Source of the DNA: Pseudomonas alkylphenolica
GTDB lineage: Bacteria > Pseudomonadota > Gammaproteobacteria > Pseudomonadales > Pseudomonadaceae
Reading direction: 5' to 3'
NCBI RefSeq assembly: GCF_000746525.1
Contig: NZ_CP009048.1
Location: forward strand, 2,907,501 to 2,971,500
DNA length: 64,000 nucleotides
In this document: positions 1 through 64,000 of the stretch, piece after piece
Position numbering within the stretch: the first letter of the stretch is position 1
Layout: each line of letters starts with the position of its first letter
Position numbers and translations under genes: made by a program
Notes under the pieces: generated by a model
What the model saw: the letters and a program-made list of their open reading frames with translations, nothing else
What the model was told of the DNA's origin: nothing
Database searches by the model: none

Positions 1-395
1 TAGTAGGCCAGCACCTGTTCGCCCAGCACGCGGCCGTCCAGTTGCTTTTGCCAGCTCACACCGCCATCGCCGCTGTGCAGGATCACGCCGTCATTGCCCA
101 CCGCCCAGCCCTGCTCGGCGCTGGGGAAACTCACGGCATTGAGGTCGGCACTGGCCGGCACGCTGGCCTGCTGCCAATGGCCACCGTTGTCATCGGAATA
201 CAGAATGTGCCCACGCGGACCGACAGCCACCAGGCGCGCGCCGACGCTGGTTACATCACGCAACGGGCTGGCCGCTGCCAGGGCGCTGGGCATGGCCGGC
301 AGATCCAGCACATCCATGTAAGGTGCGGCCTGTGCCGCACCTTGAAGGGCGGCCCACGTCAGCATCAACGCGGTACAGCGCTTGAGAGAATACAT
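1..395 (-). CDS. YCF48-like exported beta-propeller protein (5' part; runs off the left edge)
   Basis: Only about 131 N-terminal residues are visible. ATG at 395 is preceded by a strong GGAGG. A signal peptide is clear (MYSLKRCTALML, cleavage likely after the AQA near residue 23), so the protein is exported. Repeats such as GWAVGNDGVILHS and the GGxxW motifs resemble the YCF48/BNR-type beta-propeller family, known from photosystem II assembly but common in proteobacteria with unrelated roles. It follows the DUF1329 gene by about 100 bp on the same strand. In Pseudomonas this trio is usually followed by an RND-type transporter gene, which would lie outside the window. The molecular function is unknown. 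Confidence 0.85.
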   Translation of the reverse strand, partial: MYSLKRCTALMLTWAALQGAAQAAPYMDVLDLPAMPSALAAASPLRDVTSVGARLVAVGPRGHILYSDDNGGHWQQASVPASADLNAVSFPSAEQGWAVGNDGVILHSGDGGVSWQKQLDGRVLGEQVLAY

Positions 396-493
396 ACCGG
401 GTCCTCCGGATCGCCGCTGCACGCAGCAGGCTGCTCAACCAACGATCCGGCATCGAGGGGCGATGCCGGACCGTACCTACCTTGCCTGCGAAC

Positions 494-1852
494 TCAGCGA
501 ATGCCGGCGCCAGCCAGGGACTCAGGCGACCACTGGGTCTTGGACAGCGGGTCGATGTAGCGAATGCCGCCGTAAGCGCCGACCACGCCATTGAGGTTGT
601 AGGTGCCGCCGATCAGGTCGTAAATCATGAAAGGCGTGGCGTCCGGGGTCTGTTTGTCATAGCTCTGGCTGAGGAAGGCGAACGAGCCACGGTACAGCTG
701 ACCACGGGCGTCATACTGGTCGGAGGCCAGAGCGATCCAACTGTCCTCGTCGAGGTAGAAGCGGCGCTTGTGATAGATGTGACGGGCGCCGTCCTTGAGC
801 TTGCCTTCGACCACCCACACGCGGTGCTTCTCCCAACGCACGAACTGCGGCGCCAGATGGTTGGGGGTGATCAGCTGTTTGATGTCGGTGTTGTAGGTGA
901 GCTTGTAGGTGTTGTAGGGCACAAACATTTCCTGCTTGCCCACCAGAGTCCAGTCGTAACGGTCCAGAGCGCCGTTGAAGACGAACACGTCATCATAGGT
1001 ACCCGAGCCCGAGGTACCGGGGTTTGGGGTGTCATACGCCAGGTTCGGTGCAAGCTTGACCCGGCGCTGCCCCGGCAGGTACTGCCAGGCGCTGCGTGGT
1101 TGCACCAGCGGGTTGGCGGCGTCACGCAGCATCATTGCTTCACCGGCACGCCGGGCTGGCGCGGTGTACACCAGTTTCATCTGGTAGTAGGTGTCTTTGG
1201 AGCCGATGGTTTTGCTCATGTCCTCGTAGATCGGGTAGCTGATGTTGGCCTGACCTGTGGTGGACAGGGTCGGCACACCAGCGGAATCGACGTTCCATGA
1301 GTCGTACTTGGCCGCCATGCTCACGCCCTGGTAGCGCAGGAGGAAGTTCCACATGGCCTCGGCACCGGTCTGCGGGATCGGGAACGGAATCCCTGGCAGC
1401 ACGTTTTCAACCGCGGTACCGCCTTCCTTGCTGTGCGCACCGACAGCATTTTTTGCGGTGTTGTCCAGTACCGGCTGGGGCAGCGCGACGGTGCGATGGG
1501 TCGGGTAGACATCCACCGAGAACGTCGGGAAGCGCTTGAGCAACTCCTGGGTGGTCGCCGTCAGCTGGCCTTTGTACTGATCAGCGTTCTTGGCATTGAT
1601 GACCATCAGCGGCTTTTCGCCGGCAAACGGGTCGGGACGCATGCTGTCGCCGCTCTTGAAGCTGGCGGGTGGGGTGACCAGTCCGCCCTGATAAGCAGGA
1701 ATGGAACCGTCGGCATTGGCGGCGCTTTCGGCGCCGATACGGGTCAGGCTGGTGCCGAGGCGGGCTGCCTGGTCGCTGGATACTGCGGCCTGGGCGCAAT
1801 GGATTGCTGCCAGTGACAGGCAGGTGGCTAAAAGTGTACGCATGTAATTCAT
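494..1852 (-). CDS. DUF1329 family exported protein
   Basis: The protein has 452 residues. The chosen ATG at 1852 gives a good signal peptide (MNYMRTLLATCL to AQA, about 22 residues) and has AGGAAA upstream; a start at 1897 would bury the signal peptide behind 15 charged residues. The body matches DUF1329, a family with a LolA/LolB-like fold expected in the periplasm or at the outer membrane. It lies 41 bp downstream of the DUF1302 gene, with which it almost always pairs in Pseudomonas. The pair is often linked to RND-type transport of hydrophobic compounds; that link is context from the family and is not shown here. Confidence 0.9.
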   Translation of the reverse strand: MNYMRTLLATCLSLAAIHCAQAAVSSDQAARLGTSLTRIGAESAANADGSIPAYQGGLVTPPASFKSGDSMRPDPFAGEKPLMVINAKNADQYKGQLTATTQELLKRFPTFSVDVYPTHRTVALPQPVLDNTAKNAVGAHSKEGGTAVENVLPGIPFPIPQTGAEAMWNFLLRYQGVSMAAKYDSWNVDSAGVPTLSTTGQANISYPIYEDMSKTIGSKDTYYQMKLVYTAPARRAGEAMMLRDAANPLVQPRSAWQYLPGQRRVKLAPNLAYDTPNPGTSGSGTYDDVFVFNGALDRYDWTLVGKQEMFVPYNTYKLTYNTDIKQLITPNHLAPQFVRWEKHRVWVVEGKLKDGARHIYHKRRFYLDEDSWIALASDQYDARGQLYRGSFAFLSQSYDKQTPDATPFMIYDLIGGTYNLNGVVGAYGGIRYIDPLSKTQWSPESLAGAGIR

Positions 1853-1893
1853 GATGATTGTTTTCCTGCGTGATGTCTGAAGGAAGACGTGAC

Positions 1894-3849
1894 TCAAAAA
1901 GTGGTTTTTACGGTCAGGTACAGCGCGCCACGGTCCTCAGTGGTCGCCCCGCCGCCAGAGAAAGAGGCATAGCCTCCGCCGTAGCAGGTGTAATCCTGCT
2001 CGCCGTCCAGGGCATTGGGAGTCGTGCCATCGGTCTGGCCGTTCTTGCACGACTGCGTCTTGCCAAAGCTGTCGACATACTTGAGGTCGACGAAATACTG
2101 GTTGTAAACCGCGGCGCTGACGCCTACCGCGTAGTTGCCGGTGTCTTCGGCGCCACCGCCCTGCACCGGCGAGACGCCATCGATACCGACGTTGACCGAC
2201 AGCGGCATGCTCATGTCGACGCCGGGCATGACCTGGTACCAGGTCGGGGTGAAGTTGACGGCGATGCCCCAGTTGTCACGGGTCGGTTTGTCGATCCCGC
2301 GGTAGCTGCTCTTGCCCTTGTACAAGGCCTCGTTGTGGCCATCGAGCTTGAGCAGGTTGCTGTAGAACAACTCGCCCAACAGGGTCGCGCTATCGAACAG
2401 CGGCGTATCGGCGATGGTCATCAGGCCGTTGAGGGTCCAGTGCAGCGTCTGGCCGGTGGCACTCAGGCCGTCGCCGTCGCTGGGCACGTCAGTGATCACG
2501 CCACTGCTCGGCAGGCGTGGCGGCAACAGACCGAAGCCGCCAGCCAGGCCGCCTTGGCCCGGGGCACTGACGATGGCCGGAATGCTCGCCAGCGGCATGT
2601 TGTGGCGGATGTTCAGGTCGCTGCCGACACTGATGCCGGCCACGTCTTTGGACAGACTCAGGCCATAGACATCGATGTTATCGGCGTAGGCAAACTGGTA
2701 AGAGGCGCTTTGCAGCGAGTTGTAGAGGTTGCCGACGGCGCCCTGGCGACCGGCAGGCGGGTTGCCGAACGGGCCACGGGACACGGTCAGGCCGCGGGTA
2801 TCGAGCCAAGCCTGCGGGAGGATTTCCGAAGTCTTGCGGTAGTAGAAGCCCATGGTGCCGCCCAGCCATTCGGGCGACCACTTGGCCATCACGCCCCAGT
2901 CACCGCGTTTTTCCGGGTTCAGGTCTTCGCCGCGGCGAATGCTGGTCAGCGCACCCCGTACCGGGATCAGCCCGGGCGTGCCGGTGTGACCGAGGAGGAA
3001 GCTCTGGGCGCCCTCACCCACCACATCGGAGCCGCCATAATAGGTGCCCGCTTCCGGCAACCGGGCGGCATCCCATTCGAAGAAATACTGCGCGCCGATG
3101 GTCAGTTCCGGGTTCACCAGAAACGAGGTGGACAGCTGGTTGCGCGGTACGAACAGTTCCTTGGCCTCAGTGCCAGGCGACGCTGCCAGCTTGGCCAGGT
3201 CGAGGCCGGACTGGCCATAGCTGAGCGAGTGCACCGGGTTGAGCAGGGTTTCGCCCCAGAACAGGTTGTGCTGACCCAGCTTGCCGCTCAGTTGCGAGCT
3301 TTCGCCGACTTCGGTGCTCATGAACACGAACGCATCGAGCACTTCGCCAGACGGGCCGGTGTAATAGCGTTGGGCATAATTGCTCAGGTGTGGGCTACCC
3401 AGCGGGGTGCCGGTACCCGGCAAACCATTAAGGCTTGGAACGATGCCGGAACTGTCACCATTGCCGTTGACGAACGGGTTGGAATTGGAACCGGTGTTCT
3501 CGTAAGCCTTGTCATACCAGCTGGCGGCGCTGACGCGAAAGCCCATGCTGCCCTGGTAGATCACATCCAGCTCGGTCAGCAGGTCGACGCGGTTGGTGAT
3601 GTTGGTACCGGCCTTGCGGAAGTTGTAATCGCCGTCGTTGTTGTTCGGCGTTGCCAGCATGCGCTTGTCGGCGCTTTCGGTGCGTACGCCGTAGTTGTAC
3701 TTGACGGTGTTGTCCAGGCGCACGGCCCAGTCTTCGTTACCGGTATCGACTTCGAACGCATGCGCGCCAGGCAAAGCGAGCAAACTGATGGCACAGGCCA
3801 GCAGACGGCGCTGCGACGGCACAGCGCATTGAATGCGGTGTTTTGGCAT
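1894..3849 (-). CDS. DUF1302 family outer-membrane protein
   Basis: The protein has 651 residues. ATG at 3849 has GGAG upstream and starts a signal peptide ending near ALPGAHA. The mature part is rich in Gly, Asn, Tyr and alternating hydrophobic residues, and ends in VKTTF, the terminal Phe typical of outer-membrane beta-barrels. This fits DUF1302, which pairs with DUF1329. It is the first gene of the leftward run that includes the DUF1329 and YCF48-like genes. Its substrate is unknown. A 699-codon open frame on the other strand is a shadow caused by GC-rich codon use. Confidence 0.9.
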   Translation of the reverse strand: MPKHRIQCAVPSQRRLLACAISLLALPGAHAFEVDTGNEDWAVRLDNTVKYNYGVRTESADKRMLATPNNNDGDYNFRKAGTNITNRVDLLTELDVIYQGSMGFRVSAASWYDKAYENTGSNSNPFVNGNGDSSGIVPSLNGLPGTGTPLGSPHLSNYAQRYYTGPSGEVLDAFVFMSTEVGESSQLSGKLGQHNLFWGETLLNPVHSLSYGQSGLDLAKLAASPGTEAKELFVPRNQLSTSFLVNPELTIGAQYFFEWDAARLPEAGTYYGGSDVVGEGAQSFLLGHTGTPGLIPVRGALTSIRRGEDLNPEKRGDWGVMAKWSPEWLGGTMGFYYRKTSEILPQAWLDTRGLTVSRGPFGNPPAGRQGAVGNLYNSLQSASYQFAYADNIDVYGLSLSKDVAGISVGSDLNIRHNMPLASIPAIVSAPGQGGLAGGFGLLPPRLPSSGVITDVPSDGDGLSATGQTLHWTLNGLMTIADTPLFDSATLLGELFYSNLLKLDGHNEALYKGKSSYRGIDKPTRDNWGIAVNFTPTWYQVMPGVDMSMPLSVNVGIDGVSPVQGGGAEDTGNYAVGVSAAVYNQYFVDLKYVDSFGKTQSCKNGQTDGTTPNALDGEQDYTCYGGGYASFSGGGATTEDRGALYLTVKTTF

Positions 3850-3934
3850 TACGATGACTCCACGAATTGTTATTTTTGTTATCGCCGCCCGACTTGTGCG
3901 GGCGTTGGTCAAGCGTCCGTGCGCGACGGCAGGG

Positions 3935-4519
3935 TTAACAGTCCAGCATTTGAATGAAGGTTTCGGCCTGGGGCCAGGGACCGAACCCGGCAGCCGGGTT
4001 CAAGTGACCGACCGCGCCGAGCAATTCCAGGTCGCTGCCCCAGCCTTCGGCCATGGCGGTAACCGCCTCGAGGCTGGCCAGGTGATCGTTGCTGCTGGCA
4101 GCAACAATGCTCGAGAACGGCAACGGTGTGATCGGCAGCGGCGCCCAGCCATTGGCGCGCAGGGTGTCCGGGCTTGGGTAGGCAGCAGGCCATTGAGCGT
4201 TCAGGTCCGGTGGCGCCGCCAGCAACGCGCCTTTGATCGGCCGGTCGTAGCGGGCGGCCCAATGGGCGACCATCAGCACACCGGCGCTGTGCGCCACCAG
4301 CACGACTTCGCCGTCGATCTGCTCCAGTTCGCGCTGGATCGCTTCGACCCGGGCGTTGCAGTCCAGGCCATTGACCTGCAAGGGCGGTACTGAGCGCACA
4401 TTGGCCAGGCGCGCCTGGAGCAGGGTCTGCCAATGCTCGGCAACATGGTCACGCAGGCCGGGGACGATCAGGACGGTAGCGGCGGTATGCAATCTTTCCA
4501 CGTCAGCACCTATGCTCAA
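3935..4519 (-). CDS. RBBP9/YdeN-type serine hydrolase
   Basis: A 194-residue alpha/beta hydrolase. The core is complete: IVPGLRDH strand and oxyanion region (about 18-25), nucleophile in VAHSAG (Ser78), a likely Asp145 in SNDH and His172 in VGHLNP. These are the marks of the small RBBP9/YdeN hydrolases, whose substrates are mostly unknown. The start used is TTG at 4519. A GTG at 4501, six codons in, is an alternative, since AGGTG lies just upstream of it. The gene lies 85 bp upstream of the DUF1302 gene on the same strand and is divergent from the AraC gene. Confidence 0.82.
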   Translation of the reverse strand: MSIGADVERLHTAATVLIVPGLRDHVAEHWQTLLQARLANVRSVPPLQVNGLDCNARVEAIQRELEQIDGEVVLVAHSAGVLMVAHWAARYDRPIKGALLAAPPDLNAQWPAAYPSPDTLRANGWAPLPITPLPFSSIVAASSNDHLASLEAVTAMAEGWGSDLELLGAVGHLNPAAGFGPWPQAETFIQMLDC

Positions 4520-4777
4520 GTCAGTCAGCTCACCACGTTGGGGGAGCGCTTGAGAGTCACAGTAATCACCCCTACCCCCGGGTGCTTTACATTGAACGTC
4601 AGTGACTTCTCATTTGATGACACCGATGCGGGCAGCCGTCCGCTACGCTTGAACAGTGGGCAGATCGCTCCGGGAGAGGGGCAGGAAACGGCTTTTCATT
4701 TGATGACACTCAGGCTATAAAAAGCGACCCGCCACAGAAGCGGGACGCCTAATGAGAAATGCGTGGAAAACAATAAA
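4520..4777. promoter_or_regulatory. Divergent promoter region with two copies of a 14-nt motif
   Basis: This gap separates the leftward serine hydrolase from the rightward AraC gene. The motif TCATTTGATGACAC occurs at 4610-4623 and again at 4696-4709, 86 bp apart in the same orientation. Each contains short inverted arms, TCAT and ATGA. A third exact copy lies at 13975-13988, in front of the MocR gene. They are most simply read as operator sites for the AraC protein or another regulator; no binding is shown. Confidence 0.5.
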
Positions 4778-5788
4778 ATGACCGCCCTCGTCCGTGCTGC
4801 AAGCTTGACCAACTACCTCGAAGTGTCGCGCCACGTGGGGTTGAACCCGCACGCCTTGCTGGCCCAGGTCGGCCTGAGTGCCGCATTGCTCGATGATCCG
4901 AACCAACGTCTTGCGGTTTCAAGCGTGATTACGCTGCTGGAGGAATCGGCGCGGGTCAGTGGTTGTGAGACCTTTGGCCTGCGGATGGCCGAATTGCGTC
5001 AGTTGTCGGACTTTGGCGAGATCAGCCTGTTGCTCAGTCACCAGCGCACGCTGCGTGATGCCTTGCTGGTGATCGTGCAGTACCGGCATTTGCTCAATGA
5101 TGCGCTGGCGATTCATATCGAAGACGCGGGCAAAACGGTGATCATTCGTGAAGAAGTGGTCAGCGACCTGCCGCGCGGCAGTCGTCAGGCTACGGAGCTT
5201 GCGATCGGGGTCATGCGGCGTCTGTGTGCGGCTGTATTGGGGGCTCACTGGCATCCGATCAGTGCCAATTTCACCCACAATCCTCCGGCTGACCTTGCCA
5301 TTCACCGGCGGATATTTGGTTGCAAGCTGGTGTTTGGCAGTGAGTTCAACGGCATTGTCTGCCCTGCGGCCGATCTGGATGCGGCCAATCCGCTGGCCAA
5401 TGAGGCGATGGCGCGCCTGGCCCAGCGTTATCTGGATACGCTGCAGGCCGGGGGCAAGCTGTCGCTGGAGCTGGAGATGCGCAAGACCATTTATTTGTTG
5501 CTGCCTATGGGGCGGGCCACTATCGAGCAAGTGGCGCAGACCCAGGGGATGAACGTGCGGACCTTGCAGCGGCGGCTGGAGGAATGTGGGGTGACGTTCA
5601 GTGATTTGATCAACGGGGTGCGGCGGGATCTGGTGATTCGTTATCTGGAGAATCCCAGTTATTCACTGGGGCGGATTGCGGATATGCTGGGGTATTCGAT
5701 GCCTAGCTCGTTTACCCGCTGGTTTATTGCGCAGTTTGGGATGCCGCCGGCTGCGTGGCGGGTGCAGCATGGGGTTCAGCAGCGTTGA
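4778..5788 (+). CDS. AraC family transcriptional regulator with arabinose-binding-like N-domain
   Basis: The protein has 336 residues from ATG 4778; GTG 4763 in the same frame would add five residues. The N-terminal two-thirds match the Arabinose_bd domain of OruR-type regulators (motif LEVSRHVGLNPHALLAQVGL). The C-terminal AraC double helix-turn-helix covers about residues 240-330 (NVRTLQRRLEECGVTFSDLI, then SLGRIADMLGYS and SSFTRWF). Its promoter region carries two copies of a 14-nt repeated motif, so autoregulation is plausible. Targets may be the neighbouring envelope genes, and possibly the MocR region where the motif recurs. Confidence 0.88.
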   Translation: MTALVRAASLTNYLEVSRHVGLNPHALLAQVGLSAALLDDPNQRLAVSSVITLLEESARVSGCETFGLRMAELRQLSDFGEISLLLSHQRTLRDALLVIVQYRHLLNDALAIHIEDAGKTVIIREEVVSDLPRGSRQATELAIGVMRRLCAAVLGAHWHPISANFTHNPPADLAIHRRIFGCKLVFGSEFNGIVCPAADLDAANPLANEAMARLAQRYLDTLQAGGKLSLELEMRKTIYLLLPMGRATIEQVAQTQGMNVRTLQRRLEECGVTFSDLINGVRRDLVIRYLENPSYSLGRIADMLGYSMPSSFTRWFIAQFGMPPAAWRVQHGVQQR

Positions 5789-5790
5789 GG

Positions 5791-5937
5791 GTGGGAGCGG
5801 GCTTGCCCCGCGATGAGGCCCTCTGACTTGTGGTCATATCCATTGGCGGCGGTGGCGCTGAGTCACCTTGGCAAATGGATATGTTCAGAAAATGCGGGGC
5901 AATCAAAGGCCTCATCGCGGGGCAAGCCCGCTCCCAC
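5791..5937. repeat. REP inverted pair (BIME) after the AraC gene
   Basis: Positions 5791-5820 and 5908-5937 are a perfect 30-bp inverted repeat of the Pseudomonas REP sequence. Between them, CATATCCATT (near 5836) and AATGGATATG form a second inverted pair. The left part of that inner element is the reverse complement of a sequence at about 6662-6693. The structure probably stops or protects the AraC transcript. Confidence 0.85.
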
Positions 5938-5972
5938 CGGGCAGATCAGATTTCACTGACTAGCCAGCACCT

Positions 5973-6068
5973 GGTCCTAGGACCTATCCTACGCAATCTG
6001 TCGGCCTCAGTAGCTTGCCCGGGGAAGGTCTTCACACTAGGCTCGCTCGGTCACTGAATATTCAGTGA
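5973..6068 (+). promoter_or_regulatory. Predicted promoter of DUF3077 gene copy 1 with two palindromes
   Basis: A perfect 12-bp palindrome, GGTCCTAGGACC, lies at 5973-5984. A weak sigma-70-like promoter follows: TTGCCC at 6015-6020, a 17-bp gap, and TAGGCT at 6038-6043. An 18-nt palindrome, TCACTGAATATTCAGTGA, lies at 6051-6068, close to the predicted start of transcription, and would form a 5'-terminal hairpin in the RNA. All elements recur in copy 2. The promoter call is inference; the palindromes are seen directly. Confidence 0.5.
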
Positions 6069-6245
6069 TCGGGTTTGGCGACCCGGACAAGTTAAGACAT
6101 CACCATGACGCTTTATGGTGGCTGTGCGCGGGAGGGCTTCGGCCCTGCCGGGTTCCTAACTTACCGGTTCGCCAACCCGCGTACAGCTGCCACCCATTTT
6201 GTTTGGCGACGAAAGTGTGGCGGCTCCACAAGTTAGGAGTTGACC
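6069..6245 (+). ncRNA. Structured 5' leader of DUF3077 gene copy 1; candidate translational switch
   Basis: Strand A AAGTTA (6089-6094) and strand C AAGTTAGGA (6230-6238) are both complementary to strand B TCCTAACTT (6154-6162). C contains the Shine-Dalgarno AGGAG, six bases before ATG 6246, so B:C pairing would hide it and A:B pairing would free it. B sits in the loop of a CCGG/CCGG hairpin (6148-6151, 6164-6167). A 16-bp helix, 6117-6132 with 6176-6191 (three G-U pairs), encloses it together with a cUUCGg hairpin at 6133-6146. The same layout with different switch sequences exists in copy 2. Confidence 0.65.
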
Positions 6246-6560
6246 ATGAAAAAGCCCGTCCCCGACCCTCCCAGCCTGCACCTCATTGAAACGCTCGAGA
6301 CCGACGTCCTCTGTTGCCCGGAACATCCACCCCTGTTCAGCGTACGTGCCGGCGTCAGTGCTGAAGATGCGCTGGTGCATGCTTCGTTTTACCTCAAGTG
6401 CGCCCGTACCACCGTTATCGAAGCCGTCCGCCACACCAACATGGTAGGACGAGGCCTGGCCTGGTCCACCCAGCATTCGGTGGAGATGGCCATGGCCCTG
6501 CTTGATGCGTTGCTTGATGCGTTGCTGGATGGGCTGGAAGAGCGACAGATGCCAGGTTGA
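6246..6560 (+). CDS. DUF3077 family protein, copy 1
   Basis: A 104-residue protein from ATG 6246, with AGGAG six bases upstream. The middle, LFSVRAGVSAEDALVHAS, is the signature of the Pseudomonas DUF3077 family, whose function is unknown. The C-terminal part carries a short internal repeat, LLDALLDALLDGL, expected to be helical. There is no signal peptide or membrane segment, so it should be cytoplasmic. The protein is identical to that of copy 2 (7058-7372), yet the leaders differ, so the two genes could give the same product under separate control. Confidence 0.85.
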   Translation: MKKPVPDPPSLHLIETLETDVLCCPEHPPLFSVRAGVSAEDALVHASFYLKCARTTVIEAVRHTNMVGRGLAWSTQHSVEMAMALLDALLDALLDGLEERQMPG

Positions 6561-6569
6561 TCAGACTGC

Positions 6570-6706
6570 TGTAGGAGCGGATTTATCCGCGATGGACTGG
6601 AAGCAGTCCCATCTTCTGCGGCCGCGCTGCGACCAAGTAACCCGCCGTAAGGGCGGAAAGGTGACTCAGCGCCACCACCGCCCATGGATATGCCCGCAAA
6701 TCCGAG
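6570..6706. repeat. REP-like hairpin and second intergenic repeat between the two DUF3077 copies
   Basis: A REP-like hairpin (GAGCGGATTTATCCGC) lies within 6570-6591. From about 6640 a different element follows: the hairpin CCGCC-GTAA-GGGCGG, then GGTGACTCAGCGCCACC at about 6660. The latter is the reverse complement, with few changes, of part of the spacer at about 5836-5869. No gene is seen here. Confidence 0.6.
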
Positions 6707-6771
6707 GGCCTCATCGTGGGGCAAGCCCACTCCCACCGGGCAGATCAGATTCCACTGACTAGCCAGCACCT

Positions 6772-6867
6772 GGTCCTAGGACCTATCCTACGCAATCTGT
6801 CGGCCTCAGTAGCTTGCCCGGGGAAGGTCTTCACACTAGGCTCGCTCGGTCACTGAATGTTCAGTGA
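6772..6867 (+). promoter_or_regulatory. Predicted promoter of DUF3077 gene copy 2 with two palindromes
   Basis: Same arrangement as in copy 1: palindrome GGTCCTAGGACC at 6772-6783, TTGCCC at 6814-6819, 17-bp gap, TAGGCT at 6837-6842, then TCACTGAATGTTCAGTGA at 6850-6867. One A-to-G change at the centre of the last element leaves both arms paired. Confidence 0.5.
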
Positions 6868-7057
6868 TCGGGTTTGGCGACCCGGACAAGCACTCGTGTA
6901 GTTCCCAGTAAGTCGTCATGTGTTATGGCGGCTGTGCGCGGGAGGGTTTCGGCCCTGCCGGGTTTCCGAGTGTTCCGGTTCGCCAACCCGCGTACAGCTG
7001 CCACCCATTAGTTTGGCGACGAAAGCGTGGCAGCTCCTTTTACACTCGGAGTTGACC
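6868..7057 (+). ncRNA. Structured 5' leader of DUF3077 gene copy 2; candidate translational switch
   Basis: Strand A CACTCG (6891-6896) and strand C ACACTCGGA (7042-7050) are both complementary to strand B TCCGAGTGT (6965-6973); B:C is a perfect 9-bp match that covers part of the Shine-Dalgarno CGGAG. The scaffold is that of copy 1: a 16-bp outer helix, a UUCG hairpin and a CCGG/CCGG hairpin (6958-6961, 6975-6978) with B in its loop. The outer helix shows a U-G to C-G change relative to copy 1. All three switch strands differ from copy 1 and yet stay mutually complementary. Confidence 0.65.
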
Positions 7058-7372
7058 ATGAAAAAGCCCGTCCCCGACCCTCCCAGCCTGCACCTCATTG
7101 AAACGCTCGAGACCGACGTCCTCTGTTGCCCGGAACATCCACCCCTGTTCAGCGTACGTGCCGGCGTCAGTGCTGAAGATGCGCTGGTGCATGCTTCGTT
7201 TTACCTCAAGTGCGCCCGTACCACCGTTATCGAAGCCGTCCGCCACACCAACATGGTAGGACGAGGCCTGGCCTGGTCCACCCAGCATTCGGTGGAGATG
7301 GCCATGGCCCTGCTTGATGCGTTGCTTGATGCGTTGCTGGATGGGCTGGAAGAGCGACAGATGCCAGGTTGA
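7058..7372 (+). CDS. DUF3077 family protein, copy 2
   Basis: A 104-residue product identical to that of the gene at 6246-6560, including the DUF3077 signature LFSVRAGVSAEDALVHAS and the LLDALLDALLDGL tail. The start ATG 7058 is preceded by CGGAG, which the leader can mask. Complete nucleotide identity between the coding copies, next to diverged leaders, suggests recent duplication or gene conversion of the coding part. The function is unknown. Confidence 0.85.
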   Translation: MKKPVPDPPSLHLIETLETDVLCCPEHPPLFSVRAGVSAEDALVHASFYLKCARTTVIEAVRHTNMVGRGLAWSTQHSVEMAMALLDALLDALLDGLEERQMPG

Positions 7373-7381
7373 TCAGGCTGC

Positions 7382-7486
7382 TGTAGGAGCGGATTTATCC
7401 GCGATGGACTGGCAGCAGTCCCATCTTCTGCGGCCGCGCTGCGACCCTTCGCGGCGGTCCGGCGTTCCGGTAAATCCGCTCCTACA
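7382..7486. repeat. REP-like inverted pair between convergent genes
   Basis: TGTAGGAGCGGATTTA at 7382-7397 and its exact reverse complement at 7471-7486 form a 16-bp inverted repeat. It lies between the rightward DUF3077 gene and the leftward YeiH gene and may act as a bidirectional terminator. Confidence 0.75.
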
Positions 7487-7508
7487 AAAGATAGGCGCTC
7501 CCACCCTG

Positions 7509-8519
7509 TTACAGCCCCCAGTGCATCAACGCCAACACCAACAGCACCAGAAACACCGTCTCCCCGACCATCAACGCAATGGGCTTGAACCCGACCTTGG
7601 CCAGTTCCTTGAGCTGCGTCTTCATCCCCAGAGCACTGATAGCCACCACCAGACACCAGCGCGACAGATCATTAACCCCGCCCTGGACCACAGTAGGCAC
7701 CCACCCCGTACTATTCAGACAGGCCAGCAACACAAACCCCACCGCAAACCACGGCAACAGCGGCGGCCGCTGCCCGGAGGCATCATCCCCTGCCCGCCGG
7801 GTAATCATCGCCGCACAGACAATCACCGGCAGCAACATCGCCACCCGCATCAGCTTGACCACCGTGGCAATGTCCCCCGTCTCGGTGGACATGCTATACC
7901 CCGCCCCCACCACCTGCGCCACATCATGAATAGTGGCGCCAAGAAACACCCCGGCCTGCGGCGGTGACAACTGCAACCAATCAGCAATCATCGGATAAAG
8001 AATCATCGCCAGGGTCGACAACGCCGACACCCCGATCACCGTGAACAGCGTCGCATGCTCCTTCTGCCGGTGCGCAGGCAGCGCCGCAGCCAGCGCCAAC
8101 GCCGCCGACGCGCCACAGATCGCCGTCGCGCCGCCCGTGAGCATACCGAACAGCCGATTGAAGCCCATGGCCTTGGCAACCACCATCGACACACCAATGG
8201 TCACCACCACAATAATGACCACCAGCGCCACTGGCTTCCAGCCAAGGCTGGCGATCTGCTCCAGGGTAATACGCATGCCCAGCAGCGCCACACCGATGCG
8301 CAGCACCGTGCGCGCGGTAAATTCGATCCCGGCCTTGCAGCTGCCGTCAGCAGAGAGAAAGTTCAACGCCATGCCCAGCAACAGGGCAAACAACATCACC
8401 GGCGCATCGTAATGCTCGCTGAGAAAACTCGCCGCACCCGCCGCGATCAGGCTCACGACGAAACCTGGTGCAAGTGCTCGCACCCGGTTGTTAACGGCGG
8501 CAATTGCCATGGTGCTCAT
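7509..8519 (-). CDS. YeiH/UPF0324 family putative sulfate exporter
   Basis: A 336-residue integral membrane protein with about ten hydrophobic segments (for example LGMALNFLSA and the VALVVIIVVVTIGVSMVVA run). It fits the YeiH/UPF0324 family, annotated as putative sulfate exporters. The start at 8519 overlaps the Rieske gene stop by four bases (ATGA), so translation is probably coupled; an upstream extension to 8690 is a frame shadow of that gene. It is the last gene of a seven-gene operon with a TauD-type dioxygenase, which makes export of a sulfur oxyanion a reasonable guess. Confidence 0.88.
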   Translation of the reverse strand: MSTMAIAAVNNRVRALAPGFVVSLIAAGAASFLSEHYDAPVMLFALLLGMALNFLSADGSCKAGIEFTARTVLRIGVALLGMRITLEQIASLGWKPVALVVIIVVVTIGVSMVVAKAMGFNRLFGMLTGGATAICGASAALALAAALPAHRQKEHATLFTVIGVSALSTLAMILYPMIADWLQLSPPQAGVFLGATIHDVAQVVGAGYSMSTETGDIATVVKLMRVAMLLPVIVCAAMITRRAGDDASGQRPPLLPWFAVGFVLLACLNSTGWVPTVVQGGVNDLSRWCLVVAISALGMKTQLKELAKVGFKPIALMVGETVFLVLLVLALMHWGL

Positions 8520-8842
8520 TGGCCGGACTCCTCGGACTCGATCACGATAAACAGCTGCTCGCCCTGCCACTCGACCGGGTAACTGGCAACCTTGAGCTGG
8601 GTGGAATTGAGCAGATAACCACTGGCCAGATCGAAACGCAGGCCATGCGCGCAACACTGGATCACCCGTCCATCCAGGCGCCCGCCACACAAAGACGCAC
8701 CCTGGTGCGGGCAGCTGTCGTCGATGGCATAAAACACATCGGCGACGTTGAACAGCGCCAGGCTCTTGTTATCAAAATTCAGCAGCACACGGCTGCCGCG
8801 CGCCGGCACCTTGGCCAGCGGTACGGGGTATCGGTAACTCAT
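8516..8842 (-). CDS. Rieske-type [2Fe-2S] ferredoxin
   Basis: A 108-residue single-domain Rieske protein. The cluster ligands are visible: Cys44 and His46 in SCPHQG, Cys63 and His66 in CCAH. There is no signal peptide or catalytic domain, so it should be a cytoplasmic electron carrier or a NirD-like subunit. Its start overlaps the stop of the DsbA-like gene (8839-8842) and its stop overlaps the YeiH start. The redox partner is not obvious; the dioxygenase in the operon is of the 2-oxoglutarate type and should not need a ferredoxin. Confidence 0.9.
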   Translation of the reverse strand: MSYRYPVPLAKVPARGSRVLLNFDNKSLALFNVADVFYAIDDSCPHQGASLCGGRLDGRVIQCCAHGLRFDLASGYLLNSTQLKVASYPVEWQGEQLFIVIESEESGQ

Positions 8843-9492
8843 GCCAATGCCGCCTGGCCCAGCGCTTCACGCATGCAGCCGAGCAGCACTTCGGCGGGTT
8901 GAGCACCGCTCACCACCAACTGCCGGTTGAAGCGAAAACAAGGCACACCCTCGCCTGTGTAGTCGTCTGCACCGATAAACGGGCTGGCGTCACCGCGCAG
9001 GCAATCGGCGACCTGCGCCGGACTCAAGCCGCAGTCCTGAGCGATCTGCAGCAAGGTGACCGGATCGCCCAGGTCCTTGCCCTGCTGGAAGTAAGCCGCA
9101 AACAGTTCTGCCAACAACGCCTCGACACGCTCCGGTTCGCCCAAGGCCACCGCACGTTGCAGTAGGCGGTGGGCATCGGCGGTATTGGGCATGCGGCTGA
9201 TACGGGAGAAATCGATGTTTACGCCCGCAGCTTCAGCGACCGCGCGTACCTGAGCCTGACGCTGACGCACCGCCTCTTCGCTGCCCAGGCGCTTGCGGTA
9301 GAAGACTTCGAACGGCTGGCCAGTCCTGGCCATATCCGGCAGCAGTTGCACTCCCCGCCAACGCAGGTCGACCTCAACTTCAGGCTGTTCAAGGCGCAAC
9401 TGCTCAAGCGCACGCTGCAAATGACGCTGGCCAATCAGGCACCAGGGGCAGATGAAGTCGAAGAACACATCGATGGATAACGTTTGTTTCAC
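8839..9492 (-). CDS. DsbA family oxidoreductase, FrnE/2-hydroxychromene-2-carboxylate isomerase-like
   Basis: A 217-residue thioredoxin-fold protein with the active site CPWC (Cys15-Cys18) in FDFICPWCLIGQ, typical of the FrnE-like branch of DsbA proteins. It lacks a signal peptide and is therefore cytoplasmic. FrnE proteins act as disulfide isomerases or glutathione-dependent isomerases in catabolic pathways. It overlaps both neighbours by four bases (MFS gene upstream, Rieske gene downstream), which supports a shared pathway role. The substrate is unknown. Confidence 0.88.
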   Translation of the reverse strand: MKQTLSIDVFFDFICPWCLIGQRHLQRALEQLRLEQPEVEVDLRWRGVQLLPDMARTGQPFEVFYRKRLGSEEAVRQRQAQVRAVAEAAGVNIDFSRISRMPNTADAHRLLQRAVALGEPERVEALLAELFAAYFQQGKDLGDPVTLLQIAQDCGLSPAQVADCLRGDASPFIGADDYTGEGVPCFRFNRQLVVSGAQPAEVLLGCMREALGQAALA

Positions 9493-10808
9493 GGTTTTAC
9501 CTCTTGGATCTGCCCCGCGTCAGGTGCTGGTTGCACCTTCCCCTCCAGGCGAGCCATGTCGCTGTGGTAGTGGCGCTTGGCAATAAAAAACACCGCAGCG
9601 GCGCCGATGCTGATCAGCGGCACCAACTGGAACGCGGCATGCAGGCCTATCAGATCGGACACCCGACCGGTAATCAGCGGCCCGGTGGCCAGGCCCAACA
9701 GGTTGTTGGACAGGGTCAGGGTGGCAAAAGCGGTGCCATGCACCGAATAGTGGGTCAGGTTGGCGACCATGGCGCTGGACGGCCCGTTGGTGCCGACGGC
9801 AATCATCATCCCCAGGCAGATCAACACCAATTGCCCAGTGCCCGAGGGCAGCGCAAAGGCCACCGACAGCAACAGACAACTGCCCAGGCAATAACCGATC
9901 GCCAGGCTGATTTTGCGGTCCGGACGCTGGCGGCCCAGGCGGTCGCAGAGCATCGCGCAGAGAATCGTGCCGATTCCGCTGCACAGCACGATGATCGCGG
10001 CGACTACCCCGGCCTTGTCGGTGCCCATGGCGTAGTAGCGGTTCAGGTAGCTGGGCATCCACACGATTACCGTGCCACCTACAAACAGTTGCAGGCCACT
10101 GGCAACATAAGCGGCAATCACCGAACGGCTGCTATACAAGGTGCGCAACGGACGGCTTACCTTGCAGGGTACCGTCGAGCGTGGCGGCGAGATCTTCGCC
10201 TCCTTGACCAGCAGTGGGTACAACAACGCCAGCATCAGGCCGAAAAACGCCATGCCGGCAAATGCCCAGCGCCAGCCCAGATGCTGGGCCATGACCCCGC
10301 CCAGGGCCATGCCCAGCACCGAGCCGAACATGCCACCGGCCATGAAGGCACCGGCCAGGGTTGCGCGCATGTCGCGCGGGAACACCGCGACCACCACGGC
10401 GATGCCGACGCTGCCATAGGCCGCTTCGCCAACACCCACCAGAAAGCGGGCAACAAACATCTGCTGGTAGTTTTCCGCCAGGGCGCACCCCAGGGTGGCC
10501 AGGCTCCAGAGCACGGCCATCAGCACCAGGCTTTTGACCCGGCCAAAACGGTCGGCCAGCAGAGACAGGGGAAAAGTCAGCAGCCCGACCATCAGCGCAA
10601 CGATACCGCTGAGCAGGCCGAGCTGGCTGTCACTCAGAGCCCATTCGCTCTTGAGCAGGGGAAATACCGCGTTGAGCACCTGGCGCGACATGTAGTCGGA
10701 AATCAGCAGGCCAAAGGTCAAGGCGAAGACAATCCAGGCATAACGCCGTGGAATGCCACGTGAAGTGTCGGCACCGTCATCTGCGGCGCTGGCGATATAG
10801 GCGGCCAT
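9489..10808 (-). CDS. MFS transporter of the catabolic operon
   Basis: A 439-residue protein with 12 predicted membrane segments. The loop between segments 2 and 3 has the MFS motif LLADRFGRVKS, and a related DRLGRQRPDRK occurs in the second half. The N-terminus is cytoplasmic (DTSRGIPRRYAWIVFALTFG). It is placed between the BKACE gene and the DsbA-like gene, whose start it overlaps by four bases, so uptake of the operon's substrate is the likely role. No substrate can be read from the sequence. Confidence 0.9.
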   Translation of the reverse strand: MAAYIASAADDGADTSRGIPRRYAWIVFALTFGLLISDYMSRQVLNAVFPLLKSEWALSDSQLGLLSGIVALMVGLLTFPLSLLADRFGRVKSLVLMAVLWSLATLGCALAENYQQMFVARFLVGVGEAAYGSVGIAVVVAVFPRDMRATLAGAFMAGGMFGSVLGMALGGVMAQHLGWRWAFAGMAFFGLMLALLYPLLVKEAKISPPRSTVPCKVSRPLRTLYSSRSVIAAYVASGLQLFVGGTVIVWMPSYLNRYYAMGTDKAGVVAAIIVLCSGIGTILCAMLCDRLGRQRPDRKISLAIGYCLGSCLLLSVAFALPSGTGQLVLICLGMMIAVGTNGPSSAMVANLTHYSVHGTAFATLTLSNNLLGLATGPLITGRVSDLIGLHAAFQLVPLISIGAAAVFFIAKRHYHSDMARLEGKVQPAPDAGQIQEVKP

Positions 10809-10916
10809 GCTGCCTCCTCTGTTGTCTGGCGTAAGTCTTGTTGTTATCAGAAGCCTGACTGACAGCGCTTTGGGCTGGGATGGGTCGACCCGCCGTCACA
10901 GGCCGACCCTGTCCGG

Positions 10917-11969
10917 TCAGCCGCGCTGCGGTACACCCTTTTGGCCCGGCAGGCGGTTAGGCGCCATGCCGTTGGCTTTGAGGGTTTCTTCGATGCTGCT
11001 GTACTGCTGGCCGATGCGGTAAATAGCACGGGCTTCTTTACCGTTGGCGATTTCACGGCCCAGTTCATGGGCAACGCGCACGGTCTGCTTGATCTGCTCG
11101 ACCGAGCCGAAGCGCTTGCCGCTGTGGTCGATGATGGTGTCTTCGTTGCCGCAGCGTGGGTGCAGGCCCATGGCCAGGGCCATGGTGTTGAACGGCAGCA
11201 CGTTCTTGAGCAGCGATTCTGCGGTCAAGGTGCAGCCATCCGGCGCGCGGTGGATGAAGTTGAAGAAGTTGAACGGATTAGGGCCGTCGAAGCCGCCACC
11301 GATGCCGATCCAGGTCAGGTTCAGCGGGCCCATGTAATCGCCGCGGCGCACGATGCGCTCGAGGGTTTCCAGGGCATGCATGCCGGTCAGCTGGAAGTGC
11401 GGCTGGATGTTGCTCGCCTGCAGGCGGCGCAGGTGTTCGCAGACCCAGGCCGGGCCGGCCGGTACGGTCATTTCGCTGTAGGCGGCCTGAATCGCCGGGT
11501 TGGCCAGGGAGGTGCCTTCCAGGTACTCCGGATACAGCAGCTCCATGATGTTCATTTGCGTGGTGTTGATCGCCACGGTGACCTGGTCAGGCTTTGGCGT
11601 GAGCTCAGCGAGCATGTGGCGGGTGTCATCAGACAGCCATTTGGCCGCTTCGCCGTCGCTTTCAGGGGCGAAGGAAATCGAGCCGCCCACCTGGATGATC
11701 ATTTCCGGTACCGCTTCGCGCACACCGGCAATCAGTTCATTGAACTTGGACAGGCGCTTGGAGCCTTTGCCATCGAGTTCGCGTACATGCAGGTGAAGCA
11801 CAGTGGCGCCCGCTTCATAGCAGTCAACGGCCTTCTGGACTTGTTCGTCCATGGTCAGCGGAATGTCTTCGGGAAAGTCCTCAGGCATCCATTCCGGGCC
11901 GTAAGGGGCAACGGTGATTACCACCTTTTCCATGTTTTCCGGGTGCAACGAATCATCGAAGAATTGCAT
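10917..11969 (-). CDS. BKACE family beta-keto acid cleavage enzyme (DUF849)
   Basis: A 350-residue BKACE protein. These zinc enzymes use acetyl-CoA to cleave a beta-keto acid into acetoacetate and a new CoA thioester. The metal ligands are visible: His59 and His61 in LHLHVR, and Glu276 in the RCGNED motif. The length is a little above the usual ~310. Known members act on 3-keto-5-aminohexanoate, dehydrocarnitine and other beta-keto acids, but sequence alone does not fix the substrate. It is third in the operon, after the quinone oxidoreductase and TauD genes. Confidence 0.92.
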   Translation of the reverse strand: MQFFDDSLHPENMEKVVITVAPYGPEWMPEDFPEDIPLTMDEQVQKAVDCYEAGATVLHLHVRELDGKGSKRLSKFNELIAGVREAVPEMIIQVGGSISFAPESDGEAAKWLSDDTRHMLAELTPKPDQVTVAINTTQMNIMELLYPEYLEGTSLANPAIQAAYSEMTVPAGPAWVCEHLRRLQASNIQPHFQLTGMHALETLERIVRRGDYMGPLNLTWIGIGGGFDGPNPFNFFNFIHRAPDGCTLTAESLLKNVLPFNTMALAMGLHPRCGNEDTIIDHSGKRFGSVEQIKQTVRVAHELGREIANGKEARAIYRIGQQYSSIEETLKANGMAPNRLPGQKGVPQRG

Positions 11970-12026
11970 TCTATGGTCCTCGGTCTTGTTATTGTCTTGC
12001 TCCGCCAGGTAGCGGATGGCTAATGC

Positions 12027-12875
12027 TTAGAAGGTTCGGTCGCCCTTGATCCCGGCGCGTTCCATCTTGCGATGGCAGGCCGGGTAGTCCATGACCGCGT
12101 AGTGTTGGGTGCTGCGGTTATCCCAGATCGCGATGCTGTTGGGCTTCCAGCGCCAGCGCACCTGGTATTCGGGCAGGTACGCCTGGCTGATCAGGTAGCG
12201 CAGCAGATCGCCTGCACCCGGGTTGGCGTCCTGGCCAAAACGTACCCGCTGCGGGGTGTGGTAGTTGGTGAAATGGGTGGTGAAGGCGTTGACGAACAGC
12301 ACCTGCTCCCCGGTTTCCGGGTGGGTGCGCACCACCGGGTGTTCGGCGTCGGGGAACTGGGCTTTGAGCGCCAGGCGTTTTTCCATCGGCATCGCCGCAC
12401 CAAAGCTGGCTTCGATGCTGTGCCGGGCGCGCAGGCCTTCGATCTTCTGCTTCACCTCATCCGGCAGGTTCTGGTAGGCCAGCACCATGTTTGCCCACAT
12501 GGTATCGCCACCCACCGGCGGGCACTCCACGCAACGCAGCACACAGCCCATGGGCGGCGCTTCGCGCCAGGTGGCATCGGTGTGCCAGGCGTTCTCGTAA
12601 CGGTCGGCAGGTTGGTCCGGGCGCTTGTAGATCTGCACCAGGCCCGGGTGGTCCGGGTCGCTGCCGGCTACCGGGTGGTCTTCCAGCTCGCCGAAGCGCC
12701 GGGCAAAGGCCACGTGCTCGGCGCGGCTGATGTTCTGGTCGCGCAAAAACAGCACCCGGTGCTTGAGCAATTGCGCACGGAGCTGGTCGAACAGGTCGTC
12801 ATCGTGAACCGCATCCGCCAGGTTAACCCCGGACACCTCAGCGCCGATGGCGCAGGTCAATTGTTCGATGTGCAT
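12027..12875 (-). CDS. TauD/TfdA family 2-oxoglutarate-dependent dioxygenase
   Basis: A 282-residue enzyme. ATG 12875 (MHIEQLTCAIGAEVSGVNL) gives the usual N-terminus; the longer frame upstream overlaps the preceding gene. The iron triad is intact: His98 and Asp100 in AWHTDATW, and His258 in STQHYAV, with Arg residues after it for 2-oxoglutarate. The family hydroxylates taurine, alkyl sulfates, 2,4-D and related compounds. In this operon it sits with a BKACE enzyme and a YeiH exporter, so a sulfonate or sulfate ester is a possible substrate. Confidence 0.92.
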   Translation of the reverse strand: MHIEQLTCAIGAEVSGVNLADAVHDDDLFDQLRAQLLKHRVLFLRDQNISRAEHVAFARRFGELEDHPVAGSDPDHPGLVQIYKRPDQPADRYENAWHTDATWREAPPMGCVLRCVECPPVGGDTMWANMVLAYQNLPDEVKQKIEGLRARHSIEASFGAAMPMEKRLALKAQFPDAEHPVVRTHPETGEQVLFVNAFTTHFTNYHTPQRVRFGQDANPGAGDLLRYLISQAYLPEYQVRWRWKPNSIAIWDNRSTQHYAVMDYPACHRKMERAGIKGDRTF

Positions 12876-12888
12876 GCTACAGCCCTCT

Positions 12889-13869
12889 TCAGATGACGAA
12901 GATCGAAGAACCGGTGGTTTTGCGTGCTTCCAGGTCTCGGTGCGCCTGGACTGCATCCTGCAGGGCGTAGTGCTGGTTGATTTCAATCTTGATGCGGCCG
13001 CTGCTGACGTGATCGAACAGCTCACCGGCAAGGTCGGCCTTCTCCGCCGGGTCGGCGATATAGTCAGCCAGCGCCGGGCGAGTCAGGTGCAGCGAGCCTT
13101 TCATCGCCAGGATCTGCGGATCGAACGGCGGGATGGTGCCGGACGCAGTGCCGACGCAAACCATCAGACCACGGCGCTTGAGCGAGTCAAGCGAGGCCAT
13201 GAAGGTGCTTTTGCCAACGCTGTCGAACACCACGTTGACGCCTACACCGTCGGTCAGCTCGCGTACGCGTTTGGCGACATCTTCATGGCTGTAGTTGATC
13301 GTGTGGGTGCAGCCATGGGCCTTGGCCACTTCGGCTTTGGCTTCGGTGGACACGGTGCCGATCACGTTGACGCCAAGCAGGCGCGCCCACTGCGAAACGA
13401 TCAGGCCGACACCACCGGCAGCGGCGTGCAGCAAAATCGTGTCACCTGCTTTGAAGTCATACAGGCGGCGCATCAGGTAGGCCGAGGTCAGGCCGCGCAT
13501 GGTCATTGCCGCTGCGGTTTCAAAGGCGATGGTTTCCGGCAGCTTGACCAGCGCCGCGGCACCGATCAGACGGTCGGTGCAATAAGCGCCGAGCGTGTTG
13601 AGAAAACCGGTGTAGGTCACGCGGTCGCCGACCGCCACGTTGGTCACCCCCTCGCCTACCGCCTGGACCACACCGGCCGCTTCCACGCCCATGCCGTTGG
13701 GCATCGGAATCGGGTAGGTACCGTTACGGAAATAGGTGTCGGCGTAGTTCAGGCCGACTGCAACCTGGCGCAGGCGGACTTGCCCCGGACCAGGCTCGCC
13801 GACTTCGACGTCTTCATAGCGCAATACTTCGGGACCACCGGTTTCATAGAAGCGTACGACTTTGGCCAT
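12889..13869 (-). CDS. NADPH:quinone oxidoreductase (QOR-type MDR)
   Basis: A 326-residue zinc-free medium-chain reductase. The start at 13869 has GGAGTG upstream; an ATG at 13887 is less likely. The N-terminal fold includes GLNYADTYFRNGTYP, and the NADPH-binding motif is AAAGGVG (LLHAAAGGVGLIVSQWARL), as in QorA. Zinc-ligand cysteines are absent. It is the first gene of the seven-gene leftward operon, 13 bp before the dioxygenase gene, and may reduce an enone or quinone intermediate. It is divergent from the MocR regulator. Confidence 0.92.
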   Translation of the reverse strand: MAKVVRFYETGGPEVLRYEDVEVGEPGPGQVRLRQVAVGLNYADTYFRNGTYPIPMPNGMGVEAAGVVQAVGEGVTNVAVGDRVTYTGFLNTLGAYCTDRLIGAAALVKLPETIAFETAAAMTMRGLTSAYLMRRLYDFKAGDTILLHAAAGGVGLIVSQWARLLGVNVIGTVSTEAKAEVAKAHGCTHTINYSHEDVAKRVRELTDGVGVNVVFDSVGKSTFMASLDSLKRRGLMVCVGTASGTIPPFDPQILAMKGSLHLTRPALADYIADPAEKADLAGELFDHVSSGRIKIEINQHYALQDAVQAHRDLEARKTTGSSIFVI

Positions 13870-14063
13870 GCTTGTCACTCCAATCATCCATTCGGACGCG
13901 TTGCGTCTGTTTTTGTTGATTGGACTCTATGCGCAACGCCTGCAGGGTGCTTCGCATCCAGCGACAAGGTGTTTTCATTTGATGACACAGCGTGCGCCGC
14001 TGGCTGCCAGCAAGGGTTTCTCGTACGATTACCAGGCCTTTTTCACCTGCCAACGAGCACCCA
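13870..14063. promoter_or_regulatory. Divergent promoter region of the BKACE operon and MocR gene
   Basis: This 194-bp region must hold the promoters for the leftward seven-gene operon and the rightward MocR gene. It contains TCATTTGATGACAC at 13975-13988. With three extra bases on the left the match to 4693-4709 is 17 bases. This points to a shared regulator between the two loci. Confidence 0.55.
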
Positions 14064-15563
14064 ATGAAGTCCCCCTCCGGTTTGCTGCTATCGGGTATTG
14101 AGCTGGATCGCGACAGTGCCACCCCGCTTTACCGCCAGCTCTACCTGCAGATCCGCAAACAGATCCTCACCGGGCGCCTGCAAGGCGGCATCCGCCTGCC
14201 GTCGACGCGCACCTTGAGCCAGGAGCTGAATCTCTCGCGCATCACCCTGCTCAATGCCTTCGATCAACTGATCGCCGAAGGCTTTCTGGTGTCGCGCACC
14301 GGTGCCGGGACCTATGTCGGTGACGAGTGGGAGCGCTCAGGCCAGGGCAGCACGCCGCCAACAGCTGCAGCGCCGCGGCTGTCTGACCTCAGCCAATCGA
14401 TGCTGTCGTTGCGCAGTCATCATTTTCGCGGTGTGTCCTACTCGCACTACAGCCCCGATACGCCAACCTCCTTTCTGCCCAGCCATGGCGCATTCGAAGC
14501 CTTTCCCCAGCTTGTCTGGAAGCGTCTGATCAGCCGACATGTGCAAAAACCGAGCAAGGCGATGCTCGGCTATGGCGAGTTGCAGGGCCTGGAGGATCTG
14601 CGTCGGGCCATCGCCGACTATGTGTTCGATGCCCGCGGCATCGACTGCAGTGCCGACCAGGTGGTGATCGTTTCCGGCGCCCAGCAAGCCTTCAACCTGC
14701 TGGCCATGCTGCTGCTTAACCCCGACGATCCGGTATGGATGGAAGATCCCGGCCATATCGCCGCACGCATCGCCTTCCAGGCCCACGGCTGCCAGGTCGT
14801 GCCGGTACGTATCGACGACCAGGGCATCGATGTCCAGCAAGGCATCGCCGACAGCCCCGACGCCCGCCTGGTGTTCACCACCCCCTCGCGTCAGCACCCG
14901 CTGGGCGTGACCCTGAGCCACGGCCGACGCCTGGAGCTGATCGAATGGGCCGCGGCCAACCAGCGCTGGGTCATCGAAGACGACTGCGACAGCGAACTGC
15001 GCTACAGCGGGCGGCAATTACCGGCGCTGTATGCCATGGACCAGAGCGATCGGGTGATCTACGTCGGCACCTTCAGCAAAGTGCTGTTCCCGTCGCTGCG
15101 TCTGGGCTATGTGATTCTGCCGCAGGCCTTGGTCGAGCCGTTCTGCACCATTCGCGCGGTGATGGACCGCAGTCCGCCCACCCTGCTGCAGGCAGTCACT
15201 GCGGACTTCATGGCGGAAGGTCATTTCATCGGGCATATCCGGCGCATGCGTGCGCTTTACCAGGCCCGTCAGCTGTGCCTGCTGGAAGTACTTGAACGCA
15301 GGCTTGGGCACTTCTTCACGATTGCACCGGTTGAAGCCGGCATGCACCTGATTGCCTGGCTGCCGCAGCACCTGGACGACCAGGAAATCGCCCGCCAACT
15401 GGCCCAGCACGGCGTCCACACCTACGCCTTGAGTGACTACTGCCTGCAGCGCTACCTGCCCCCTGCCCTGTTGATTGGTTTTGCCGGCACCGCACAGGAG
15501 CAGGCCGAAACCAAGGTCGAGGCCCTGGTGCAGGCGCTCAAGGCCATGGGGCAGCCAGTATAG
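14064..15563 (+). CDS. MocR-type regulator (GntR HTH plus aminotransferase-like domain)
   Basis: A 499-residue MocR/GabR-type protein. Residues about 18-85 are a GntR winged helix (ATPLYRQLYLQIRKQILTGRL, then LPSTRTLSQELNLSR). The rest is a fold-type I aminotransferase domain with the PLP lysine at Lys339 (GTFSKVLFPSLRLGY). Such regulators sense amino compounds or pyridoxal phosphate and usually control a divergent gene set, here the BKACE operon. That raises the possibility of an amine or amino acid as inducer or substrate. The start at 14064 was chosen because MKSPSGLLLSGIELD is the usual N-terminus. Confidence 0.92.
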   Translation: MKSPSGLLLSGIELDRDSATPLYRQLYLQIRKQILTGRLQGGIRLPSTRTLSQELNLSRITLLNAFDQLIAEGFLVSRTGAGTYVGDEWERSGQGSTPPTAAAPRLSDLSQSMLSLRSHHFRGVSYSHYSPDTPTSFLPSHGAFEAFPQLVWKRLISRHVQKPSKAMLGYGELQGLEDLRRAIADYVFDARGIDCSADQVVIVSGAQQAFNLLAMLLLNPDDPVWMEDPGHIAARIAFQAHGCQVVPVRIDDQGIDVQQGIADSPDARLVFTTPSRQHPLGVTLSHGRRLELIEWAAANQRWVIEDDCDSELRYSGRQLPALYAMDQSDRVIYVGTFSKVLFPSLRLGYVILPQALVEPFCTIRAVMDRSPPTLLQAVTADFMAEGHFIGHIRRMRALYQARQLCLLEVLERRLGHFFTIAPVEAGMHLIAWLPQHLDDQEIARQLAQHGVHTYALSDYCLQRYLPPALLIGFAGTAQEQAETKVEALVQALKAMGQPV

Positions 15564-15675
15564 CCGTCGGCCAGTGGCCTTATCATTTGCTTCGTAATGG
15601 ATCTATCGAGCGTTCCCCAGCGGCGCGATAAAGAACGCGCCGGTAGAACCGGTGCCCGCACCAGGAACGACTCGA

Positions 15676-16737
15676 ATGAATGCTATCCAAGAACGCTTCA
15701 CCCGGTTGCTCGATAACAAGACTAAAGGCGCTGCAGCGCCGGTGCTGTTGACCCGCGAACTGGCCACCCGCCTGATCGAACGCATTGATCAGGTGCGTTT
15801 GTTTGCCCATGCCTATCCGTTACTGACCAACCTCACCCACGGGCGCCTGACGCCCTTCGACCTGCTCGACTTTGCCTATCGCCATGAGCTCAAGGGTTTG
15901 AGCCTGCACATGCTCGACGGCGAGCACAACAGCCTCTCGCAGATGAATGCGGGGCAATTGCGCGCCTTCGCCGACAAGGCCCGCCAGCTCGAACTTGAAG
16001 TACACCTTGAAATCAGCAGCACACTAAAGCCGGACGTTGATGCGGTGATCGCCGTGGCCAATGCCATCGGCACCCGCAACATCCGCGTATACTCGCGCTA
16101 CGAAGGCACGCTGTCGCAGGTCATGGACACCATCGCCGGCGACCTGCACTACCTCGGCCAGCAAGCTGACCTGCACAACCTGAACTTCGACTTCGAGCAG
16201 CATGAAGAGCTCAAGAGCGATGAAATCGCCCGGTTGCTCAAGCAGGCCAATCATCCGCGTCTGCATGCGCTGTTCGACTTCGGCAACATGATCAACGCTT
16301 GCGAGCAACCGCTGGAGGCCTTGGCAAACCTGGCCCCGCACATTCGCCAGGTACACCTCAAAGGCGTGCGGGTCGTCCCGGAAGCACTGGGCTTTGGCCA
16401 TTACGGTGTGCTTCAGGGTAGCGCCGAAGACGACCTGCCCAGCCCGCGCATGGTGTACGAACTGTTGATGCTCGGCGAACAGCACCCGCAGGTGATCGCC
16501 TTCATCCTTGAGCAGGAAAACCACTACATCGCCCCGGCGTTCCGGCAAACCAACGAGCCTGCCGATCCCTTCATCGCCTACCGCGAAATGAGCGACACAC
16601 CGCTGCCTGCAGGTTTCACCCTCGAACAGATGCTGGCCGGCGAACAGCGCTGGGCGAACAACCAGGTCAGCTATGTCAAAGGCCTGCTCGCCGAACTGCG
16701 CACCCTGGCCGAACTGAGCCTGGCCACCAGCGCCTGA
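15676..16737 (+). CDS. Xylose isomerase-like TIM-barrel sugar isomerase/epimerase
   Basis: A 353-residue protein of the AP-endonuclease-2/xylose isomerase TIM-barrel group. ATG 15676 has AGGA upstream. Strand-end acidic and histidine residues typical of the metal site are visible (for example LEVHLEISS, NFDFEQHEE, LHALFDFGNM, HIRQVHLKG, ILEQEN). Members isomerise or epimerise sugars, inosose and dehydrated sugars. It is followed after 32 bp by an MFS transporter gene, so the pair probably takes up and starts to break down a sugar-like compound. No kinase or aldolase gene is nearby. Confidence 0.85.
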   Translation: MNAIQERFTRLLDNKTKGAAAPVLLTRELATRLIERIDQVRLFAHAYPLLTNLTHGRLTPFDLLDFAYRHELKGLSLHMLDGEHNSLSQMNAGQLRAFADKARQLELEVHLEISSTLKPDVDAVIAVANAIGTRNIRVYSRYEGTLSQVMDTIAGDLHYLGQQADLHNLNFDFEQHEELKSDEIARLLKQANHPRLHALFDFGNMINACEQPLEALANLAPHIRQVHLKGVRVVPEALGFGHYGVLQGSAEDDLPSPRMVYELLMLGEQHPQVIAFILEQENHYIAPAFRQTNEPADPFIAYREMSDTPLPAGFTLEQMLAGEQRWANNQVSYVKGLLAELRTLAELSLATSA

Positions 16738-16769
16738 CACCCTGCCCCCACTACGCCTGGAGAATAACA

Positions 16770-18038
16770 ATGACTGCGCAAGACAAGGCCAAATGGTTCA
16801 AATTCCTGATCCTGATCCTCGGTGGCGGCACCATCTACAAGCTGGCCAACCTCAAGGACGCGTTCTACGTACCGATGCAGACGTTCATGGGCTTGTCCCA
16901 TACCGAGATCGGTTTGCTGCTCAGTGCCAACGCCATCATTGCCACCGGCCTGTTCGTGGTCGGCGGCCTGCTTGCCGACCGCTTCGACACCCGTAAACTG
17001 ATTCCTGTCGGCCTGCTTGGCACCGGCGCGCTGGGCCTGTATCTGGCGACCTTCCCGCCGTTCAGCAGCCTGATGATCGTCTTTTGCCTGCTGGCGGTGT
17101 GTGCCGACTGCATCTACTGGCCGGCGCTGCTCAAGGCCATTCGCGGGCTGGGCAATGACAAGGAACAGGGGCGCCTGTTCGGCCTGCTCGAAGGCGGTCG
17201 CGGGGTGGTCGACACTCTGGTGGCGTTCTCGGCGCTCGGTGTGTTCATTGCCATGGGCGCTGCTGAAGCGGGTCTGAAAGCCGCCATCGTGTTCTATTCG
17301 GTCATCGACATCGCCGCAGGCGTGCTGACCTGGTTCCTGCTCAAGGGCAACCACAGCGCACCGATCATCGGCCCGAAGAAAAACCCGCTGGCCAACCTGC
17401 TGGAAGCGATCAAGGTCCCGGCGATCTGGGTGGTCAGCTGCAACGTGTTCATGGTCTACATCGTTTACTGCGGCCTGACCTACTTCATCCCTTACCTCAA
17501 GGAAGTCTATGGCTTGCCGGTTGCGCTGGTCGGTGCCTACGGCATCATCAACCAGTACATGCTGAAGATTCTTGGCGGTCCGGCCGGTGGTTTCATTGCC
17601 GACAAACAGTTCAAGAGCCCCAGCCGTTACCTGAAATGGGCATTTCTGGCACTGCTGCCGTTGATGGTGATCATCCTCATGGTGCCCAAGAGCCCGGGTT
17701 ACATCTATGCAGGGATGGCCGCGACGTTGTCCTTCGCCTTTATCGTGTTCTCGATGCGCGGGGTGTTCTGGGCGCCTATGGGCGAAGTGGGGATCGCTCC
17801 GCACATTACTGGCTCAGCCTTCGGTATCGGCTGCCTGATCGGCTATGCACCGGGCATGTTTGCCTATGTGGGCTACGGCGCCATTCTTGATCACTTCCCG
17901 GGGCAGCAGGGTTACAACTATGTGTTCATGGCGATGATGGGGCTGGCGGTGATCGGCTTTGTGGTGGCCAGCCTGATGCACCGGTTGGTGCGCAGTAATG
18001 CACAGGTTGCAGCTGCAGGGGCGCAAACAGCGGTGTAA
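16770..18038 (+). CDS. MFS transporter, YihN-like
   Basis: A 422-residue protein with 12 membrane segments and the MFS loop LLADRFDTRKLIPVG. The N-terminal part (KWFKFLILILGGGTIYKLANLKDAFYVPMQ, of which only the first half is conserved) recalls the YihN family of E. coli, encoded among sulfoquinovose genes. It lies 32 bp after the TIM-barrel isomerase gene and the two probably form an operon ending at the REP pair at 18042-18106. Substrate unknown. Confidence 0.87.
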   Translation: MTAQDKAKWFKFLILILGGGTIYKLANLKDAFYVPMQTFMGLSHTEIGLLLSANAIIATGLFVVGGLLADRFDTRKLIPVGLLGTGALGLYLATFPPFSSLMIVFCLLAVCADCIYWPALLKAIRGLGNDKEQGRLFGLLEGGRGVVDTLVAFSALGVFIAMGAAEAGLKAAIVFYSVIDIAAGVLTWFLLKGNHSAPIIGPKKNPLANLLEAIKVPAIWVVSCNVFMVYIVYCGLTYFIPYLKEVYGLPVALVGAYGIINQYMLKILGGPAGGFIADKQFKSPSRYLKWAFLALLPLMVIILMVPKSPGYIYAGMAATLSFAFIVFSMRGVFWAPMGEVGIAPHITGSAFGIGCLIGYAPGMFAYVGYGAILDHFPGQQGYNYVFMAMMGLAVIGFVVASLMHRLVRSNAQVAAAGAQTAV

Positions 18039-18041
18039 GCA

Positions 18042-18106
18042 ATCGCGGGGCAAGCCCGCTCCCACAGTGGTACTAATGACCGGTGGGAGCGGGCTTGCCC
18101 CGCGAT
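18042..18106. repeat. REP inverted pair between the convergent MFS and kup genes
   Basis: Perfect 24-bp inverted repeat, 18042-18065 with 18083-18106, 17-bp loop. It lies between two convergent stops, four bases from the MFS stop, and fits a bidirectional transcription terminator. Confidence 0.85.
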
Positions 18107-18109
18107 AAA

Positions 18110-20011
18110 TCACATCTCCACTTGTGTCCCCAGCTCGATCACCCGGTTGAGCGGCAGGTTGAAGTACTTCAGGTTGCTGTTGGCGTTCTTCAGCAAGAAC
18201 GCAAACAGCCCCTCACGCCAACGCGCCATGCCGATACGCTTGGTCGGGATCACCGTCTCGCGGCTGAGGAAATAGGTCGTGCCCATCGGACTGAAGTCCA
18301 GCGCCGGTACATGGCACAGCTGCAATGCAGCCGGCACATCGGGCTCTTCGATAAAGCCGAAGTTGAGATTCACCCGATAGAAACCATCACCAAAGTCCTG
18401 CACTTCAAAGCGCTCAGATACCGGCACCCGCGGACGATCCTGGGACACCACCGTCAATAGCACCACCCGCTCGTGCAGCACCTGATTGTGCAGCAGGTTG
18501 TGCAGCAAGGCATGCGGCACGGCGTCGGCCCGGGCAGTGAGGAACACCGCTGTGCCCTGCACCCGGTGCGGCGGCTGCGAGCGGATGCTGCTGATGAACA
18601 ACGGCAGTGGCAAGGCCGATTCATCCAGGCGCTCGACAATGATCTTGCGCCCGCGCTTCCAGGTGGTCATGAGGATGAACAGCGCGATACCGGCGATCAC
18701 CGGGAACGCCCCGCCCTGGAAGATCTTCGGCGCGTTGGCGGCAAAGTACAGGCTGTCGACCAGCAGGAAACCCAGCAACAGCGGCACTGCCAGCCAGCGT
18801 GGGGTCTTCCACAACAGCAGCACCACTGCCGCCGAGAGCAAGGTAGTGATCAACATGGTGCCCGTCACCGCCACCCCGTAAGCCGCCGCCAGGGCACCGG
18901 AGGATTCGAAGCCGATCACCAGCAGCACCACACCGACCATCAACGCCCAGTTCACCGTGCCGATGTAGACCTGCCCTTGTTCCTGGCTAGAGGTGTGCTG
19001 GATGAACATGCGTGGCACATAGCCGAGCTGGATGGCCTGGCGGGTCAGCGAGAAGGCGCCGGAAATCACTGCCTGGGAGGCAATGATGGTCGCCAGCGTG
19101 GCCAGCCCGACCATCGGCAGCAACGCCCAGTTCGGGGCCAGCAAATAAAACGGGTTACGCACCGCCTCGGGGTTGCCAAGGATCAGTGCGCCTTGGCCGA
19201 AGTAGTTCAGCACCAGGCCTGGCAACACCAGCAGAATCCAGGCGCGGGCAATCGGCTTGCGGCCAAAGTGGCCCATGTCGGCATACAGCGCTTCGGCACC
19301 GGTCAGGGCCAGCACCACGGCGCCGAGAATCGCCACACCGATACCCGGGTGCACCACAAAGAACTGCACCGCCCAGGCTGGATTCATAGCCAGCAGCACT
19401 TCCGGGCGCTGGACGATGCCGTAGACACCCAGTGCACCCAGCACGCTGAACCACAGGACCATGACCGGCCCGAACAGGATACCGATACGTGCGGTCCCGT
19501 GTTTCTGGATCAGGAACAGGGCTACCAGCACCACTACGGCGATCGGCACTACCCAATGCCCGATGCCATCAAACGCCAGTTGCAGGCCCTCCACTGCCGA
19601 CAGCACCGAAATTGCCGGGGTGATCATGCTGTCGCCGTAGAACAGCGCCGCGCCAAACAAACCGAGCAACACCAGCACCCGGCTTAAACGCGGATAGGGT
19701 GCCGCCGCGCGCCGAGCCAAAGCGGTCAGCGCCATGATGCCGCCCTCGCCCTGGTTGTCGGCACGCAGCACGAACAGTACGTATTTGATCGTCACCACCC
19801 AGATCAGCGACCAGAACACCAGCGACAGAATGCCCAGCACGCCGTCATGGTTGGCTTGCACGCCGTAATGGCCGGCGAAGACTTCTTTGAGGGTGTATAG
19901 CGGGCTGGTGCCGATGTCGCCATAAACCACGCCGACGGCGGCGATGAGCAGGCTGATTGATGAGTTCTTTACGGGGGAATGGGCGGTTGCGGAGGATGCG
20001 GCTTGGCTCAC
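18110..20011 (-). CDS. kup: Potassium transporter Kup
   Basis: A 633-residue K+:H+ symporter of the KUP/HAK/KT family. The N-terminal signature [17 protein letters not shown] is intact, followed by about 12 membrane segments and a C-terminal cytoplasmic domain of roughly 170 residues, as in E. coli Kup. Low-affinity K+ uptake is the known role. The gene stands alone: a REP pair lies before its stop codon side and another lies in the 183-bp gap on its start side. Confidence 0.96.
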
Positions 20012-20116
20012 GATAGGACATCTCGGAACGGAGGGTCTGATAACGCTGCCAGTATCCCTTTATGCGTAACGAGCCTTCGTAAAGAGTCCGTAATTTTTTT
20101 TAACAATTAACTTTAT

Positions 20117-20190
20117 ATCGCGGGGCAAGTCGAGTCGTCGCACCGCCGCTCCCACAGTGGTTGTCTGTGGGAGCGGGCTTGCCCCGCGAT
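20117..20190. repeat. REP pair, one half of the variant type
   Basis: The right half (20165-20190) is a standard REP. The left half (20117-20157) keeps both REP ends, but its centre is replaced by TCGAGTCGTCGCACCGC, a common Pseudomonas variant. The pair separates the kup promoter side from the DyP gene stop. Confidence 0.75.
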
Positions 20191-20194
20191 TGAG

Positions 20195-21073
20195 TTAGCC
20201 CAGCAACGCGCTCAAGTCGAGCCCTTGGGCGCTGAGCGGTGGGCACCAGTAGTAACCACCGGTAAGCGGCCGGCTAAACCGGTACAAAGCGTCTACCACA
20301 CCGTCTTCCAGGCCGCTCATGCGCCGCAGTTGCACTTCAAAGCCATCGAACGAGTGACCGAAGGCCAGAAACGCCAGGCCCGCACCGCGCTCATCGGCCC
20401 ACGGCATCGAACGACGCACGATAAACGCCTCGGGCTCATAACTTTCCTGGGCCGTGCGTTTGACGTGAGCCGACTCCGGCGCGTCATCCAGTTCTTCGTT
20501 GTCGGCCTTGCGGCGACCGATTATGTCGTCCTGCTCTTCCTGCGGCAGCGCCTTGAAGCAGTCCAGGTCGTGGCGCCACAGCTGGAAGGCGGCAAAGCTC
20601 GAACCGCTCAGGCCAGGGACGTCAGTGGCCAGGATAGCGGCGTCGACTGCGGCGTCTTCCACCGGGTTTTCCGTGCCGTCTTCATAACCGGTCAGGTCGA
20701 AGCCGGTTTTGTGACGGAAGGCATCGGTGGCTTCAACCAGGCTAAAGGCCGGTGCCAGCAGTTTTTCCAGGGCCTGGCTGAGCAACCACAGGTCGCCGCG
20801 GTCGTCGCCACGCAACCACAGCCACACGTCGTGCTGGGTGCACGGGTTGTCCACCGCAGCCGTCAGCTGCGGAAACGCACGCAAGCCCTCGATGCTACGA
20901 CCCAGCGCTTGCACCAGCGGCGCACCGAACCCGGCCACCACGCGGCTGCCATCGACCTGCTGTTGCAATACGTCAAGCACACCTGGCAGCGCGGCCGACG
21001 TGTGCAAGGTGAAGAACAGGTGACGGGCTTGTGCTGGAATCGGGGCGGCGAGAACGCCTGGCTGGAATTGCAT
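20195..21073 (-). CDS. Dyp-type peroxidase (YfeX-like)
   Basis: A 292-residue DyP peroxidase. The family motif GxxDG is GYEDG at 129-133 with catalytic Asp132; the probable haem ligand is His203 in SAHVKRT, and Arg221 in RRSMPW is the distal arginine. There is no Tat signal, which fits the cytoplasmic YfeX-like group. ATG 21073 has AAGGA upstream; a 159-codon extension on the same strand runs through the divergent symporter gene and is a shadow. No encapsulin gene is adjacent, so cargo status is not supported. Confidence 0.93.
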   Translation of the reverse strand: MQFQPGVLAAPIPAQARHLFFTLHTSAALPGVLDVLQQQVDGSRVVAGFGAPLVQALGRSIEGLRAFPQLTAAVDNPCTQHDVWLWLRGDDRGDLWLLSQALEKLLAPAFSLVEATDAFRHKTGFDLTGYEDGTENPVEDAAVDAAILATDVPGLSGSSFAAFQLWRHDLDCFKALPQEEQDDIIGRRKADNEELDDAPESAHVKRTAQESYEPEAFIVRRSMPWADERGAGLAFLAFGHSFDGFEVQLRRMSGLEDGVVDALYRFSRPLTGGYYWCPPLSAQGLDLSALLG

Positions 21074-21209
21074 TGGTGATCGGATCCTTAGGTAAAGCGT
21101 GAATGCTACTGCCTGGCGCCTGGGTCCACAAGGATCAGCGGGGAGCGGACTACACGGCTCAGAATCCTCGCCTACACTGCCGTTCATCCCTTTTTTGCGA
21201 GCCTCCGAC

Positions 21210-22112
21210 ATGACTGCATCGCCACTGCTCAGTGCTTTTCTGCCGATTGCCCTGGGCTTCATCATGCTGGGACTGGGCCTGACCCTGACCCTCGCCGATT
21301 TCGCCCGCGTGGTGAAATTCCCCAAACCGGTACTCATCGGCCTGGCCTGCCAGATACTGCTCCTGCCTTTTATCTGCTTTCTGATCGCCAAAGGTTTCGG
21401 CCTGGCTCCCGCGTTGGCAGTGGGCCTGATGCTGCTGGCGGCCTCCCCCGGCGGTACCACGGCCAACCTGTTCAGCCACCTGGCCCATGGTGATGTGGCC
21501 TTGAACGTGACCCTGACTGCGGTCAACTCGCTGATTGCGATCCTGACCATGCCGCTGCTGGTAAACCTGTCACTGGCCTACTTCATGACCGCCGACCAGG
21601 CTATTCCCCTGCAATTTGCCAAGGTGCTGCAGGTGTTCGCCATTGTCCTGGTACCGGTAGCCATTGGCATGCTGATCCGCCGCTTGGCGCCGGGGTTTGC
21701 CGCGCGCATGGAGCGGCCGATGAAGATCATTGCCGCGCTGTTTCTGGTGTTCACCATCGTCCTGGCGATGGTCAAGGACTGGCAGACGGTCGTTGACTAT
21801 GCCCCGGTGGTGGGTGGTGCGGCACTGTTGTTCAACCTGCTGAGCCTGGGCATCGGCTACTGGCTGCCGCGCTTGCTGCAGATCCCCAAACGCCAGGCGA
21901 TTGCCATCGGCATGGAGATCGGCATCCACAACGGCACCCTGGCCATTGCCCTGGCACTTGCGCCGAGCTTGCTGAACAACTCGACCATGGCGATTCCGGC
22001 GGCGATTTACAGTTTGATCATGTTCTTCACCGCAGCGGGCTTCGGCTGGTGGGTGAGCCGCGGACATGAAACCGTCCCGGTAGGAGCGGGCTTGCCCCGC
22101 GAGCACCTGTAG
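21210..22112 (+). CDS. Bile acid:sodium symporter family protein
   Basis: A 300-residue BASS-family membrane protein. About nine or ten membrane segments are present, with the family motif GLMLLAASPGGTTANLFSHLA. The start at 21210 begins MTASPLLSAFLPIALGFIMLG. The last ten residues, VGAGLPREHL, are encoded by a REP element (22080-22102), so the natural C-terminus seems to have been replaced or extended by REP insertion. The substrate of bacterial members is usually an organic anion; none is indicated here. Confidence 0.9.
   Translation: MTASPLLSAFLPIALGFIMLGLGLTLTLADFARVVKFPKPVLIGLACQILLLPFICFLIAKGFGLAPALAVGLMLLAASPGGTTANLFSHLAHGDVALNVTLTAVNSLIAILTMPLLVNLSLAYFMTADQAIPLQFAKVLQVFAIVLVPVAIGMLIRRLAPGFAARMERPMKIIAALFLVFTIVLAMVKDWQTVVDYAPVVGGAALLFNLLSLGIGYWLPRLLQIPKRQAIAIGMEIGIHNGTLAIALALAPSLLNNSTMAIPAAIYSLIMFFTAAGFGWWVSRGHETVPVGAGLPREHL
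22080..22102 (+). repeat. REP element inside the symporter coding region
   Basis: TAGGAGCGGGCTTGCCCCGC and flanks match the REP half-sites seen elsewhere, but here the copy lies in frame inside the 3' end of the symporter gene and supplies its final codons before TAG. Confidence 0.8.
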
Positions 22113-22172
22113 GATCAACCATCGTGCAATGCATCAAGTAGCGCCACAACCTGCCCCACACGAGTCTCCGCC

Positions 22173-23057
22173 ATGAGCGAATTCATCTACTGCCATCCCA
22201 GCCACAACCGCGCAGCCGACTACCGCCACATTCGCGTCACGCCCAGCACCGGGGCCCTCGGCGCCGACGTCGAGGATCTCGACCTGAACCGCCTGGACGC
22301 CGCCGGCTTCGCCGAGTTGCGCCAGGCGCTGCTTGCGCACAAGGTGCTGTTTATCCGTGAGCAGAACCTGAGTATCGCGGACCTCGAGCGGGTCACCCTG
22401 CAGTTCGGCGAATTCGGCCGCGAGCCCTACGTGACCACCATGGCGGACCATCCACACGTGGTGCACGTGATCAAGGAAGCCGACGAGAAGGCGCCCTTCG
22501 TGTTCGGCGGTGCCTGGCACAGCGACTGGACTTTCCAGGAACGCCCGCCGGCCTTCACCCTGCTCTACGGCCACGACATCCCGCCTTACGGTGGCGATAC
22601 CTGCTACGCCAACCTGGCGCTGGCCTATGAATGGCTGTCACCGGGCATGCAGGCGCTGCTGGACAACCTCGATGCGCTGCACAGTCCTGAGCGGGCCTAC
22701 GGAGTTGGCGCCAACCACAACGCCCTGCTGGAAAACATGGCGATCCACTATGGCAGTGATACCTCACAGGACCTGCGCAGCCACCCACTGGTAACCCGCC
22801 ATCCGGAGACCGGCAAGAAGGTGCTGTTCATCAACCCCGCCTACACCACAGGTATCCAGGGCTTGCGCACCGAAGAAGCCAAGCCGCTGCTCGACTACCT
22901 GTTCAACCTGGCCACCGCACCCGCCTTCACCTGCCGCATGCGCTGGCGCCAGGGAACCTTGGCCCGCTGCACCTGGCACCTGCCGATCGCCGACTACCAC
23001 GGCATGCGCCGCGAGATGTACCGCACCACGGTTGTCGGCGATGTGCCCAGCCGCTGA
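22173..23057 (+). CDS. TauD/TfdA family dioxygenase (second copy in the window)
   Basis: A 294-residue 2-oxoglutarate/Fe(II) dioxygenase. His116 and Asp118 are in AWHSDWTF and the distal His269 in TWHLPIADYHGMRREMYR, so the iron triad is complete. The usual WDNR before the distal His is changed to ARCT, which is odd and may affect the substrate pocket. It is only distantly like the TauD protein at 12027-12875. It stands 60 bp after the symporter gene on the same strand and may be co-transcribed, giving a possible uptake-plus-oxidation pair. Confidence 0.9.
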   Translation: MSEFIYCHPSHNRAADYRHIRVTPSTGALGADVEDLDLNRLDAAGFAELRQALLAHKVLFIREQNLSIADLERVTLQFGEFGREPYVTTMADHPHVVHVIKEADEKAPFVFGGAWHSDWTFQERPPAFTLLYGHDIPPYGGDTCYANLALAYEWLSPGMQALLDNLDALHSPERAYGVGANHNALLENMAIHYGSDTSQDLRSHPLVTRHPETGKKVLFINPAYTTGIQGLRTEEAKPLLDYLFNLATAPAFTCRMRWRQGTLARCTWHLPIADYHGMRREMYRTTVVGDVPSR

Positions 23058-23067
23058 AGTAGAAAAC

Positions 23068-23204
23068 CTGTAGGAGCGGGCCTTGCCCCGCGATCTGCCG
23101 CAAAGCGGCAGTAAACCCGTGCAATGCGGTGTCTCAGGAGTATCGCGAACTCGGTATTTGCGGCCGCTACGCGCCCGATCGCGGGACAAGGCCCGCTCCT
23201 ACAG
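23068..23204. repeat. REP inverted pair between convergent dioxygenase and sensor kinase genes
   Basis: Halves at 23068-23094 and 23177-23204 carry an extra C/G relative to the standard core (GGGCCTTGCCCC). The spacer holds a small hairpin (CTGCCGC-AAA-GCGGCAG). The element lies between two convergent stops and is a likely bidirectional terminator. Confidence 0.75.
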
Positions 23205-23214
23205 GGTGGCTCCG

Positions 23215-26200
23215 TTAGAGGTTTTGCAATGCGTCTTCCAGCGCGCCAATGGCTGCTTCAACCTGGAACACAGCGTTCTCGAGTTGCACAAACGAAACCT
23301 GAGGGTCGAGGCAAGCGCTCTCCAGTTGTCGGCAGCGTTCAACCAGTTGCTCGCCCTTGACCACTTTCGCCGCGCCTTTGATTCGATGCGCCAGCTGGCT
23401 GAGTTTTTCGGTATCGCCCTGTTGCAGCAAGGCCTTCAACGCCTGGCAATCTTTGCGGTTGTTGTTGATCAGCTCGTTGAGGATCTGGCGAAACTTCACC
23501 GGTTCACTGCTGATCAGCAACTCCAGCGGGCCAAGATCGACCAGGCGCAGCGTTTCAGGCGCCAGCAGCAACGGCTCTTTCGGTAAATGGACAAGTTCGC
23601 AAGTGTCCGACTCGTACCCTGGCTGAAGCGCCAGCAGACGGGCGTCCAGTTCATCCAGGCCGAGCGGCTTGATCAGGCAATCGTTCATGCCGGCCTGCAG
23701 ACACAGGTCGATCTCTTCAGGTTGCGCATCGGCGGTCAGGCCGATGATCACCGTCGCTTCCAGCCCCCGTTCCTGTTCGCTGCTACGGACCGCCCGGGTG
23801 AAGTCGGCGCCATTCATCACCGGCATGTGGCAGTCGGTGATAACGATATCGAAGGGTTGCTCGCTCCAGCGCTCGAACGCCATCTGGCCATTTTCCGCTT
23901 CGCAGACTTCATGGCCGAGAAAGCTCAGTTGCTCACGCAACACCTGGCGATTGATCCGGTGATCATCCACCACGAGCACTTGCAATTGGTACCTCGGCCG
24001 CGCCTGGATCAACGCAGGCACCTGGTGCACTTCGATGTGTTCAAGCACTTGCAGGCGCATTTCAACATCTATCCGGGTGCCATGCCCCAGGGTACTGGTC
24101 AGGGTCACCCTGCCCCCCATCATTTCGCACAGGGAGCGGCAGATCACCAGACCCAGGCCGGTACCTTCGGTTTGCTGCACATTGCGCTGTGCCTGGACGA
24201 ACGGCCGGAACAAGCGCTGTTGATCGCCAGGACTGATGCCAACGCCAGTGTCTTCGACACTGAGGTTGACATTGAGCAGGCTGGCATCGATGAGGAGCCC
24301 GGAAATACTGATCTTGATCGAACCCTCTTCAGTGAACTTGATCGCGTTACTGAGCAGATTGGAGAGGATCTGCTTGAAACGCAGGGCATCGACCAACACA
24401 TCACAGTTGATGCTTGAGTCGATATCGAGGATCAGATTCAGGCGCTTCTGCCGGGCCAGCCCTTCGAACACCCTGGCCACCGACTCGACCAGTTCGCGCA
24501 AGTTGGCGCGCTTGGGCGACAGGCTCAGGCGTCCGGACTCGATACGCGCGATGTCGAGGATGTCGCCGATCAGCTCCAGCAGGCTTTTTGCCGAGGTATG
24601 GGCGATTTCAATGCTGGCGCGGTCGATCGGTTTGCTATCGGCACGCTTGAGTGCAAGTTCAAGGATGCCGATGACGGCATTCATAGGCGTGCGAATTTCA
24701 TGACTCATGGTCGCCAGGAAGCTGGTCTTGGCACGGCTGGCGTCGTCGGCCAGGTTCTTCGCTTCCTGTAGCTGTTCAATCAACTGGCGGTGCTCGGTGA
24801 TATCCAGCCAACCGCAGATGACGCCCTTGGTGACGCCTTGCGAATCCTGGAATGGCTGCACCCAGTGGTTGATCCACACTTCCCGGCCTTGCAACTGGAT
24901 GGCATGCACCGACTCGATGGTCTGGCCGTCGCGCATGGCCTGCAGGTAGTTGCGATGAAAGTCCGGCAGGCTCTCGAAATTCTCCTTGGGTAACTGGCGC
25001 ACCGTTTTGTTCAGCACCTGCTCGGCGCTCAGGCCGACGCTTTTCAGGTAGCTGCGGTTGCACGACAGCATGCGTCCCTTGAGATCACGCACATACAGCG
25101 GCGGCGGCATGCAGTCGGTGAGTGTTTCGACAAACTGCAGTTGATCGTTGAGCATGCGTTCGGCCTTGAGCCGCGCCTTGATCTGCCGACGCAGGTAGAC
25201 CACCCAGACCAGCGACAGCAGCAGCAACAACGCGGCACCGGCGACAACTTCAACGATCACCCGCTGGTAATTTATCCAGGTCTGGCCGCTCATTCCCGGG
25301 GGCGAGCGCCAGCGGTTGGAAATCGCATTGAGCTCATCCGGAGCAATGCTTTGCATGACTTTATTGATGATCGATTGCAGTTCAACATCGCTGCGACGCA
25401 TCGCAAAGTTCGTCGTAGACGGCCCGACGTCAAGCACCCGGTTGATCACCAGTTTGTCGCGAAACAAGCGTTCAATGTAATAACGCGCTGCCGGCAACGC
25501 CACCATGGCGGCATCGGCGTCGCCCTTGTAGAGCATGTTCATCGTATCCAGCGTGGTGCCGGCTTCGATCACCGTTGCTTCGGGGTAGCGCTTGCGTAGC
25601 TGTTGTATTGCCACATGTCCGGACGGAATCGCCACCCGCTTGTCGATCAGACTCTCCAGCTTGCCTTGCTGCTCCCGGCTGCTGAGCAACACAAAGGGGC
25701 TATCGATCACTGGCCTGGAAAAACGCAGGTACGCTTCGCGCTCGGGGCTGGCGGTCATCAAGGCCAGATCAGCCTCGTTCTTATGCAGCGTTTCGATCAT
25801 TTGCGGGTAGCCGCCGCTACGCAGAACGATCTCGAAATGCAGGCCGGTACTGAGGGTTATCACTTCGAGCAGGTCAGCGACCCCACCGGAAAAAACACCG
25901 TTCGAGTCGAAGTAGGCACCCGGTGCCATGTCGTCATTGATCACCAGGCGCGCTACCGGGTTGCGCTGGATCCAGCGCAACTGCTCTACGGTGAGGTCTA
26001 CGGGTTCTTCACTGGGAATGAAGCTGTTGCCGACCCAGCGCTTGGCCAGGTTACGCAACTGATCATCGCCGATTGCCTCGATGGCGACATTGATGAGGCG
26101 CTGCAGGCGTGTGTTGTCCGTGCGCAAAGCAAAACTGTAGCCGCCTACTGCCAGGTCACTGAAACGCTCAAAGCGCAAGTAGCCATAGAACGCACGATTG

Positions 26201-26847
26201 ATGCGGTAGTAGGCGCTGTAGAGGTCGTCCAGATAAACGTCGGCTTGGCCGAAGGCGGCTGCGGCAATCGCCTTGTCATGGTCGGCATACACCCGTAGGT
26301 CGGCCCTGGGGTAGCGTTGTTTCAACTCGGTACTGTGTTCAGTGGTGATCGCTACGCGCAAACCTGCAAGGTCCACGGATGAATGCCGGGGTTCAGTACT
26401 GCGCTTGAACAGCGCCAACCGGTCCCGGGCGTAGGGCTTGCTGAGCAGCAGATCCTCGCGCGGCGCGAGGCTACCGTGACGGCTGATGACGTCCACACGC
26501 CCCTCTTGCAAGGCCCTCCCGGCATCGTTTTCGTTGCCAAATGGAATGATCTTTACTTGTAAACCCAGTAACTGCGCAACCAAGGCGGTTGCATCGGCGC
26601 TGATGCCCTCGTATTGGTTGTCTTCGGCATTGACGGAAAACGGCGCTGACTCATTGGGCGACACGCCAACCCTGAGCTCGGCCTTGTGCCGCAGCCAATG
26701 CCAGTCTTCGGTAGAAATTGCGATGTCGTGGCGATCGACACGCAACTGGCTGGACAGCACCTGCGGGGCCAGAGGTAACGATGCAGCTACTGTCTGGGTG
26801 CTGGTCAGCAGCAGGCAGATGGACAGGCAGAAAGAACGTAAATACAT
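23215..26847 (-). CDS. BvgS/RocS1-like hybrid sensor histidine kinase
   Basis: A 1210-residue unorthodox sensor kinase. In order: signal peptide (about 1-22), two periplasmic Venus-flytrap SBP_bac_3 domains (about 45-275 and 285-515), one membrane segment (about 530-550), a PAS domain, HisKA with His716 (MSHEIRTPMNAVIG), a HATPase domain, a receiver with Asp1005 (ITDCHMPVMNG) and an HPt domain with His1154 (AHRIKGAAK). This is the BvgS/EvgS/RocS1 plan. The following leftward-to-rightward neighbours, a REC-EAL protein and a LuxR-type regulator, match the P. aeruginosa Roc system. Flytrap ligands of this group are mostly unknown (nicotinate and sulfate act on BvgS). Confidence 0.93.
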   Translation of the reverse strand: MYLRSFCLSICLLLTSTQTVAASLPLAPQVLSSQLRVDRHDIAISTEDWHWLRHKAELRVGVSPNESAPFSVNAEDNQYEGISADATALVAQLLGLQVKIIPFGNENDAGRALQEGRVDVISRHGSLAPREDLLLSKPYARDRLALFKRSTEPRHSSVDLAGLRVAITTEHSTELKQRYPRADLRVYADHDKAIAAAAFGQADVYLDDLYSAYYRINRAFYGYLRFERFSDLAVGGYSFALRTDNTRLQRLINVAIEAIGDDQLRNLAKRWVGNSFIPSEEPVDLTVEQLRWIQRNPVARLVINDDMAPGAYFDSNGVFSGGVADLLEVITLSTGLHFEIVLRSGGYPQMIETLHKNEADLALMTASPEREAYLRFSRPVIDSPFVLLSSREQQGKLESLIDKRVAIPSGHVAIQQLRKRYPEATVIEAGTTLDTMNMLYKGDADAAMVALPAARYYIERLFRDKLVINRVLDVGPSTTNFAMRRSDVELQSIINKVMQSIAPDELNAISNRWRSPPGMSGQTWINYQRVIVEVVAGAALLLLLSLVWVVYLRRQIKARLKAERMLNDQLQFVETLTDCMPPPLYVRDLKGRMLSCNRSYLKSVGLSAEQVLNKTVRQLPKENFESLPDFHRNYLQAMRDGQTIESVHAIQLQGREVWINHWVQPFQDSQGVTKGVICGWLDITEHRQLIEQLQEAKNLADDASRAKTSFLATMSHEIRTPMNAVIGILELALKRADSKPIDRASIEIAHTSAKSLLELIGDILDIARIESGRLSLSPKRANLRELVESVARVFEGLARQKRLNLILDIDSSINCDVLVDALRFKQILSNLLSNAIKFTEEGSIKISISGLLIDASLLNVNLSVEDTGVGISPGDQQRLFRPFVQAQRNVQQTEGTGLGLVICRSLCEMMGGRVTLTSTLGHGTRIDVEMRLQVLEHIEVHQVPALIQARPRYQLQVLVVDDHRINRQVLREQLSFLGHEVCEAENGQMAFERWSEQPFDIVITDCHMPVMNGADFTRAVRSSEQERGLEATVIIGLTADAQPEEIDLCLQAGMNDCLIKPLGLDELDARLLALQPGYESDTCELVHLPKEPLLLAPETLRLVDLGPLELLISSEPVKFRQILNELINNNRKDCQALKALLQQGDTEKLSQLAHRIKGAAKVVKGEQLVERCRQLESACLDPQVSFVQLENAVFQVEAAIGALEDALQNL

Positions 26848-26978
26848 GCGAGATCAGAGACCGAAAGTGCCTGGGGTACGGGAACCTGTTATGTGAAGGC
26901 TGTTCATCCAGCAACACAGCGCGATGCTGGATAGCCCTCATGGCTGGCGCAATAATAGTTCAAAGCCGTTGCCGGCAT

Positions 26979-28190
26979 TCAATCATTCGTACTTGCCCCA
27001 CCCTTTGCGGCCGTCTGCTGCAGGCAGAAGTCGAAAAAGTGGTTTTCCGGCATAGGCCGGGCAAATAGATAACCCTGCGCAAGGTTGCCGCCCAACTCGA
27101 TGAGCCTCTCCTGTTGCTCGACGGTCTCTACGCCTTCGAGTACCAGCGAGATATCCAGCGCTCGCGCTAACGCTACTGAACAGCTGATGATCGCGGCACT
27201 TCTGGGTTGGCTCTGCATTTTGTGCACGAACGTGCGGTCGAGCTTGATCTGGTTGAACGGCAGCTCACTGAGTCGATCCAGCGAAGAGTAACCAGCACCG
27301 AAATCGTCCATGGCCAGGCCGCAGCCGAGCATACGCAGGCGTACCAGGTTCTCCAGGCTACTGGCAGGCGCACTGATCAGCGCGGATTCGGTAATCTCGA
27401 ACATAACCTTGCTCGGTGGCACTTTTGCGCGCTTGAGCAGGAGCGGAATGCGCTCGGTCAGCGCATTGCAGGCCAATTGCCCAGGATGCAGGTTGAACGC
27501 CAGATTGACCACGCGCCCTTGTGCCGCCAAGCGCTGGTGCAGTTCCAGCCCCTGTTCGAACAGATGCCAGAACAGCCTGTCGATCAGGTTGTGCTGTTCC
27601 ATCACCGATAAAAAATGCGCAGGTGACAGCACGCCCCACTGCGGATGATTCCAGCGCGCCAGCACTTCTGCTCCGACCAATAGCTGCCCCTCAAGGGTGA
27701 CTTTGGGTTGGTAGTACGCCTCGAACTCGCCGTTATCCAAGCCCCGCTGTACGTCACCCAGGCATGGCAGTTCTGCAGGGCACAGCAACCTTGGCGCGGC
27801 TTTGCAGTGTTCGTGGTAACGTTTGACCAACGGGCGGAAACCCTCCAGGTGGAACGGCTTGCCCAGATCACCGAGATAGGTCAGCCCAAGGCAGTGGATC
27901 ATTGCGACAGTGGCCTGACGCAAGATCGGGTCGAGCTCACTGCACAGCACCACCGCTCCGACTTTGCCACTGCTGCTGGCATGACGCAGGAAGGCCAGGC
28001 CGTCCATACCCGCCATATTCAGGTCACAAAGGACAATATCGACAAAGCTGGTGGTTGCCAGCATCGCCATTGCTTGATCACCGTCCGCCGCTTGCAAGAC
28101 AGGACTCGATAGGTGTTTTTCCAGGGCGGTCACGGTGACGAGGCGCTGGAAGGGTTCATCCTCCAGGACCAGAACTGTCAAGTCTTGCAT
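26979..28190 (-). CDS. RocR-like response regulator with EAL c-di-GMP phosphodiesterase domain
   Basis: A 403-residue REC-EAL protein from ATG 28190. The receiver has Asp56 (VLCDLNMAG). The EAL domain (about 150-395) keeps the metal and catalytic residues: Glu175 in GAEVLARW, FNLHPGQL, FEITESAL, the DDFGAGYSS loop, IKLDR and EGVETVEQQ, so it should be an active phosphodiesterase. Size, layout and the EVL form of the motif match P. aeruginosa RocR, which competes with RocA1 for phosphate from RocS1. It lies 131 bp upstream of the sensor kinase on the same strand and is divergent from the LuxR-type regulator. Confidence 0.92.
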   Translation of the reverse strand: MQDLTVLVLEDEPFQRLVTVTALEKHLSSPVLQAADGDQAMAMLATTSFVDIVLCDLNMAGMDGLAFLRHASSSGKVGAVVLCSELDPILRQATVAMIHCLGLTYLGDLGKPFHLEGFRPLVKRYHEHCKAAPRLLCPAELPCLGDVQRGLDNGEFEAYYQPKVTLEGQLLVGAEVLARWNHPQWGVLSPAHFLSVMEQHNLIDRLFWHLFEQGLELHQRLAAQGRVVNLAFNLHPGQLACNALTERIPLLLKRAKVPPSKVMFEITESALISAPASSLENLVRLRMLGCGLAMDDFGAGYSSLDRLSELPFNQIKLDRTFVHKMQSQPRSAAIISCSVALARALDISLVLEGVETVEQQERLIELGGNLAQGYLFARPMPENHFFDFCLQQTAAKGGASTND

Positions 28191-28250
28191 TGCAGGTCTA
28201 CACGCAAATGGGGGGGGAGCAGTGTGCGAGACCCACTTCCGACATCTCCA

Positions 28251-28285
28251 TGGGAGATTTCTCATGCTTCCTAGGAAATTTCCTA
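28251..28285. promoter_or_regulatory. Palindromic site TAGGAAATTTCCTA and a weaker copy, between the Roc-like genes
   Basis: A perfect 14-bp palindrome at 28272-28285 consists of two head-to-head TTTCCTA heptads. A degenerate version, TGGGAGATTTCTCA, lies at 28251-28264, exactly 21 bp upstream, or two helical turns. From memory, TTTCCTA is close to the heptad bound by BvgA, the homologue of the adjacent response regulator. It lies in the divergent region of the REC-EAL and LuxR-type genes, so autoregulation is likely. Confidence 0.6.
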
Positions 28286-28399
28286 AGGTAGACTACACGA
28301 ATGTACAGCTCCGCCCTGTTCGGCTAATGAGTGTTAGCCTTTTACAGCCCAGGTTGTACCGTTCCGTAACAAGCGTTTTCTCAAGGTAAAAATCACACT

Positions 28400-29026
28400 A
28401 TGCATAGCGTTCTGATAGTTGACGATCATCCGGTCATTCGACTTGCCGTCAGGGTCCTGCTGGAAAAGCACGGCATGCGCGTGGTGGGTGAAGCAGACAA
28501 TGGACTCGATGCTGTTCAGCTGGTACGCGACCTGGCCCCACAAGTGGTCGTTCTCGATATTGGTATTCCGAAACTGGACGGGTTTACTGTTATCTCTCGT
28601 ATCAAAGCCCTGAATGTGCGTAGCGAAATATTGATACTGACTTCGCAACCGGCCGATTCGGTGTGCCGACGCTGTATTCAGCTGGGGGCGCGCGGTTTCG
28701 TCAATAAAGAAGAAGACCTCGGCAGCCTGATCACTGCGATCAAAGCCGTGGACGCCGGTTATACCTTCTTTCCCGCCCTGACCTTTGACAGTGTCAATCC
28801 GGCGGAGCAACTGACTGAACGTGAACAGATTCAATCGCTGACCGACCGGGAAGTGACGGTATTGCAGTATCTGGCTCAGGGTTACTCCAATAAGCAGATT
28901 GGTGAAATGCTCTTTCTCAGCAATAAAACGGTCAGCACCTACAAAACCCGGCTTTTGCAAAAACTGGGCGCTACTTCATTGGTCGATCTGGCCGAGTTCG
29001 CCAAACGCAATGCATTGACTCCCTGA
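28400..29026 (+). CDS. BvgA/RocA1-like LuxR-family response regulator
   Basis: A 208-residue regulator. The receiver (about 1-120) has the acidic pair Asp8-Asp9 in LIVDDHP and phospho-acceptor Asp53 (VVVLDIGIPK). The C-terminal LuxR-type helix-turn-helix (about 145-208) is LTDREVTVLQYLAQGYSNKQ followed by TVSTYKTRLLQKL. It is of the FimZ/BvgA/RocA1 type. It is divergent from the REC-EAL gene and directly upstream of the fimbrial operon. Identical palindromes on both sides of it suggest that it binds there. Confidence 0.92.
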   Translation: MHSVLIVDDHPVIRLAVRVLLEKHGMRVVGEADNGLDAVQLVRDLAPQVVVLDIGIPKLDGFTVISRIKALNVRSEILILTSQPADSVCRRCIQLGARGFVNKEEDLGSLITAIKAVDAGYTFFPALTFDSVNPAEQLTEREQIQSLTDREVTVLQYLAQGYSNKQIGEMLFLSNKTVSTYKTRLLQKLGATSLVDLAEFAKRNALTP

Positions 29027-29045
29027 GCGACACTCAATGATCACG

Positions 29046-29110
29046 TAGGAAATTTCCTAGGCCTGCGTCGGCAACGTCCTACTCACTTTTTCCCTGCTCA
29101 CTCCTAGACT
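29046..29110 (+). promoter_or_regulatory. Promoter region of the fimbrial operon with TAGGAAATTTCCTA
   Basis: The 14-bp palindrome found at 28272-28285 occurs again at 29046-29059, after the response-regulator gene and about 145 bp before the first pilin ATG. A possible -10, TAGACT (29105-29110), has only a poor -35 near 29082, as expected for an activator-dependent promoter. The distance from the palindrome centre to the predicted start is about 64 bp, leaving room for further regulator dimers in between. Confidence 0.5.
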
Positions 29111-29202
29111 TATCCCAGCTCAACGGTGCACAGATACCGCAGCTGAGAGAGTGTTCCATTGAGTCCCCTTCAAGGACATCAATTTATAACTAGGAGTGTG
29201 AA

Positions 29203-29757
29203 ATGAAACTTAGTACGTTGGCCGGCGCGATCATGGCGGTTTCCCTTGCAGCGACTTCTGCTGTCAGTGTTGCCAAAGATCAGGGGCACGGTGTGATTAC
29301 CTTCAAGGGCGCGATTATTGATGCACCGTGCTCCATCGCTCAAGAGTCGCAATACCAGACTGTCGACATGGATCAGATTGCCAACGTTGCCCTGAAAAAC
29401 GGCGGCAAATCCAACCCGACCCCCTTCAAGATCGAGCTGCGCGGCTGTGAGCTGGGCGCCCTGAAGGCGGCCACCGCGACCTTTAGCGGTTCGCCTTCAT
29501 CCAACCCTGACCTGCTGGCGCTCAAAGGTACTGCCCAAGGTGCCAGCCTGGCCATCGCCGACCACACCGGCGCGCTGATCAAGCTTGGCACTGCTTCGCC
29601 TGCACAGACGCTGTCCAATGGCGACACCTATCTGCAGTTCAATGCCTACCTGCAAGGCGACATGGTTGCCCCGGAAGGCGGCGGCGAAAGCACTGCGGCC
29701 GAAATCGTACCGGGCGACTTCGAGACCTTCGCCAACTTCACCCTCGCTTATCAGTAA
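29203..29757 (+). CDS. Type 1-like fimbrial major subunit
   Basis: A 184-residue pilin with signal peptide (cleavage near VSVAK, about residue 25). The conserved cysteine pair is in DAPCSIA and LRGCELG, and the C-terminus ends in the FANFTLAYQ beta-zipper strand used in chaperone and usher contacts. AGGAG lies upstream of ATG 29203. As the first gene, followed by a strong hairpin, it is probably the major shaft subunit. It resembles the CupC/FimA-type subunits of Pseudomonas. Confidence 0.92.
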   Translation: MKLSTLAGAIMAVSLAATSAVSVAKDQGHGVITFKGAIIDAPCSIAQESQYQTVDMDQIANVALKNGGKSNPTPFKIELRGCELGALKAATATFSGSPSSNPDLLALKGTAQGASLAIADHTGALIKLGTASPAQTLSNGDTYLQFNAYLQGDMVAPEGGGESTAAEIVPGDFETFANFTLAYQ

Positions 29758-29777
29758 CGGCTACCGTCACTGAAGTA

Positions 29778-29810
29778 CCCCGCAGTACGCACAAACTGCG
29801 TACTGCGGGG
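29778..29810 (+). terminator. Strong intercistronic hairpin after the first pilin gene
   Basis: CCCCGCAGTACGCA (29778-29791), loop CAAAC, then the exact complement TGCGTACTGCGGGG (29797-29810): 14 base pairs. No U-run follows, so it is more likely an mRNA stabiliser or partial attenuator that raises the major pilin relative to the rest of the operon than a full terminator. Confidence 0.7.
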
Positions 29811-29828
29811 GAGCTAGCGGAGGTCTAA

Positions 29829-30377
29829 ATGATTCGTTCAACCGCGCTGCTGCTGATGCCGCTGTTCCTGTACGCCTGGGGCCAGCCCGCCAGTGCTGCT
29901 GAGGCGCCGATTGGCGGCGCACTCAAGGGGCGCGTGCAACTGGCCGGGAGCATTGTCGATAGTGCCTGCAGCATCCGCGTGGGTAATGACAATCAGACCG
30001 TGGCGTTTAAACCCACCGCACTTAATGGGTTAGTGAGCGGCGATAGTTCATCTCAACAATCCCTGAGCATCCATATCAGCGATTGCATCAGTTCCAGTGC
30101 GTCCAGCAATAGCGAGCCTGCACAGCGTTTCAAGCTGGCGTTCGAAGGTGAAGCGGAAGGTAAATACTTCGGTATTCAAGGCGGCGCACAAGGCATTGCA
30201 TTACAGATAAAAGATGAACAAGGAAAGTTGATTTCACCCGGCATGTTACTTGAGCACAGTTCACTGTCTAGCGACAGCCTGATGCTTAATTACTCGCTGT
30301 CACTCGTCGGTAGCGGTCATGCACTGGAAGCAGGCGACTATCACGCCACGATCAAGCTGAGCATTCAGCACTTCTGA
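29829..30377 (+). CDS. Fimbrial subunit 2
   Basis: A 182-residue pilin-like protein with a signal peptide (cleavage near ASAAE) and the cysteine pair in DSACSIRV and ISDCISS. The C-terminus (DYHATIKLSIQHF) ends in the alternating pattern of pilin beta-zippers. GGAGG lies close to ATG 29829. Sequence similarity to the first subunit is only at family level. It may be an adaptor or second shaft subunit. Confidence 0.88.
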   Translation: MIRSTALLLMPLFLYAWGQPASAAEAPIGGALKGRVQLAGSIVDSACSIRVGNDNQTVAFKPTALNGLVSGDSSSQQSLSIHISDCISSSASSNSEPAQRFKLAFEGEAEGKYFGIQGGAQGIALQIKDEQGKLISPGMLLEHSSLSSDSLMLNYSLSLVGSGHALEAGDYHATIKLSIQHF

Positions 30378-30421
30378 ACTGCAGACACTCAGTGTGCAGT
30401 GTCGTTCAAGGATTTAATCAC

Positions 30422-32911
30422 GTGGATCACCGTAAGGTACTGGCTACCACGGCGTTGTGCTGTGCCGCGACGTGGGCAAGTGCAGCCGAAGAATTCCAAT
30501 TCAACACCGATGTACTGGACCTCAAGGATCGCGAGAACCTTGATCTTGGGGTGTTTGCTTCGGCCAACTTCATCATGCCCGGCCAATACAGTCTGATGGT
30601 GCACGTGAACCGCGATACATTGACGGAGTTCCCGGTTGACTATTTCCCCGCCGAGGACGACCCAAAAAGCAGCGTTGCCTGCCTGTCGCCGGCGTTGGTC
30701 AATGAACTGGGCTTGAAAGAACAGGTGATCAAATCCCTGACTTGGTGGCACGCCGGTGACTGCCTGGACCTGGGCAGCGTTCCCGGCATGCAGGCCCGTG
30801 GCAACCTGGGCACTGCGGGGCTGTACCTGAGCATCCCCCAGGACCAGCTGGAATACACCGCGGCCAACTGGGACCCGCCTTCGCGCTGGGATGACGGTAT
30901 TGCCGGGGTGCTGTTCGATTACAACTTCAACGCCCAGACCACCGAGCGCAAGCAGGGTAAAGGTCGCAGCGACAACCTCAGTGGCAATGGCACCACCGGT
31001 ATCAACCTGGGCGCCTGGCGCTTGCGCGGCGACTGGCAGACCCAGGTGCAACGAAGTGACGACCAGCCGTCACTACAGCAATTTGCCTGGAGCCGGTTTT
31101 ATGCGCTGCGCGCCGTGCCGTCGCTGCGCTCGAGCCTGATCGTCGGTGAAGACTATCTGGACTCCAACCTGTTCGGCAGCTTTCGCTACACCGGCGGCAA
31201 CCTCAGCAGCAACGACAACATGCTGCCACCCAACCTCAGGGGTTATGCCCCGGAAGTCAGGGGTGTGGCACGCACCAACGCGCGCGTGGTGATTCGCCAG
31301 CAAGGCCGGGTGCTCTACGACACCCAGGTGCCGCCAGGCGCATTTCGAATCCAGGACCTCAACGATGCGGTCTCTGGCCAACTGGACGTGCGCGTCGAAG
31401 AACAGGACGGCAGCGTCCAGGAATTCCAGATGGACACTGCCAGCATTCCCTACCTGACCCGTCCGGGTACGGTGCGCTACAAGCTGGCCGCCGGTAAACC
31501 CTCCGATTGGGAGCATCAGATGGATGGCCCGGCCTTCGCCACCGGTGAGTTTTCCTGGGGTGTCAGTAATGGCTGGTCATTGTATGGCGGCGGCCTCGGC
31601 GCCAAGGACTACGGCTCCCTGGCCGTGGGTGTGGGCCGCGACCTGATGGCGTTCGGTGCGCTGTCATTCGACGTCACCCAGTCGCGGGCCACCCTGCCGG
31701 AGCGCAACACGCTGAGCGGCAAGTCCTACCGTGCCAGCTATTCCAAACGCTTCGATGAGTACGACAGCCAGGTCACCTTCGCTGGCTACCGGTTTTCGGA
31801 GGAAAACTACCTGAGCATGAACGAGTTCATCGAAGCCCGGCGCGGCAGCGAGGCGCTGAACCAGAGCAAGGAGCTGTACACCGCGACGGTGAGTAAACAG
31901 TTTCGCGACTCCGGGCTCAGCCTGTACTTCAACTACAACCACCAGACCTACTGGAACAGCCAGGCCAGTGATCGCTACAGCCTGTCGTTGTCGCGCTACT
32001 TCGATGTCGGCGGCCTGAAGAACCTCAGCCTGTCGCTGACCACCTACCAGAACAAGGCCAACGGCACCTCCGATGACGGTGCCTACCTGTCGGTCAGTAT
32101 TCCTTGGGGCAACACCGGTTCATTCAGCTACAACTCATCGGTCAATCGTGGCGAAAGCAGGCATAGCCTGGGTTACTACGACCGCATCGATGAGCGTAAC
32201 CACTACATGCTCAGCGCCGGTAAGTCCTCAAGCGGCGAAACCGCCAGCGGCTTCCTCTCCCATGATGGCGATCAGGCCCAGGTGGTGGCCAGCGCCAGCT
32301 ACCAGGCCGGTGAGTACACCTCGGCCGGCCTGTCCCTGCAAGGCGGCGCGACCCTGACCGGTCAAGGTGCGGCGCTGCACCGCAGCAGCGTCATGGGCGG
32401 CACCCGGTTGCTGCTCGATACCCAGGGCGTGGCCGGCGTGCCGGTGCGCGGCAACGGTGGGGTCACCCGTACCAACCGTTTCGGCAAGGCGGTGGTGACC
32501 GACGTCAACAGCTACTACCGCAACCAGGCCAGCATCGTCCTGGACAGCCTGGCCGACGATGTCGAAGCCACCCAGTCAATTACCCAGGCAACCCTGACCG
32601 AGGGTGCGATTGGTTATCGCCGTTTCGATGTGATCGCCGGACACAAAGCCATGGTCGTCATTCGCATGGCTGACCGCAGCGCGCCGCCCTTTGGCGCCAC
32701 CGCGCAGAACCGCCGCGGCCAGGAAACCGGCATTGTCGGCGAAGACGGATCGACTTATCTGAGCGGCATGAAGCCGGGCGAAAGCATGTCGCTGCATTGG
32801 GGTGGCAGCTCGCGTTGCCGTTTCACCCTGCCCGACCAGGTGCAATCGCCGGAACGACAACTGGAGCTGCTGTGCCAGCCCGTCAGCGAGGCGGACAACA
32901 GCGCCGCTTAA
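30422..32911 (+). CDS. Fimbrial usher (outer-membrane secretion pore)
   Basis: An 829-residue PapC/FimD-type usher. GTG 30422 was chosen because AAGGA precedes it and it begins the signal peptide MDHRKVLATTALCCAATWASA; an earlier GTG at 30392 lacks a ribosome site. The mature protein starts with the PapC N-domain (EFQFNTDVLDLKDRENLDLG), then the beta-barrel with plug (RGVARTNARVVIRQQGRVLY), and ends with C-domains (PPFGATAQNRRGQETGIVGE). It assembles the subunits encoded around it. Confidence 0.95.
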   Translation: MDHRKVLATTALCCAATWASAAEEFQFNTDVLDLKDRENLDLGVFASANFIMPGQYSLMVHVNRDTLTEFPVDYFPAEDDPKSSVACLSPALVNELGLKEQVIKSLTWWHAGDCLDLGSVPGMQARGNLGTAGLYLSIPQDQLEYTAANWDPPSRWDDGIAGVLFDYNFNAQTTERKQGKGRSDNLSGNGTTGINLGAWRLRGDWQTQVQRSDDQPSLQQFAWSRFYALRAVPSLRSSLIVGEDYLDSNLFGSFRYTGGNLSSNDNMLPPNLRGYAPEVRGVARTNARVVIRQQGRVLYDTQVPPGAFRIQDLNDAVSGQLDVRVEEQDGSVQEFQMDTASIPYLTRPGTVRYKLAAGKPSDWEHQMDGPAFATGEFSWGVSNGWSLYGGGLGAKDYGSLAVGVGRDLMAFGALSFDVTQSRATLPERNTLSGKSYRASYSKRFDEYDSQVTFAGYRFSEENYLSMNEFIEARRGSEALNQSKELYTATVSKQFRDSGLSLYFNYNHQTYWNSQASDRYSLSLSRYFDVGGLKNLSLSLTTYQNKANGTSDDGAYLSVSIPWGNTGSFSYNSSVNRGESRHSLGYYDRIDERNHYMLSAGKSSSGETASGFLSHDGDQAQVVASASYQAGEYTSAGLSLQGGATLTGQGAALHRSSVMGGTRLLLDTQGVAGVPVRGNGGVTRTNRFGKAVVTDVNSYYRNQASIVLDSLADDVEATQSITQATLTEGAIGYRRFDVIAGHKAMVVIRMADRSAPPFGATAQNRRGQETGIVGEDGSTYLSGMKPGESMSLHWGGSSRCRFTLPDQVQSPERQLELLCQPVSEADNSAA

Positions 32912-32933
32912 TCTATTTGCAACAGGTACCTTT

Positions 32934-33692
32934 ATGAACACCAGCTTCAAGCGCAACACCCTGCCCCTGCTCGCCCTGATCGGCGCGTGCACGACACAAA
33001 CCAGCCTGGCCGCCGTGTCGCTGGACCGCACCCGGGTGATTTTTACCGGCAGCGAGAAATCGGTCAGCCTCAGCGTCAGCAATCAGAACACCCAGCTGCC
33101 CTACCTGGCCCAGGCCTGGATCGAAAACGAACAGGCCGAGAAGATCACCAGCCCCCTGGTGGTGCTGCCGCCGATCCAGCGTCTGGAAGCCGGGACCAAC
33201 AGCCAGGTGAAGATTCAGGGCCTGCCTGAACTAGGCCAGTTGCCGCAGGACCGCGAGTCGCTGTTCTACTTCAACCTGCGTGAGATTCCACCACGCAGCG
33301 ATAAGCCGAACACCTTGCAGATCGCCCTGCAGACGCGGGTGAAGCTGTTCTATCGCCCTGCGGCAATCGCCCCCAGGGCCGGTGTCAACCAAGCCCCCTG
33401 GCAGGAAAAACTGACCCTGACCCGCCAGAACGACCGCTACCTGGTCAACAACCCGACGCCCTACTACGTCACGCTAATCGACGCCACGCCCAACCTCAAG
33501 GCCGCCAGCGCAACCGACTTCAAACCCCTGATGGTCGCCCCGCGGGGCCAGCTCGATCTGGGCGTCAGCAGCAAGGCGCTGGGCGACAAGCCGGTGCTCA
33601 CCTACGTCAATGACTATGGCGGCCGACCGCAGCTGCAGTTCAGCTGTGTTACAGCCACCTGCACCGCCAGCCCCGTTGCCAGCAAACGCTGA
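32934..33692 (+). CDS. Periplasmic fimbrial chaperone
   Basis: A 252-residue PapD-type chaperone. The signal peptide (MNTSFKRNTLPLLALIGACT to SLA) is followed by two Ig-like domains. Family motifs are visible: SLDRTRVIFTGSEKSVSLSV, the subunit-binding strand LPQDRESLFYFNLREIPP, and a C-domain with VNNPTPYYVTL. It lies 22 bp after the usher. It is the only chaperone gene and must therefore serve all six subunits and the adhesin-like protein. Confidence 0.94.
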   Translation: MNTSFKRNTLPLLALIGACTTQTSLAAVSLDRTRVIFTGSEKSVSLSVSNQNTQLPYLAQAWIENEQAEKITSPLVVLPPIQRLEAGTNSQVKIQGLPELGQLPQDRESLFYFNLREIPPRSDKPNTLQIALQTRVKLFYRPAAIAPRAGVNQAPWQEKLTLTRQNDRYLVNNPTPYYVTLIDATPNLKAASATDFKPLMVAPRGQLDLGVSSKALGDKPVLTYVNDYGGRPQLQFSCVTATCTASPVASKR

Positions 33693-33724
33693 CATCCGAT
33701 GACTCATTCACCCGAGGGCAAATC

Positions 33725-34303
33725 ATGATGCCTGGAACCCGTAGCTGTCTGGCAGTCTTGCTCTGCAGCGCCAGTGTCTCGACCTTGTCTCACGCCGCTG
33801 GCAGCCCTGTGCAGTCGGCCGAGTTCCAGGTGACCGGGACCTTGCTGGAAAGCGCCTGCTACCTGGACCTCAGCTCCGCCTATCAGACCCTGTCGTTAGG
33901 CGAACTGAGCACCGCCCGGCTGTCACGCATGGGTGATCAGGGCACGCCGGTGGCCCTGCATCTCAAGCTGCAAGGCTGTGTGCGCAGCGACGGCGGCCGC
34001 CGTGATGAGCAACAGGGCACCCTGGTCTGGAGCGCGATCGAGCCGGTGGCAGCGCTGGCCTTCAACGCGGTGGCCGATGCCGATACCCCCGATCTGATCA
34101 AGGTGGTCGGTGCCGAGGGTTTCGGGCTGCGTCTGGTCGATGTGCAAGGCAACAATGTACGCCTGGGCCGCATAGCTCCGGCCTGGTTCGTCTCGCCCGG
34201 TAATAGCCAGCTGACCTATTACATCCGGCCTGAGCGCACGTCCGCGCCGCTGCGCCCGGGCGCCTTTCGCGCCAGCCTCAATGTGAACCTGGCATATGAC
34301 TGA
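33725..34303 (+). CDS. Fimbrial minor subunit 3
   Basis: A 192-residue pilin-domain protein with a signal peptide (MPGTRSCLAVLLCSASVST, cleavage near SHAAG). The cysteine pair is in ESACYLDL and LQGCVRSD, and the C-terminus is RASLNVNLAYD. GAGGG lies upstream of ATG 33725. Its place after the chaperone suggests a minor or tip-fibrillum subunit. Its stop lies 10 bp before the next start. Confidence 0.87.
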   Translation: MMPGTRSCLAVLLCSASVSTLSHAAGSPVQSAEFQVTGTLLESACYLDLSSAYQTLSLGELSTARLSRMGDQGTPVALHLKLQGCVRSDGGRRDEQQGTLVWSAIEPVAALAFNAVADADTPDLIKVVGAEGFGLRLVDVQGNNVRLGRIAPAWFVSPGNSQLTYYIRPERTSAPLRPGAFRASLNVNLAYD

Positions 34304-34313
34304 GGCTTGCAGG

Positions 34314-34802
34314 ATGACTGTCACACGTATTGCCATGCTGGCCGTGCTGCTGGGTAGCGCATCTTCGACCGATGCTGCCGAGCAGCAGGTGGTGACGATC
34401 AAAGGTGTTGTCTATGCAGCGATTCCTTGCGTGATCAATAAAAACGCCCCCATCAGCGCACCGTTTGGCGATGTGCAAACCGCTGGCATCGATGGCAGTT
34501 ACAAGACCATCACCCTGGAGTACACACTCGATTGCAGCCGCTCGACGAGTAATGAACTGCGCATGCAGGTGCGCGGTACCCCCGCCTCCGCCTTCAATCC
34601 GGCGCTGCTGGTGGTACCCGGCTATGACAGCCTCGGCATCGCCCTTAAAAAGGACGGTGCGCGGCTTGCGGTCAACACCTGGGCAGACTTCGACACCCGC
34701 AAACAGCCCGTGCTGCAAGCCGTTCTGGTCAAGCGTGAAAACAGAGAAATCAAAGCCGGCGCGTTCAAGGCCAGCGCAACCCTGGTGGTGGACTATCGAT
34801 GA
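34314..34802 (+). CDS. Fimbrial minor subunit 4
   Basis: A 162-residue pilin-domain protein. The start at 34314 (MTVTRIAMLAVLLGSASS) gives a clean signal peptide and has GAGG upstream; a start at 34296 would add six residues. The cysteines are in AAIPCVIN and YTLDCSRS; the C-terminus ASATLVVDYR fits the beta-zipper. Its stop overlaps the next start by four bases (ATGA), so the two are translationally coupled. Confidence 0.86.
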   Translation: MTVTRIAMLAVLLGSASSTDAAEQQVVTIKGVVYAAIPCVINKNAPISAPFGDVQTAGIDGSYKTITLEYTLDCSRSTSNELRMQVRGTPASAFNPALLVVPGYDSLGIALKKDGARLAVNTWADFDTRKQPVLQAVLVKRENREIKAGAFKASATLVVDYR

Positions 34803-35302
34803 ATACCCTCTATCGCAAGCTGGCAATACTGTCAGTCGCCGCCCTGCCCCTGCCATGCATTGGCGCAGACAACCTGCAATTCAGCGGCACGCTGCTGGCT
34901 CCGCCCGGCTGCACCGTCAGCGACAAGGGAGGGCGTATCGAGGTGCGCTTTCAGAGCAATATCGCCGTCAACCGCATCGATGGCGAGCTCTACCGCCAGG
35001 CGATTCCCTACCAGATCGAATGCCCGGGTGCCGCCAACGCAGGCATCACATGGCACATGCGCCTGACCCTCAAGGGCACTGACGCCCATTTCGACCCTGC
35101 CGCGCTCAAGACCTCGGTGAACGACCTGGGCATCAAGGTACTGCTTGGCGGTACCCCACTGATTCCCAATCAACCCCGAGAGATCGATGTCAACGCATCG
35201 ACACCGCCAGTGCTGGAAGCCGTACCAGTAAAGCTTACCGGGGCGGCGCTGCCCAGCACCGACTTTACCGCTTCGGCGCTACTGATGGCCGAACTCTACT
35301 AG
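34799..35302 (+). CDS. Fimbrial minor subunit 5
   Basis: A 167-residue pilin-domain protein with a signal peptide ending near PCIGA. Cysteines are in PPGCTVSD and QIECPGAA; the C-terminus is FTASALLMAELY. Similar in plan to the subunit encoded next, but with low sequence identity, so the series is not a recent tandem duplication. Confidence 0.87.
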   Translation: MNTLYRKLAILSVAALPLPCIGADNLQFSGTLLAPPGCTVSDKGGRIEVRFQSNIAVNRIDGELYRQAIPYQIECPGAANAGITWHMRLTLKGTDAHFDPAALKTSVNDLGIKVLLGGTPLIPNQPREIDVNASTPPVLEAVPVKLTGAALPSTDFTASALLMAELY

Positions 35303-35310
35303 GAGGATCT

Positions 35311-35844
35311 ATGGGCAAGTGGGCCATGACCCTGAGCGTTTGGGGCGCCGCCAGCCTCTGGTTGCCTGCGCTACAGGCAGCAGAAGACAACCTGTACTTC
35401 TCCGGCACCCTGGTGAATGAACCTTGCGTGCTGGCCGAGGAGAATGAGCTGATCAAACTGGACTTCAAAAGCGTGATCGACAACGACCTCTACCTCAACG
35501 GCAGAACCAAGGGCCGCCCCATCGAGCTGCGCCTGAAGAACTGCGATCTGGACGTCGGTAAACGCATAGTCAGCATCACCTTCAGTGGTAACGAAAGCAG
35601 CGAACCACCCGGGCTGCTGGTGCTGCAAAGCGCGACCGTCCAAGGCCTGCTGGTGGGGCTGGAGACGACCGCCGGCACGGCCTTGCCGTTGAACAAGAGC
35701 CACCGCATGGGCGAACTGAGCAGCGGCGACAATCTGCTCAACTTCAATGCCTACCTGCAAGGCGAACCCGAGGCGCTAGCCAATCGCAGCCTCGGACTGG
35801 GCGACTTCGAAGCCTCCATGACCTTTGCCTTGAGTTACGAGTGA
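35311..35844 (+). CDS. Fimbrial minor subunit 6
   Basis: A 177-residue pilin-domain protein with a signal peptide (MGKWAMTLSVWGAASLWLPA to LQA), cysteines in NEPCVLAE and LKNCDLDV and a C-terminus FEASMTFALSYE. AGGAGG lies just before ATG 35311. Of the minor subunits it is the one most like the major pilin around NLLNFNAYLQGE, and it may connect tip and shaft. Confidence 0.88.
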   Translation: MGKWAMTLSVWGAASLWLPALQAAEDNLYFSGTLVNEPCVLAEENELIKLDFKSVIDNDLYLNGRTKGRPIELRLKNCDLDVGKRIVSITFSGNESSEPPGLLVLQSATVQGLLVGLETTAGTALPLNKSHRMGELSSGDNLLNFNAYLQGEPEALANRSLGLGDFEASMTFALSYE

Positions 35845-35849
35845 TCACC

Positions 35850-36698
35850 ATGAAAAAGCCTTACCCAACGGTGCTGCGCAGCGCCCTGGCAGCGGTCCTG
35901 TTCGGCGCTACCGCACTCCAGGCACACGCTATCATCATTACAACAACGGAAAGTCAGTATGAACCGGGGGGCGTACGCTATCACTTCACAGTAAGCGGCT
36001 GGAGTTCGGGCGCGGCAGGAATGCCGAGCCCGTGCGTATCCGACGACTATCGTAAAACCATTTGTAACATTTCGATAAGCGCGTACAAAGGTGCCGGGAG
36101 CTCCGCCGCAGTAGGATCCTACGACACAACTTGGCATGTGCCGGTTCGCCGAGGCAGCGAGTCGATGACCAACCTGCTATGGGATATGGAGCGTGAAGGT
36201 TTTCGAATACCCCACAGCGGATCGATTCTGGTCCCGAATAATTCCGTCAAAGATGCAGTCTGCATCGCGTTCGGCCGTTCGACGACCGGCCCCAACCTTG
36301 GTGGCGCAGTTGATCCGTTCGGCCCCTGCACCCGAGTCGTTGCACCGAGGCTGATGTGCGAGATCAAGGGCGATAACAACATCAACCATAAAAACCTGCC
36401 CGACAATGCGCTGGACCGGGCGCAAGCCTCGACCCAGCTCAGTCTGCAATGCCGGGGCCCGGCCAGCGTGACCGTCTCGGCCTCCAGAACAAACACTTTT
36501 GGCGTACGCCTCAGGGACGACGGCAGCCTGTACTCGAAGATCACTGTCAACGGCAAGGACGCCACAGCGGGCGTCAATGTGGCGGTTGCAGACGGCCGGA
36601 ACACCCCGCTGGATATCACCTCGACCTTGAGTACCCGCGGAACAGTGACCCCGGGGCCGTTTTCCGGCTCCACGGTGATCACTGTTTCTCCGCCTTGA
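35850..36698 (+). CDS. MrpH-like putative fimbrial tip adhesin
   Basis: A 282-residue protein from ATG 35850 (GTG 35841 would add three residues). The signal peptide ends near LQAHA. There are two parts: an N-terminal domain (about 28-150) with its own cysteines (PSPCVSDD, KTICNIS), and a C-terminal pilin-like domain (about 165-282) starting RLMCEIKG. This two-domain plan and the position at the operon end fit tip adhesins, closest to the MrpH family. His45, His96 and His122 in the N-domain could form a metal site like that reported for MrpH; this is inference. Confidence 0.75.
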   Translation: MKKPYPTVLRSALAAVLFGATALQAHAIIITTTESQYEPGGVRYHFTVSGWSSGAAGMPSPCVSDDYRKTICNISISAYKGAGSSAAVGSYDTTWHVPVRRGSESMTNLLWDMEREGFRIPHSGSILVPNNSVKDAVCIAFGRSTTGPNLGGAVDPFGPCTRVVAPRLMCEIKGDNNINHKNLPDNALDRAQASTQLSLQCRGPASVTVSASRTNTFGVRLRDDGSLYSKITVNGKDATAGVNVAVADGRNTPLDITSTLSTRGTVTPGPFSGSTVITVSPP

Positions 36699-36724
36699 GC
36701 TGTGATGTGTGTATCTGTATGTCT

Positions 36725-36794
36725 GTGGGAGCGGGCTTGCCCCGCGATGCGATGTGACTTGGAAATCGCAATCGCGGGGCAAGCCCGCTCCCAC
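36725..36794. repeat. REP inverted pair between the fimbrial operon and the permease gene
   Basis: Perfect 24-bp inverted repeat, 36725-36748 with 36771-36794, between convergent genes. Likely a bidirectional terminator of the fimbrial operon and the NCS1 permease gene. Confidence 0.85.
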
Positions 36795-36805
36795 CGTAGG
36801 GTGTG

Positions 36806-38212
36806 TTAACGCATGGCCAACTGCATCGACATCTGCCGGCGGCGATACGCCGAATCCCGGCTTGCCAGCCAGTAATACAGCGGCGAGGTCACCAGCAAAC
36901 CAACCAGCCAGGACAAGTCGGCACCATCGATATACGCCGAGACCGAACCGACATACAACGGTGTGTTCATGAACGGAATCTGCACCACGATACCGATGGC
37001 ATAAGCCAGCAATGCCTGCGGGTTGTAGCGCCCATAGATACCGCCATCGACCCGGAAGATCGAACCGATGTCGTACTTGCCCTTGTGAATCGCATAGAAG
37101 TCGATCAGGTTGATCGCCGTCCACGGCACCAGCACCACCAACAGGGCCAGGACCATATCGACAAAGTGCCCGATAAAGTCCGCCGAGGCGCCAACCGCCG
37201 CCACGCAGCAACCGCTGAGCACCACCAGCGACAGCACCGCCCGGCTTTTGGCCGTAGGGATCCAGCGGTGGGCGAAGGTCTGCACCAGGGTGATCAGTGA
37301 CAGCACCGCGCCATACAGGTTGAGGGCGTTATGGCTGATCACGCTGAGCAGGAACAGCACCAGCATCAACGGGCCGATGCTGCCGGTGGCCAGTTTCACT
37401 GCATCCATGGTGTCCATGCCCGCCGGAGTGGCCAGCACCGCCACCGCACCGAACACGAACGACAGGCTCGAACCCAGCGCCGAACCCAGGTAGGTGGCCC
37501 AGAAGGTCGACGCCACACCAACGTCCTGCGGCAGGTAGCGCGAGTAGTCCGAGACATACGGGGCAAAGGCGATCTGCCAGAGCGCCGCCAGCGATACCGT
37601 CGCCAGCCAACCAGAGATGTTGAAGCTGCCACGGGTGAGGAAGTCAGCGGTCTGGATGTGGGTCAGGATGTAGCCGAAGCCCAGCACGATGCCCACGCCG
37701 AGCACCCAGGTGCCAATACGGTTGAGCACATGGATGAAGCGGTAGCCAATGATGCCGATGATCCCCGAGCCCAGGGCGCCGATGACGATACCTACCGGCA
37801 CCGGCACGCTGTCGACCACGCCATGCAGCGACTTGCCGGCCAGGACGATGTTGGAAGCGAAGAAGCCGATGTACATCACCCCGGCAATCACCACCACCAG
37901 CAGCGCACCCAAGGAGCCGAACTGGGCCCGGCTCTGGATCATCTGCGGAATGCCCATCTGCGGGCCTTGCGCCGAATGCAGGGCCATCAGCACGCCGCCG
38001 ACCAGATGGCCAACGAGGATGGCGATGATGCCCCAGACCAGGTTCAGCCCGAACAGCTGCACGCCCAGGGCGCCGGTGACAATCGGCAGCGGCGCGATGT
38101 TGCCGCCGAACCAGAGGGTAAACAGGTCTCTCACCTTTCCATGGCGATCTTGTGGGGGCACGTATCCGATCGTGTGTTTTTCGATAAGCGGAGCGGATGT
38201 TGCGGTGGTCAT
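36806..38212 (-). CDS. NCS1 family permease (cytosine/purine/allantoin type)
   Basis: A 468-residue protein with 12 membrane segments. ATG 38212 has GGAG seven bases upstream. The start of segment 1, LFTLWFGGNIAPLPIVTGAL, and QMIQSRAQFGSLGALL are typical of the NCS1 nucleobase:cation symporter family, nearest to CodB-like members. The likely substrate is a nucleobase or a related small heterocycle. It follows an AraC regulator and a Ser/Thr dehydratase on the same strand, but no nucleobase-catabolic enzyme is nearby. Confidence 0.9.
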   Translation of the reverse strand: MTTATSAPLIEKHTIGYVPPQDRHGKVRDLFTLWFGGNIAPLPIVTGALGVQLFGLNLVWGIIAILVGHLVGGVLMALHSAQGPQMGIPQMIQSRAQFGSLGALLVVVIAGVMYIGFFASNIVLAGKSLHGVVDSVPVPVGIVIGALGSGIIGIIGYRFIHVLNRIGTWVLGVGIVLGFGYILTHIQTADFLTRGSFNISGWLATVSLAALWQIAFAPYVSDYSRYLPQDVGVASTFWATYLGSALGSSLSFVFGAVAVLATPAGMDTMDAVKLATGSIGPLMLVLFLLSVISHNALNLYGAVLSLITLVQTFAHRWIPTAKSRAVLSLVVLSGCCVAAVGASADFIGHFVDMVLALLVVLVPWTAINLIDFYAIHKGKYDIGSIFRVDGGIYGRYNPQALLAYAIGIVVQIPFMNTPLYVGSVSAYIDGADLSWLVGLLVTSPLYYWLASRDSAYRRRQMSMQLAMR

Positions 38213-38343
38213 GACGAACTCCAAGGCAAGGATGAGTACGTGGGCGTACTTCGATCGCGCCGGCACGAAAGGCGCTTTCTTGTAGGAGTGATCATGAGCA
38301 ATGCGCGAAGCCAGGAAAATTACTAAATATGTTCCCTCAGACC

Positions 38344-39159
38344 TTAAAAAATATTGCCGGGCGCTTTTTTCGCCTGCAGAGCACGCGGCGGCGCGCCATA
38401 AGTGCGGCGGAACAAACGGCTGAAATGCGCTTGGTCGTAGAAGCCCAGGTCCAGGGCAATCGCGCTCAGTGACTGGCCCGCCAGCACCCGTGGCAAGGCC
38501 CGTTCCAGGCGTAGCTGGGTCAGCCATTGTTGGGGTGGCAGCCCGCAATGATTGCGAAAGCGGCGCAGTAGTTGCCAGGGGCTCAAATCAACGAACATGG
38601 CCATTTCTTCAAGACCTGGCGGCTGATCCAGGCGTGATTCCAGCCAGTCGCGCAGCTGTCGCCATCGCTGCGGATCGAAGCCGTTGCCAGGCTCACTGAC
38701 CTTGAGCGTGGAGCCCAGCCCGAGCAACAACGCCAGGGCTTCCCACAGCTGACTCTGAAATGCCAGCGAGTCCTGCTGCCGGTGCAAACCATTGAGCAGC
38801 TGTTGCAGCTGCGGATGACGTAACTGCGCGGCGTTGAGGGTCGGCAAGCCCTGGCGGCCGTCGCTGAAGTCACGGCTGACCTCGGCCAGCCAAACCGGGT
38901 CAAGGGTCAGGATGCGAATGCCATAGCCCTGGTCGTTGGCACTGGCGCCGTCGTGAACATGCTCCGGCGCCATCAGCAGGATGTCCCCTGCCCCGGCCAG
39001 CTGATGCTCGCCGCCCGCGGCATAGCGCTGCTGGCCGGCGACCATCAGGCCGATGTGATACTCCAGGTGAAAGTGCCGCGGAAAGGCAAATTGCTGGTAG
39101 CGCGCATCGATCAGGCGTACGCCTGGATGCCCGGGGGCTTGATGGATGACGCTATCCAA
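38344..39159 (-). CDS. AraC family regulator with cupin sensor domain
   Basis: A 271-residue AraC regulator. The N-terminal cupin (about 10-130) is of the PF02311 type (FPRHFHLEYHIGLMVAGQQRY). The C-terminal double helix-turn-helix (about 165-262) contains LEEMAMFVDLSPWQLLRRFR and AIALDLGFYDQAHFSRLFRR. Its ATG follows the dehydratase stop codon with no gap, so the two genes are translated from one message. The AraC protein may control that dehydratase and the NCS1 permease. Confidence 0.9.
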   Translation of the reverse strand: MDSVIHQAPGHPGVRLIDARYQQFAFPRHFHLEYHIGLMVAGQQRYAAGGEHQLAGAGDILLMAPEHVHDGASANDQGYGIRILTLDPVWLAEVSRDFSDGRQGLPTLNAAQLRHPQLQQLLNGLHRQQDSLAFQSQLWEALALLLGLGSTLKVSEPGNGFDPQRWRQLRDWLESRLDQPPGLEEMAMFVDLSPWQLLRRFRNHCGLPPQQWLTQLRLERALPRVLAGQSLSAIALDLGFYDQAHFSRLFRRTYGAPPRALQAKKAPGNIF

Positions 39160-40077
39160 CTAGCAGGCCGCCCGCCACTGGCGGATCTGATCGATGGTCG
39201 CGGTGACGCCGCCACAGACGATCACCAGCACCTTCTGATACTGCTTGAGCGCTTCTGTTGGCGCATAAGCCAAGGCCAACGCCGCACCGCAGGCCGGCTC
39301 GACCAGAATGCGCTGGTCAGCAAGGAACCGCTCGCAAGCATCGAGTGCCTCGCGGTCGCTGATCACGTGGCTATGCACCGGACGCTCCTGCGTCCACTGG
39401 AACGCACGCTGGCACACCTGCTTGGCTGCCAGGGACGTGGCCACGGTGTTGACGCTGTCCAGCGCGACCAGCTGCTTCTGCGCCATGGTGGCAGCCAGCG
39501 AGGCGGCACCTGCGGTTTCTACCGCGAACACCGGCACCTGCCCCCAGCCATTGCGGGCCAGGCCTTCACAAACGCCGGAGAACAACCCGCCCCCGCCAAC
39601 CGAGAGCACCACGGCATCCGGCTTGAAGCCGCTGGCGGCGACTTCATCGATCATGCTGGCATGGCCCTGCCAGAGCAGCGGGTCATCGAAGGGATGGATG
39701 TAGGCATCGTCGTCACCCAGCAACGACAGCGCCAGGGCGTTGGCCTCATGCCAGGCTTTGCCGTGGACAATGACTTCGGCCTGCTCCTGGCGGATCAGCT
39801 GTTTGGCCCGCTCGGTGGTGGTTTCCGGCACCACCACAGTAACTGCCAGGCCCAGACAGCGACCGGCGTAGGCGACGGCGATCCCGGCATTACCGCCTGA
39901 CGACGACACGAAACGGCGCTTGCCCTGTTTGGCATAGGCCTCACAGGCAGCGCCAATACCGCGCAACTTGAACGAGCCCGAAGGCTGCAAGGCTTCCAGT
40001 TTCAGCCAGACGTCCAGGCCACTGGCCAGGCTCAGCGGGCGGGATGCCAGCAGCGGGGTTTCGATATGCAGGCTCAT
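39160..40077 (-). CDS. PLP-dependent serine/threonine dehydratase
   Basis: A 305-residue fold-type II PLP enzyme. Lys37 in SGSFKLRGIG is the PLP lysine, SSSGGNAG binds the phosphate, and a glycine-rich VVLSVGGGGLFSG loop follows. The length fits the short, ACT-less catabolic dehydratases, which turn L-Ser or L-Thr into pyruvate or 2-oxobutyrate plus ammonia. The gene ends where the AraC gene starts. The exact substrate is uncertain. Confidence 0.9.
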   Translation of the reverse strand: MSLHIETPLLASRPLSLASGLDVWLKLEALQPSGSFKLRGIGAACEAYAKQGKRRFVSSSGGNAGIAVAYAGRCLGLAVTVVVPETTTERAKQLIRQEQAEVIVHGKAWHEANALALSLLGDDDAYIHPFDDPLLWQGHASMIDEVAASGFKPDAVVLSVGGGGLFSGVCEGLARNGWGQVPVFAVETAGAASLAATMAQKQLVALDSVNTVATSLAAKQVCQRAFQWTQERPVHSHVISDREALDACERFLADQRILVEPACGAALALAYAPTEALKQYQKVLVIVCGGVTATIDQIRQWRAAC

Positions 40078-40178
40078 GCGCTAACTCCATGTAGGGAACA
40101 ACGCCAGCGTACGCTGATCACGCCGGGCGATCTTGTACAAAATTGCGCATTCCCCCGAACCTCAAGCTTTGATGGCCG

Positions 40179-40248
40179 GTGGGAGCGGGCTTGCCCCGCG
40201 ATTGCGGTTTGTCAGTCACACTGCATCGCGGGGCAAGCCCGCTCCCAC
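40179..40248. repeat. REP inverted pair
   Basis: Perfect 24-bp inverted repeat, 40179-40202 with 40225-40248, lying between the dehydratase start and the stop of the CrtZ-like gene. Confidence 0.85.
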
Positions 40249-40270
40249 CGGAGGGTATTCCAGATAGTTG

Positions 40271-40738
40271 TCAGCTTTGGCGGCGTCGTTCGCGCAACTG
40301 CCGCTTCAACCTGTGCATCGGCGGCGCATACAGAAAGCCGAACGACACACTGTTATCCCGCCCCTTCAACGCATGGTGCAGCAAGTGCGCCTTGTACAAA
40401 CGCTTGAGGTATCGGTTACGCGGTCGCGGTTTGAACGGCCAGTGCCGGTGCACGATGCCGTCATGCACGATCACGTAGATCACCCCGAACGCCGCCACCC
40501 CTGCCCCGACCCACTGCAACGGCGCATGCCCGGCGCGGCCGATGGCCACCAGGGCGAAGGCAATCAGCGCCAGGGCCAGCAGGTAGACGTCGTTGGTTTC
40601 CAGCGCCCCCAGGTGCGGCTCATGGTGCGAGCGATGCAGGAACCAGCCCCAGCCATGCATGATGTAGCGATGCGCCAGGTAGCCGATGCCCTCCATGGCC
40701 GTCAGGGTGCAGAGAAAAACAGCGAGGTTGAGGATCAT
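40271..40738 (-). CDS. CrtZ-type beta-carotene hydroxylase/fatty acid hydroxylase superfamily
   Basis: A 155-residue membrane protein with the full histidine-box set of the diiron hydroxylases: HRYIMH, HRSHHEPH, HDGIVHRHW and HLLHHALKG. The order and size match bacterial CrtZ, which adds 3-hydroxyl groups to carotenoid rings. ATG 40738 was chosen (MILNLAVFLC); a start 12 codons earlier is possible. No other carotenoid genes are in the window, so the substrate could be another lipid. It lies 80 bp after the HlyD-like efflux gene on the same strand. Confidence 0.85.
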   Translation of the reverse strand: MILNLAVFLCTLTAMEGIGYLAHRYIMHGWGWFLHRSHHEPHLGALETNDVYLLALALIAFALVAIGRAGHAPLQWVGAGVAAFGVIYVIVHDGIVHRHWPFKPRPRNRYLKRLYKAHLLHHALKGRDNSVSFGFLYAPPMHRLKRQLRERRRQS

Positions 40739-40818
40739 GGCGACATCTATCGACTGGTGGGCACAAACGGCCAAGAGCCTACCATTTTGACCCGCCCGGC
40801 AGGAGGCATTTCGTCACG

Positions 40819-41760
40819 CTATTGGCGCACGGTCACCGTCGCTGTGGTGCCGGCACGCAGGTTGTCCTTGCCGGCATAGCCGGGATCAATTTCGATCCGT
40901 ACCGGTATGCGCTGGGCCAGTTTGACCCAGGTGTAGCTGGGGTTGACGTTGGCCAGCAGGCGGCTGCCCGGGGCATTTTCGCGGTCGGTGATCGCGTAGG
41001 CGATGCTTTGCACCTTGCCTTCGAAGTGTTCACCGCTCATCAGTGCGATCTGCACCGAATTGCCTATCTGGATGCGCGGCAGCTTGGTTTCCTCGAAATA
41101 GCCACTGACATAGAACGAACTGCTGTCCACCAGGGCCAGCAACGGACCACCGGCGCTGGCGTAGTCGCCCTGACGAGTCAACAGGTTGGTGACGTAGCCA
41201 CTGACCGGTGCGTAGATACGCGTGCGCTGCAGGTCCAGTTCCGCCTGGGTCAATGCCGATGTGGCCAGTTGCACGTTGGCGCTGGCCAGGCTCAGGTTGG
41301 CTTGCCCGCGCATCAGCTCGGCCTGGGCAACGGCAACATCGGTGCTGGCCTTTTCCCACTCTTCGCCGGAGATCGCTGCGGTTTGCTTCAAGGTGCGCCG
41401 TCGCAGCTCTTCGCTCTGACGCTGCTTGAGCGAGGCCTGACTGGCGATAATCGCCGCCTGGGCCAGACCTTCGCTGGCACGGGCGACTTCGATGGCGCGA
41501 CGGGCATGTTCGACCGCCAGGGCATAACGGTCCGGGTCGATTTCCAGCAGCAGCTCGCCCTTGTCCACGTGCTGGTTGTCGGCGACCCGCAGGGCGACGA
41601 TGCGCCCGGCGACATCGGCCGACAGTGTCACTACGTCCGCTCGTACCCGCGCATCGCGAGTCCAGGGGGCACGGGTGTAGTGCTCCCAGGCGAACCAGCC
41701 AAGGATCAGCGCCAGTGCCACGATTACCAGGGTCGACGCCTGGGCCACAAGTTTCTTCAC
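40819..41760 (-). CDS. HlyD/AaeA-like membrane fusion protein
   Basis: A 313-residue periplasmic adaptor. One N-terminal membrane segment (LVAQASTLVIVALALILGWF) is followed by a lipoyl half-motif (ADVAGRIVALRVADNQHVDKG), a coiled-coil hairpin, and a barrel domain with YAPVSGYVTNLLTRQGDYAS. It is like AaeA/EmrA adaptors. It lies four bases after the DUF1656 gene and downstream of the FUSC gene, the usual set for an aromatic-acid-type efflux pump. Confidence 0.92.
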   Translation of the reverse strand: MKKLVAQASTLVIVALALILGWFAWEHYTRAPWTRDARVRADVVTLSADVAGRIVALRVADNQHVDKGELLLEIDPDRYALAVEHARRAIEVARASEGLAQAAIIASQASLKQRQSEELRRRTLKQTAAISGEEWEKASTDVAVAQAELMRGQANLSLASANVQLATSALTQAELDLQRTRIYAPVSGYVTNLLTRQGDYASAGGPLLALVDSSSFYVSGYFEETKLPRIQIGNSVQIALMSGEHFEGKVQSIAYAITDRENAPGSRLLANVNPSYTWVKLAQRIPVRIEIDPGYAGKDNLRAGTTATVTVRQ

Positions 41761-41764
41761 CGTT

Positions 41765-41995
41765 TCAGCTCCCCATGAACAGGATGATCAAGGCACAAAT
41801 ACAGGTGTACAACGCGCCCTCGAACAAGGCCGGGTGCCACACCCGCTGCATCACGCCCAGGCGCTGCAACAACCACAACAGGGCAAACAACAGCGGCATG
41901 GCCAGCAACAGCGCCTGGGCAATCGGCGGCAGGTAAACACCGCCGATTTCGAAATCAATGGGCAAGGGCTGGCTCTCCTTCGGCGGCGGGATCAA
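41765..41995 (-). CDS. DUF1656 small membrane protein
   Basis: A 76-residue protein with two membrane segments and the family start IDFEIGGVYLPPIAQALLL. DUF1656 proteins are encoded almost only between FUSC exporters and HlyD adaptors, as here. The gene overlaps the end of the FUSC gene by 41 bases. If translation began later, the family N-terminus would be lost, so the first ATG was kept. Its exact role in the pump is not known. Confidence 0.88.
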   Translation of the reverse strand: MIPPPKESQPLPIDFEIGGVYLPPIAQALLLAMPLLFALLWLLQRLGVMQRVWHPALFEGALYTCICALIILFMGS

Positions 41996-44102
41996 GGTAG
42001 CGGTTGTAGTGACGCAGGAAGCCGGCGATCACCAACAGCGCGACGCGAATGCGAAACAGCGAACGCAACTGCTCAGCCGCTGCCGTGAATTGCTCACTGT
42101 GCAGGGCGTCGAGGTCTTCACCCAGCGCTTGCAGGGTATCGAGCAGCACCGTCAGTTGCCCCCGGGTGCGCCCGGTCACATAGCGACCGGTGTCACGCAA
42201 CACCTGTTCCAGACGCGCGCGACTGCTGTCGGTAAGCAACAGGTTAGCCCGCCCCTGCTCCTGCAACTGGCGCAACGCCACACCCAGGGCCATGCACGCC
42301 AGGTTGACTTCGAACAGTCCCTTTGAACGGGCGTCCTGTGTGGCGGGCAACAGGCCGATGATCAGCGTCAGGCGGTCAACCATGCGGCTTTCGAAAGCAA
42401 ACTGGCGCTCATCGGAGCTCGGCCCCTTGAGCAAGGCATACACCTGTTCACGGGTCTCGCGGAACAACCGCTCGATACGCAACTGCGGGTTGAACGGAAA
42501 CAGCCAGGCATACACCAGCAACGACAGTACCCCACCACATACATAGGCGCCGGCAAACTCGAACCACTGAATCGCAGTGTTCTGCCAGGCGCCGATGTTC
42601 TGCGGCCCGAACATCAGGAAACTGGACAAGCCCAGGCCCATGCCGATCCCCGCAGTCATTGGCGTCGACAGCCCGACCGCAACCACGTACAGCAACGGCA
42701 ATAACAACAGCGCGAGCATCTCGAAATCGACCACCTGGGGGATCAGCCAGAACTGATACAGCGCCGAGACCAGCAAGGCCATGCCCAAACCGCGCACGTA
42801 GTTCTGTGCCGCCATCAACGGACGCGGAAAGGTCGCCATCAGTGAACAGAGAATGCCTACCAGAATGACCCCGGCGCGGGCTCCGTCCCACGCCGTCTCG
42901 ATCCAGATCAGCCCGGCGACCAGCAAGGCAACAAACGCACGACTGGCGTTCATCGCCGCCAGGCGAAAATCCAGATGCAGCGGGTTGGTCCGGGCCTGTC
43001 GGTACAGGCAGTCGCCTGCTCGACCGTCCTGAATCGCGTCACTGAGTTCGAGCATTTCACTCAGTTGCTCAAGCAACCGCGCCTGCTCCCAACGCAATGC
43101 CCACGCCAGAGAGCGCAAGGTCGGCGGCAAATCGGGCGCCAGTTGCTCGGCTTGCAGGGCGGCTTGGTCAAAACGCCGTTGCAGGGCGCTGAAGTGTTCC
43201 CGCGCACTGGCGGGCATGGCCCTGCCCTGTTGCGCCAGTTGATCGAGAAACATCAGTTCGTCGCTGAGCAACTGGTTGATGAAGTCTGGATACGCGCCCT
43301 GCCAACGTTCAGCGATCATCAGCTTCTGATTACGCAGCACGGTCAGCCGCGAGCTGAGCAGCACCAGCTGGTTGCCCAGCAGTTGCACCAGGTCGTTGGC
43401 GCTGCGCAGGTGGGGGGCATCGAAATACAGGTGGCGGCGCAGCCCTTCCAGCGCGCTGATCTCACCGAGAATCTGCATCTGTCGCTGGCTGAAGGCTGCG
43501 GCGCTTTCTTCGCCGCGAATGGCTGCAGCAGCATGCGCGGCCATCAGCTTGATCAGGTTGTCGACTTTACCGAAGTAGCCCGTGGCCACCGCCTGCGGCC
43601 GGGCACTGAGCAGGCTGACGGCGCACACGCAGGCCACTGCCAGCAGGGTTTCGGTGACCCGGGTAATGGCCAGCATCAGGGTATTGTCCTGCTCGGGGAT
43701 TGCCAGCATGGCTACCACCACGGCGGTAAAGCCGCTGAGCACGAAGGCATGCGAGCTGGTATAGCGCAGCAAGGTGCCGCCCGCGGTGCACAAGGCCAGC
43801 CACAGCGCCAGGGTGACAATGAACGGCAACGGCGCCTGGGGAAACAGCGCCATGATCAGCACCGCCACCGCGGCCCCGACGGCGGTACCCACCACCTGGG
43901 CAAAGCTGCGTTGCAAGGTCATGCCGCCCAAGGGCTGGCTGACGATAAACACCGCCATGATCGACCATTTCGGTTGGTCGAGGTCGAAGATGAAGGCCAG
44001 GTACAGGGTCAGCAGGCAGGCAACGATGGTCCGCAGGGCAAAACGGAAGGTGTCCGGCCCCGGATGCAGGACCATCTTGAAATAATTGATCAGTGGCTGC
44101 AT
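41955..44102 (-). CDS. FUSC family exporter (AaeB-like)
   Basis: A 715-residue inner-membrane protein. ATG 44102 has GGGAG upstream; a 41-codon extension lacks support. Two sets of about five or six membrane segments (near the start, DTFRFALRTIVACLLTLYLA, and at about 385-530) are each followed by a cytoplasmic region, the FUSC/AaeB plan. With the DUF1656 protein and the AaeA-like adaptor it should export aromatic carboxylates or similar compounds. The regulator is not evident; the divergent gene is mgtC. Confidence 0.92.
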   Translation of the reverse strand: MQPLINYFKMVLHPGPDTFRFALRTIVACLLTLYLAFIFDLDQPKWSIMAVFIVSQPLGGMTLQRSFAQVVGTAVGAAVAVLIMALFPQAPLPFIVTLALWLALCTAGGTLLRYTSSHAFVLSGFTAVVVAMLAIPEQDNTLMLAITRVTETLLAVACVCAVSLLSARPQAVATGYFGKVDNLIKLMAAHAAAAIRGEESAAAFSQRQMQILGEISALEGLRRHLYFDAPHLRSANDLVQLLGNQLVLLSSRLTVLRNQKLMIAERWQGAYPDFINQLLSDELMFLDQLAQQGRAMPASAREHFSALQRRFDQAALQAEQLAPDLPPTLRSLAWALRWEQARLLEQLSEMLELSDAIQDGRAGDCLYRQARTNPLHLDFRLAAMNASRAFVALLVAGLIWIETAWDGARAGVILVGILCSLMATFPRPLMAAQNYVRGLGMALLVSALYQFWLIPQVVDFEMLALLLLPLLYVVAVGLSTPMTAGIGMGLGLSSFLMFGPQNIGAWQNTAIQWFEFAGAYVCGGVLSLLVYAWLFPFNPQLRIERLFRETREQVYALLKGPSSDERQFAFESRMVDRLTLIIGLLPATQDARSKGLFEVNLACMALGVALRQLQEQGRANLLLTDSSRARLEQVLRDTGRYVTGRTRGQLTVLLDTLQALGEDLDALHSEQFTAAAEQLRSLFRIRVALLVIAGFLRHYNRYLDPAAEGEPALAH

Positions 44103-44570
44103 ACCGCTCCCTCGCCGCGCCGTGATGCTTACCTTAGCCACAGCGGCGGGCCGGCGGAAGCGGCGTTCACACACTACAGCGTTGCAAATCCGGAACAGTG
44201 GCGATCCAGTGGGTTGGGGAAGCAATTGTCATGAAAACAACCTTGACCCTGCTGCTTTTGAACGTTAGTTTCTCGCCCGCATTTTTGCATGCCTATACAG
44301 GAGTCCTGCATTGGACAGTAGCTCTAGTCGATTGCGACAGGTTCATACGGCGCGCTAGTTCAGCAGACTCTTTCTGCCACTGCCCCGCCGTACATGGTGG
44401 TCAGTGGTGTCTCGCATCCCCAGTGGATGCGACGCTTCATTCTCCCTTCCTGCAAGCCCGACACGATTGTTCGTGGCCCTGGCCTGTGACCCTGCGCAAT
44501 CCATTTATTCATACCGGCATCGACCGTATTCGATGCGTTGCGGCCTTGCGCCGTGGATTCGAGGTTTGTC
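44103..44570 (+). promoter_or_regulatory. Long leader region upstream of mgtC
   Basis: No gene is assigned in this 468-bp gap. A short frame starts at ATG 44231 (MKTTLTLLLLNVSFSPAFLH) and could be a leader peptide, but it runs on past the mgtC start in another frame. A hairpin TCGCATCC-CCAGT-GGATGCGA lies at 44412-44432. In enterobacteria mgtC has a long regulatory leader with short reading frames; a comparable arrangement here is only inference. Confidence 0.4.
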
Positions 44571-45278
44571 ATGGATTGGAAAGTATTTCTCCTGCGCGTC
44601 ACCGTCGCGCTCGTACTCGGTGCCCTGATCGGCGCTGAACGTCAACTGCGCCAACGCCTGACCGGCCTGCGCACCAATGCCCTGGTCAGTACTGGCGCCT
44701 GCCTGTTTGTGCTGATGACCCAGGCCGTGCCGGACATGGCCGCCACCGATGCTTCGCGTATTGCCGCCTATGTGGTGTCGGGCATCGGTTTTCTCGGCGG
44801 TGGCGTGATCATGCGCGATGGCCTGAATGTGCGCGGTCTGAACACGGCCGCGACGCTGTGGTGCACCGCTGCGGTCGGGGTGCTGTGCAGCATGGGGCTG
44901 TTGCTGGAGGCGGCCGTCGGCAGCTGTGTGGTGCTCTGTGCCAACATCCTGTTGCGCGACATTGCCCAGCGCCTGAACCATCAAGAGGTGCTGCCGGCCA
45001 ATGAAGCCGAGCAGCGTTTTGAGGTGCGCATCACCTGCCGCGCCGAAGACGAAATCCAGGTGCGCAGCCTGATGCTGCACAGCTTCGGCAGTGGCGGTCT
45101 GCGCCTGCAGTCACTGCACAGCGAAGACCTGGCCAACCCGGCGAAACTGGAAGTGCGCGCCGAACTGCTCGGCAGCCCCGACGCGCCGACCCAGCTGGAA
45201 CGCCTGGTCAGCCGGGTGAGCCTGGAAAAAGGTGTCAGTTCCGTGCGCTGGCAGGTACACGAGATTACGGCCGATTAA
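44571..45278 (+). CDS. mgtC: MgtC/SapB family protein
   Basis: A 235-residue MgtC-type protein. ATG 44571 has GAGG upstream. The N-terminal membrane part has the family motif GALIGAERQLRQRLTGLRTN and GIGFLGGGVIMRDGLNVRGL; the C-terminal part (about 145-235) is the soluble ACT-like domain. MgtC inhibits the F-type ATP synthase and supports growth at low Mg2+ and in hosts in Salmonella and P. aeruginosa. The gene is alone and divergent from the efflux operon. Confidence 0.92.
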   Translation: MDWKVFLLRVTVALVLGALIGAERQLRQRLTGLRTNALVSTGACLFVLMTQAVPDMAATDASRIAAYVVSGIGFLGGGVIMRDGLNVRGLNTAATLWCTAAVGVLCSMGLLLEAAVGSCVVLCANILLRDIAQRLNHQEVLPANEAEQRFEVRITCRAEDEIQVRSLMLHSFGSGGLRLQSLHSEDLANPAKLEVRAELLGSPDAPTQLERLVSRVSLEKGVSSVRWQVHEITAD

Positions 45279-45394
45279 TCGCAAGCACGCAGCGGCTGCA
45301 CAGCGAAAATATGCTCAATGGCGAGCAAAATCCGCTGCAGCCGCCGGGCGTCAAAGGGGTAACCTGTAGCAAAATAATCAGCCAGAGGTGCACT

Positions 45395-46306
45395 GTGGCG
45401 TCCTATACCTTGCGTCAGTTGAAGTATTTCGTCACCACCGTGGAATGCGGCAGCGTCGCCGAGGCGTCGCGCAAGCTGTACATTGCGCAACCGTCGATTT
45501 CAACCGCAATCAAAGGCCTGGAAGACAGCTTCGGCGTGCAGCTGTTTATCCGCCATCATGCTCAGGGCGTATCGCTTACGCCCGGTGGCGCACGCTTCTA
45601 CCGCAAAGCCCTGGAACTGCTGCGCATGGCCCGCGAGTTCGAACAGAACGCCCTGGCCGATAACGACGTGGTTTGCGGACAGATCGATATCGGCTGTTTC
45701 GAGACTGTCGCCCCACTCTACCTGCCCCGCCTGATCAAGGGCTTTCGCGAGCGCTTTCCGGGGGTCGAGATCCGCCTGCAGGACGGCGAGCAGCAGGAGC
45801 TGGTGCAAGGCCTGACGGGTGGGCGTTACGACCTGGCGATCTTCTACGATCATGACCTGGACAGCACCATCGAGACCGAAGCGTTGATGGCGCCGCAACG
45901 GCCCTACGCCTTGTTGCCGGCCGGGCATCGCTTTGCCGAGCAGGCGCAGGTGTCGCTGCGTGATCTGGCGCTGGAGCCGATGATCCTGCTGGATGTGCAG
46001 CCCAGCCGTACCTATTTCGTGAGCATTTTCGAAGAGCTGGGGCTGAGCCCGAACATTATCTTCAGCTCGCCTTCAATTGAAATGGTGCGCGGCATGGTCG
46101 GCCAGGGCTTTGGTTTTGCGCTGCTGGTTACCCGGCCACACACCACCAGCACCTATGATGGGCAGGAGCTGGTCTGCGTCGAGCTGGCTGAAGATGTTAC
46201 CGGCTCCGGCCTGGTGGCTGGCTGGTTGAAACGTGCGCAGCTGACCAAGCCTGCGCAGTTGTTTGTCGATTACTGCAAGGAGCAGTTTGCGGCCTGGTTG
46301 GTATAA
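45395..46306 (+). CDS. LysR family transcriptional regulator
   Basis: A 303-residue LysR regulator. The GTG start at 45395 has GAGGTG upstream and puts the helix-turn-helix in its usual place (about 4-63: YTLRQLKYFVTTVECGSVAE, IAQPSISTAIKGLE). The effector domain is about 92-300. It lies 116 bp after mgtC and ends at a REP pair. The convergent ArgE-like operon is a possible target, though LysR targets are more often divergent. Confidence 0.9.
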   Translation: MASYTLRQLKYFVTTVECGSVAEASRKLYIAQPSISTAIKGLEDSFGVQLFIRHHAQGVSLTPGGARFYRKALELLRMAREFEQNALADNDVVCGQIDIGCFETVAPLYLPRLIKGFRERFPGVEIRLQDGEQQELVQGLTGGRYDLAIFYDHDLDSTIETEALMAPQRPYALLPAGHRFAEQAQVSLRDLALEPMILLDVQPSRTYFVSIFEELGLSPNIIFSSPSIEMVRGMVGQGFGFALLVTRPHTTSTYDGQELVCVELAEDVTGSGLVAGWLKRAQLTKPAQLFVDYCKEQFAAWLV

Positions 46307-46317
46307 GCATCAGCAGC

Positions 46318-46376
46318 ATCGCGGGGCAAGCCCGCTCCCACCGAGGCCCACGGTGGGAGCGGGCTTGCCCCGCGAT
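46318..46376. repeat. REP inverted pair between convergent genes
   Basis: Perfect 24-bp inverted repeat, 46318-46341 with 46353-46376 and an 11-bp loop, 10 bases from the ArgE-like stop and 11 bases from the LysR stop. Likely a bidirectional terminator. Confidence 0.85.
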
Positions 46377-46385
46377 CATTTGTTA

Positions 46386-47546
46386 TCAATTGCTGCAGAG
46401 GTACTCGGCCAGGCGGTCCATCAGGCGGTCGCAGGCCGCCATTTGCTCGACACTGACGAATTCGTCGGGTTTGTGGCCCTGATCCATACTGCCGGGGCCA
46501 CAGACCACCGCCGGAATCCCGGCCTGGTCGAACAAACCACCTTCGGTGCCAAAGGCTACGGTGCTGAAATCATTGCTGCCGCACAGTTGCGCGACCAACT
46601 GCGCGGCGGCGCTTTCAGGCGCGGTGGCCAGGCCCGGATAAGCCGAAATCGGTTCAAAGCGAATCGCCGTGTCGGCCTTGACCGCCTGCATGGCCGGCAA
46701 CAGCGTCTGCTCGGCGTAGCTTTGCAATTCGTCGACCACCGCTTGCGGCTCGAACGCTGGCAAGGCACGCACCTCAAAATCGAAGCGACAATCCGCCGGC
46801 ACGATGTTCAGCGCCGTACCGCCCTGGATCACCCCGACCTGCACCGTGGAGAACGCCGGATCAAAACGTTCATCGTGATGCTCTGGTGCGGCCAGGCGCT
46901 GGCCGATCTCACCCAGGCGACCGATCAGGCGTGCCGCCTGTTCGATGGCATTCACGCCATACGGCGCATAGGCCGAATGGCACGGTGCGCCATGCACATG
47001 GCAACGCATCGCCAGCTTGCCTTTGTGACCCAGCACCGGCTTGAGTTCTGTCGGCTCGCCGATCAGACACAGGGCCGGCTGTGGGATACGTTGCGGCAGT
47101 ACTTCCAGCAGACTGCGCACACCCAGGCACCCCACCTCTTCGTCATACGAAAACGCCAGGTGCACGGGGCGGCGTAGCGGGCTGGCAAGAAACACCGGCA
47201 CCGCAGCCAGTACCGAAGCCAGATAGCCTTTCATGTCTGCCGCACCGCGGCCGTAGAGTTTGCCATCGCGCTCGCTGAGGGCGAACGGCTCAACCGTCCA
47301 GGGCTGACCGTCCACCGGCACCACATCGGTATGCCCCGACAGCACCACGCCGCCCGCCACTGCCGGCCCGATACTGGCCAGCAGGTTGGCTTTGCTGCGC
47401 TCGGCGTTGTAGATCAGCTCGCAACCCACCCCAAGGCCTTGCAGGTAGTCGCGCACGAACTCGATCAACTGCAGGTTCGAGTCGCGGCTGACCGTGGCAA
47501 AACCGATCAGCCTGGCCAGCAAGGCGCGGCTGCGCAGCTCACTCAT
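46386..47546 (-). CDS. argE: ArgE-like M20 family deacylase/deacetylase
   Basis: A 386-residue M20 zinc hydrolase, annotated by family as acetylornithine deacetylase. Metal-site motifs are present: SGHTDVVP, GRGAADMKG and SYDEEVGCLG. ATG 47546 overlaps the DUF1028 gene by eight bases. Pseudomonas makes ornithine by the ArgJ cycle, and this gene sits in a catabolic-looking operon with DUF1028, RidA and a flavin monooxygenase, so it more likely deacylates an N-acyl amino compound than serving arginine synthesis. Confidence 0.85.
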   Translation of the reverse strand: MSELRSRALLARLIGFATVSRDSNLQLIEFVRDYLQGLGVGCELIYNAERSKANLLASIGPAVAGGVVLSGHTDVVPVDGQPWTVEPFALSERDGKLYGRGAADMKGYLASVLAAVPVFLASPLRRPVHLAFSYDEEVGCLGVRSLLEVLPQRIPQPALCLIGEPTELKPVLGHKGKLAMRCHVHGAPCHSAYAPYGVNAIEQAARLIGRLGEIGQRLAAPEHHDERFDPAFSTVQVGVIQGGTALNIVPADCRFDFEVRALPAFEPQAVVDELQSYAEQTLLPAMQAVKADTAIRFEPISAYPGLATAPESAAAQLVAQLCGSNDFSTVAFGTEGGLFDQAGIPAVVCGPGSMDQGHKPDEFVSVEQMAACDRLMDRLAEYLCSN

Positions 47547-48213
47547 CGCCCGGCACTCCATAGCTCGGGGCCAGGGTCGGGTTCAGGGCGCGGGTCAGGT
47601 AGTCCTGCAGCTGTGGCTCATAGGCGCTCCAGAGCTTCTGCAGTTCGCCGATGGGGTTCTCGTCAGCCCAGTCCACGCGCAGATCGACGATCGGCCAGAC
47701 CAGCTCGCCAACCACCGACAGCGCCGCCGAATGTACCGCCCCCGCCTCCCCGCCAGCGTCCTGCCCGGCTTGCAGTGCGCTCAGCAAGCGCGCCGCCAGA
47801 CAACCTTCGCTGTTCTCAAAGGCTTCGACCATGCGCTCGATCACCGCGCTGTTGGCCAGCAGATTGCCAGCGGCCACACATTGCTCGCCGGCCAGGGCGT
47901 TGTGCGTGCCCAGGGCATGATTACCGCTGAACACCGCAGTTCGCCCTTGTGCATCAACCACCGCTACCTGACGGTATTGGCTGTAGCCGTTGCGGGTCAG
48001 TGCGTGGTCCAGCGCCTGGTGCGGCGCCAGCCCTTCACCCAGGGCATCGAGCACTTGCGGCCCGAGGGCCGGCAAGGTGATGTTCTGGCTCGAAACCGCA
48101 CCGACACCGGAGCGCAGCCAGGGGCAACGGGCACCGACGGCAATGCTCGACGAACTGATGGCAATCCCCAGCTGGCCGGTTTCGGCGCAGCGACCGACGA
48201 TGGAAAAGGTCAT
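47539..48213 (-). CDS. DUF1028 family protein (Ntn-hydrolase-like)
   Basis: A 224-residue DUF1028 protein starting MTFSIVGRCAETGQLGIAIS, the conserved family start, with SSSSIAVGARCPWLRSGVGAV after it. The family has an Ntn-hydrolase fold and is often encoded beside amidohydrolases and RidA proteins; its reaction is not established. The gene is between the RidA gene (10-bp gap) and the ArgE-like gene (8-base overlap). Confidence 0.9.
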   Translation of the reverse strand: MTFSIVGRCAETGQLGIAISSSSIAVGARCPWLRSGVGAVSSQNITLPALGPQVLDALGEGLAPHQALDHALTRNGYSQYRQVAVVDAQGRTAVFSGNHALGTHNALAGEQCVAAGNLLANSAVIERMVEAFENSEGCLAARLLSALQAGQDAGGEAGAVHSAALSVVGELVWPIVDLRVDWADENPIGELQKLWSAYEPQLQDYLTRALNPTLAPSYGVPGDE

Positions 48214-48223
48214 GGCACGCTCC

Positions 48224-48634
48224 TTATTCGGGGATGACTGCGATCACGTCGATTTCCATCAGCCACTGCGGCTGACCCAGGGCGCTGACGACCAGACCGG
48301 TAGAGATCGGGAACACACCCTTGAGCCATTTGCCGACTTCCTGGTACACCGGCTCGCGGTAGCGCGGGTCGATCAGGTAGGTGGTGGTCTTGACGATATG
48401 GCTCAGGTCGCTGCCGGCCTCTTCGAGCAGTTGCTTGACGTTGCGCATGGCCTGCTCGGCCTGGGCCCGTGGATCACCAAGACCCACCAACTGGCCGTTG
48501 AAGTCGGTACCGACCTGGCCACGCACATACACGGTGTTGCCGGCGCGGACCGCCTGGCACAGGTCGTTGTCCAGGGTCTGGTTTGGGTAGGTGTCTTTGG
48601 TGTTGAACATGCGGATACGAGTATGAGTAGGCAT
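48224..48634 (-). CDS. RidA family protein
   Basis: A 136-residue RidA/YjgF protein. ATG 48634 has GGAAG upstream and shares one base with the monooxygenase stop (TGATG). The family core is visible (VYVRGQVGTDFNGQLVGLGD, MRNVKQLLEEAG, ALGQPQWLMEIDVIAVI). The Arg that binds carboxylates in true enamine/imine deaminases is not clearly at its usual place near residue 105, so a different substrate is possible. It probably hydrolyses an imine made by the neighbouring oxidase. Confidence 0.9.
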   Translation of the reverse strand: MPTHTRIRMFNTKDTYPNQTLDNDLCQAVRAGNTVYVRGQVGTDFNGQLVGLGDPRAQAEQAMRNVKQLLEEAGSDLSHIVKTTTYLIDPRYREPVYQEVGKWLKGVFPISTGLVVSALGQPQWLMEIDVIAVIPE

Positions 48635-49953
48635 CAACGGACTTCCATAAGGCTGGCGGACTGAATGTGGCTTGCAGGGGTTTCGGCCTGGCGTTGCGAG
48701 GCATCGCGGTAATCGAAATAGGCGCGTTGCTTGATGATGTGTTCAGCGATATGCCGGGCGTCGTGCCACACACCCCAGATAAAGGCCGAGCCACGACGTG
48801 CCAGCCATGGCAGGCCGACGAAGTAGATGCCCGGTTCGCTGGAAACGCCGCGCTGGTGCTGCGGCTTGCCGTCGGCCTTGAAGGCGTCGACCTGCAACCA
48901 GTTGTAATCGACCGAATAACCGGTGGCCCAGATGATCGTGGTGATGCCGGCCTTGGCCAGGTCCAGCTCCAGGATCGGGTTACTGATGCAGTCTGGGTCC
49001 GGCAGCATGATCCGTGCTTCCGGCTCTGGCGGCAGATCCAGGCCATTGGCGGCAATGTAGGCGTCGGCGGCATCAAGCAAGGCCAGATAGTTTTCGTCGC
49101 CGCGGGCAATGTTCTCCGCCAGGTTCGATTCGAAGCTCACCACGCCGTTGTTGATCGCCTTGGTCAGGCCAACCAGGGTCATGCCCTGCTGGGCCAGGCG
49201 GCGGAAGTCCACGGTATGACCGCCACGCGCACCGCTGACGGCAATGGTGACGTGCTCTTTGCCGGGTTGTACGCCTTCAGCGTCCCACAGGCCGAGTACA
49301 CCCAGCCACCAGCAGAAGTCGCGGTTGCGATAGGCGCGTGGCGGACGATCATGGGCGCCGACCGAGAGGTAGACCTGCTTGCCGGCACGCTGCAGCTCAT
49401 CGGCAATCTGTACACCTGAAGAACCGGCACCCACCACCAGCACAGCCCCTTCGGCCAATTGCTGAGGATTGCGGTATTCGGCGGAGTGCATCTGGTAAAC
49501 CTTGCCGTCTGCAGGCGCGATCGCCGGAATCACCGGGCGCTGGAACGGGCCAGTGGCAACCACGACATTTTTGGCTTCAATCACGCCGTCGGAGGTTTCC
49601 ACGGTGAAGCCAGGGCGACCGACATTGCGCTCTACCTTGGTCACCTCGACACCGGTGCGTACCGGGGCGTTGAATTTTTTCGCGTAGGCTTCGAAGTAAT
49701 CGGCCACCTGGTCTTTGCCGGCGAAAGCATCGGGATCGAGGCCGTCGAACTCCAGGCCGGGGAAGCGGTCGTGCCAGGCCGGGCCATTGGCAACCAGTGA
49801 ATCCCAACGCCCGGTACGCCAGGCTTCGGCGATACGGTTGCGTTCCAGAACCAGGTGCGGCACGCCGAGTCGGCTCAAGTGTTCGCTCATCGCCACACCG
49901 GCTTGACCGGCGCCGACTACGAGCGTGTCTATTGCTGTTTTATTGTTTGTCAT
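48634..49953 (-). CDS. FAD-dependent monooxygenase (CzcO/FMO-like)
   Basis: A 439-residue flavoprotein. The FAD site is VVGAGQAGVAMSEHL (about 13-27) and the NADPH site is VVGAGSSGVQIADEL (about 170-184). A WATGYSVDYNWL motif near the C-terminus is typical of FMO and N-hydroxylating enzymes. The gene is first of four in a tight leftward operon with RidA, DUF1028 and an M20 hydrolase. Oxidation of an amine or imine followed by hydrolysis is a reasonable reading. Confidence 0.88.
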   Translation of the reverse strand: MTNNKTAIDTLVVGAGQAGVAMSEHLSRLGVPHLVLERNRIAEAWRTGRWDSLVANGPAWHDRFPGLEFDGLDPDAFAGKDQVADYFEAYAKKFNAPVRTGVEVTKVERNVGRPGFTVETSDGVIEAKNVVVATGPFQRPVIPAIAPADGKVYQMHSAEYRNPQQLAEGAVLVVGAGSSGVQIADELQRAGKQVYLSVGAHDRPPRAYRNRDFCWWLGVLGLWDAEGVQPGKEHVTIAVSGARGGHTVDFRRLAQQGMTLVGLTKAINNGVVSFESNLAENIARGDENYLALLDAADAYIAANGLDLPPEPEARIMLPDPDCISNPILELDLAKAGITTIIWATGYSVDYNWLQVDAFKADGKPQHQRGVSSEPGIYFVGLPWLARRGSAFIWGVWHDARHIAEHIIKQRAYFDYRDASQRQAETPASHIQSASLMEVR

Positions 49954-50163
49954 CGCTGCGCCCTACTGAGGTTTCCCACGCGGATCGTCGTGGGTGGGTG
50001 TAGGTCGCATTCTGTGCAAAGGATGGAAATGACGAAATTATGATTTTTGTGGTTGCTGGCAAGCAAAAAGCTGCAACGCCGGAAATTTCATTGATCCAGG
50101 GCGGTTGCCGGGGGTTGGTGCTGACAATGCAGTAGCCCCGCGGCGGCTGAAATGCGCGGAAAT

Positions 50164-50700
50164 TTACTCTCCTGCTCCAAATATCCCTTGGACCGCTTTG
50201 TTCAAGGAATCAACTTTATTTAATACCTCCTGAGTTTTTGACTGCCCTTGAGATTGCGAAGAGGATGTACTGTTCGACAATCCTCCGCAGGCGCTAAAAC
50301 AGTTTTTTGCCATGCTGCCACAGGTTTCAAAGCACGACGTTATTCCTTGGCACGTCATCGCGCACTGTGAATATTGCTGATTGCATGCACTATTGCACTG
50401 GGTCGTCGGGTTTTTCTGTGCAGAAGGTTGCGATTGCGGAATTGGCGATTTCGGGTTGGCGCACCGCGCTGGACAGTCGTACGTCGAGTAACAGGCATTA
50501 CTGCAAGCGGCGATTTTTGAGGCAGATGGAGCGTTTGAACAGACGTTCAGGCAGTCATGCTTACCGCCTTCGCACAGTTTGATGCAGTCCGCCGATTGCG
50601 CGGCTGGCGAAAAGAAAACAAAAACAAGCAGCACCAACGCTAAAAAATCAGCTCCCCATTTATCAGGGGTGAGCCGCAGTTTTACCTTGTGAATACCCAT
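50164..50700 (-). CDS. Exported protein with eight CX3C motifs, unknown function
   Basis: A 178-residue protein that I do not recognise. A hydrophobic segment (FLALVLLVFVFFSPAAQSA, about 19-37) is a signal peptide. All 16 cysteines follow it, arranged as eight CX3C pairs (CIKLC, CLNVC, CSNAC, CPARC, CNSAC, CAMTC, CFETC, CFSAC) in two blocks of four separated by a Pro/Ser/Gln-rich linker. CX3C pairs separated by 5-6 residues suggest disulfide-linked helical hairpins in the periplasm or outside. A Ser/Gln-rich tail follows. The base composition is lower in GC than its neighbours, which suggests transfer. Confidence 0.75.
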   Translation of the reverse strand: MGIHKVKLRLTPDKWGADFLALVLLVFVFFSPAAQSADCIKLCEGGKHDCLNVCSNAPSASKIAACSNACYSTYDCPARCANPKSPIPQSQPSAQKNPTTQCNSACNQQYSQCAMTCQGITSCFETCGSMAKNCFSACGGLSNSTSSSQSQGQSKTQEVLNKVDSLNKAVQGIFGAGE

Positions 50701-50887
50701 GATTAAATCCCTCCTGAACAGGAGCGCTTAACTTTTTCGGGCATGGGTTGTTAACATTGAATTCCGCTGCAATATATACAATCCATCAGTAGAGACTGCC
50801 AATATTGTTTGTGAATTGTGGATATAGCAGAGGCGGATAAAGCAGGCCTTGCGGCTTGCCTCACCTTTTGTATCGGACAGTACAACC

Positions 50888-51409
50888 ATGCTCACCACCC
50901 TCCGTTGCGCCCGCGACGACGACGCAGACTTGCTGCCGGCTATCGAACGTTCTGCCGCGCAAGCCTTCCTTGCCTGCGAAGGCCTGCAGTGGATCGCCAG
51001 CGAAGACGTGCTCGGAACCGCGCAGCATCGCGCATTCATCGCTGCCGGTCATACCTGGGTAGTGGCTGACGAGCAGGATCGTCCACAGGGCTTTCTCTGT
51101 GGCCAGGCCTGTGGCGAGGACTGGCACATCGTTGAGCTGTCGGTGGCGCGAGCGCTGCAAGGCCAAGGACAAGGTCGCCGGTTGATCGCCACGGTCAGCG
51201 CCTGGGCGCAAGCGCAAGGCTTTACCGGGCTGACCTTGACTACCTTCGCCAGCGTGCCATGGAATGCGCCCTTCTATGCACGCCTGGGCTTTGAGCGGCT
51301 TGATGCGCAAAGCTGCAGCGATTTCCTGCAACGTCAACTAGCTGCCGAACAGGCTCACGGGCTGACTGATCGGTGCGCGATGCGCCTGAAACTTCAGGGC
51401 GTGCCCTGA
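50888..51409 (+). CDS. GNAT family N-acetyltransferase
   Basis: A 173-residue GNAT enzyme from ATG 50888. The acetyl-CoA loop Q-x-x-G-x-G is LQGQGQGRRLI, followed by a WAQAQGFTGLTLTTFASVPW strand and NAPFYARLGFERL. The substrate cannot be told. Its last 16 bases overlap the convergent KfrA-like gene, so the two ends are read from both strands. Confidence 0.88.
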   Translation: MLTTLRCARDDDADLLPAIERSAAQAFLACEGLQWIASEDVLGTAQHRAFIAAGHTWVVADEQDRPQGFLCGQACGEDWHIVELSVARALQGQGQGRRLIATVSAWAQAQGFTGLTLTTFASVPWNAPFYARLGFERLDAQSCSDFLQRQLAAEQAHGLTDRCAMRLKLQGVP

Positions 51410-52257
51410 AGCTGCTGCGCCTGTTTTTCCGCCTGACGTAGCTGTGCCTCCAGCTTGCCAATCAGCTGCAACTGCTGACGCAATTCGGTGACCCGCTCGG
51501 CCAGGCTCAGCGCCAGGTTCTGGTTCTGCTTTTCCAGCTCGCCCCGCGAACCATTGAGTTGCGCCAGGTTCACTTCCAGCCCCTGGATTTGCACCTGGCG
51601 CCGCTCGCTTTGGGTTTTGAGCGTGCGCTGGGCATCCTTGAACGTACGGATCTGTACCAGCAAGCCTTCGTTGTCACGGTTCAGGCGCGTCAGTTCGTCC
51701 TGCTTGACGATCAAGGTCTGCTGCAACTGCCGCAGTTCGACCTGAAGCTGCTGCACCTGCTCGTCTTTGTCGGCCAGGCGCAGGTTCAATTCGCCAACGG
51801 CCTGATTGAGTGTGGCGTTGCGGGTCTGTTCGGTCTGCAAAGTACTGCGCGTGGTGGCCAGCGCGGCGGACTCACCGGCCAAGGCTGCGGCCTGGATTTC
51901 ATGCTGCTGTTGCAGCGCTGCCAATGCCTGCTGGCTGATCTGTACCTGGGCCAGCAGCGTTTGCCGCTCCGCCTCGAACGTGCTGCGCACTTCCTCGATT
52001 CGCGCCTCCCCTTCCTCACGCAACTGCTCGGCCAGTTGCTCGACCAGTGTTGCCAGCGCATCGCTGAGATTCGGCGTGCTCAATGGCTGCGCCGGGTACT
52101 GGTTGTCCAGCTCTTTCAGGTAGCGGTGAATGGTGGTTTTCGACCCGGTGTTGCCGAGTTCGATACGTACCGCATCGATACTGGGATGTACACCACGGGC
52201 CAGCAGCGCTTGCCGTGCCTTGTGCACGACAGCCTTGTTGATTCCGCCACGGGCCAT
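51394..52257 (-). CDS. KfrA-like DNA-binding coiled-coil protein
   Basis: A 287-residue protein. The N-terminal 55 residues match the plasmid replication region DNA-binding domain of KfrA (KARQALLARGVHPSIDAVRI, NTGSKTTIHRYLKELD). Residues about 65-285 are a long Gln/Glu/Leu-rich coiled coil. KfrA proteins are plasmid-borne autorepressors that bind their own promoter and help partition; chromosomal forms are common in Pseudomonas. The AT-rich upstream gap (52258-52420) may hold its operator. Confidence 0.87.
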   Translation of the reverse strand: MARGGINKAVVHKARQALLARGVHPSIDAVRIELGNTGSKTTIHRYLKELDNQYPAQPLSTPNLSDALATLVEQLAEQLREEGEARIEEVRSTFEAERQTLLAQVQISQQALAALQQQHEIQAAALAGESAALATTRSTLQTEQTRNATLNQAVGELNLRLADKDEQVQQLQVELRQLQQTLIVKQDELTRLNRDNEGLLVQIRTFKDAQRTLKTQSERRQVQIQGLEVNLAQLNGSRGELEKQNQNLALSLAERVTELRQQLQLIGKLEAQLRQAEKQAQQLQGTP

Positions 52258-52420
52258 GGTTGCTCCTACTATTACGTAATGTGGTACATACTATGTTTTT
52301 ACATGGTATCTCATTACCTAAAAGAATGCTTTTGAAAGTGATTTAAGAGATTAAATAATCACGGCTTATCGCATCTGAGATGCAATTTTCGCGGCGTTCG
52401 AGGTATCGCTGAACAGAATG

Positions 52421-53272
52421 TCAGCGCCTGCGGCGCAGGTAGCTTTCCAGCGGGTCTTTGCTCAACCCTTCCTGGGCTTGGGCCACCGAGTCGATGAACA
52501 GCGAAAACAGCTCCGACTGCTTGGCGATATCAAGCTTGGCGTAGAGGTGCTTGCGGTGGGTCTTGACGGTGTCCTCGCTGATACCAAGGCGTTCGGCGAG
52601 TGAGCGGATGGAATGACCGCGGAGCATGTATTGAGCGACCAGGCACTCACGCTCGGTCAACAAGGAAGAGCCGAACTTGGTCAGCGCTGCGTTGATCTGC
52701 CGGCCAAGCGCGCTTTCAAAGCGGCCGCCGAGCGAATCAGCATCAAGATCGCCCCAATGCCGGCGTACTACCGCCAGCACCCAGGGGGCAATGCGCTTGA
52801 GTTCGTCGACCTGTTGCCGGCTCATGCGGCAGGTGCTCGCCAAGGCAACGGCGATCGTCAGTTTCGGCCCGAGCGGCACGATGTAGTTGAGCTCGTCTTC
52901 AAGACGCGCATGCTGGTAGAACGACAGATAATATTTGCTGCGCTTGAAGTGGTCCGGTGCGACATCGCTCAGCCGGTAACAGCCTGGCGCGATGCCCTCC
53001 ATGCTGGCCCGGTAGAACGGGCACAGCAGGTAGAAGCCCTCAAGGTACTTGCGCACATTGCCTTCTGGCATCCATGGCCCCTCCTCGTCCCGCTCGAACA
53101 ATGCCGAAGGCAGGCCTTCATGAGGAAACAGGAACACGGTGATGGCATGGGCGGGCGCCAGGGAGTTGAGCGCTGCGAACAACGACTCGACAAACCCTGA
53201 CGTCCCGATGCAGTCGACCACATGAGCGATCTGCTGGAACCACTCTTCGGATTGAAGCCGGTTACTGCCCAT
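52421..53272 (-). CDS. LuxR-type regulator near polyamine genes
   Basis: A 283-residue regulator. ATG 53272 has the strong ribosome site AGGAGGTG; ATGs further upstream do not. A sensor-like N-domain (about 1-200) is followed by a LuxR helix-turn-helix (about 215-270: LTERECLVAQYMLRGHSIRS, ISEDTVKTHRKHLYAKLDI). No receiver domain or autoinducer pocket is evident. The binding protein, aldehyde dehydrogenase, aminotransferase and permease genes beside it are its probable targets. Confidence 0.88.
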   Translation of the reverse strand: MGSNRLQSEEWFQQIAHVVDCIGTSGFVESLFAALNSLAPAHAITVFLFPHEGLPSALFERDEEGPWMPEGNVRKYLEGFYLLCPFYRASMEGIAPGCYRLSDVAPDHFKRSKYYLSFYQHARLEDELNYIVPLGPKLTIAVALASTCRMSRQQVDELKRIAPWVLAVVRRHWGDLDADSLGGRFESALGRQINAALTKFGSSLLTERECLVAQYMLRGHSIRSLAERLGISEDTVKTHRKHLYAKLDIAKQSELFSLFIDSVAQAQEGLSKDPLESYLRRRR

Positions 53273-53373
53273 CTTGCGTTTCACCTCCTGCATCGGGGAT
53301 GCCGAGGTTATACAGCATCGGCGCTGAAGCATTGTTCCATTGCCGCGACGGGCTCACCATCACTCTTTATCGC

Positions 53374-54414
53374 TCAGCGTGCAGCCCAGGCGTTGAAGCG
53401 TTGTTCCAGCTCTTCGCCGTGGTCGACCCAGAACGCTGCGTCCACCAGTTGCGCGTCGGCGAGATTGGCAGGAGCGGTAGGTAGCTGATGCTGGACATCG
53501 GCAGGCAATTGAGCGAGCGCTTCAGTGCGCACGGGGCCATAAGGAATCTGGCTGGAGAAGGCTTTTTGCGACTCGGCCTGACTGGCGAAGGTGATGAATT
53601 TCTCTGCCAGCGCCTTGTTCCCGGACCCGCGCACGATTGCCCAGTGGTCAGGATCATACAGGCTGCCCTGCCAGACAATGCCGAGCTTGGAGCCGTCCTT
53701 CTGGGCCGATGCAATGCGACCGTTGTAGGCGGCGGACATCACCACGTCGCCGGCAACCAGCCATTGCGGAGGTTGCGCGCCGGCCTCCCACCACTGAATG
53801 TTCTGCTTGATCTCATCGAGCTTGCGGAATGCGCGGTTCACCCCTTCCGGAGTGCCCAACACTTTGTAGAGATCCTCGCGGGAGACGCCGTCAGCGAGCA
53901 AGGCCACCTCAAGGGTGTACTTGGCACCTTTGCGCAGACCGCGCTTGCCTGGAAAACGCTGGGTATCCCAGAAATCAGCCCATGACGCAGGCCCAGTGCT
54001 GAGCTTCTGGGTGTTGTAGGCAATGACCATGGACCACACATAGCTGGCCACACCGCATTCGCTCACGGTACCGGGCAGGTAGTTGGCCTGATCGCCGAGC
54101 AGCGCCGGATCGATCCGTTCGAACAGTCCCTCCTCACAACCGCGAATCAGTTCAGGACTTTCTACCTCCACCACGTCCCAGGACACATGGCCGACGTCGA
54201 CCATGGCTTTGATCTTTGAAAGTTCGCCATTGTATTCGCCAGCCACCACCTTCCCTGCCCCGCTGCTTTCAAAGGGCTGGAAATAGGCGGCCTGTTGAGC
54301 GGCCTTGGTAGCGCCACCAAAAGAGATCACCGTCAGACTGGAGGTACTGGAAAGCGCAGGAAGACTGACAGCGGTAAGCACTGCAAAGCTGAGCGACGCG
54401 GTGAAAGTACGCAT
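53374..54414 (-). CDS. PotD/PotF-like extracellular polyamine-binding protein
   Basis: A 346-residue periplasmic binding protein with signal peptide (cleavage near LSSTS). SLTVISFGGATKAAQQAAYFQ, WDVVEVESPELIRGCEEGLF and the KGAKYTLEVALLADGV region place it with the polyamine-type ABC binding proteins. No ATPase or permease gene is adjacent, so it must use a transporter encoded elsewhere or serve a sensory role. It lies 65 bp after the aldehyde dehydrogenase gene on the same strand. Confidence 0.88.
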   Translation of the reverse strand: MRTFTASLSFAVLTAVSLPALSSTSSLTVISFGGATKAAQQAAYFQPFESSGAGKVVAGEYNGELSKIKAMVDVGHVSWDVVEVESPELIRGCEEGLFERIDPALLGDQANYLPGTVSECGVASYVWSMVIAYNTQKLSTGPASWADFWDTQRFPGKRGLRKGAKYTLEVALLADGVSREDLYKVLGTPEGVNRAFRKLDEIKQNIQWWEAGAQPPQWLVAGDVVMSAAYNGRIASAQKDGSKLGIVWQGSLYDPDHWAIVRGSGNKALAEKFITFASQAESQKAFSSQIPYGPVRTEALAQLPADVQHQLPTAPANLADAQLVDAAFWVDHGEELEQRFNAWAAR

Positions 54415-54479
54415 GGAAACGCCCTCACGACTTATAGTTGTGTGTTTGTTGTTATTGAGGCGCCGGCTGGCGCCAGGCT

Positions 54480-55970
54480 TTAACGCAGCTGGAACCAGGT
54501 GGTTTTCAGTTGTGTGTACTTGTCGAACGAGTGCAACGAAAGATCGCGACCGAACCCGGACTGCTTGCCCCCGCCGAACGGAACGGCAGTATCGAGTGCG
54601 TCCATGGTATTGACCGAGACGGTGCCGGCCTTCAGCGCCCTGGCAACGCGATGGGCGCGATTGAGATCGTCACTCCATACCGAAGCGGCCAGGCCATAGA
54701 TGCTGTCGTTGGCGAGCTGCACTGCCTCCTCTTCGCTATCGAAGGCGCTGATGGCAAGCACGGGGCCGAAGATTTCGTCACGGGCAAGGCGGCTGTCGCT
54801 CTTCACGTTGCCGAAGAGGGTCGGCTGGATGAAGTTGGAGGAACCATTGAAGGTCAGCTGCTCGCCACCGCTCAGCAGCTTCGCGCCCTCCTCACTCGCC
54901 TGGCCAATCGCACGCATGATGCGCGCGGTCTGCTCGCTATCGACGATCGCCCCTGCGGTGCTGGCCGGGTTAAGAGGATCACCCGGGATCCAGGCTTGCG
55001 CCTTGGCGATCACCCGCTCGATGAACTCGTCATGGATAGAGCGCTGCACGTACAGCCGGGAGTTGGCCGAACACACCTCGCCCTGATTGAAGAAGATGCC
55101 GAACGCCGCCTTTTCCGCAGCCAGATCGAGATCCTGGCAGTCGGCGAACACCAGGTTCGGGCTTTTGCCACCGCACTCCAGCCAGACCTGCTTGAGGTTC
55201 GACTGGGCAGCATACTGCATGAAGTATTTGCCCACCTGGGTCGACCCGGTAAACACCAGGCAATCGACGTCCGGGTGAAGCCCCAGGGCCTTGCCGGCGC
55301 TCTCGCCCAGCCCTGGCACAACGTTAAGCACGCCTTCCGGAATACCGGCCTCCAGCGCAAGCTGGCCCAGGCGCAGGGCAGAGAACGGTGACTGCTCAGC
55401 GGGCTTCAATACCACGCTGTTTCCTGCGGCCAGCGCCGGGGCGAGTTTCCAGGCCGCCATGTCCAGCGGGAAGTTCCATGGCACGACTGCAGCGACGACC
55501 CCCAATGCTTCGCGGGTGATGGTTGCCAATGCATTGGCAGCCGTTGGCGCGACCTGGTCGTAGACCTTGTCCAGCGCCTCGCCGTACCAGGCGAACACCC
55601 CGGCCGCCCCCGGAACATCAATGTTGTAGGCATCCATGACTGTCTTGCCCATGTTCAGGGAGTCGAGCAGGGCCAGCTCTTCGCGGTGTTCCAGCAGCAG
55701 TTCGGAAAGCCTGAGCAGGATCTTCTTGCGCTGCGCAGGTGCCATGCGCGCCCACGGACCTTCGTTAAATGCGCGGCGCGCGGTGCGCACAGCCAGGTTG
55801 ACCTCGTCCTCGCCACAGGCCGCAACGCGAGCGAGCAGCTGATTGGTGGCGGGGTTGATCGCATCGAAGGTTGCCCCCGAGGAAGGCTTCACCTGATGAC
55901 CACCAATAAGGGCGGTATCGATGAATGTTTGGCGCTTGGCCCGCTGCTGCCAGAAGTTAAGGTCGAACAC
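54480..55970 (-). CDS. NAD(P)-dependent aldehyde dehydrogenase, PuuC-like
   Basis: A 496-residue ALDH. GTG 55970 has GGGAG six bases upstream and gives the usual N-terminus (FDLNFWQQRAKRQTFIDTAL); ATG starts further upstream would add 5-27 residues. Motifs: VVPWNFPLDMAAWK, FTGSTQVGK, WLECGGKSPN with the catalytic Glu, and the cysteine in FNQGEVCSANSR. The nearest family is the gamma-glutamyl-gamma-aminobutyraldehyde or aminobutyraldehyde dehydrogenases. It is divergent from the aminotransferase gene that would make its aldehyde substrate. Confidence 0.9.
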   Translation of the reverse strand: MFDLNFWQQRAKRQTFIDTALIGGHQVKPSSGATFDAINPATNQLLARVAACGEDEVNLAVRTARRAFNEGPWARMAPAQRKKILLRLSELLLEHREELALLDSLNMGKTVMDAYNIDVPGAAGVFAWYGEALDKVYDQVAPTAANALATITREALGVVAAVVPWNFPLDMAAWKLAPALAAGNSVVLKPAEQSPFSALRLGQLALEAGIPEGVLNVVPGLGESAGKALGLHPDVDCLVFTGSTQVGKYFMQYAAQSNLKQVWLECGGKSPNLVFADCQDLDLAAEKAAFGIFFNQGEVCSANSRLYVQRSIHDEFIERVIAKAQAWIPGDPLNPASTAGAIVDSEQTARIMRAIGQASEEGAKLLSGGEQLTFNGSSNFIQPTLFGNVKSDSRLARDEIFGPVLAISAFDSEEEAVQLANDSIYGLAASVWSDDLNRAHRVARALKAGTVSVNTMDALDTAVPFGGGKQSGFGRDLSLHSFDKYTQLKTTWFQLR

Positions 55971-56272
55971 GCTGCACTCCCACATCGACCGTGGACACGG
56001 TCTGTTGTTATTCATGTGGGTCGATGGTGCGCCACTATCGAAGCAAGGCAAATTAGTAAAAATGTTCTCCAGTCATACGAAAAAGCTCTGCAGTCCGGCA
56101 CCTTGCCGACTCGGGAATCGGCGGGGTGATGTCACCAAAACGGGTGATTTCGGGGGCGCCGGGAGTGTGGGAGCATTTCTCCAACCCCGGCGTCCAGGAC
56201 AGGCGCCAGTATGCGCACTGGATCAGCGCGGCCTTCCCCTCTCACGTGCTTATCAAGAAAGAGAACAGAGCC
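55971..56272. promoter_or_regulatory. Divergent promoter region of the polyamine genes
   Basis: This 302-bp gap must hold both promoters. Inverted repeats seen: CATCGACC (55983-55990) with GGTCGATG (56019-56026), CCGTG-GA-CACGG at 55989-56000, and GGTGA-TG-TCACC at 56125-56136, the last followed by a further GGTGAT half. Any could be an operator for the LuxR-type regulator. No gene is seen in the gap. Confidence 0.4.
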
Positions 56273-57655
56273 ATGAATGCACCCTTTGCCCCGCAACGCG
56301 ACACCCAGGACTATCAGAAATCCGACGCCGCCCACCATATCCATGCGTTTCTCGATCAGAAGGCACTGAATGCCGAAGGGCCACGGGTGATGGTCCGCGG
56401 TGAGCGCCTGAACCTGTGGGACAACGACGGCAACCGTTACCTGGATGGCATGTCCGGCCTGTGGTGCACCCAGCTCGGCTACGGCCGCCGGGACCTGACC
56501 GCTGCCGCTGCCGCGCAGATGGATCAACTGTCGTACTACAACATGTTCTTCCACACCACTCACCCGGCAGTGATCGAGCTTTCCGAGCTGCTCTTCAGCC
56601 TGCTGCCAGGGCACTACAGCCACGCGATCTACACCAACTCCGGCTCCGAGGCCAACGAGGTGCTGATCCGCACCGTGCGCCGTTACTGGCAGGTGGTCGG
56701 CAAGCCGCAAAAGAAGATCATGATCGGCCGCTGGAATGGTTACCACGGCTCGACCCTGGCGGCCACCGCGCTGGGCGGGATGAAGTTCATGCACGAGATG
56801 GGCGGGATGATTCCGGACATCGCGCACATCGACGAGCCGTACTGGTATGCCCACGGCGGCGACCTGACCCCGGCCGAATTCGGTAAACGCTGCGCCCTGC
56901 AACTGGAAGAGAAGATCCTCGAACTGGGTGCCGAGAATGTTGCCGGATTCATCGCCGAGCCTTTCCAGGGCGCCGGTGGCATGATTTTCCCGCCTGAAAG
57001 CTACTGGCCGGAAATTCAGCGCATCTGCCGCCAGTACGATGTGCTGCTGTGCGCGGACGAAGTGATCGGTGGCTTTGGCCGGACCGGCGAGTGGTTCGCC
57101 CATCAGCACTTCGGCTTCGAGCCGGACACGCTGTCCATCGCCAAAGGCCTGACCAGCGGCTATGTGCCCATGGGCGGCCTGGTGCTGAGCAAGCGCATCG
57201 CCGAAGCGCTGGTCGAGCGCGGCGGTGTCTTCGCTCACGGGCTGACCTACTCCGGACACCCGGTGGCTGCAGCGGTGGCGGTGGCCAACCTCAAAGCCTT
57301 GCGTGACGAGGGCATCGTCCGCCAGGTCAAGGACGACACCGGGCCGTACCTGCAGCAGATCCTGCGCGAAGTGTTCGCCCAGCATCCGCTGATTGGCGAC
57401 ATTCAAGGCACCGGGCTGCTGGCCGCCCTGCAGTTTGCCGAAGACAAGACAACCCGCAAGCGCTTCGACAATGAGAACGACCTGGCCTGGCAGTGCCGCA
57501 CCTTCGGTTTCGAAGAAGGCGTGATCATCCGCTCTACCCTCGGCCGCATGATCATGGCGCCCGCCCTGGTCGCCACTCGCGCGGAACTCGACGAGCTGGT
57601 CGAGAAGACCCGCATCGCCGTCGACCGCACCGCGCGGCTGGTCGGCAAACGCTGA
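56273..57655 (+). CDS. Class III aminotransferase, SpuC-like (polyamine:pyruvate type)
   Basis: A 460-residue PLP enzyme. The family start NLWDNDGNRYLDGMSGLWC, the IGRWNGYHGSTLAATALGGM segment, the DEVIGGFGRTGEW motif and the lysine in SIAKGLTSGYVPMGG are all present. SpuC-type enzymes move the amino group of putrescine or related polyamines to pyruvate. The start at 56273 follows AAGAGAACAGAG; the frame continues 49 codons upstream without a likely start. A terminator follows at 57662. Confidence 0.9.
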   Translation: MNAPFAPQRDTQDYQKSDAAHHIHAFLDQKALNAEGPRVMVRGERLNLWDNDGNRYLDGMSGLWCTQLGYGRRDLTAAAAAQMDQLSYYNMFFHTTHPAVIELSELLFSLLPGHYSHAIYTNSGSEANEVLIRTVRRYWQVVGKPQKKIMIGRWNGYHGSTLAATALGGMKFMHEMGGMIPDIAHIDEPYWYAHGGDLTPAEFGKRCALQLEEKILELGAENVAGFIAEPFQGAGGMIFPPESYWPEIQRICRQYDVLLCADEVIGGFGRTGEWFAHQHFGFEPDTLSIAKGLTSGYVPMGGLVLSKRIAEALVERGGVFAHGLTYSGHPVAAAVAVANLKALRDEGIVRQVKDDTGPYLQQILREVFAQHPLIGDIQGTGLLAALQFAEDKTTRKRFDNENDLAWQCRTFGFEEGVIIRSTLGRMIMAPALVATRAELDELVEKTRIAVDRTARLVGKR

Positions 57656-57661
57656 CCTGAA

Positions 57662-57685
57662 CGCCCACGCCGACCGGCGTGGGCG
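57662..57685 (+). terminator. Hairpin terminator after the aminotransferase gene
   Basis: CGCCCACGCC (57662-57671), loop GACC, GGCGTGGGCG (57676-57685): a perfect 10-bp stem, 7 bases after the TGA stop, followed by CTTTG. The U-run is short, so termination may be partial. Confidence 0.75.
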
Positions 57686-57818
57686 CTTTGCGTGCACAGC
57701 GTTTGACCCAGGGCAGCCTGCAAGCGGCTAACCCCATGTCCTGCAAAGAAGCTTTATCAACGGTAGCGAGCCTCCTCGCCTGCCGCAGCGCCCTGTATTC
57801 GATTTCCAGGAGTTCGCA

Positions 57819-59198
57819 ATGCATACAACAACAAACACAGCAGAAACTCACCCCCACCATGACCCATTGCAAGCCAGCGCTTCGGGGCACTTTCGCAAAT
57901 CCATGAGCCTCACCGCACTGGTGCTCTTCGGTCTCGCCTACATGGTCCCACTGGCCGTGTTCACCACCTATGGACTGGTCACCCAGATGACCAAGGGGCA
58001 TTTGCCCACCGCCTACCTGCTGACCCTCGCCGCCATGCTGCTGACCGCCTACAGCTACGGGCGCATGGTCCAGGCCCACCCGTATTCAGGCTCCGTCTAC
58101 ACCTACACCCGCAAGGCCTTTGGCAGCTACTTCGGCTTCATGGCCGGCTGGACCCTGCTGCTCGACTACATCTTCCTGCCGCTGCTCAGTTACCTGCTGA
58201 TCGGCATCTACATGTCCGAGTACTTCCCAACGATTCACGCCTGGGTGTGGGTGCTCGGTTCAATTGCGCTGGTAACCTTCCTGAACCTGATCGGCATCGA
58301 GTCAGTGACACGGGTCAACTGGATCATGGTGGTTGTCCAGCTGGTGTTTATCGTGGTCTTCGTCGCCTTGTCGATCCACAACCTGAGCGCACAGTCGGAG
58401 CCGGTATCGCTGCTGCAACCCTTCCATCATGAAGGTTTCAGCGTTCCGCTGGTGATGACCGGTGCCGCCGTGCTGTGCCTGTCCTTCCTCGGCTTCGACG
58501 CCGTTTCAACCATGGCTGAGGAAACCACCAACCCGAAATTCCGCATCCCGCTGGCGATCATGGTGGTGTCGCTGATCGGTGGCCTGCTGTTTGTGCTGGT
58601 GTCGTATTTCGCCCAGCTGGTGTTTCCGGAATGGAACACCTTCGCCGACCCGGACTCGGCGTCGGTAGACGTCATGCGTCGTGTCGGCGGTGAGTTGCTG
58701 GTGACCGCGTTTACCGCCACCTACGTGGCGGCCTGCTTCGCCTCGGCCATGGTGTCCCAGGCCAGCGTATCGCGGGTGCTGTTCGCCATGGGCCGCGATG
58801 GCGCGCTGCCGCGGGTGTTTGGTCGGCTGGTGTCGAAGAAACGCGTACCGGCCACCGCGATCATGTTAGTCAGCGTGCTCTCGCTGATCGCCCTGTTCAT
58901 CACCCTGGACACCGTCGCCAACATGATCAGCTTCGGCGCACTGTTCGCCTTCTCGATGGTCAACCTGGCCGTGGTCAAGCATTACCTGGTCGACCAGAAA
59001 CTGCGTGGCACAGCCAACTACCTGAAGTATGGCGCCATACCGGCGCTCGGCTTCCTCAGTACCATCTGGCTGTGGACCAGCCTGTCGAGCATGTCGTTCA
59101 TGATCGGCCTGAGCTGGATGGCGCTGGGGTTCATTTGCCTGGTCGGGATTACCCGAGCATTCCGTCTGAATCTGCCGGAACTGCAACTGGCGGAGTGA
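57819..59198 (+). CDS. APC family permease, probable putrescine/amine importer
   Basis: A 459-residue transporter with 12 membrane segments. AGGAG lies just before ATG 57819. The N-terminus is His/Thr-rich (HTTTNTAETHPHHD), then SLTALVLFGLAYMVPLAVFT and the CLSFLGFDAVSTMAEET motif of the APC amino acid/polyamine group, close to PuuP and PlaP. Its position after the SpuC-like aminotransferase supports uptake of putrescine or another amine. Confidence 0.88.
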   Translation: MHTTTNTAETHPHHDPLQASASGHFRKSMSLTALVLFGLAYMVPLAVFTTYGLVTQMTKGHLPTAYLLTLAAMLLTAYSYGRMVQAHPYSGSVYTYTRKAFGSYFGFMAGWTLLLDYIFLPLLSYLLIGIYMSEYFPTIHAWVWVLGSIALVTFLNLIGIESVTRVNWIMVVVQLVFIVVFVALSIHNLSAQSEPVSLLQPFHHEGFSVPLVMTGAAVLCLSFLGFDAVSTMAEETTNPKFRIPLAIMVVSLIGGLLFVLVSYFAQLVFPEWNTFADPDSASVDVMRRVGGELLVTAFTATYVAACFASAMVSQASVSRVLFAMGRDGALPRVFGRLVSKKRVPATAIMLVSVLSLIALFITLDTVANMISFGALFAFSMVNLAVVKHYLVDQKLRGTANYLKYGAIPALGFLSTIWLWTSLSSMSFMIGLSWMALGFICLVGITRAFRLNLPELQLAE

Positions 59199-59249
59199 CC
59201 GGGTATGCGCGGCGGGCTCGCCGTTCGTGAGCCCACCGCGTACACCGTC

Positions 59250-59291
59250 CAGTTTCTGCACAGCCCAGCCACCGGCGCTGTCCAGAAACTG
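59250..59291. promoter_or_regulatory. Inverted repeat, probable upstream activator site of the aryl-alcohol operon
   Basis: CAGTTTCTGCACAGC (59250-59264) and GCTGTCCAGAAACTG (59277-59291) are 15-bp inverted arms with one mismatch. The centre is about 105 bp before the predicted sigma-54 start, the usual place for a bacterial enhancer-binding protein. The activator encoded at 63071 is the likely ligand. Confidence 0.65.
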
Positions 59292-59348
59292 AACATCGAA
59301 CACCGGTAGTTCTCGTCAACAGCCCCTGTTTTCGCGGGTGTGACCGAT

Positions 59349-59364
59349 TGGCACAGCTTCTGCT
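59349..59364 (+). promoter_or_regulatory. Sigma-54 promoter of the aryl-alcohol operon
   Basis: TGGCACAGCTTCTGCT matches the -24/-12 consensus TGGCAC-N5-TTGCW at all but one position; the GG and GC pairs are 12 bases apart as needed. It lies 43 bp before ATG 59407. An inverted repeat upstream and a sigma-54 activator gene downstream support the call. Confidence 0.75.
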
Positions 59365-59406
59365 CTGTCCATCGTCACGCTCCTACAAAAAACAGGAACA
59401 CTTGCG

Positions 59407-60885
59407 ATGACTACCTCTACCTTACTGCAACCTCTGCTACCCGCCGAACTCTGGAACGAGCGCCTGTTCACCGGCCAATGGCAAGCCGGACAAGCGCCAA
59501 CGACAGCGGTACTGGAACCGGCCACCGGCACTAAACTCGGCACCTTGGCCAACGCCGACGCCGATCAGGTCGCACGCAGCACCAAGGCTGCTCACCAGGC
59601 CCAGGCCAAATGGTTTCAGCTGTCCTATGAAGAGCGCGCTGCCGTATTCCGCAAAGCTGCCCTGGTCGCCGAAAACCATGCCGATGAAATTGCCGACTGG
59701 CTGATGCGTGAAAGCGGCTCCACGCGGGAAAAAGCCGAGTTCGAAACCCGCCTTAGCATCAAGGTGTTGCACGAGAGCGCCAGCCTGCCTTCGCGCAGCC
59801 AAGGTGAAGTGCTGCCCTCGGTGCCTGGCCGCTTGAGCCTGGCCCGTCGCCGCCCGCTCGGTGTGATCGGGGTGATTGCACCGTTCAACTTTCCGCTGTA
59901 CCTGGCCATCCGTGCGGTCGCACCGGCGCTGGCCACCGGCAACGCTGTGGTGCTCAAGCCTGACCCGCGCACGGCGGTGTGCGGCGGCTTCGTTATCGCC
60001 CGAGTGTTTGAACTGGCCGGGCTGCCCACCGGACTGCTGCACGTGCTGCCCGGCGGGGCCGATGCCGGTGCGGCGCTGACCAGCGATGCGCATGTGGCGA
60101 TGATCCAGTTCACCGGTTCCACCGGTGCCGGGCGCAAGGTTGGCGAAGCGGCCGGCCGCCACTTGAAGAAAGTCTCGCTGGAACTGGGCGGGAAAAACTC
60201 GCTGATCGTTCTTGATGATGCCGATCTTGACCTCGCACTGGCCAACGCCACCTGGGGCGTTTATCTGCACCAGGGGCAGATCTGCATGTCCACCGGCCGC
60301 CTGCTGGTGCAGCGCGGTATCTACGAGCGCTTCCTTGAACGCTTGGTGGCCAAAGCCCGCAGCCTCACCGTCGGCGATCCGGCCAAGGGCCAGGTGCACC
60401 TAGGACCGCTGATCAATGCCCAGCAATGCGAGAACGCCCAACGCATCGTGCAGGCCGCGCAACAGGCAGGCGCGAAACTGGAAGTCGGCGGCGAACCTCA
60501 GGGGCTGTTTTTCCCGGCCACCGTGCTCAGCGGCGTGACCCGCGACAACCCGGCGTTCAACGAGGAGATCTTCGGCCCTGTAGCGGTAGTGGTGCCGTTC
60601 GACACCGATACCGATGCCGTGGCCCTGGCCAACGACACCGAATATGGCCTCTCCGCCGCCGTGCTGTCGCGGGACGTCGGCCGGGCGTTGAAGCTGGGTG
60701 AACAACTGCGTGTCGGGCTGTTGCATATCAACGATCAGACCGTCAACGACGAGGTCGTCAACCCGTTTGGCGGTGTCGGCGCCTCGGGTAATGGCGCCAG
60801 CATCGGCGGCCCGGCGAACTGGGAAGAGTTCACCCAGTGGCAATGGCTGACGGTCAAGGGCGAAGCCCCGGCCTACCCTCTTTAA
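59407..60885 (+). CDS. Benzaldehyde dehydrogenase (NAD+), XylC/AreC-like
   Basis: A 492-residue aldehyde dehydrogenase. VSLELGGKNSLIVLDDADLD holds the catalytic Glu and the catalytic cysteine is in HQGQICMSTGRLLV. The GVIGVIAPFNFPLYLAIRAV cofactor segment and the whole length fit the XylC/AreC/benzaldehyde dehydrogenase group. It oxidises an aromatic aldehyde to the acid. It is first in an operon under a sigma-54 promoter, 19 bp before the alcohol dehydrogenase gene. Confidence 0.92.
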   Translation: MTTSTLLQPLLPAELWNERLFTGQWQAGQAPTTAVLEPATGTKLGTLANADADQVARSTKAAHQAQAKWFQLSYEERAAVFRKAALVAENHADEIADWLMRESGSTREKAEFETRLSIKVLHESASLPSRSQGEVLPSVPGRLSLARRRPLGVIGVIAPFNFPLYLAIRAVAPALATGNAVVLKPDPRTAVCGGFVIARVFELAGLPTGLLHVLPGGADAGAALTSDAHVAMIQFTGSTGAGRKVGEAAGRHLKKVSLELGGKNSLIVLDDADLDLALANATWGVYLHQGQICMSTGRLLVQRGIYERFLERLVAKARSLTVGDPAKGQVHLGPLINAQQCENAQRIVQAAQQAGAKLEVGGEPQGLFFPATVLSGVTRDNPAFNEEIFGPVAVVVPFDTDTDAVALANDTEYGLSAAVLSRDVGRALKLGEQLRVGLLHINDQTVNDEVVNPFGGVGASGNGASIGGPANWEEFTQWQWLTVKGEAPAYPL

Positions 60886-60904
60886 CCGGCAAAGGACAAT
60901 AACA

Positions 60905-62029
60905 ATGAGTACAACTGCCTACTATCCCGTCACCGCTGCCGTCACCCGTGGCAAAGGTGCCCCCTTCACCCTGGAAGCCGCGCGTATCCGTGCACCGCGC
61001 GCGGACGAAGTACTGGTACGCATCGTCGCAACAGGCATGTGCCACACCGACATGATCGTGCGCGACCAGTACTATCCGGTGCCGCTGCCTGCAGTGCTGG
61101 GCCATGAAGGCGCCGGTGTGGTCGAGGCCATCGGCCCACAGGTCAAAGGGCTGCAGGTCGGTGACCATTTGGTGCTCAGCTATGGCCACTGCGGCCATTG
61201 CCTGTCCTGTGGCGGCGGTCATACGGCGTACTGTCAGGAGTTCTTCGGGCGCAACTTCAGCGGTGCCGATCCCCAGGGCGAAAGTGCTCTGAGCGATGAA
61301 AGCGGACAGCGGCTGAACGACCACTTCTTCGCCCAGTCGTCCTTTGCCAGCCTGGCACTGGCGCGGGAGAACAATGCGGTCAAAGTCAGCCCGAAAGCAC
61401 CGCTGGAACTGTTGGGGCCTTTGGGCTGCGGCATCCAGACCGGCGCGGGCGCGGTGATCAATTCGCTGAAAGTCACCCCGGGCAGCAGCTTTGCCGCATT
61501 TGGTGGCGGTGCAGTCGGGCTTAGCGCCGTACTCGCCGCGCGTGTCGCGGGGGCGACAACCATCATTGCCGTCGATGTCGTGCCGTCACGCCTGGCCCTG
61601 GCCATGGAGCTGGGCGCCACCCATGTAGTCAACAGCAAGGACGTCGATCCGGTGGCGGCAATCCGCGAAATCACCGCTGGCGGGGTGAACTTCGCCCTGG
61701 AATCGACCGGACGGCCAGCTGTGTTGCGCCAGGCCGTCGATGCGCTCGCAAGCCGTGGCGCCCTGGGGGTGGTCGGCGCACCAGCGCTGGGCGTCACTGC
61801 CGAGTTCGACGTCAACGACCTGTTGCTCGGCGGCAAGAGCATTCGCGGCATCGTCGAAGGTGACAGCGTGCCGCAAAAGTTCATCCCCGAACTGGTCGAG
61901 CTCTACCTGCAAGGCCGTTTCCCGTTCGATCGCCTGGTGAAGTTCTACAGCTTCAAGGACATCAACCAGGCCGCTGAGGACAGCGAAAAAGGCCTGACCC
62001 TCAAACCGGTCATCCGCATCCACAACTAA
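60905..62029 (+). CDS. Zinc-dependent aryl-alcohol dehydrogenase, XylB/AreB-like
   Basis: A 374-residue zinc-type MDR enzyme. Catalytic-zinc residues are in GMCHTDM and VLGHEGAGVVE; the structural-zinc cysteines are in GHCGHCLSCGGGHTAYC; the NAD site is AAFGGGAVGLSAVLAA. It belongs with benzyl-alcohol dehydrogenases, which make the aldehyde for the upstream-encoded enzyme. A GC hairpin (62041-62057) follows the stop. Confidence 0.93.
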   Translation: MSTTAYYPVTAAVTRGKGAPFTLEAARIRAPRADEVLVRIVATGMCHTDMIVRDQYYPVPLPAVLGHEGAGVVEAIGPQVKGLQVGDHLVLSYGHCGHCLSCGGGHTAYCQEFFGRNFSGADPQGESALSDESGQRLNDHFFAQSSFASLALARENNAVKVSPKAPLELLGPLGCGIQTGAGAVINSLKVTPGSSFAAFGGGAVGLSAVLAARVAGATTIIAVDVVPSRLALAMELGATHVVNSKDVDPVAAIREITAGGVNFALESTGRPAVLRQAVDALASRGALGVVGAPALGVTAEFDVNDLLLGGKSIRGIVEGDSVPQKFIPELVELYLQGRFPFDRLVKFYSFKDINQAAEDSEKGLTLKPVIRIHN

Positions 62030-62040
62030 CTGACAGACCC

Positions 62041-62057
62041 GGGGCGCCGAGCGCCCC
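62041..62057 (+). terminator. Intercistronic GC hairpin
   Basis: GGGGCGC (62041-62047), loop CGA, GCGCCCC (62051-62057). It lies between the alcohol dehydrogenase stop and the outer-membrane protein start and has no U-run, so it may stabilise the upstream message or reduce read-through. Confidence 0.55.
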
Positions 62058-62091
62058 GCCTGCTAATAACAACAAAAAAAGGTATCGCTCT

Positions 62092-62976
62092 GTGTTCACA
62101 CTTTCCCGACCCCGCCTGGGCCTGTTGGCGCTGGCGCTCGCCTCGACAAAATCATTGGCCGTTGACGTCAACTCCGGTGACTACATCGCCTTTCCCAGCG
62201 GCACCAACCTCGCCGCCTGGTACCAGCAATATGGCCGCGCCGAGCGCTACAACGCAGACGGCGCTCCCGATGCCAAGCAGGACACCGGGATCAGGTCCAA
62301 CATCAGCATTTTGCGTCTGATCCACTACGTCGATATCGGCGGCACTACCTTTGCGCCGCAGATCCTCCTGCCGTTTGGTCACGTCTACGATGCACGAATT
62401 GGCGGCCAGTCGCTGGGCAGTAACAGCGGCATGGCCGACCCGATCATTGGCGCAACCTTCTGGCTGATCAATCAGCCGCACGCCGGTGTCAGTGGTCGCT
62501 TCCTCGGTATCATCCCGCTGGTGTACCTGCCCTGGGGCCAATATGACCGCAATGAGGCGATCAACCTTGGCGAAAATCGCTACAAGCTCGACCTGCAACT
62601 GGGCTGGATCGAACCCTTGTGGGGTAAGCTTGCGATGGAGTGGTATGCCGATGCGGTCATCTATGGCGACAACCAGCAGGCTGGCCAGCAAACCCTCGAA
62701 CAGGACAAGACCTACCAGCTGCAGGCCAATCTGCGTTACGACTTCAACCCCAGCCAGCGTCTGGCGCTGGGTTACAGCGCAAGTACCGGCGGCAAGCAGT
62801 ATCTGGACGGCAACTACAACGGCACCAAGACCGAGGTTCAGCAAGTGCGCCTGGAGTTCCAGCAAATGCTGACGCCGCGGGTGCAGTTCAGCACTCAGTT
62901 GACCCATGACGTTAAAACCGAGGGCGGTTTTCAGGAAGAGATAGGCGTCAACCTTCGCGCCGTGCTGCTGTTCTAG
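62092..62976 (+). CDS. MetA-pathway-type outer-membrane protein (Phenol_MetA_deg)
   Basis: A 294-residue protein starting with GTG 62092 after an A-rich AAGG stretch. It has a signal peptide (LGLLALALASTKSLAV), then DYIAFPSGTNLAAWYQQYG and PWGQYDRNEAINLGENRYK, features of the Phenol_MetA_deg family. The end, GVNLRAVLLF, carries the terminal Phe of outer-membrane barrels. Such proteins are encoded in aromatic-degradation operons and are thought to help hydrophobic substrates cross the outer membrane. Confidence 0.88.
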   Translation: MFTLSRPRLGLLALALASTKSLAVDVNSGDYIAFPSGTNLAAWYQQYGRAERYNADGAPDAKQDTGIRSNISILRLIHYVDIGGTTFAPQILLPFGHVYDARIGGQSLGSNSGMADPIIGATFWLINQPHAGVSGRFLGIIPLVYLPWGQYDRNEAINLGENRYKLDLQLGWIEPLWGKLAMEWYADAVIYGDNQQAGQQTLEQDKTYQLQANLRYDFNPSQRLALGYSASTGGKQYLDGNYNGTKTEVQQVRLEFQQMLTPRVQFSTQLTHDVKTEGGFQEEIGVNLRAVLLF

Positions 62977-63070
62977 GCTTGACGCTGAACAAGACCGGCG
63001 TATAACCAAAGGCGGCCGTCAGCCCTCCAGGGCCAGACGGCATGCCTCCACTCTTAACACAGGTGTCTCG

Positions 63071-64000
63071 ATGGATGCCCGAATGCCCGCCTATCAGCAA
63101 CGCCTGGCCATTGCCCGGCAACGCTTTGCTGAAGGCGAAAACCTGCCGGCAAACCTGTTGCCCGATGCCGTCGTAGACTCCTGGGTACGCTCGCGGGCTG
63201 CCGGCATACAGCCTTCAGACAGCTGGCAGGCACGACCCGATGATGACTTGCAGCCACTGGCCGAGCAGGACCTGCAACTGGCCAGTTGCGTACAACCGGA
63301 AATCGACCGCCTGTGGGAACACATCGGCGGCGCTTCCTGGGCCCTGTTTTGCGTCAACCCCGACGGCGTGCTGGTGCATGCCCGCCAGGCCTATGACCTG
63401 CTCAGCCCGCTGTCGCCATTGCAGGTCGGTCGACGGCTTCAGGAACAGGACCTGGGTACCACGGCGCCCGCCTGCACCCTGGCCGAAGACAAGCCCATCA
63501 TCCTCACCGGCAACCAGCACTACCTCAACGATTTCGAGCGGTTTTTCTGTGTCAGCGTGCCGTTACGCGGTCTGCGCGGTGAGGTGCTTGGCGCCCTGGA
63601 CATCACCGGCATCGGCGATCGCCAGGCCGGCGCTGTGCTAGAACAACTCAACCATGCTGCCATGGCGGTTGAGAATCGCCTGTTCGCGGGCTTGAGCGAC
63701 TGCCGGATACTCTCGCTGCAACACGACCCGCACCTGCTCGGCACCGCGTTGCAGGGCTTGCTGGCGGTGGCCGCCGACGGCAGCATCCGCTGCGCCAACC
63801 GTGCTGCCCAACGGCTGCTGGGGCTCAACGGCTACAACCACGACCACCTCAAGCTTGAACATCTGTTCGATGCCAACAACCTGCTGGACGCTCGACCGGT
63901 GGCGCAACAGCTGATCCTCACCGACGGTTCCAAACTGTACGGCCAGTTGATCGAACCCGCTGTCCGCAAACCTGCTCAGGCACCCGCGCGACTCACCCGT
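63071..64000 (+). CDS. Sigma-54-dependent activator, AcoR/AreR-like (5' part; runs off the right edge)
   Basis: An open frame from ATG 63071, with AGGTG upstream, continues to the window end: 310 residues, no stop. The N-terminal DSWVRSRAAGIQPSD and the GAF-like part (ASWALFCVNPDGVLVHARQA, then LGTTAPACTLAEDKPIILTG and the SVPLRGLRGEVLGALDITG strand) are typical of AcoR-type activators. A PAS-like segment (GLLAVAADGSIRCANRAAQR) follows. The AAA+ and Fis domains would lie beyond the window. It probably senses an aromatic alcohol or aldehyde and activates the promoter at 59349. Confidence 0.85.
   Translation, partial: MDARMPAYQQRLAIARQRFAEGENLPANLLPDAVVDSWVRSRAAGIQPSDSWQARPDDDLQPLAEQDLQLASCVQPEIDRLWEHIGGASWALFCVNPDGVLVHARQAYDLLSPLSPLQVGRRLQEQDLGTTAPACTLAEDKPIILTGNQHYLNDFERFFCVSVPLRGLRGEVLGALDITGIGDRQAGAVLEQLNHAAMAVENRLFAGLSDCRILSLQHDPHLLGTALQGLLAVAADGSIRCANRAAQRLLGLNGYNHDHLKLEHLFDANNLLDARPVAQQLILTDGSKLYGQLIEPAVRKPAQAPARLTR

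Follow-up and report, generated by a model that had tools for sequence, protein, structure and literature searches.

What kind of RNA stands in front of two identical genes, and why do its two copies differ just where they meet the ribosome site? In a 64,000-nucleotide stretch of Pseudomonas alkylphenolica DNA (the window), two DUF6124/DUF3077 genes are each preceded by a leader in which one loop strand (B) can pair either with an upstream strand (A) or with a strand over the Shine-Dalgarno sequence (C). An earlier note had described these strands, proposed an intramolecular pseudoknot, possibly a riboswitch or thermometer, and gave no named family for it. On checking, A, B and C have the sequences and places it gave them in both leaders. 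B pairs with A or with C in both copies (nine Watson-Crick pairs for B:C, six for A:B), despite all three strands being different.

The lack of a name, in contrast, is contradicted by Rfam. A scan of the whole window returned four matches, all at the two leaders: C4 twice and c4-a1b1 twice. Both C4 matches lie well over the gathering cut-off of RF01695 (88.3 bits for copy 1 and 81.7 bits for copy 2 against 45), and copy 1 aligns to the full model, 1-87. The c4-a1b1 elements (RF03163) lie 5' of both C4s, with 56.5 and 52.7 bits against a cut-off of 46.7. The strands a' and b' are complementary to a2 and b2, and b2 lies on the ribosome site of the gene that follows, an arrangement that is general in the 156 loci analyzed below. 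Judged by sequence, the two leader RNAs are copies of the phage-derived antisense-RNA switch C4. In the nomenclature of the phage P1/P7 C4 system, A corresponds to b1, B to b' and C to b2 (Table 1). No ligand- or temperature-sensing Rfam family passes gathering in the window, where an undescribed sensor would stay invisible. Only C4 and c4-a1b1 pass, and the leader anatomy can be explained without a riboswitch or thermometer.

Table 1. Features of the two leaders and their genes, in window coordinates
Feature	Position	Strand	Remark
Candidate promoter, copy 1: TTGCCC, 17-base spacer, TAGGCT	6015..6043	+	Self-chosen pattern; site corresponds to P1c4 promoter relative to a1
c4-a1b1 element (RF03163), copy 1	6037..6089	+	56.5 bits; includes inverted repeat from 6050
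a1 box TTTGGCGA, copy 1	6074..6081	+	Complementary to a'
b1 box AAGTTA (A), copy 1	6089..6094	+	Pairing with b'
C4 antisense RNA (RF01695), copy 1	6111..6197	+	88.3 bits
b' loop TCCTAACTT (B), copy 1	6154..6162	+	Identical in L088 and L209
a' strand TTCGCCAA, copy 1	6168..6175	+	Complementary to a boxes
a2 box TTTGGCGA, copy 1	6202..6209	+	Complementary to a'
b2 box AAGTTAGGA over Shine-Dalgarno (C), copy 1	6230..6238	+	Pairing with b'
DUF6124/DUF3077 gene, copy 1, 104 aa	6246..6560	+	DNA identical to copy 2, 0/315 differences
Candidate promoter, copy 2, letters as copy 1	6814..6842	+	Pattern match; absent from strict scan
c4-a1b1 element (RF03163), copy 2	6836..6888	+	52.7 bits
a1 box TTTGGCGA, copy 2	6873..6880	+	Complementary to a'
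b1 box CACTCG (A), copy 2	6891..6896	+	Pairing with b'
C4 antisense RNA (RF01695), copy 2	6921..7008	+	81.7 bits
b' loop TCCGAGTGT (B), copy 2	6965..6973	+	Identical in L207
a' strand TTCGCCAA, copy 2	6979..6986	+	Complementary to a boxes
a2 box TTTGGCGA, copy 2	7012..7019	+	Complementary to a'
b2 box ACACTCGGA over Shine-Dalgarno (C), copy 2	7042..7050	+	Pairing with b'
DUF6124/DUF3077 gene, copy 2	7058..7372	+	DNA identical to copy 1

Between window positions 5950 and 7400, a strict consensus scan returned neither a promoter-like nor a terminator-like site. By eye, a terminator-like hairpin with a T run lies between b1 and C4 in L005, L006, L011, L015, L016 and P1 (L205, near 700), and in 44 of the 156 cassettes the 100 bases upstream of C4 contain a run of at least five T. 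Short repeats near the cassettes (window 5790-5930 and elsewhere) occur many times in the window and in the genome.

A second pairing set had been missed: the boxes a1 and a2 (TTTGGCGA) are complementary to a' (TTCGCCAA), with the same letters in both copies. Since the a boxes are identical, discrimination between the two copies rests on b alone. Four of the nine B:C positions differ on both sides between the copies. Shuffled loops reach nine pairs with the same target in only 50 (copy 1) and 35 (copy 2) of 20,000 cases each. The b' duplex of copy 1 reaches -12.1 kcal/mol on its own target against -6.1 kcal/mol on target 2, and that of copy 2 reaches -15.7 against -6.6 kcal/mol. In the upstream A:B pairing, the b' of copy 2 prefers its own leader (-12.4 vs -7.7), while the b' of copy 1 pairs equally with both (-5.9 and -5.9). 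Cofolding whole C4s with their targets gave no cognate preference (-66.0, -67.0, -67.2, -68.2), because simple folding cannot score loop pairing. The scaffold had been said to carry a compensated U-G to C-G change in its long helix. The change is present, but it is one-sided and the partner base is unchanged. The change in the UUCG hairpin is also one-sided, again with an unchanged partner.

Is the pairing maintained beyond these two copies? Our sample takes in every C4 locus detected in six genomes, 156 in total, of which four are below the family cut-off. We compared the summed pairing of each C4 with its own boxes to permutations within genomes, with hairpin 1 as a control. The excess of own-pairing is large for every box: z = 32.0 for b2, 23.5 for b1, 25.9 for a2 and 24.3 for a1, compared to 0.8 for the control hairpin (156 loci each). 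Hence the central claim of the earlier note stands: strong covariation across 156 leaders indicates selection for a loop that can pair either with an upstream strand or with the Shine-Dalgarno strand. A ranking by duplex energy was our first measure and was later replaced by the summed scoring. It makes the own box uniquely best among the 156 loci in 101 cases for b2, 49 for b1, 14 for a2 and 34 for a1; for a2, the replacement scoring raises 14 to 56 of 156. The summed scoring, too, puts the uniquely best match of b' on its own target region in 101 of 156 loci. For the 133 cassettes whose gene belongs to one of three families, the longest runs with the own target sum to 1084, compared to a permutation mean of 808 (sd 13.7, maximum 860), and in 108 of them b' forms its longest pairing over the Shine-Dalgarno zone. 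Family membership, box complementarity, the position of b2 over the Shine-Dalgarno and conservation are shown at this level, from the letters themselves.

Box specificity, as far as complementarity tells, is not absolute. Noncognate b' runs of at least eight bases (G-U allowed) are common, occurring in 365 of 3,150 ordered pairs when the six genomes are added up, and anti-Shine-Dalgarno cores, for example TTCCT, are present in many b' loops. If only run length counts, the own target is the single best match of b' in just 46 of the 133 cassettes, and ties are frequent. Trimmed b' loops of these 133 are never identical within a genome (0/1,575 pairs, 9 at least 80% alike). This does not show that genomes actively avoid sharing b boxes between their cassettes, as identity between genomes is also rare (4/7,203 pairs).

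All 156 loci include two within-genome b' duplicates, L114 = L115 and L153 = L086. L114 has lost b2, Shine-Dalgarno and start codon, and the C4 of L153 is truncated at its 3' end. In L016 the C4 leads straight into gene-like sequence. The loop CCTGTATCTC is near-identical in L184, L185, L069 and L077, from three genomes, with no obvious b2 beside it; genome G061 carries two C4s with a near-identical CCTGTATCTC loop 166 bases apart.

How did identical genes come to have different leaders? The genes differ at none of 315 positions and the stretch from promoter to a1 at 1 of 89; the regions that differ are b', b2 and the b1 region. Both leader types exist elsewhere. The boxes of copy 1 recur in G007 (L088) and P. 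putida 31303 (L209), and the boxes of copy 2, together with its form of C4, in G089 (L207); b' and b2 match at 9/9 positions each. The genes behind these leaders have diverged from the window gene, with a dS of 0.81 (L088), 0.13 (L209) and 1.63 (L207). Hence both b'/b2 specificities appear to be older than the identity of the genes. The b1 box is less conserved: it reads AAGTTA in L209 and partially matches copy 2 in L207, and L088 gave no c4-a1b1 match in the RF03163 scan.

The difference between the copies had been taken as compensatory change in three strands at once. As a description of the two copies this is correct, but as a history it is not, because both kinds of b'/b2 stand unchanged in other genomes. 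From their sequences, the copies look like two leader types of long standing whose specificities stayed distinct while homogenisation made the genes alike, rather than a recent triple change. Gene conversion homogenising the genes is the simplest account; alternatively, one of the window leaders may have been gained by recombination from a relative. Since the genes seem homogenised, gene identity is no clock for the age of the leaders. Within genomes, 17 pairs of cassettes whose genes are at least 90% identical could be scored, and in every one of them the b loops differ (identity 0.31-0.78). L114 and L115 form an unscorable pair of this kind that shares its loop, but L114 is without b2, Shine-Dalgarno and start. 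The five most similar scored gene pairs within genomes (at least 96%) are all neighbours at most 2.4 kb apart, all with different b loops. In blastn comparisons L088 shares only the cassette with the window, and L207 the cassette and nearby repeats. The flanking DNA compared is not shared; hence either the cassettes moved or the flanks changed.

We drew the breadth of the family from searches of the own genome, a class sample and named relatives. The P. alkylphenolica genome contains 20 C4s, 18 c4-a1b1 elements at E <=0.001 (11 above cut-off), and overlapping sets of 20 DUF3077 and 11 DUF6124 matches. Five finished Pseudomonas genomes carry 42, 30, 25, 24 and 15 C4s, four of these loci being below cut-off. 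Across the genus, C4 occurs in 138 of 149 genomes, 137 over cut-off; 27 candidates were scored per genome, so copy counts in that search are "at least" values. Of the 143 genomes in the class sample, only the own genome has DUF3077, and six have C4: the own genome and five others with 1 to 3 copies each. Given this abundance in the genus and scarcity in the class, the C4-DUF3077 pairing looks, by sequence distribution, like a Pseudomonas expansion. Of the 21 loci that a protein search for named relatives found, 20 have Pseudomonas in their title, and the remaining one is from a metagenome bin with the title Paucimonas. All 20 scanned relatives (L226 was left out) have a C4 upstream, ending 48-144 bases before the matched stretch.

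Behind 148 of the 156 C4s lies an ORF of at least 55 aa. These ORFs fall into groups of 104, 20 and 9, plus 15 others. DUF6124 and/or DUF3077 was found in 10/10 scanned members of the group of 104 (nine random ones and L117), no Pfam match in three scanned members of the group of 20, and Bro-N, a domain of phage antirepressors, in 3/3 scanned members of the group of 9. In L123, L129 and L175 the start of the DUF6124/DUF3077 group is joined to unrelated bodies (Bro-N; MALTG family). This Pro-rich amino-terminal start reads TPNPP in L123 and TPDPP in L129; L175 has HDPPY. This is consistent with an origin from phages and an exchange of modules downstream of the start codon. Two flanking genes were scanned, an AraC-type and a Cons_hypoth698 gene, and neither is a phage gene. 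Some genes show lesions: a one-base difference early in L002, relative to L010, shifts the frame, and early stops occur in the genes behind the C4s of L208 and L224.

Searches of PDB sequences, PADLOC, NCBIfam and the phage and plasmid collections found no match to the window protein, and PHROG gave only two weak ones of unknown function (E 0.0027 and 0.008). The predicted structure of the protein consists of two long helices (pLDDT 83.2, pTM 0.61, 20 sequences), and a search with this structure gave no PDB or viral match at E <=0.001. Both window copies have an extra four-residue repeat, ALLD, near the C-terminus, absent from the other 19 aligned proteins. The window genes are under purifying selection, with dN/dS of about 0.043/0.126 against L209, 0.18/1.63 against L207 and 0.22/0.81 against L088.

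What would such a cassette do? We consider it very probable that the leaders are chromosomal C4 antisense-RNA cassettes that repress translation of their own DUF6124/DUF3077 genes, with C4 probably excised as in P1. The putative cassette runs from a1-b1 through the C4 RNA, with b' placed in the loop of a hairpin and a' single-stranded, to a2-b2 on the Shine-Dalgarno and on to the gene. By analogy to phage P1, C4 would probably be cut from the transcript, and its pairing through a':a2 and b':b2 would block ribosome entry on the mRNA of its own gene. The second target copy, a1/b1, is predicted to hold a' and b' in cis in the uncut leader, and may serve as a brake, decoy or feedback site. Repression is probably in trans. 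The variation of b' between cassettes favours each copy acting mainly on itself. We infer translational repression, RNase P processing, trans action and specificity set by a few bases from P1/P7 C4, for which passages of PMC12197685, PMC8546580 and PMC5320573 describe all four. It is quite unlikely, at the same time, that Pseudomonas has converted a phage immunity RNA into dozens of individually addressed switches, with the a and b boxes of the C4 cassettes as a sequence code, gene conversion homogenising the proteins while the leader specificities stay distinct, and near-identical proteins being released independently, possibly by C4-bearing phages that invade and titrate the matching C4 with their a1b1 RNA.

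Alternatively, one molecule could toggle between A:B and B:C purely in cis, as a riboswitch, a thermometer or a protein-controlled pseudoknot. Every box is on one transcript, with C4 embedded in the leader. Under plain folding of whole leaders, moreover, a1:a' and b1:b' form in both copies, and b2 stays free of C4, most of it unpaired or locally paired; the A:B form is thus the predicted resting state of the uncut leader. This folding moved a cis switch in our estimate from quite unlikely to unlikely, and lowered our confidence in the C4 explanation slightly, from high to still high. Cis pairing by itself, however, offers no reason for different boxes on near-identical genes (17/17 pairs, see above), and the leaders fully match a family whose prototype is, in the relevant passages of PMC8546580 and PMC5320573, processed and trans-acting. 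The latter description also speaks against the intramolecular pseudoknot of the earlier note, although whole-leader folding makes a cis contribution possible.

Two further readings start from the phage side, and we regard both as very improbable. If the C4 RNAs chiefly conferred immunity against C4-bearing phages, the downstream genes would be passengers. Weiss et al. 2016 raise this idea for Acinetobacter (in a passage of PMC5320573), and the P1 a' string GTCTGTCAA occurs in 7 of the 156 C4s, including four from the own genome. Yet the P1 b' core CACTAAC occurs in 0/156, the own downstream region is the uniquely best target in 101/156, and the window protein lacks a match in phage or plasmid collections. 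A shade less probable still, the cassettes might be left over from immunity regions of prophages and have no function now: C4 is an element of phages, Bro-N is present in the scanned members of the 9-member group, and truncated copies exist (L114, L153, L016). Against decay stand the box pairing kept across 156 loci, dN below dS for the window genes against L209, L207 and L088, and the presence of C4 in 138/149 genus genomes.

The C4 family itself is already known, and so are multi-copy chromosomal C4-like RNAs, described for A. baumannii in passages of PMC5320573. Among the papers listed by our searches of the open-licence literature, none links C4 to DUF3077 or DUF6124. An apparently unnamed RNA switch is replaced by a known one, amplified in a genus. 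The DUF6124/DUF3077 proteins, which have no known function, gain a likely shared mode of control: silent unless released. The Pseudomonas cassettes are also naturally occurring antisense pairs on which the evolution of specificity can be studied.

Among known systems, Sib/Ibs of E. coli also comprises many paralogues in which every antisense RNA is specific for its own target. Its targets are small membrane toxins. The RNA is unrelated to the window C4s, whose target is a predicted two-helix protein. The IsrK model (RF01394) scores the 5' part of the leaders at 33.0 and 22.9 bits, below its gathering cut-off of 50. IsrK of the Gifsy-1 prophage resembles the leaders in that alternative leader structures control translation, but it ends at a terminator (both in passages of PMC4825925), of which the scan of 5950-7400 found none, and its downstream genes are different.

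The closest prototype is immI of P1/P7. The annotated P1 record lists a1, b1, C4, a2, b2 and icd in the order of the window leaders, and the same two models score this region at 68.8 and 51.0 bits. P1 has annotated promoters upstream of a1, where the window has its candidate TTGCCC-17-TAGGCT. Fold, recognition strands a' and b', the two targets a1b1 and a2b2 and the location of b2, which lies at the first gene's ribosome site, are alike. A trait of the C4 family is excision by RNase P to about 77 bases; at the start of the long helix, copy 1 has GGT and copy 2 GGC. Unlike immI, which controls the phage genes icd and ant (an antirepressor), the window copies are chromosomal, have many paralogues per genome, and precede a DUF6124/DUF3077 gene, no antirepressor, whose protein has no match in phage records. 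Weinberg et al. 2010 list the C4 motif for Proteobacteria; a passage of PMC5320573 names Pseudomonadales. The Group 1 C4-like sRNAs of A. baumannii AB5075 likewise form a large chromosomal family with a variable target loop, apparently processed from longer transcripts (Weiss et al. 2016, in passages of PMC5320573). Their targets are only surmised there, whereas most Pseudomonas C4s have an evident cognate target directly downstream, which bears on what the Acinetobacter C4-like RNAs target.
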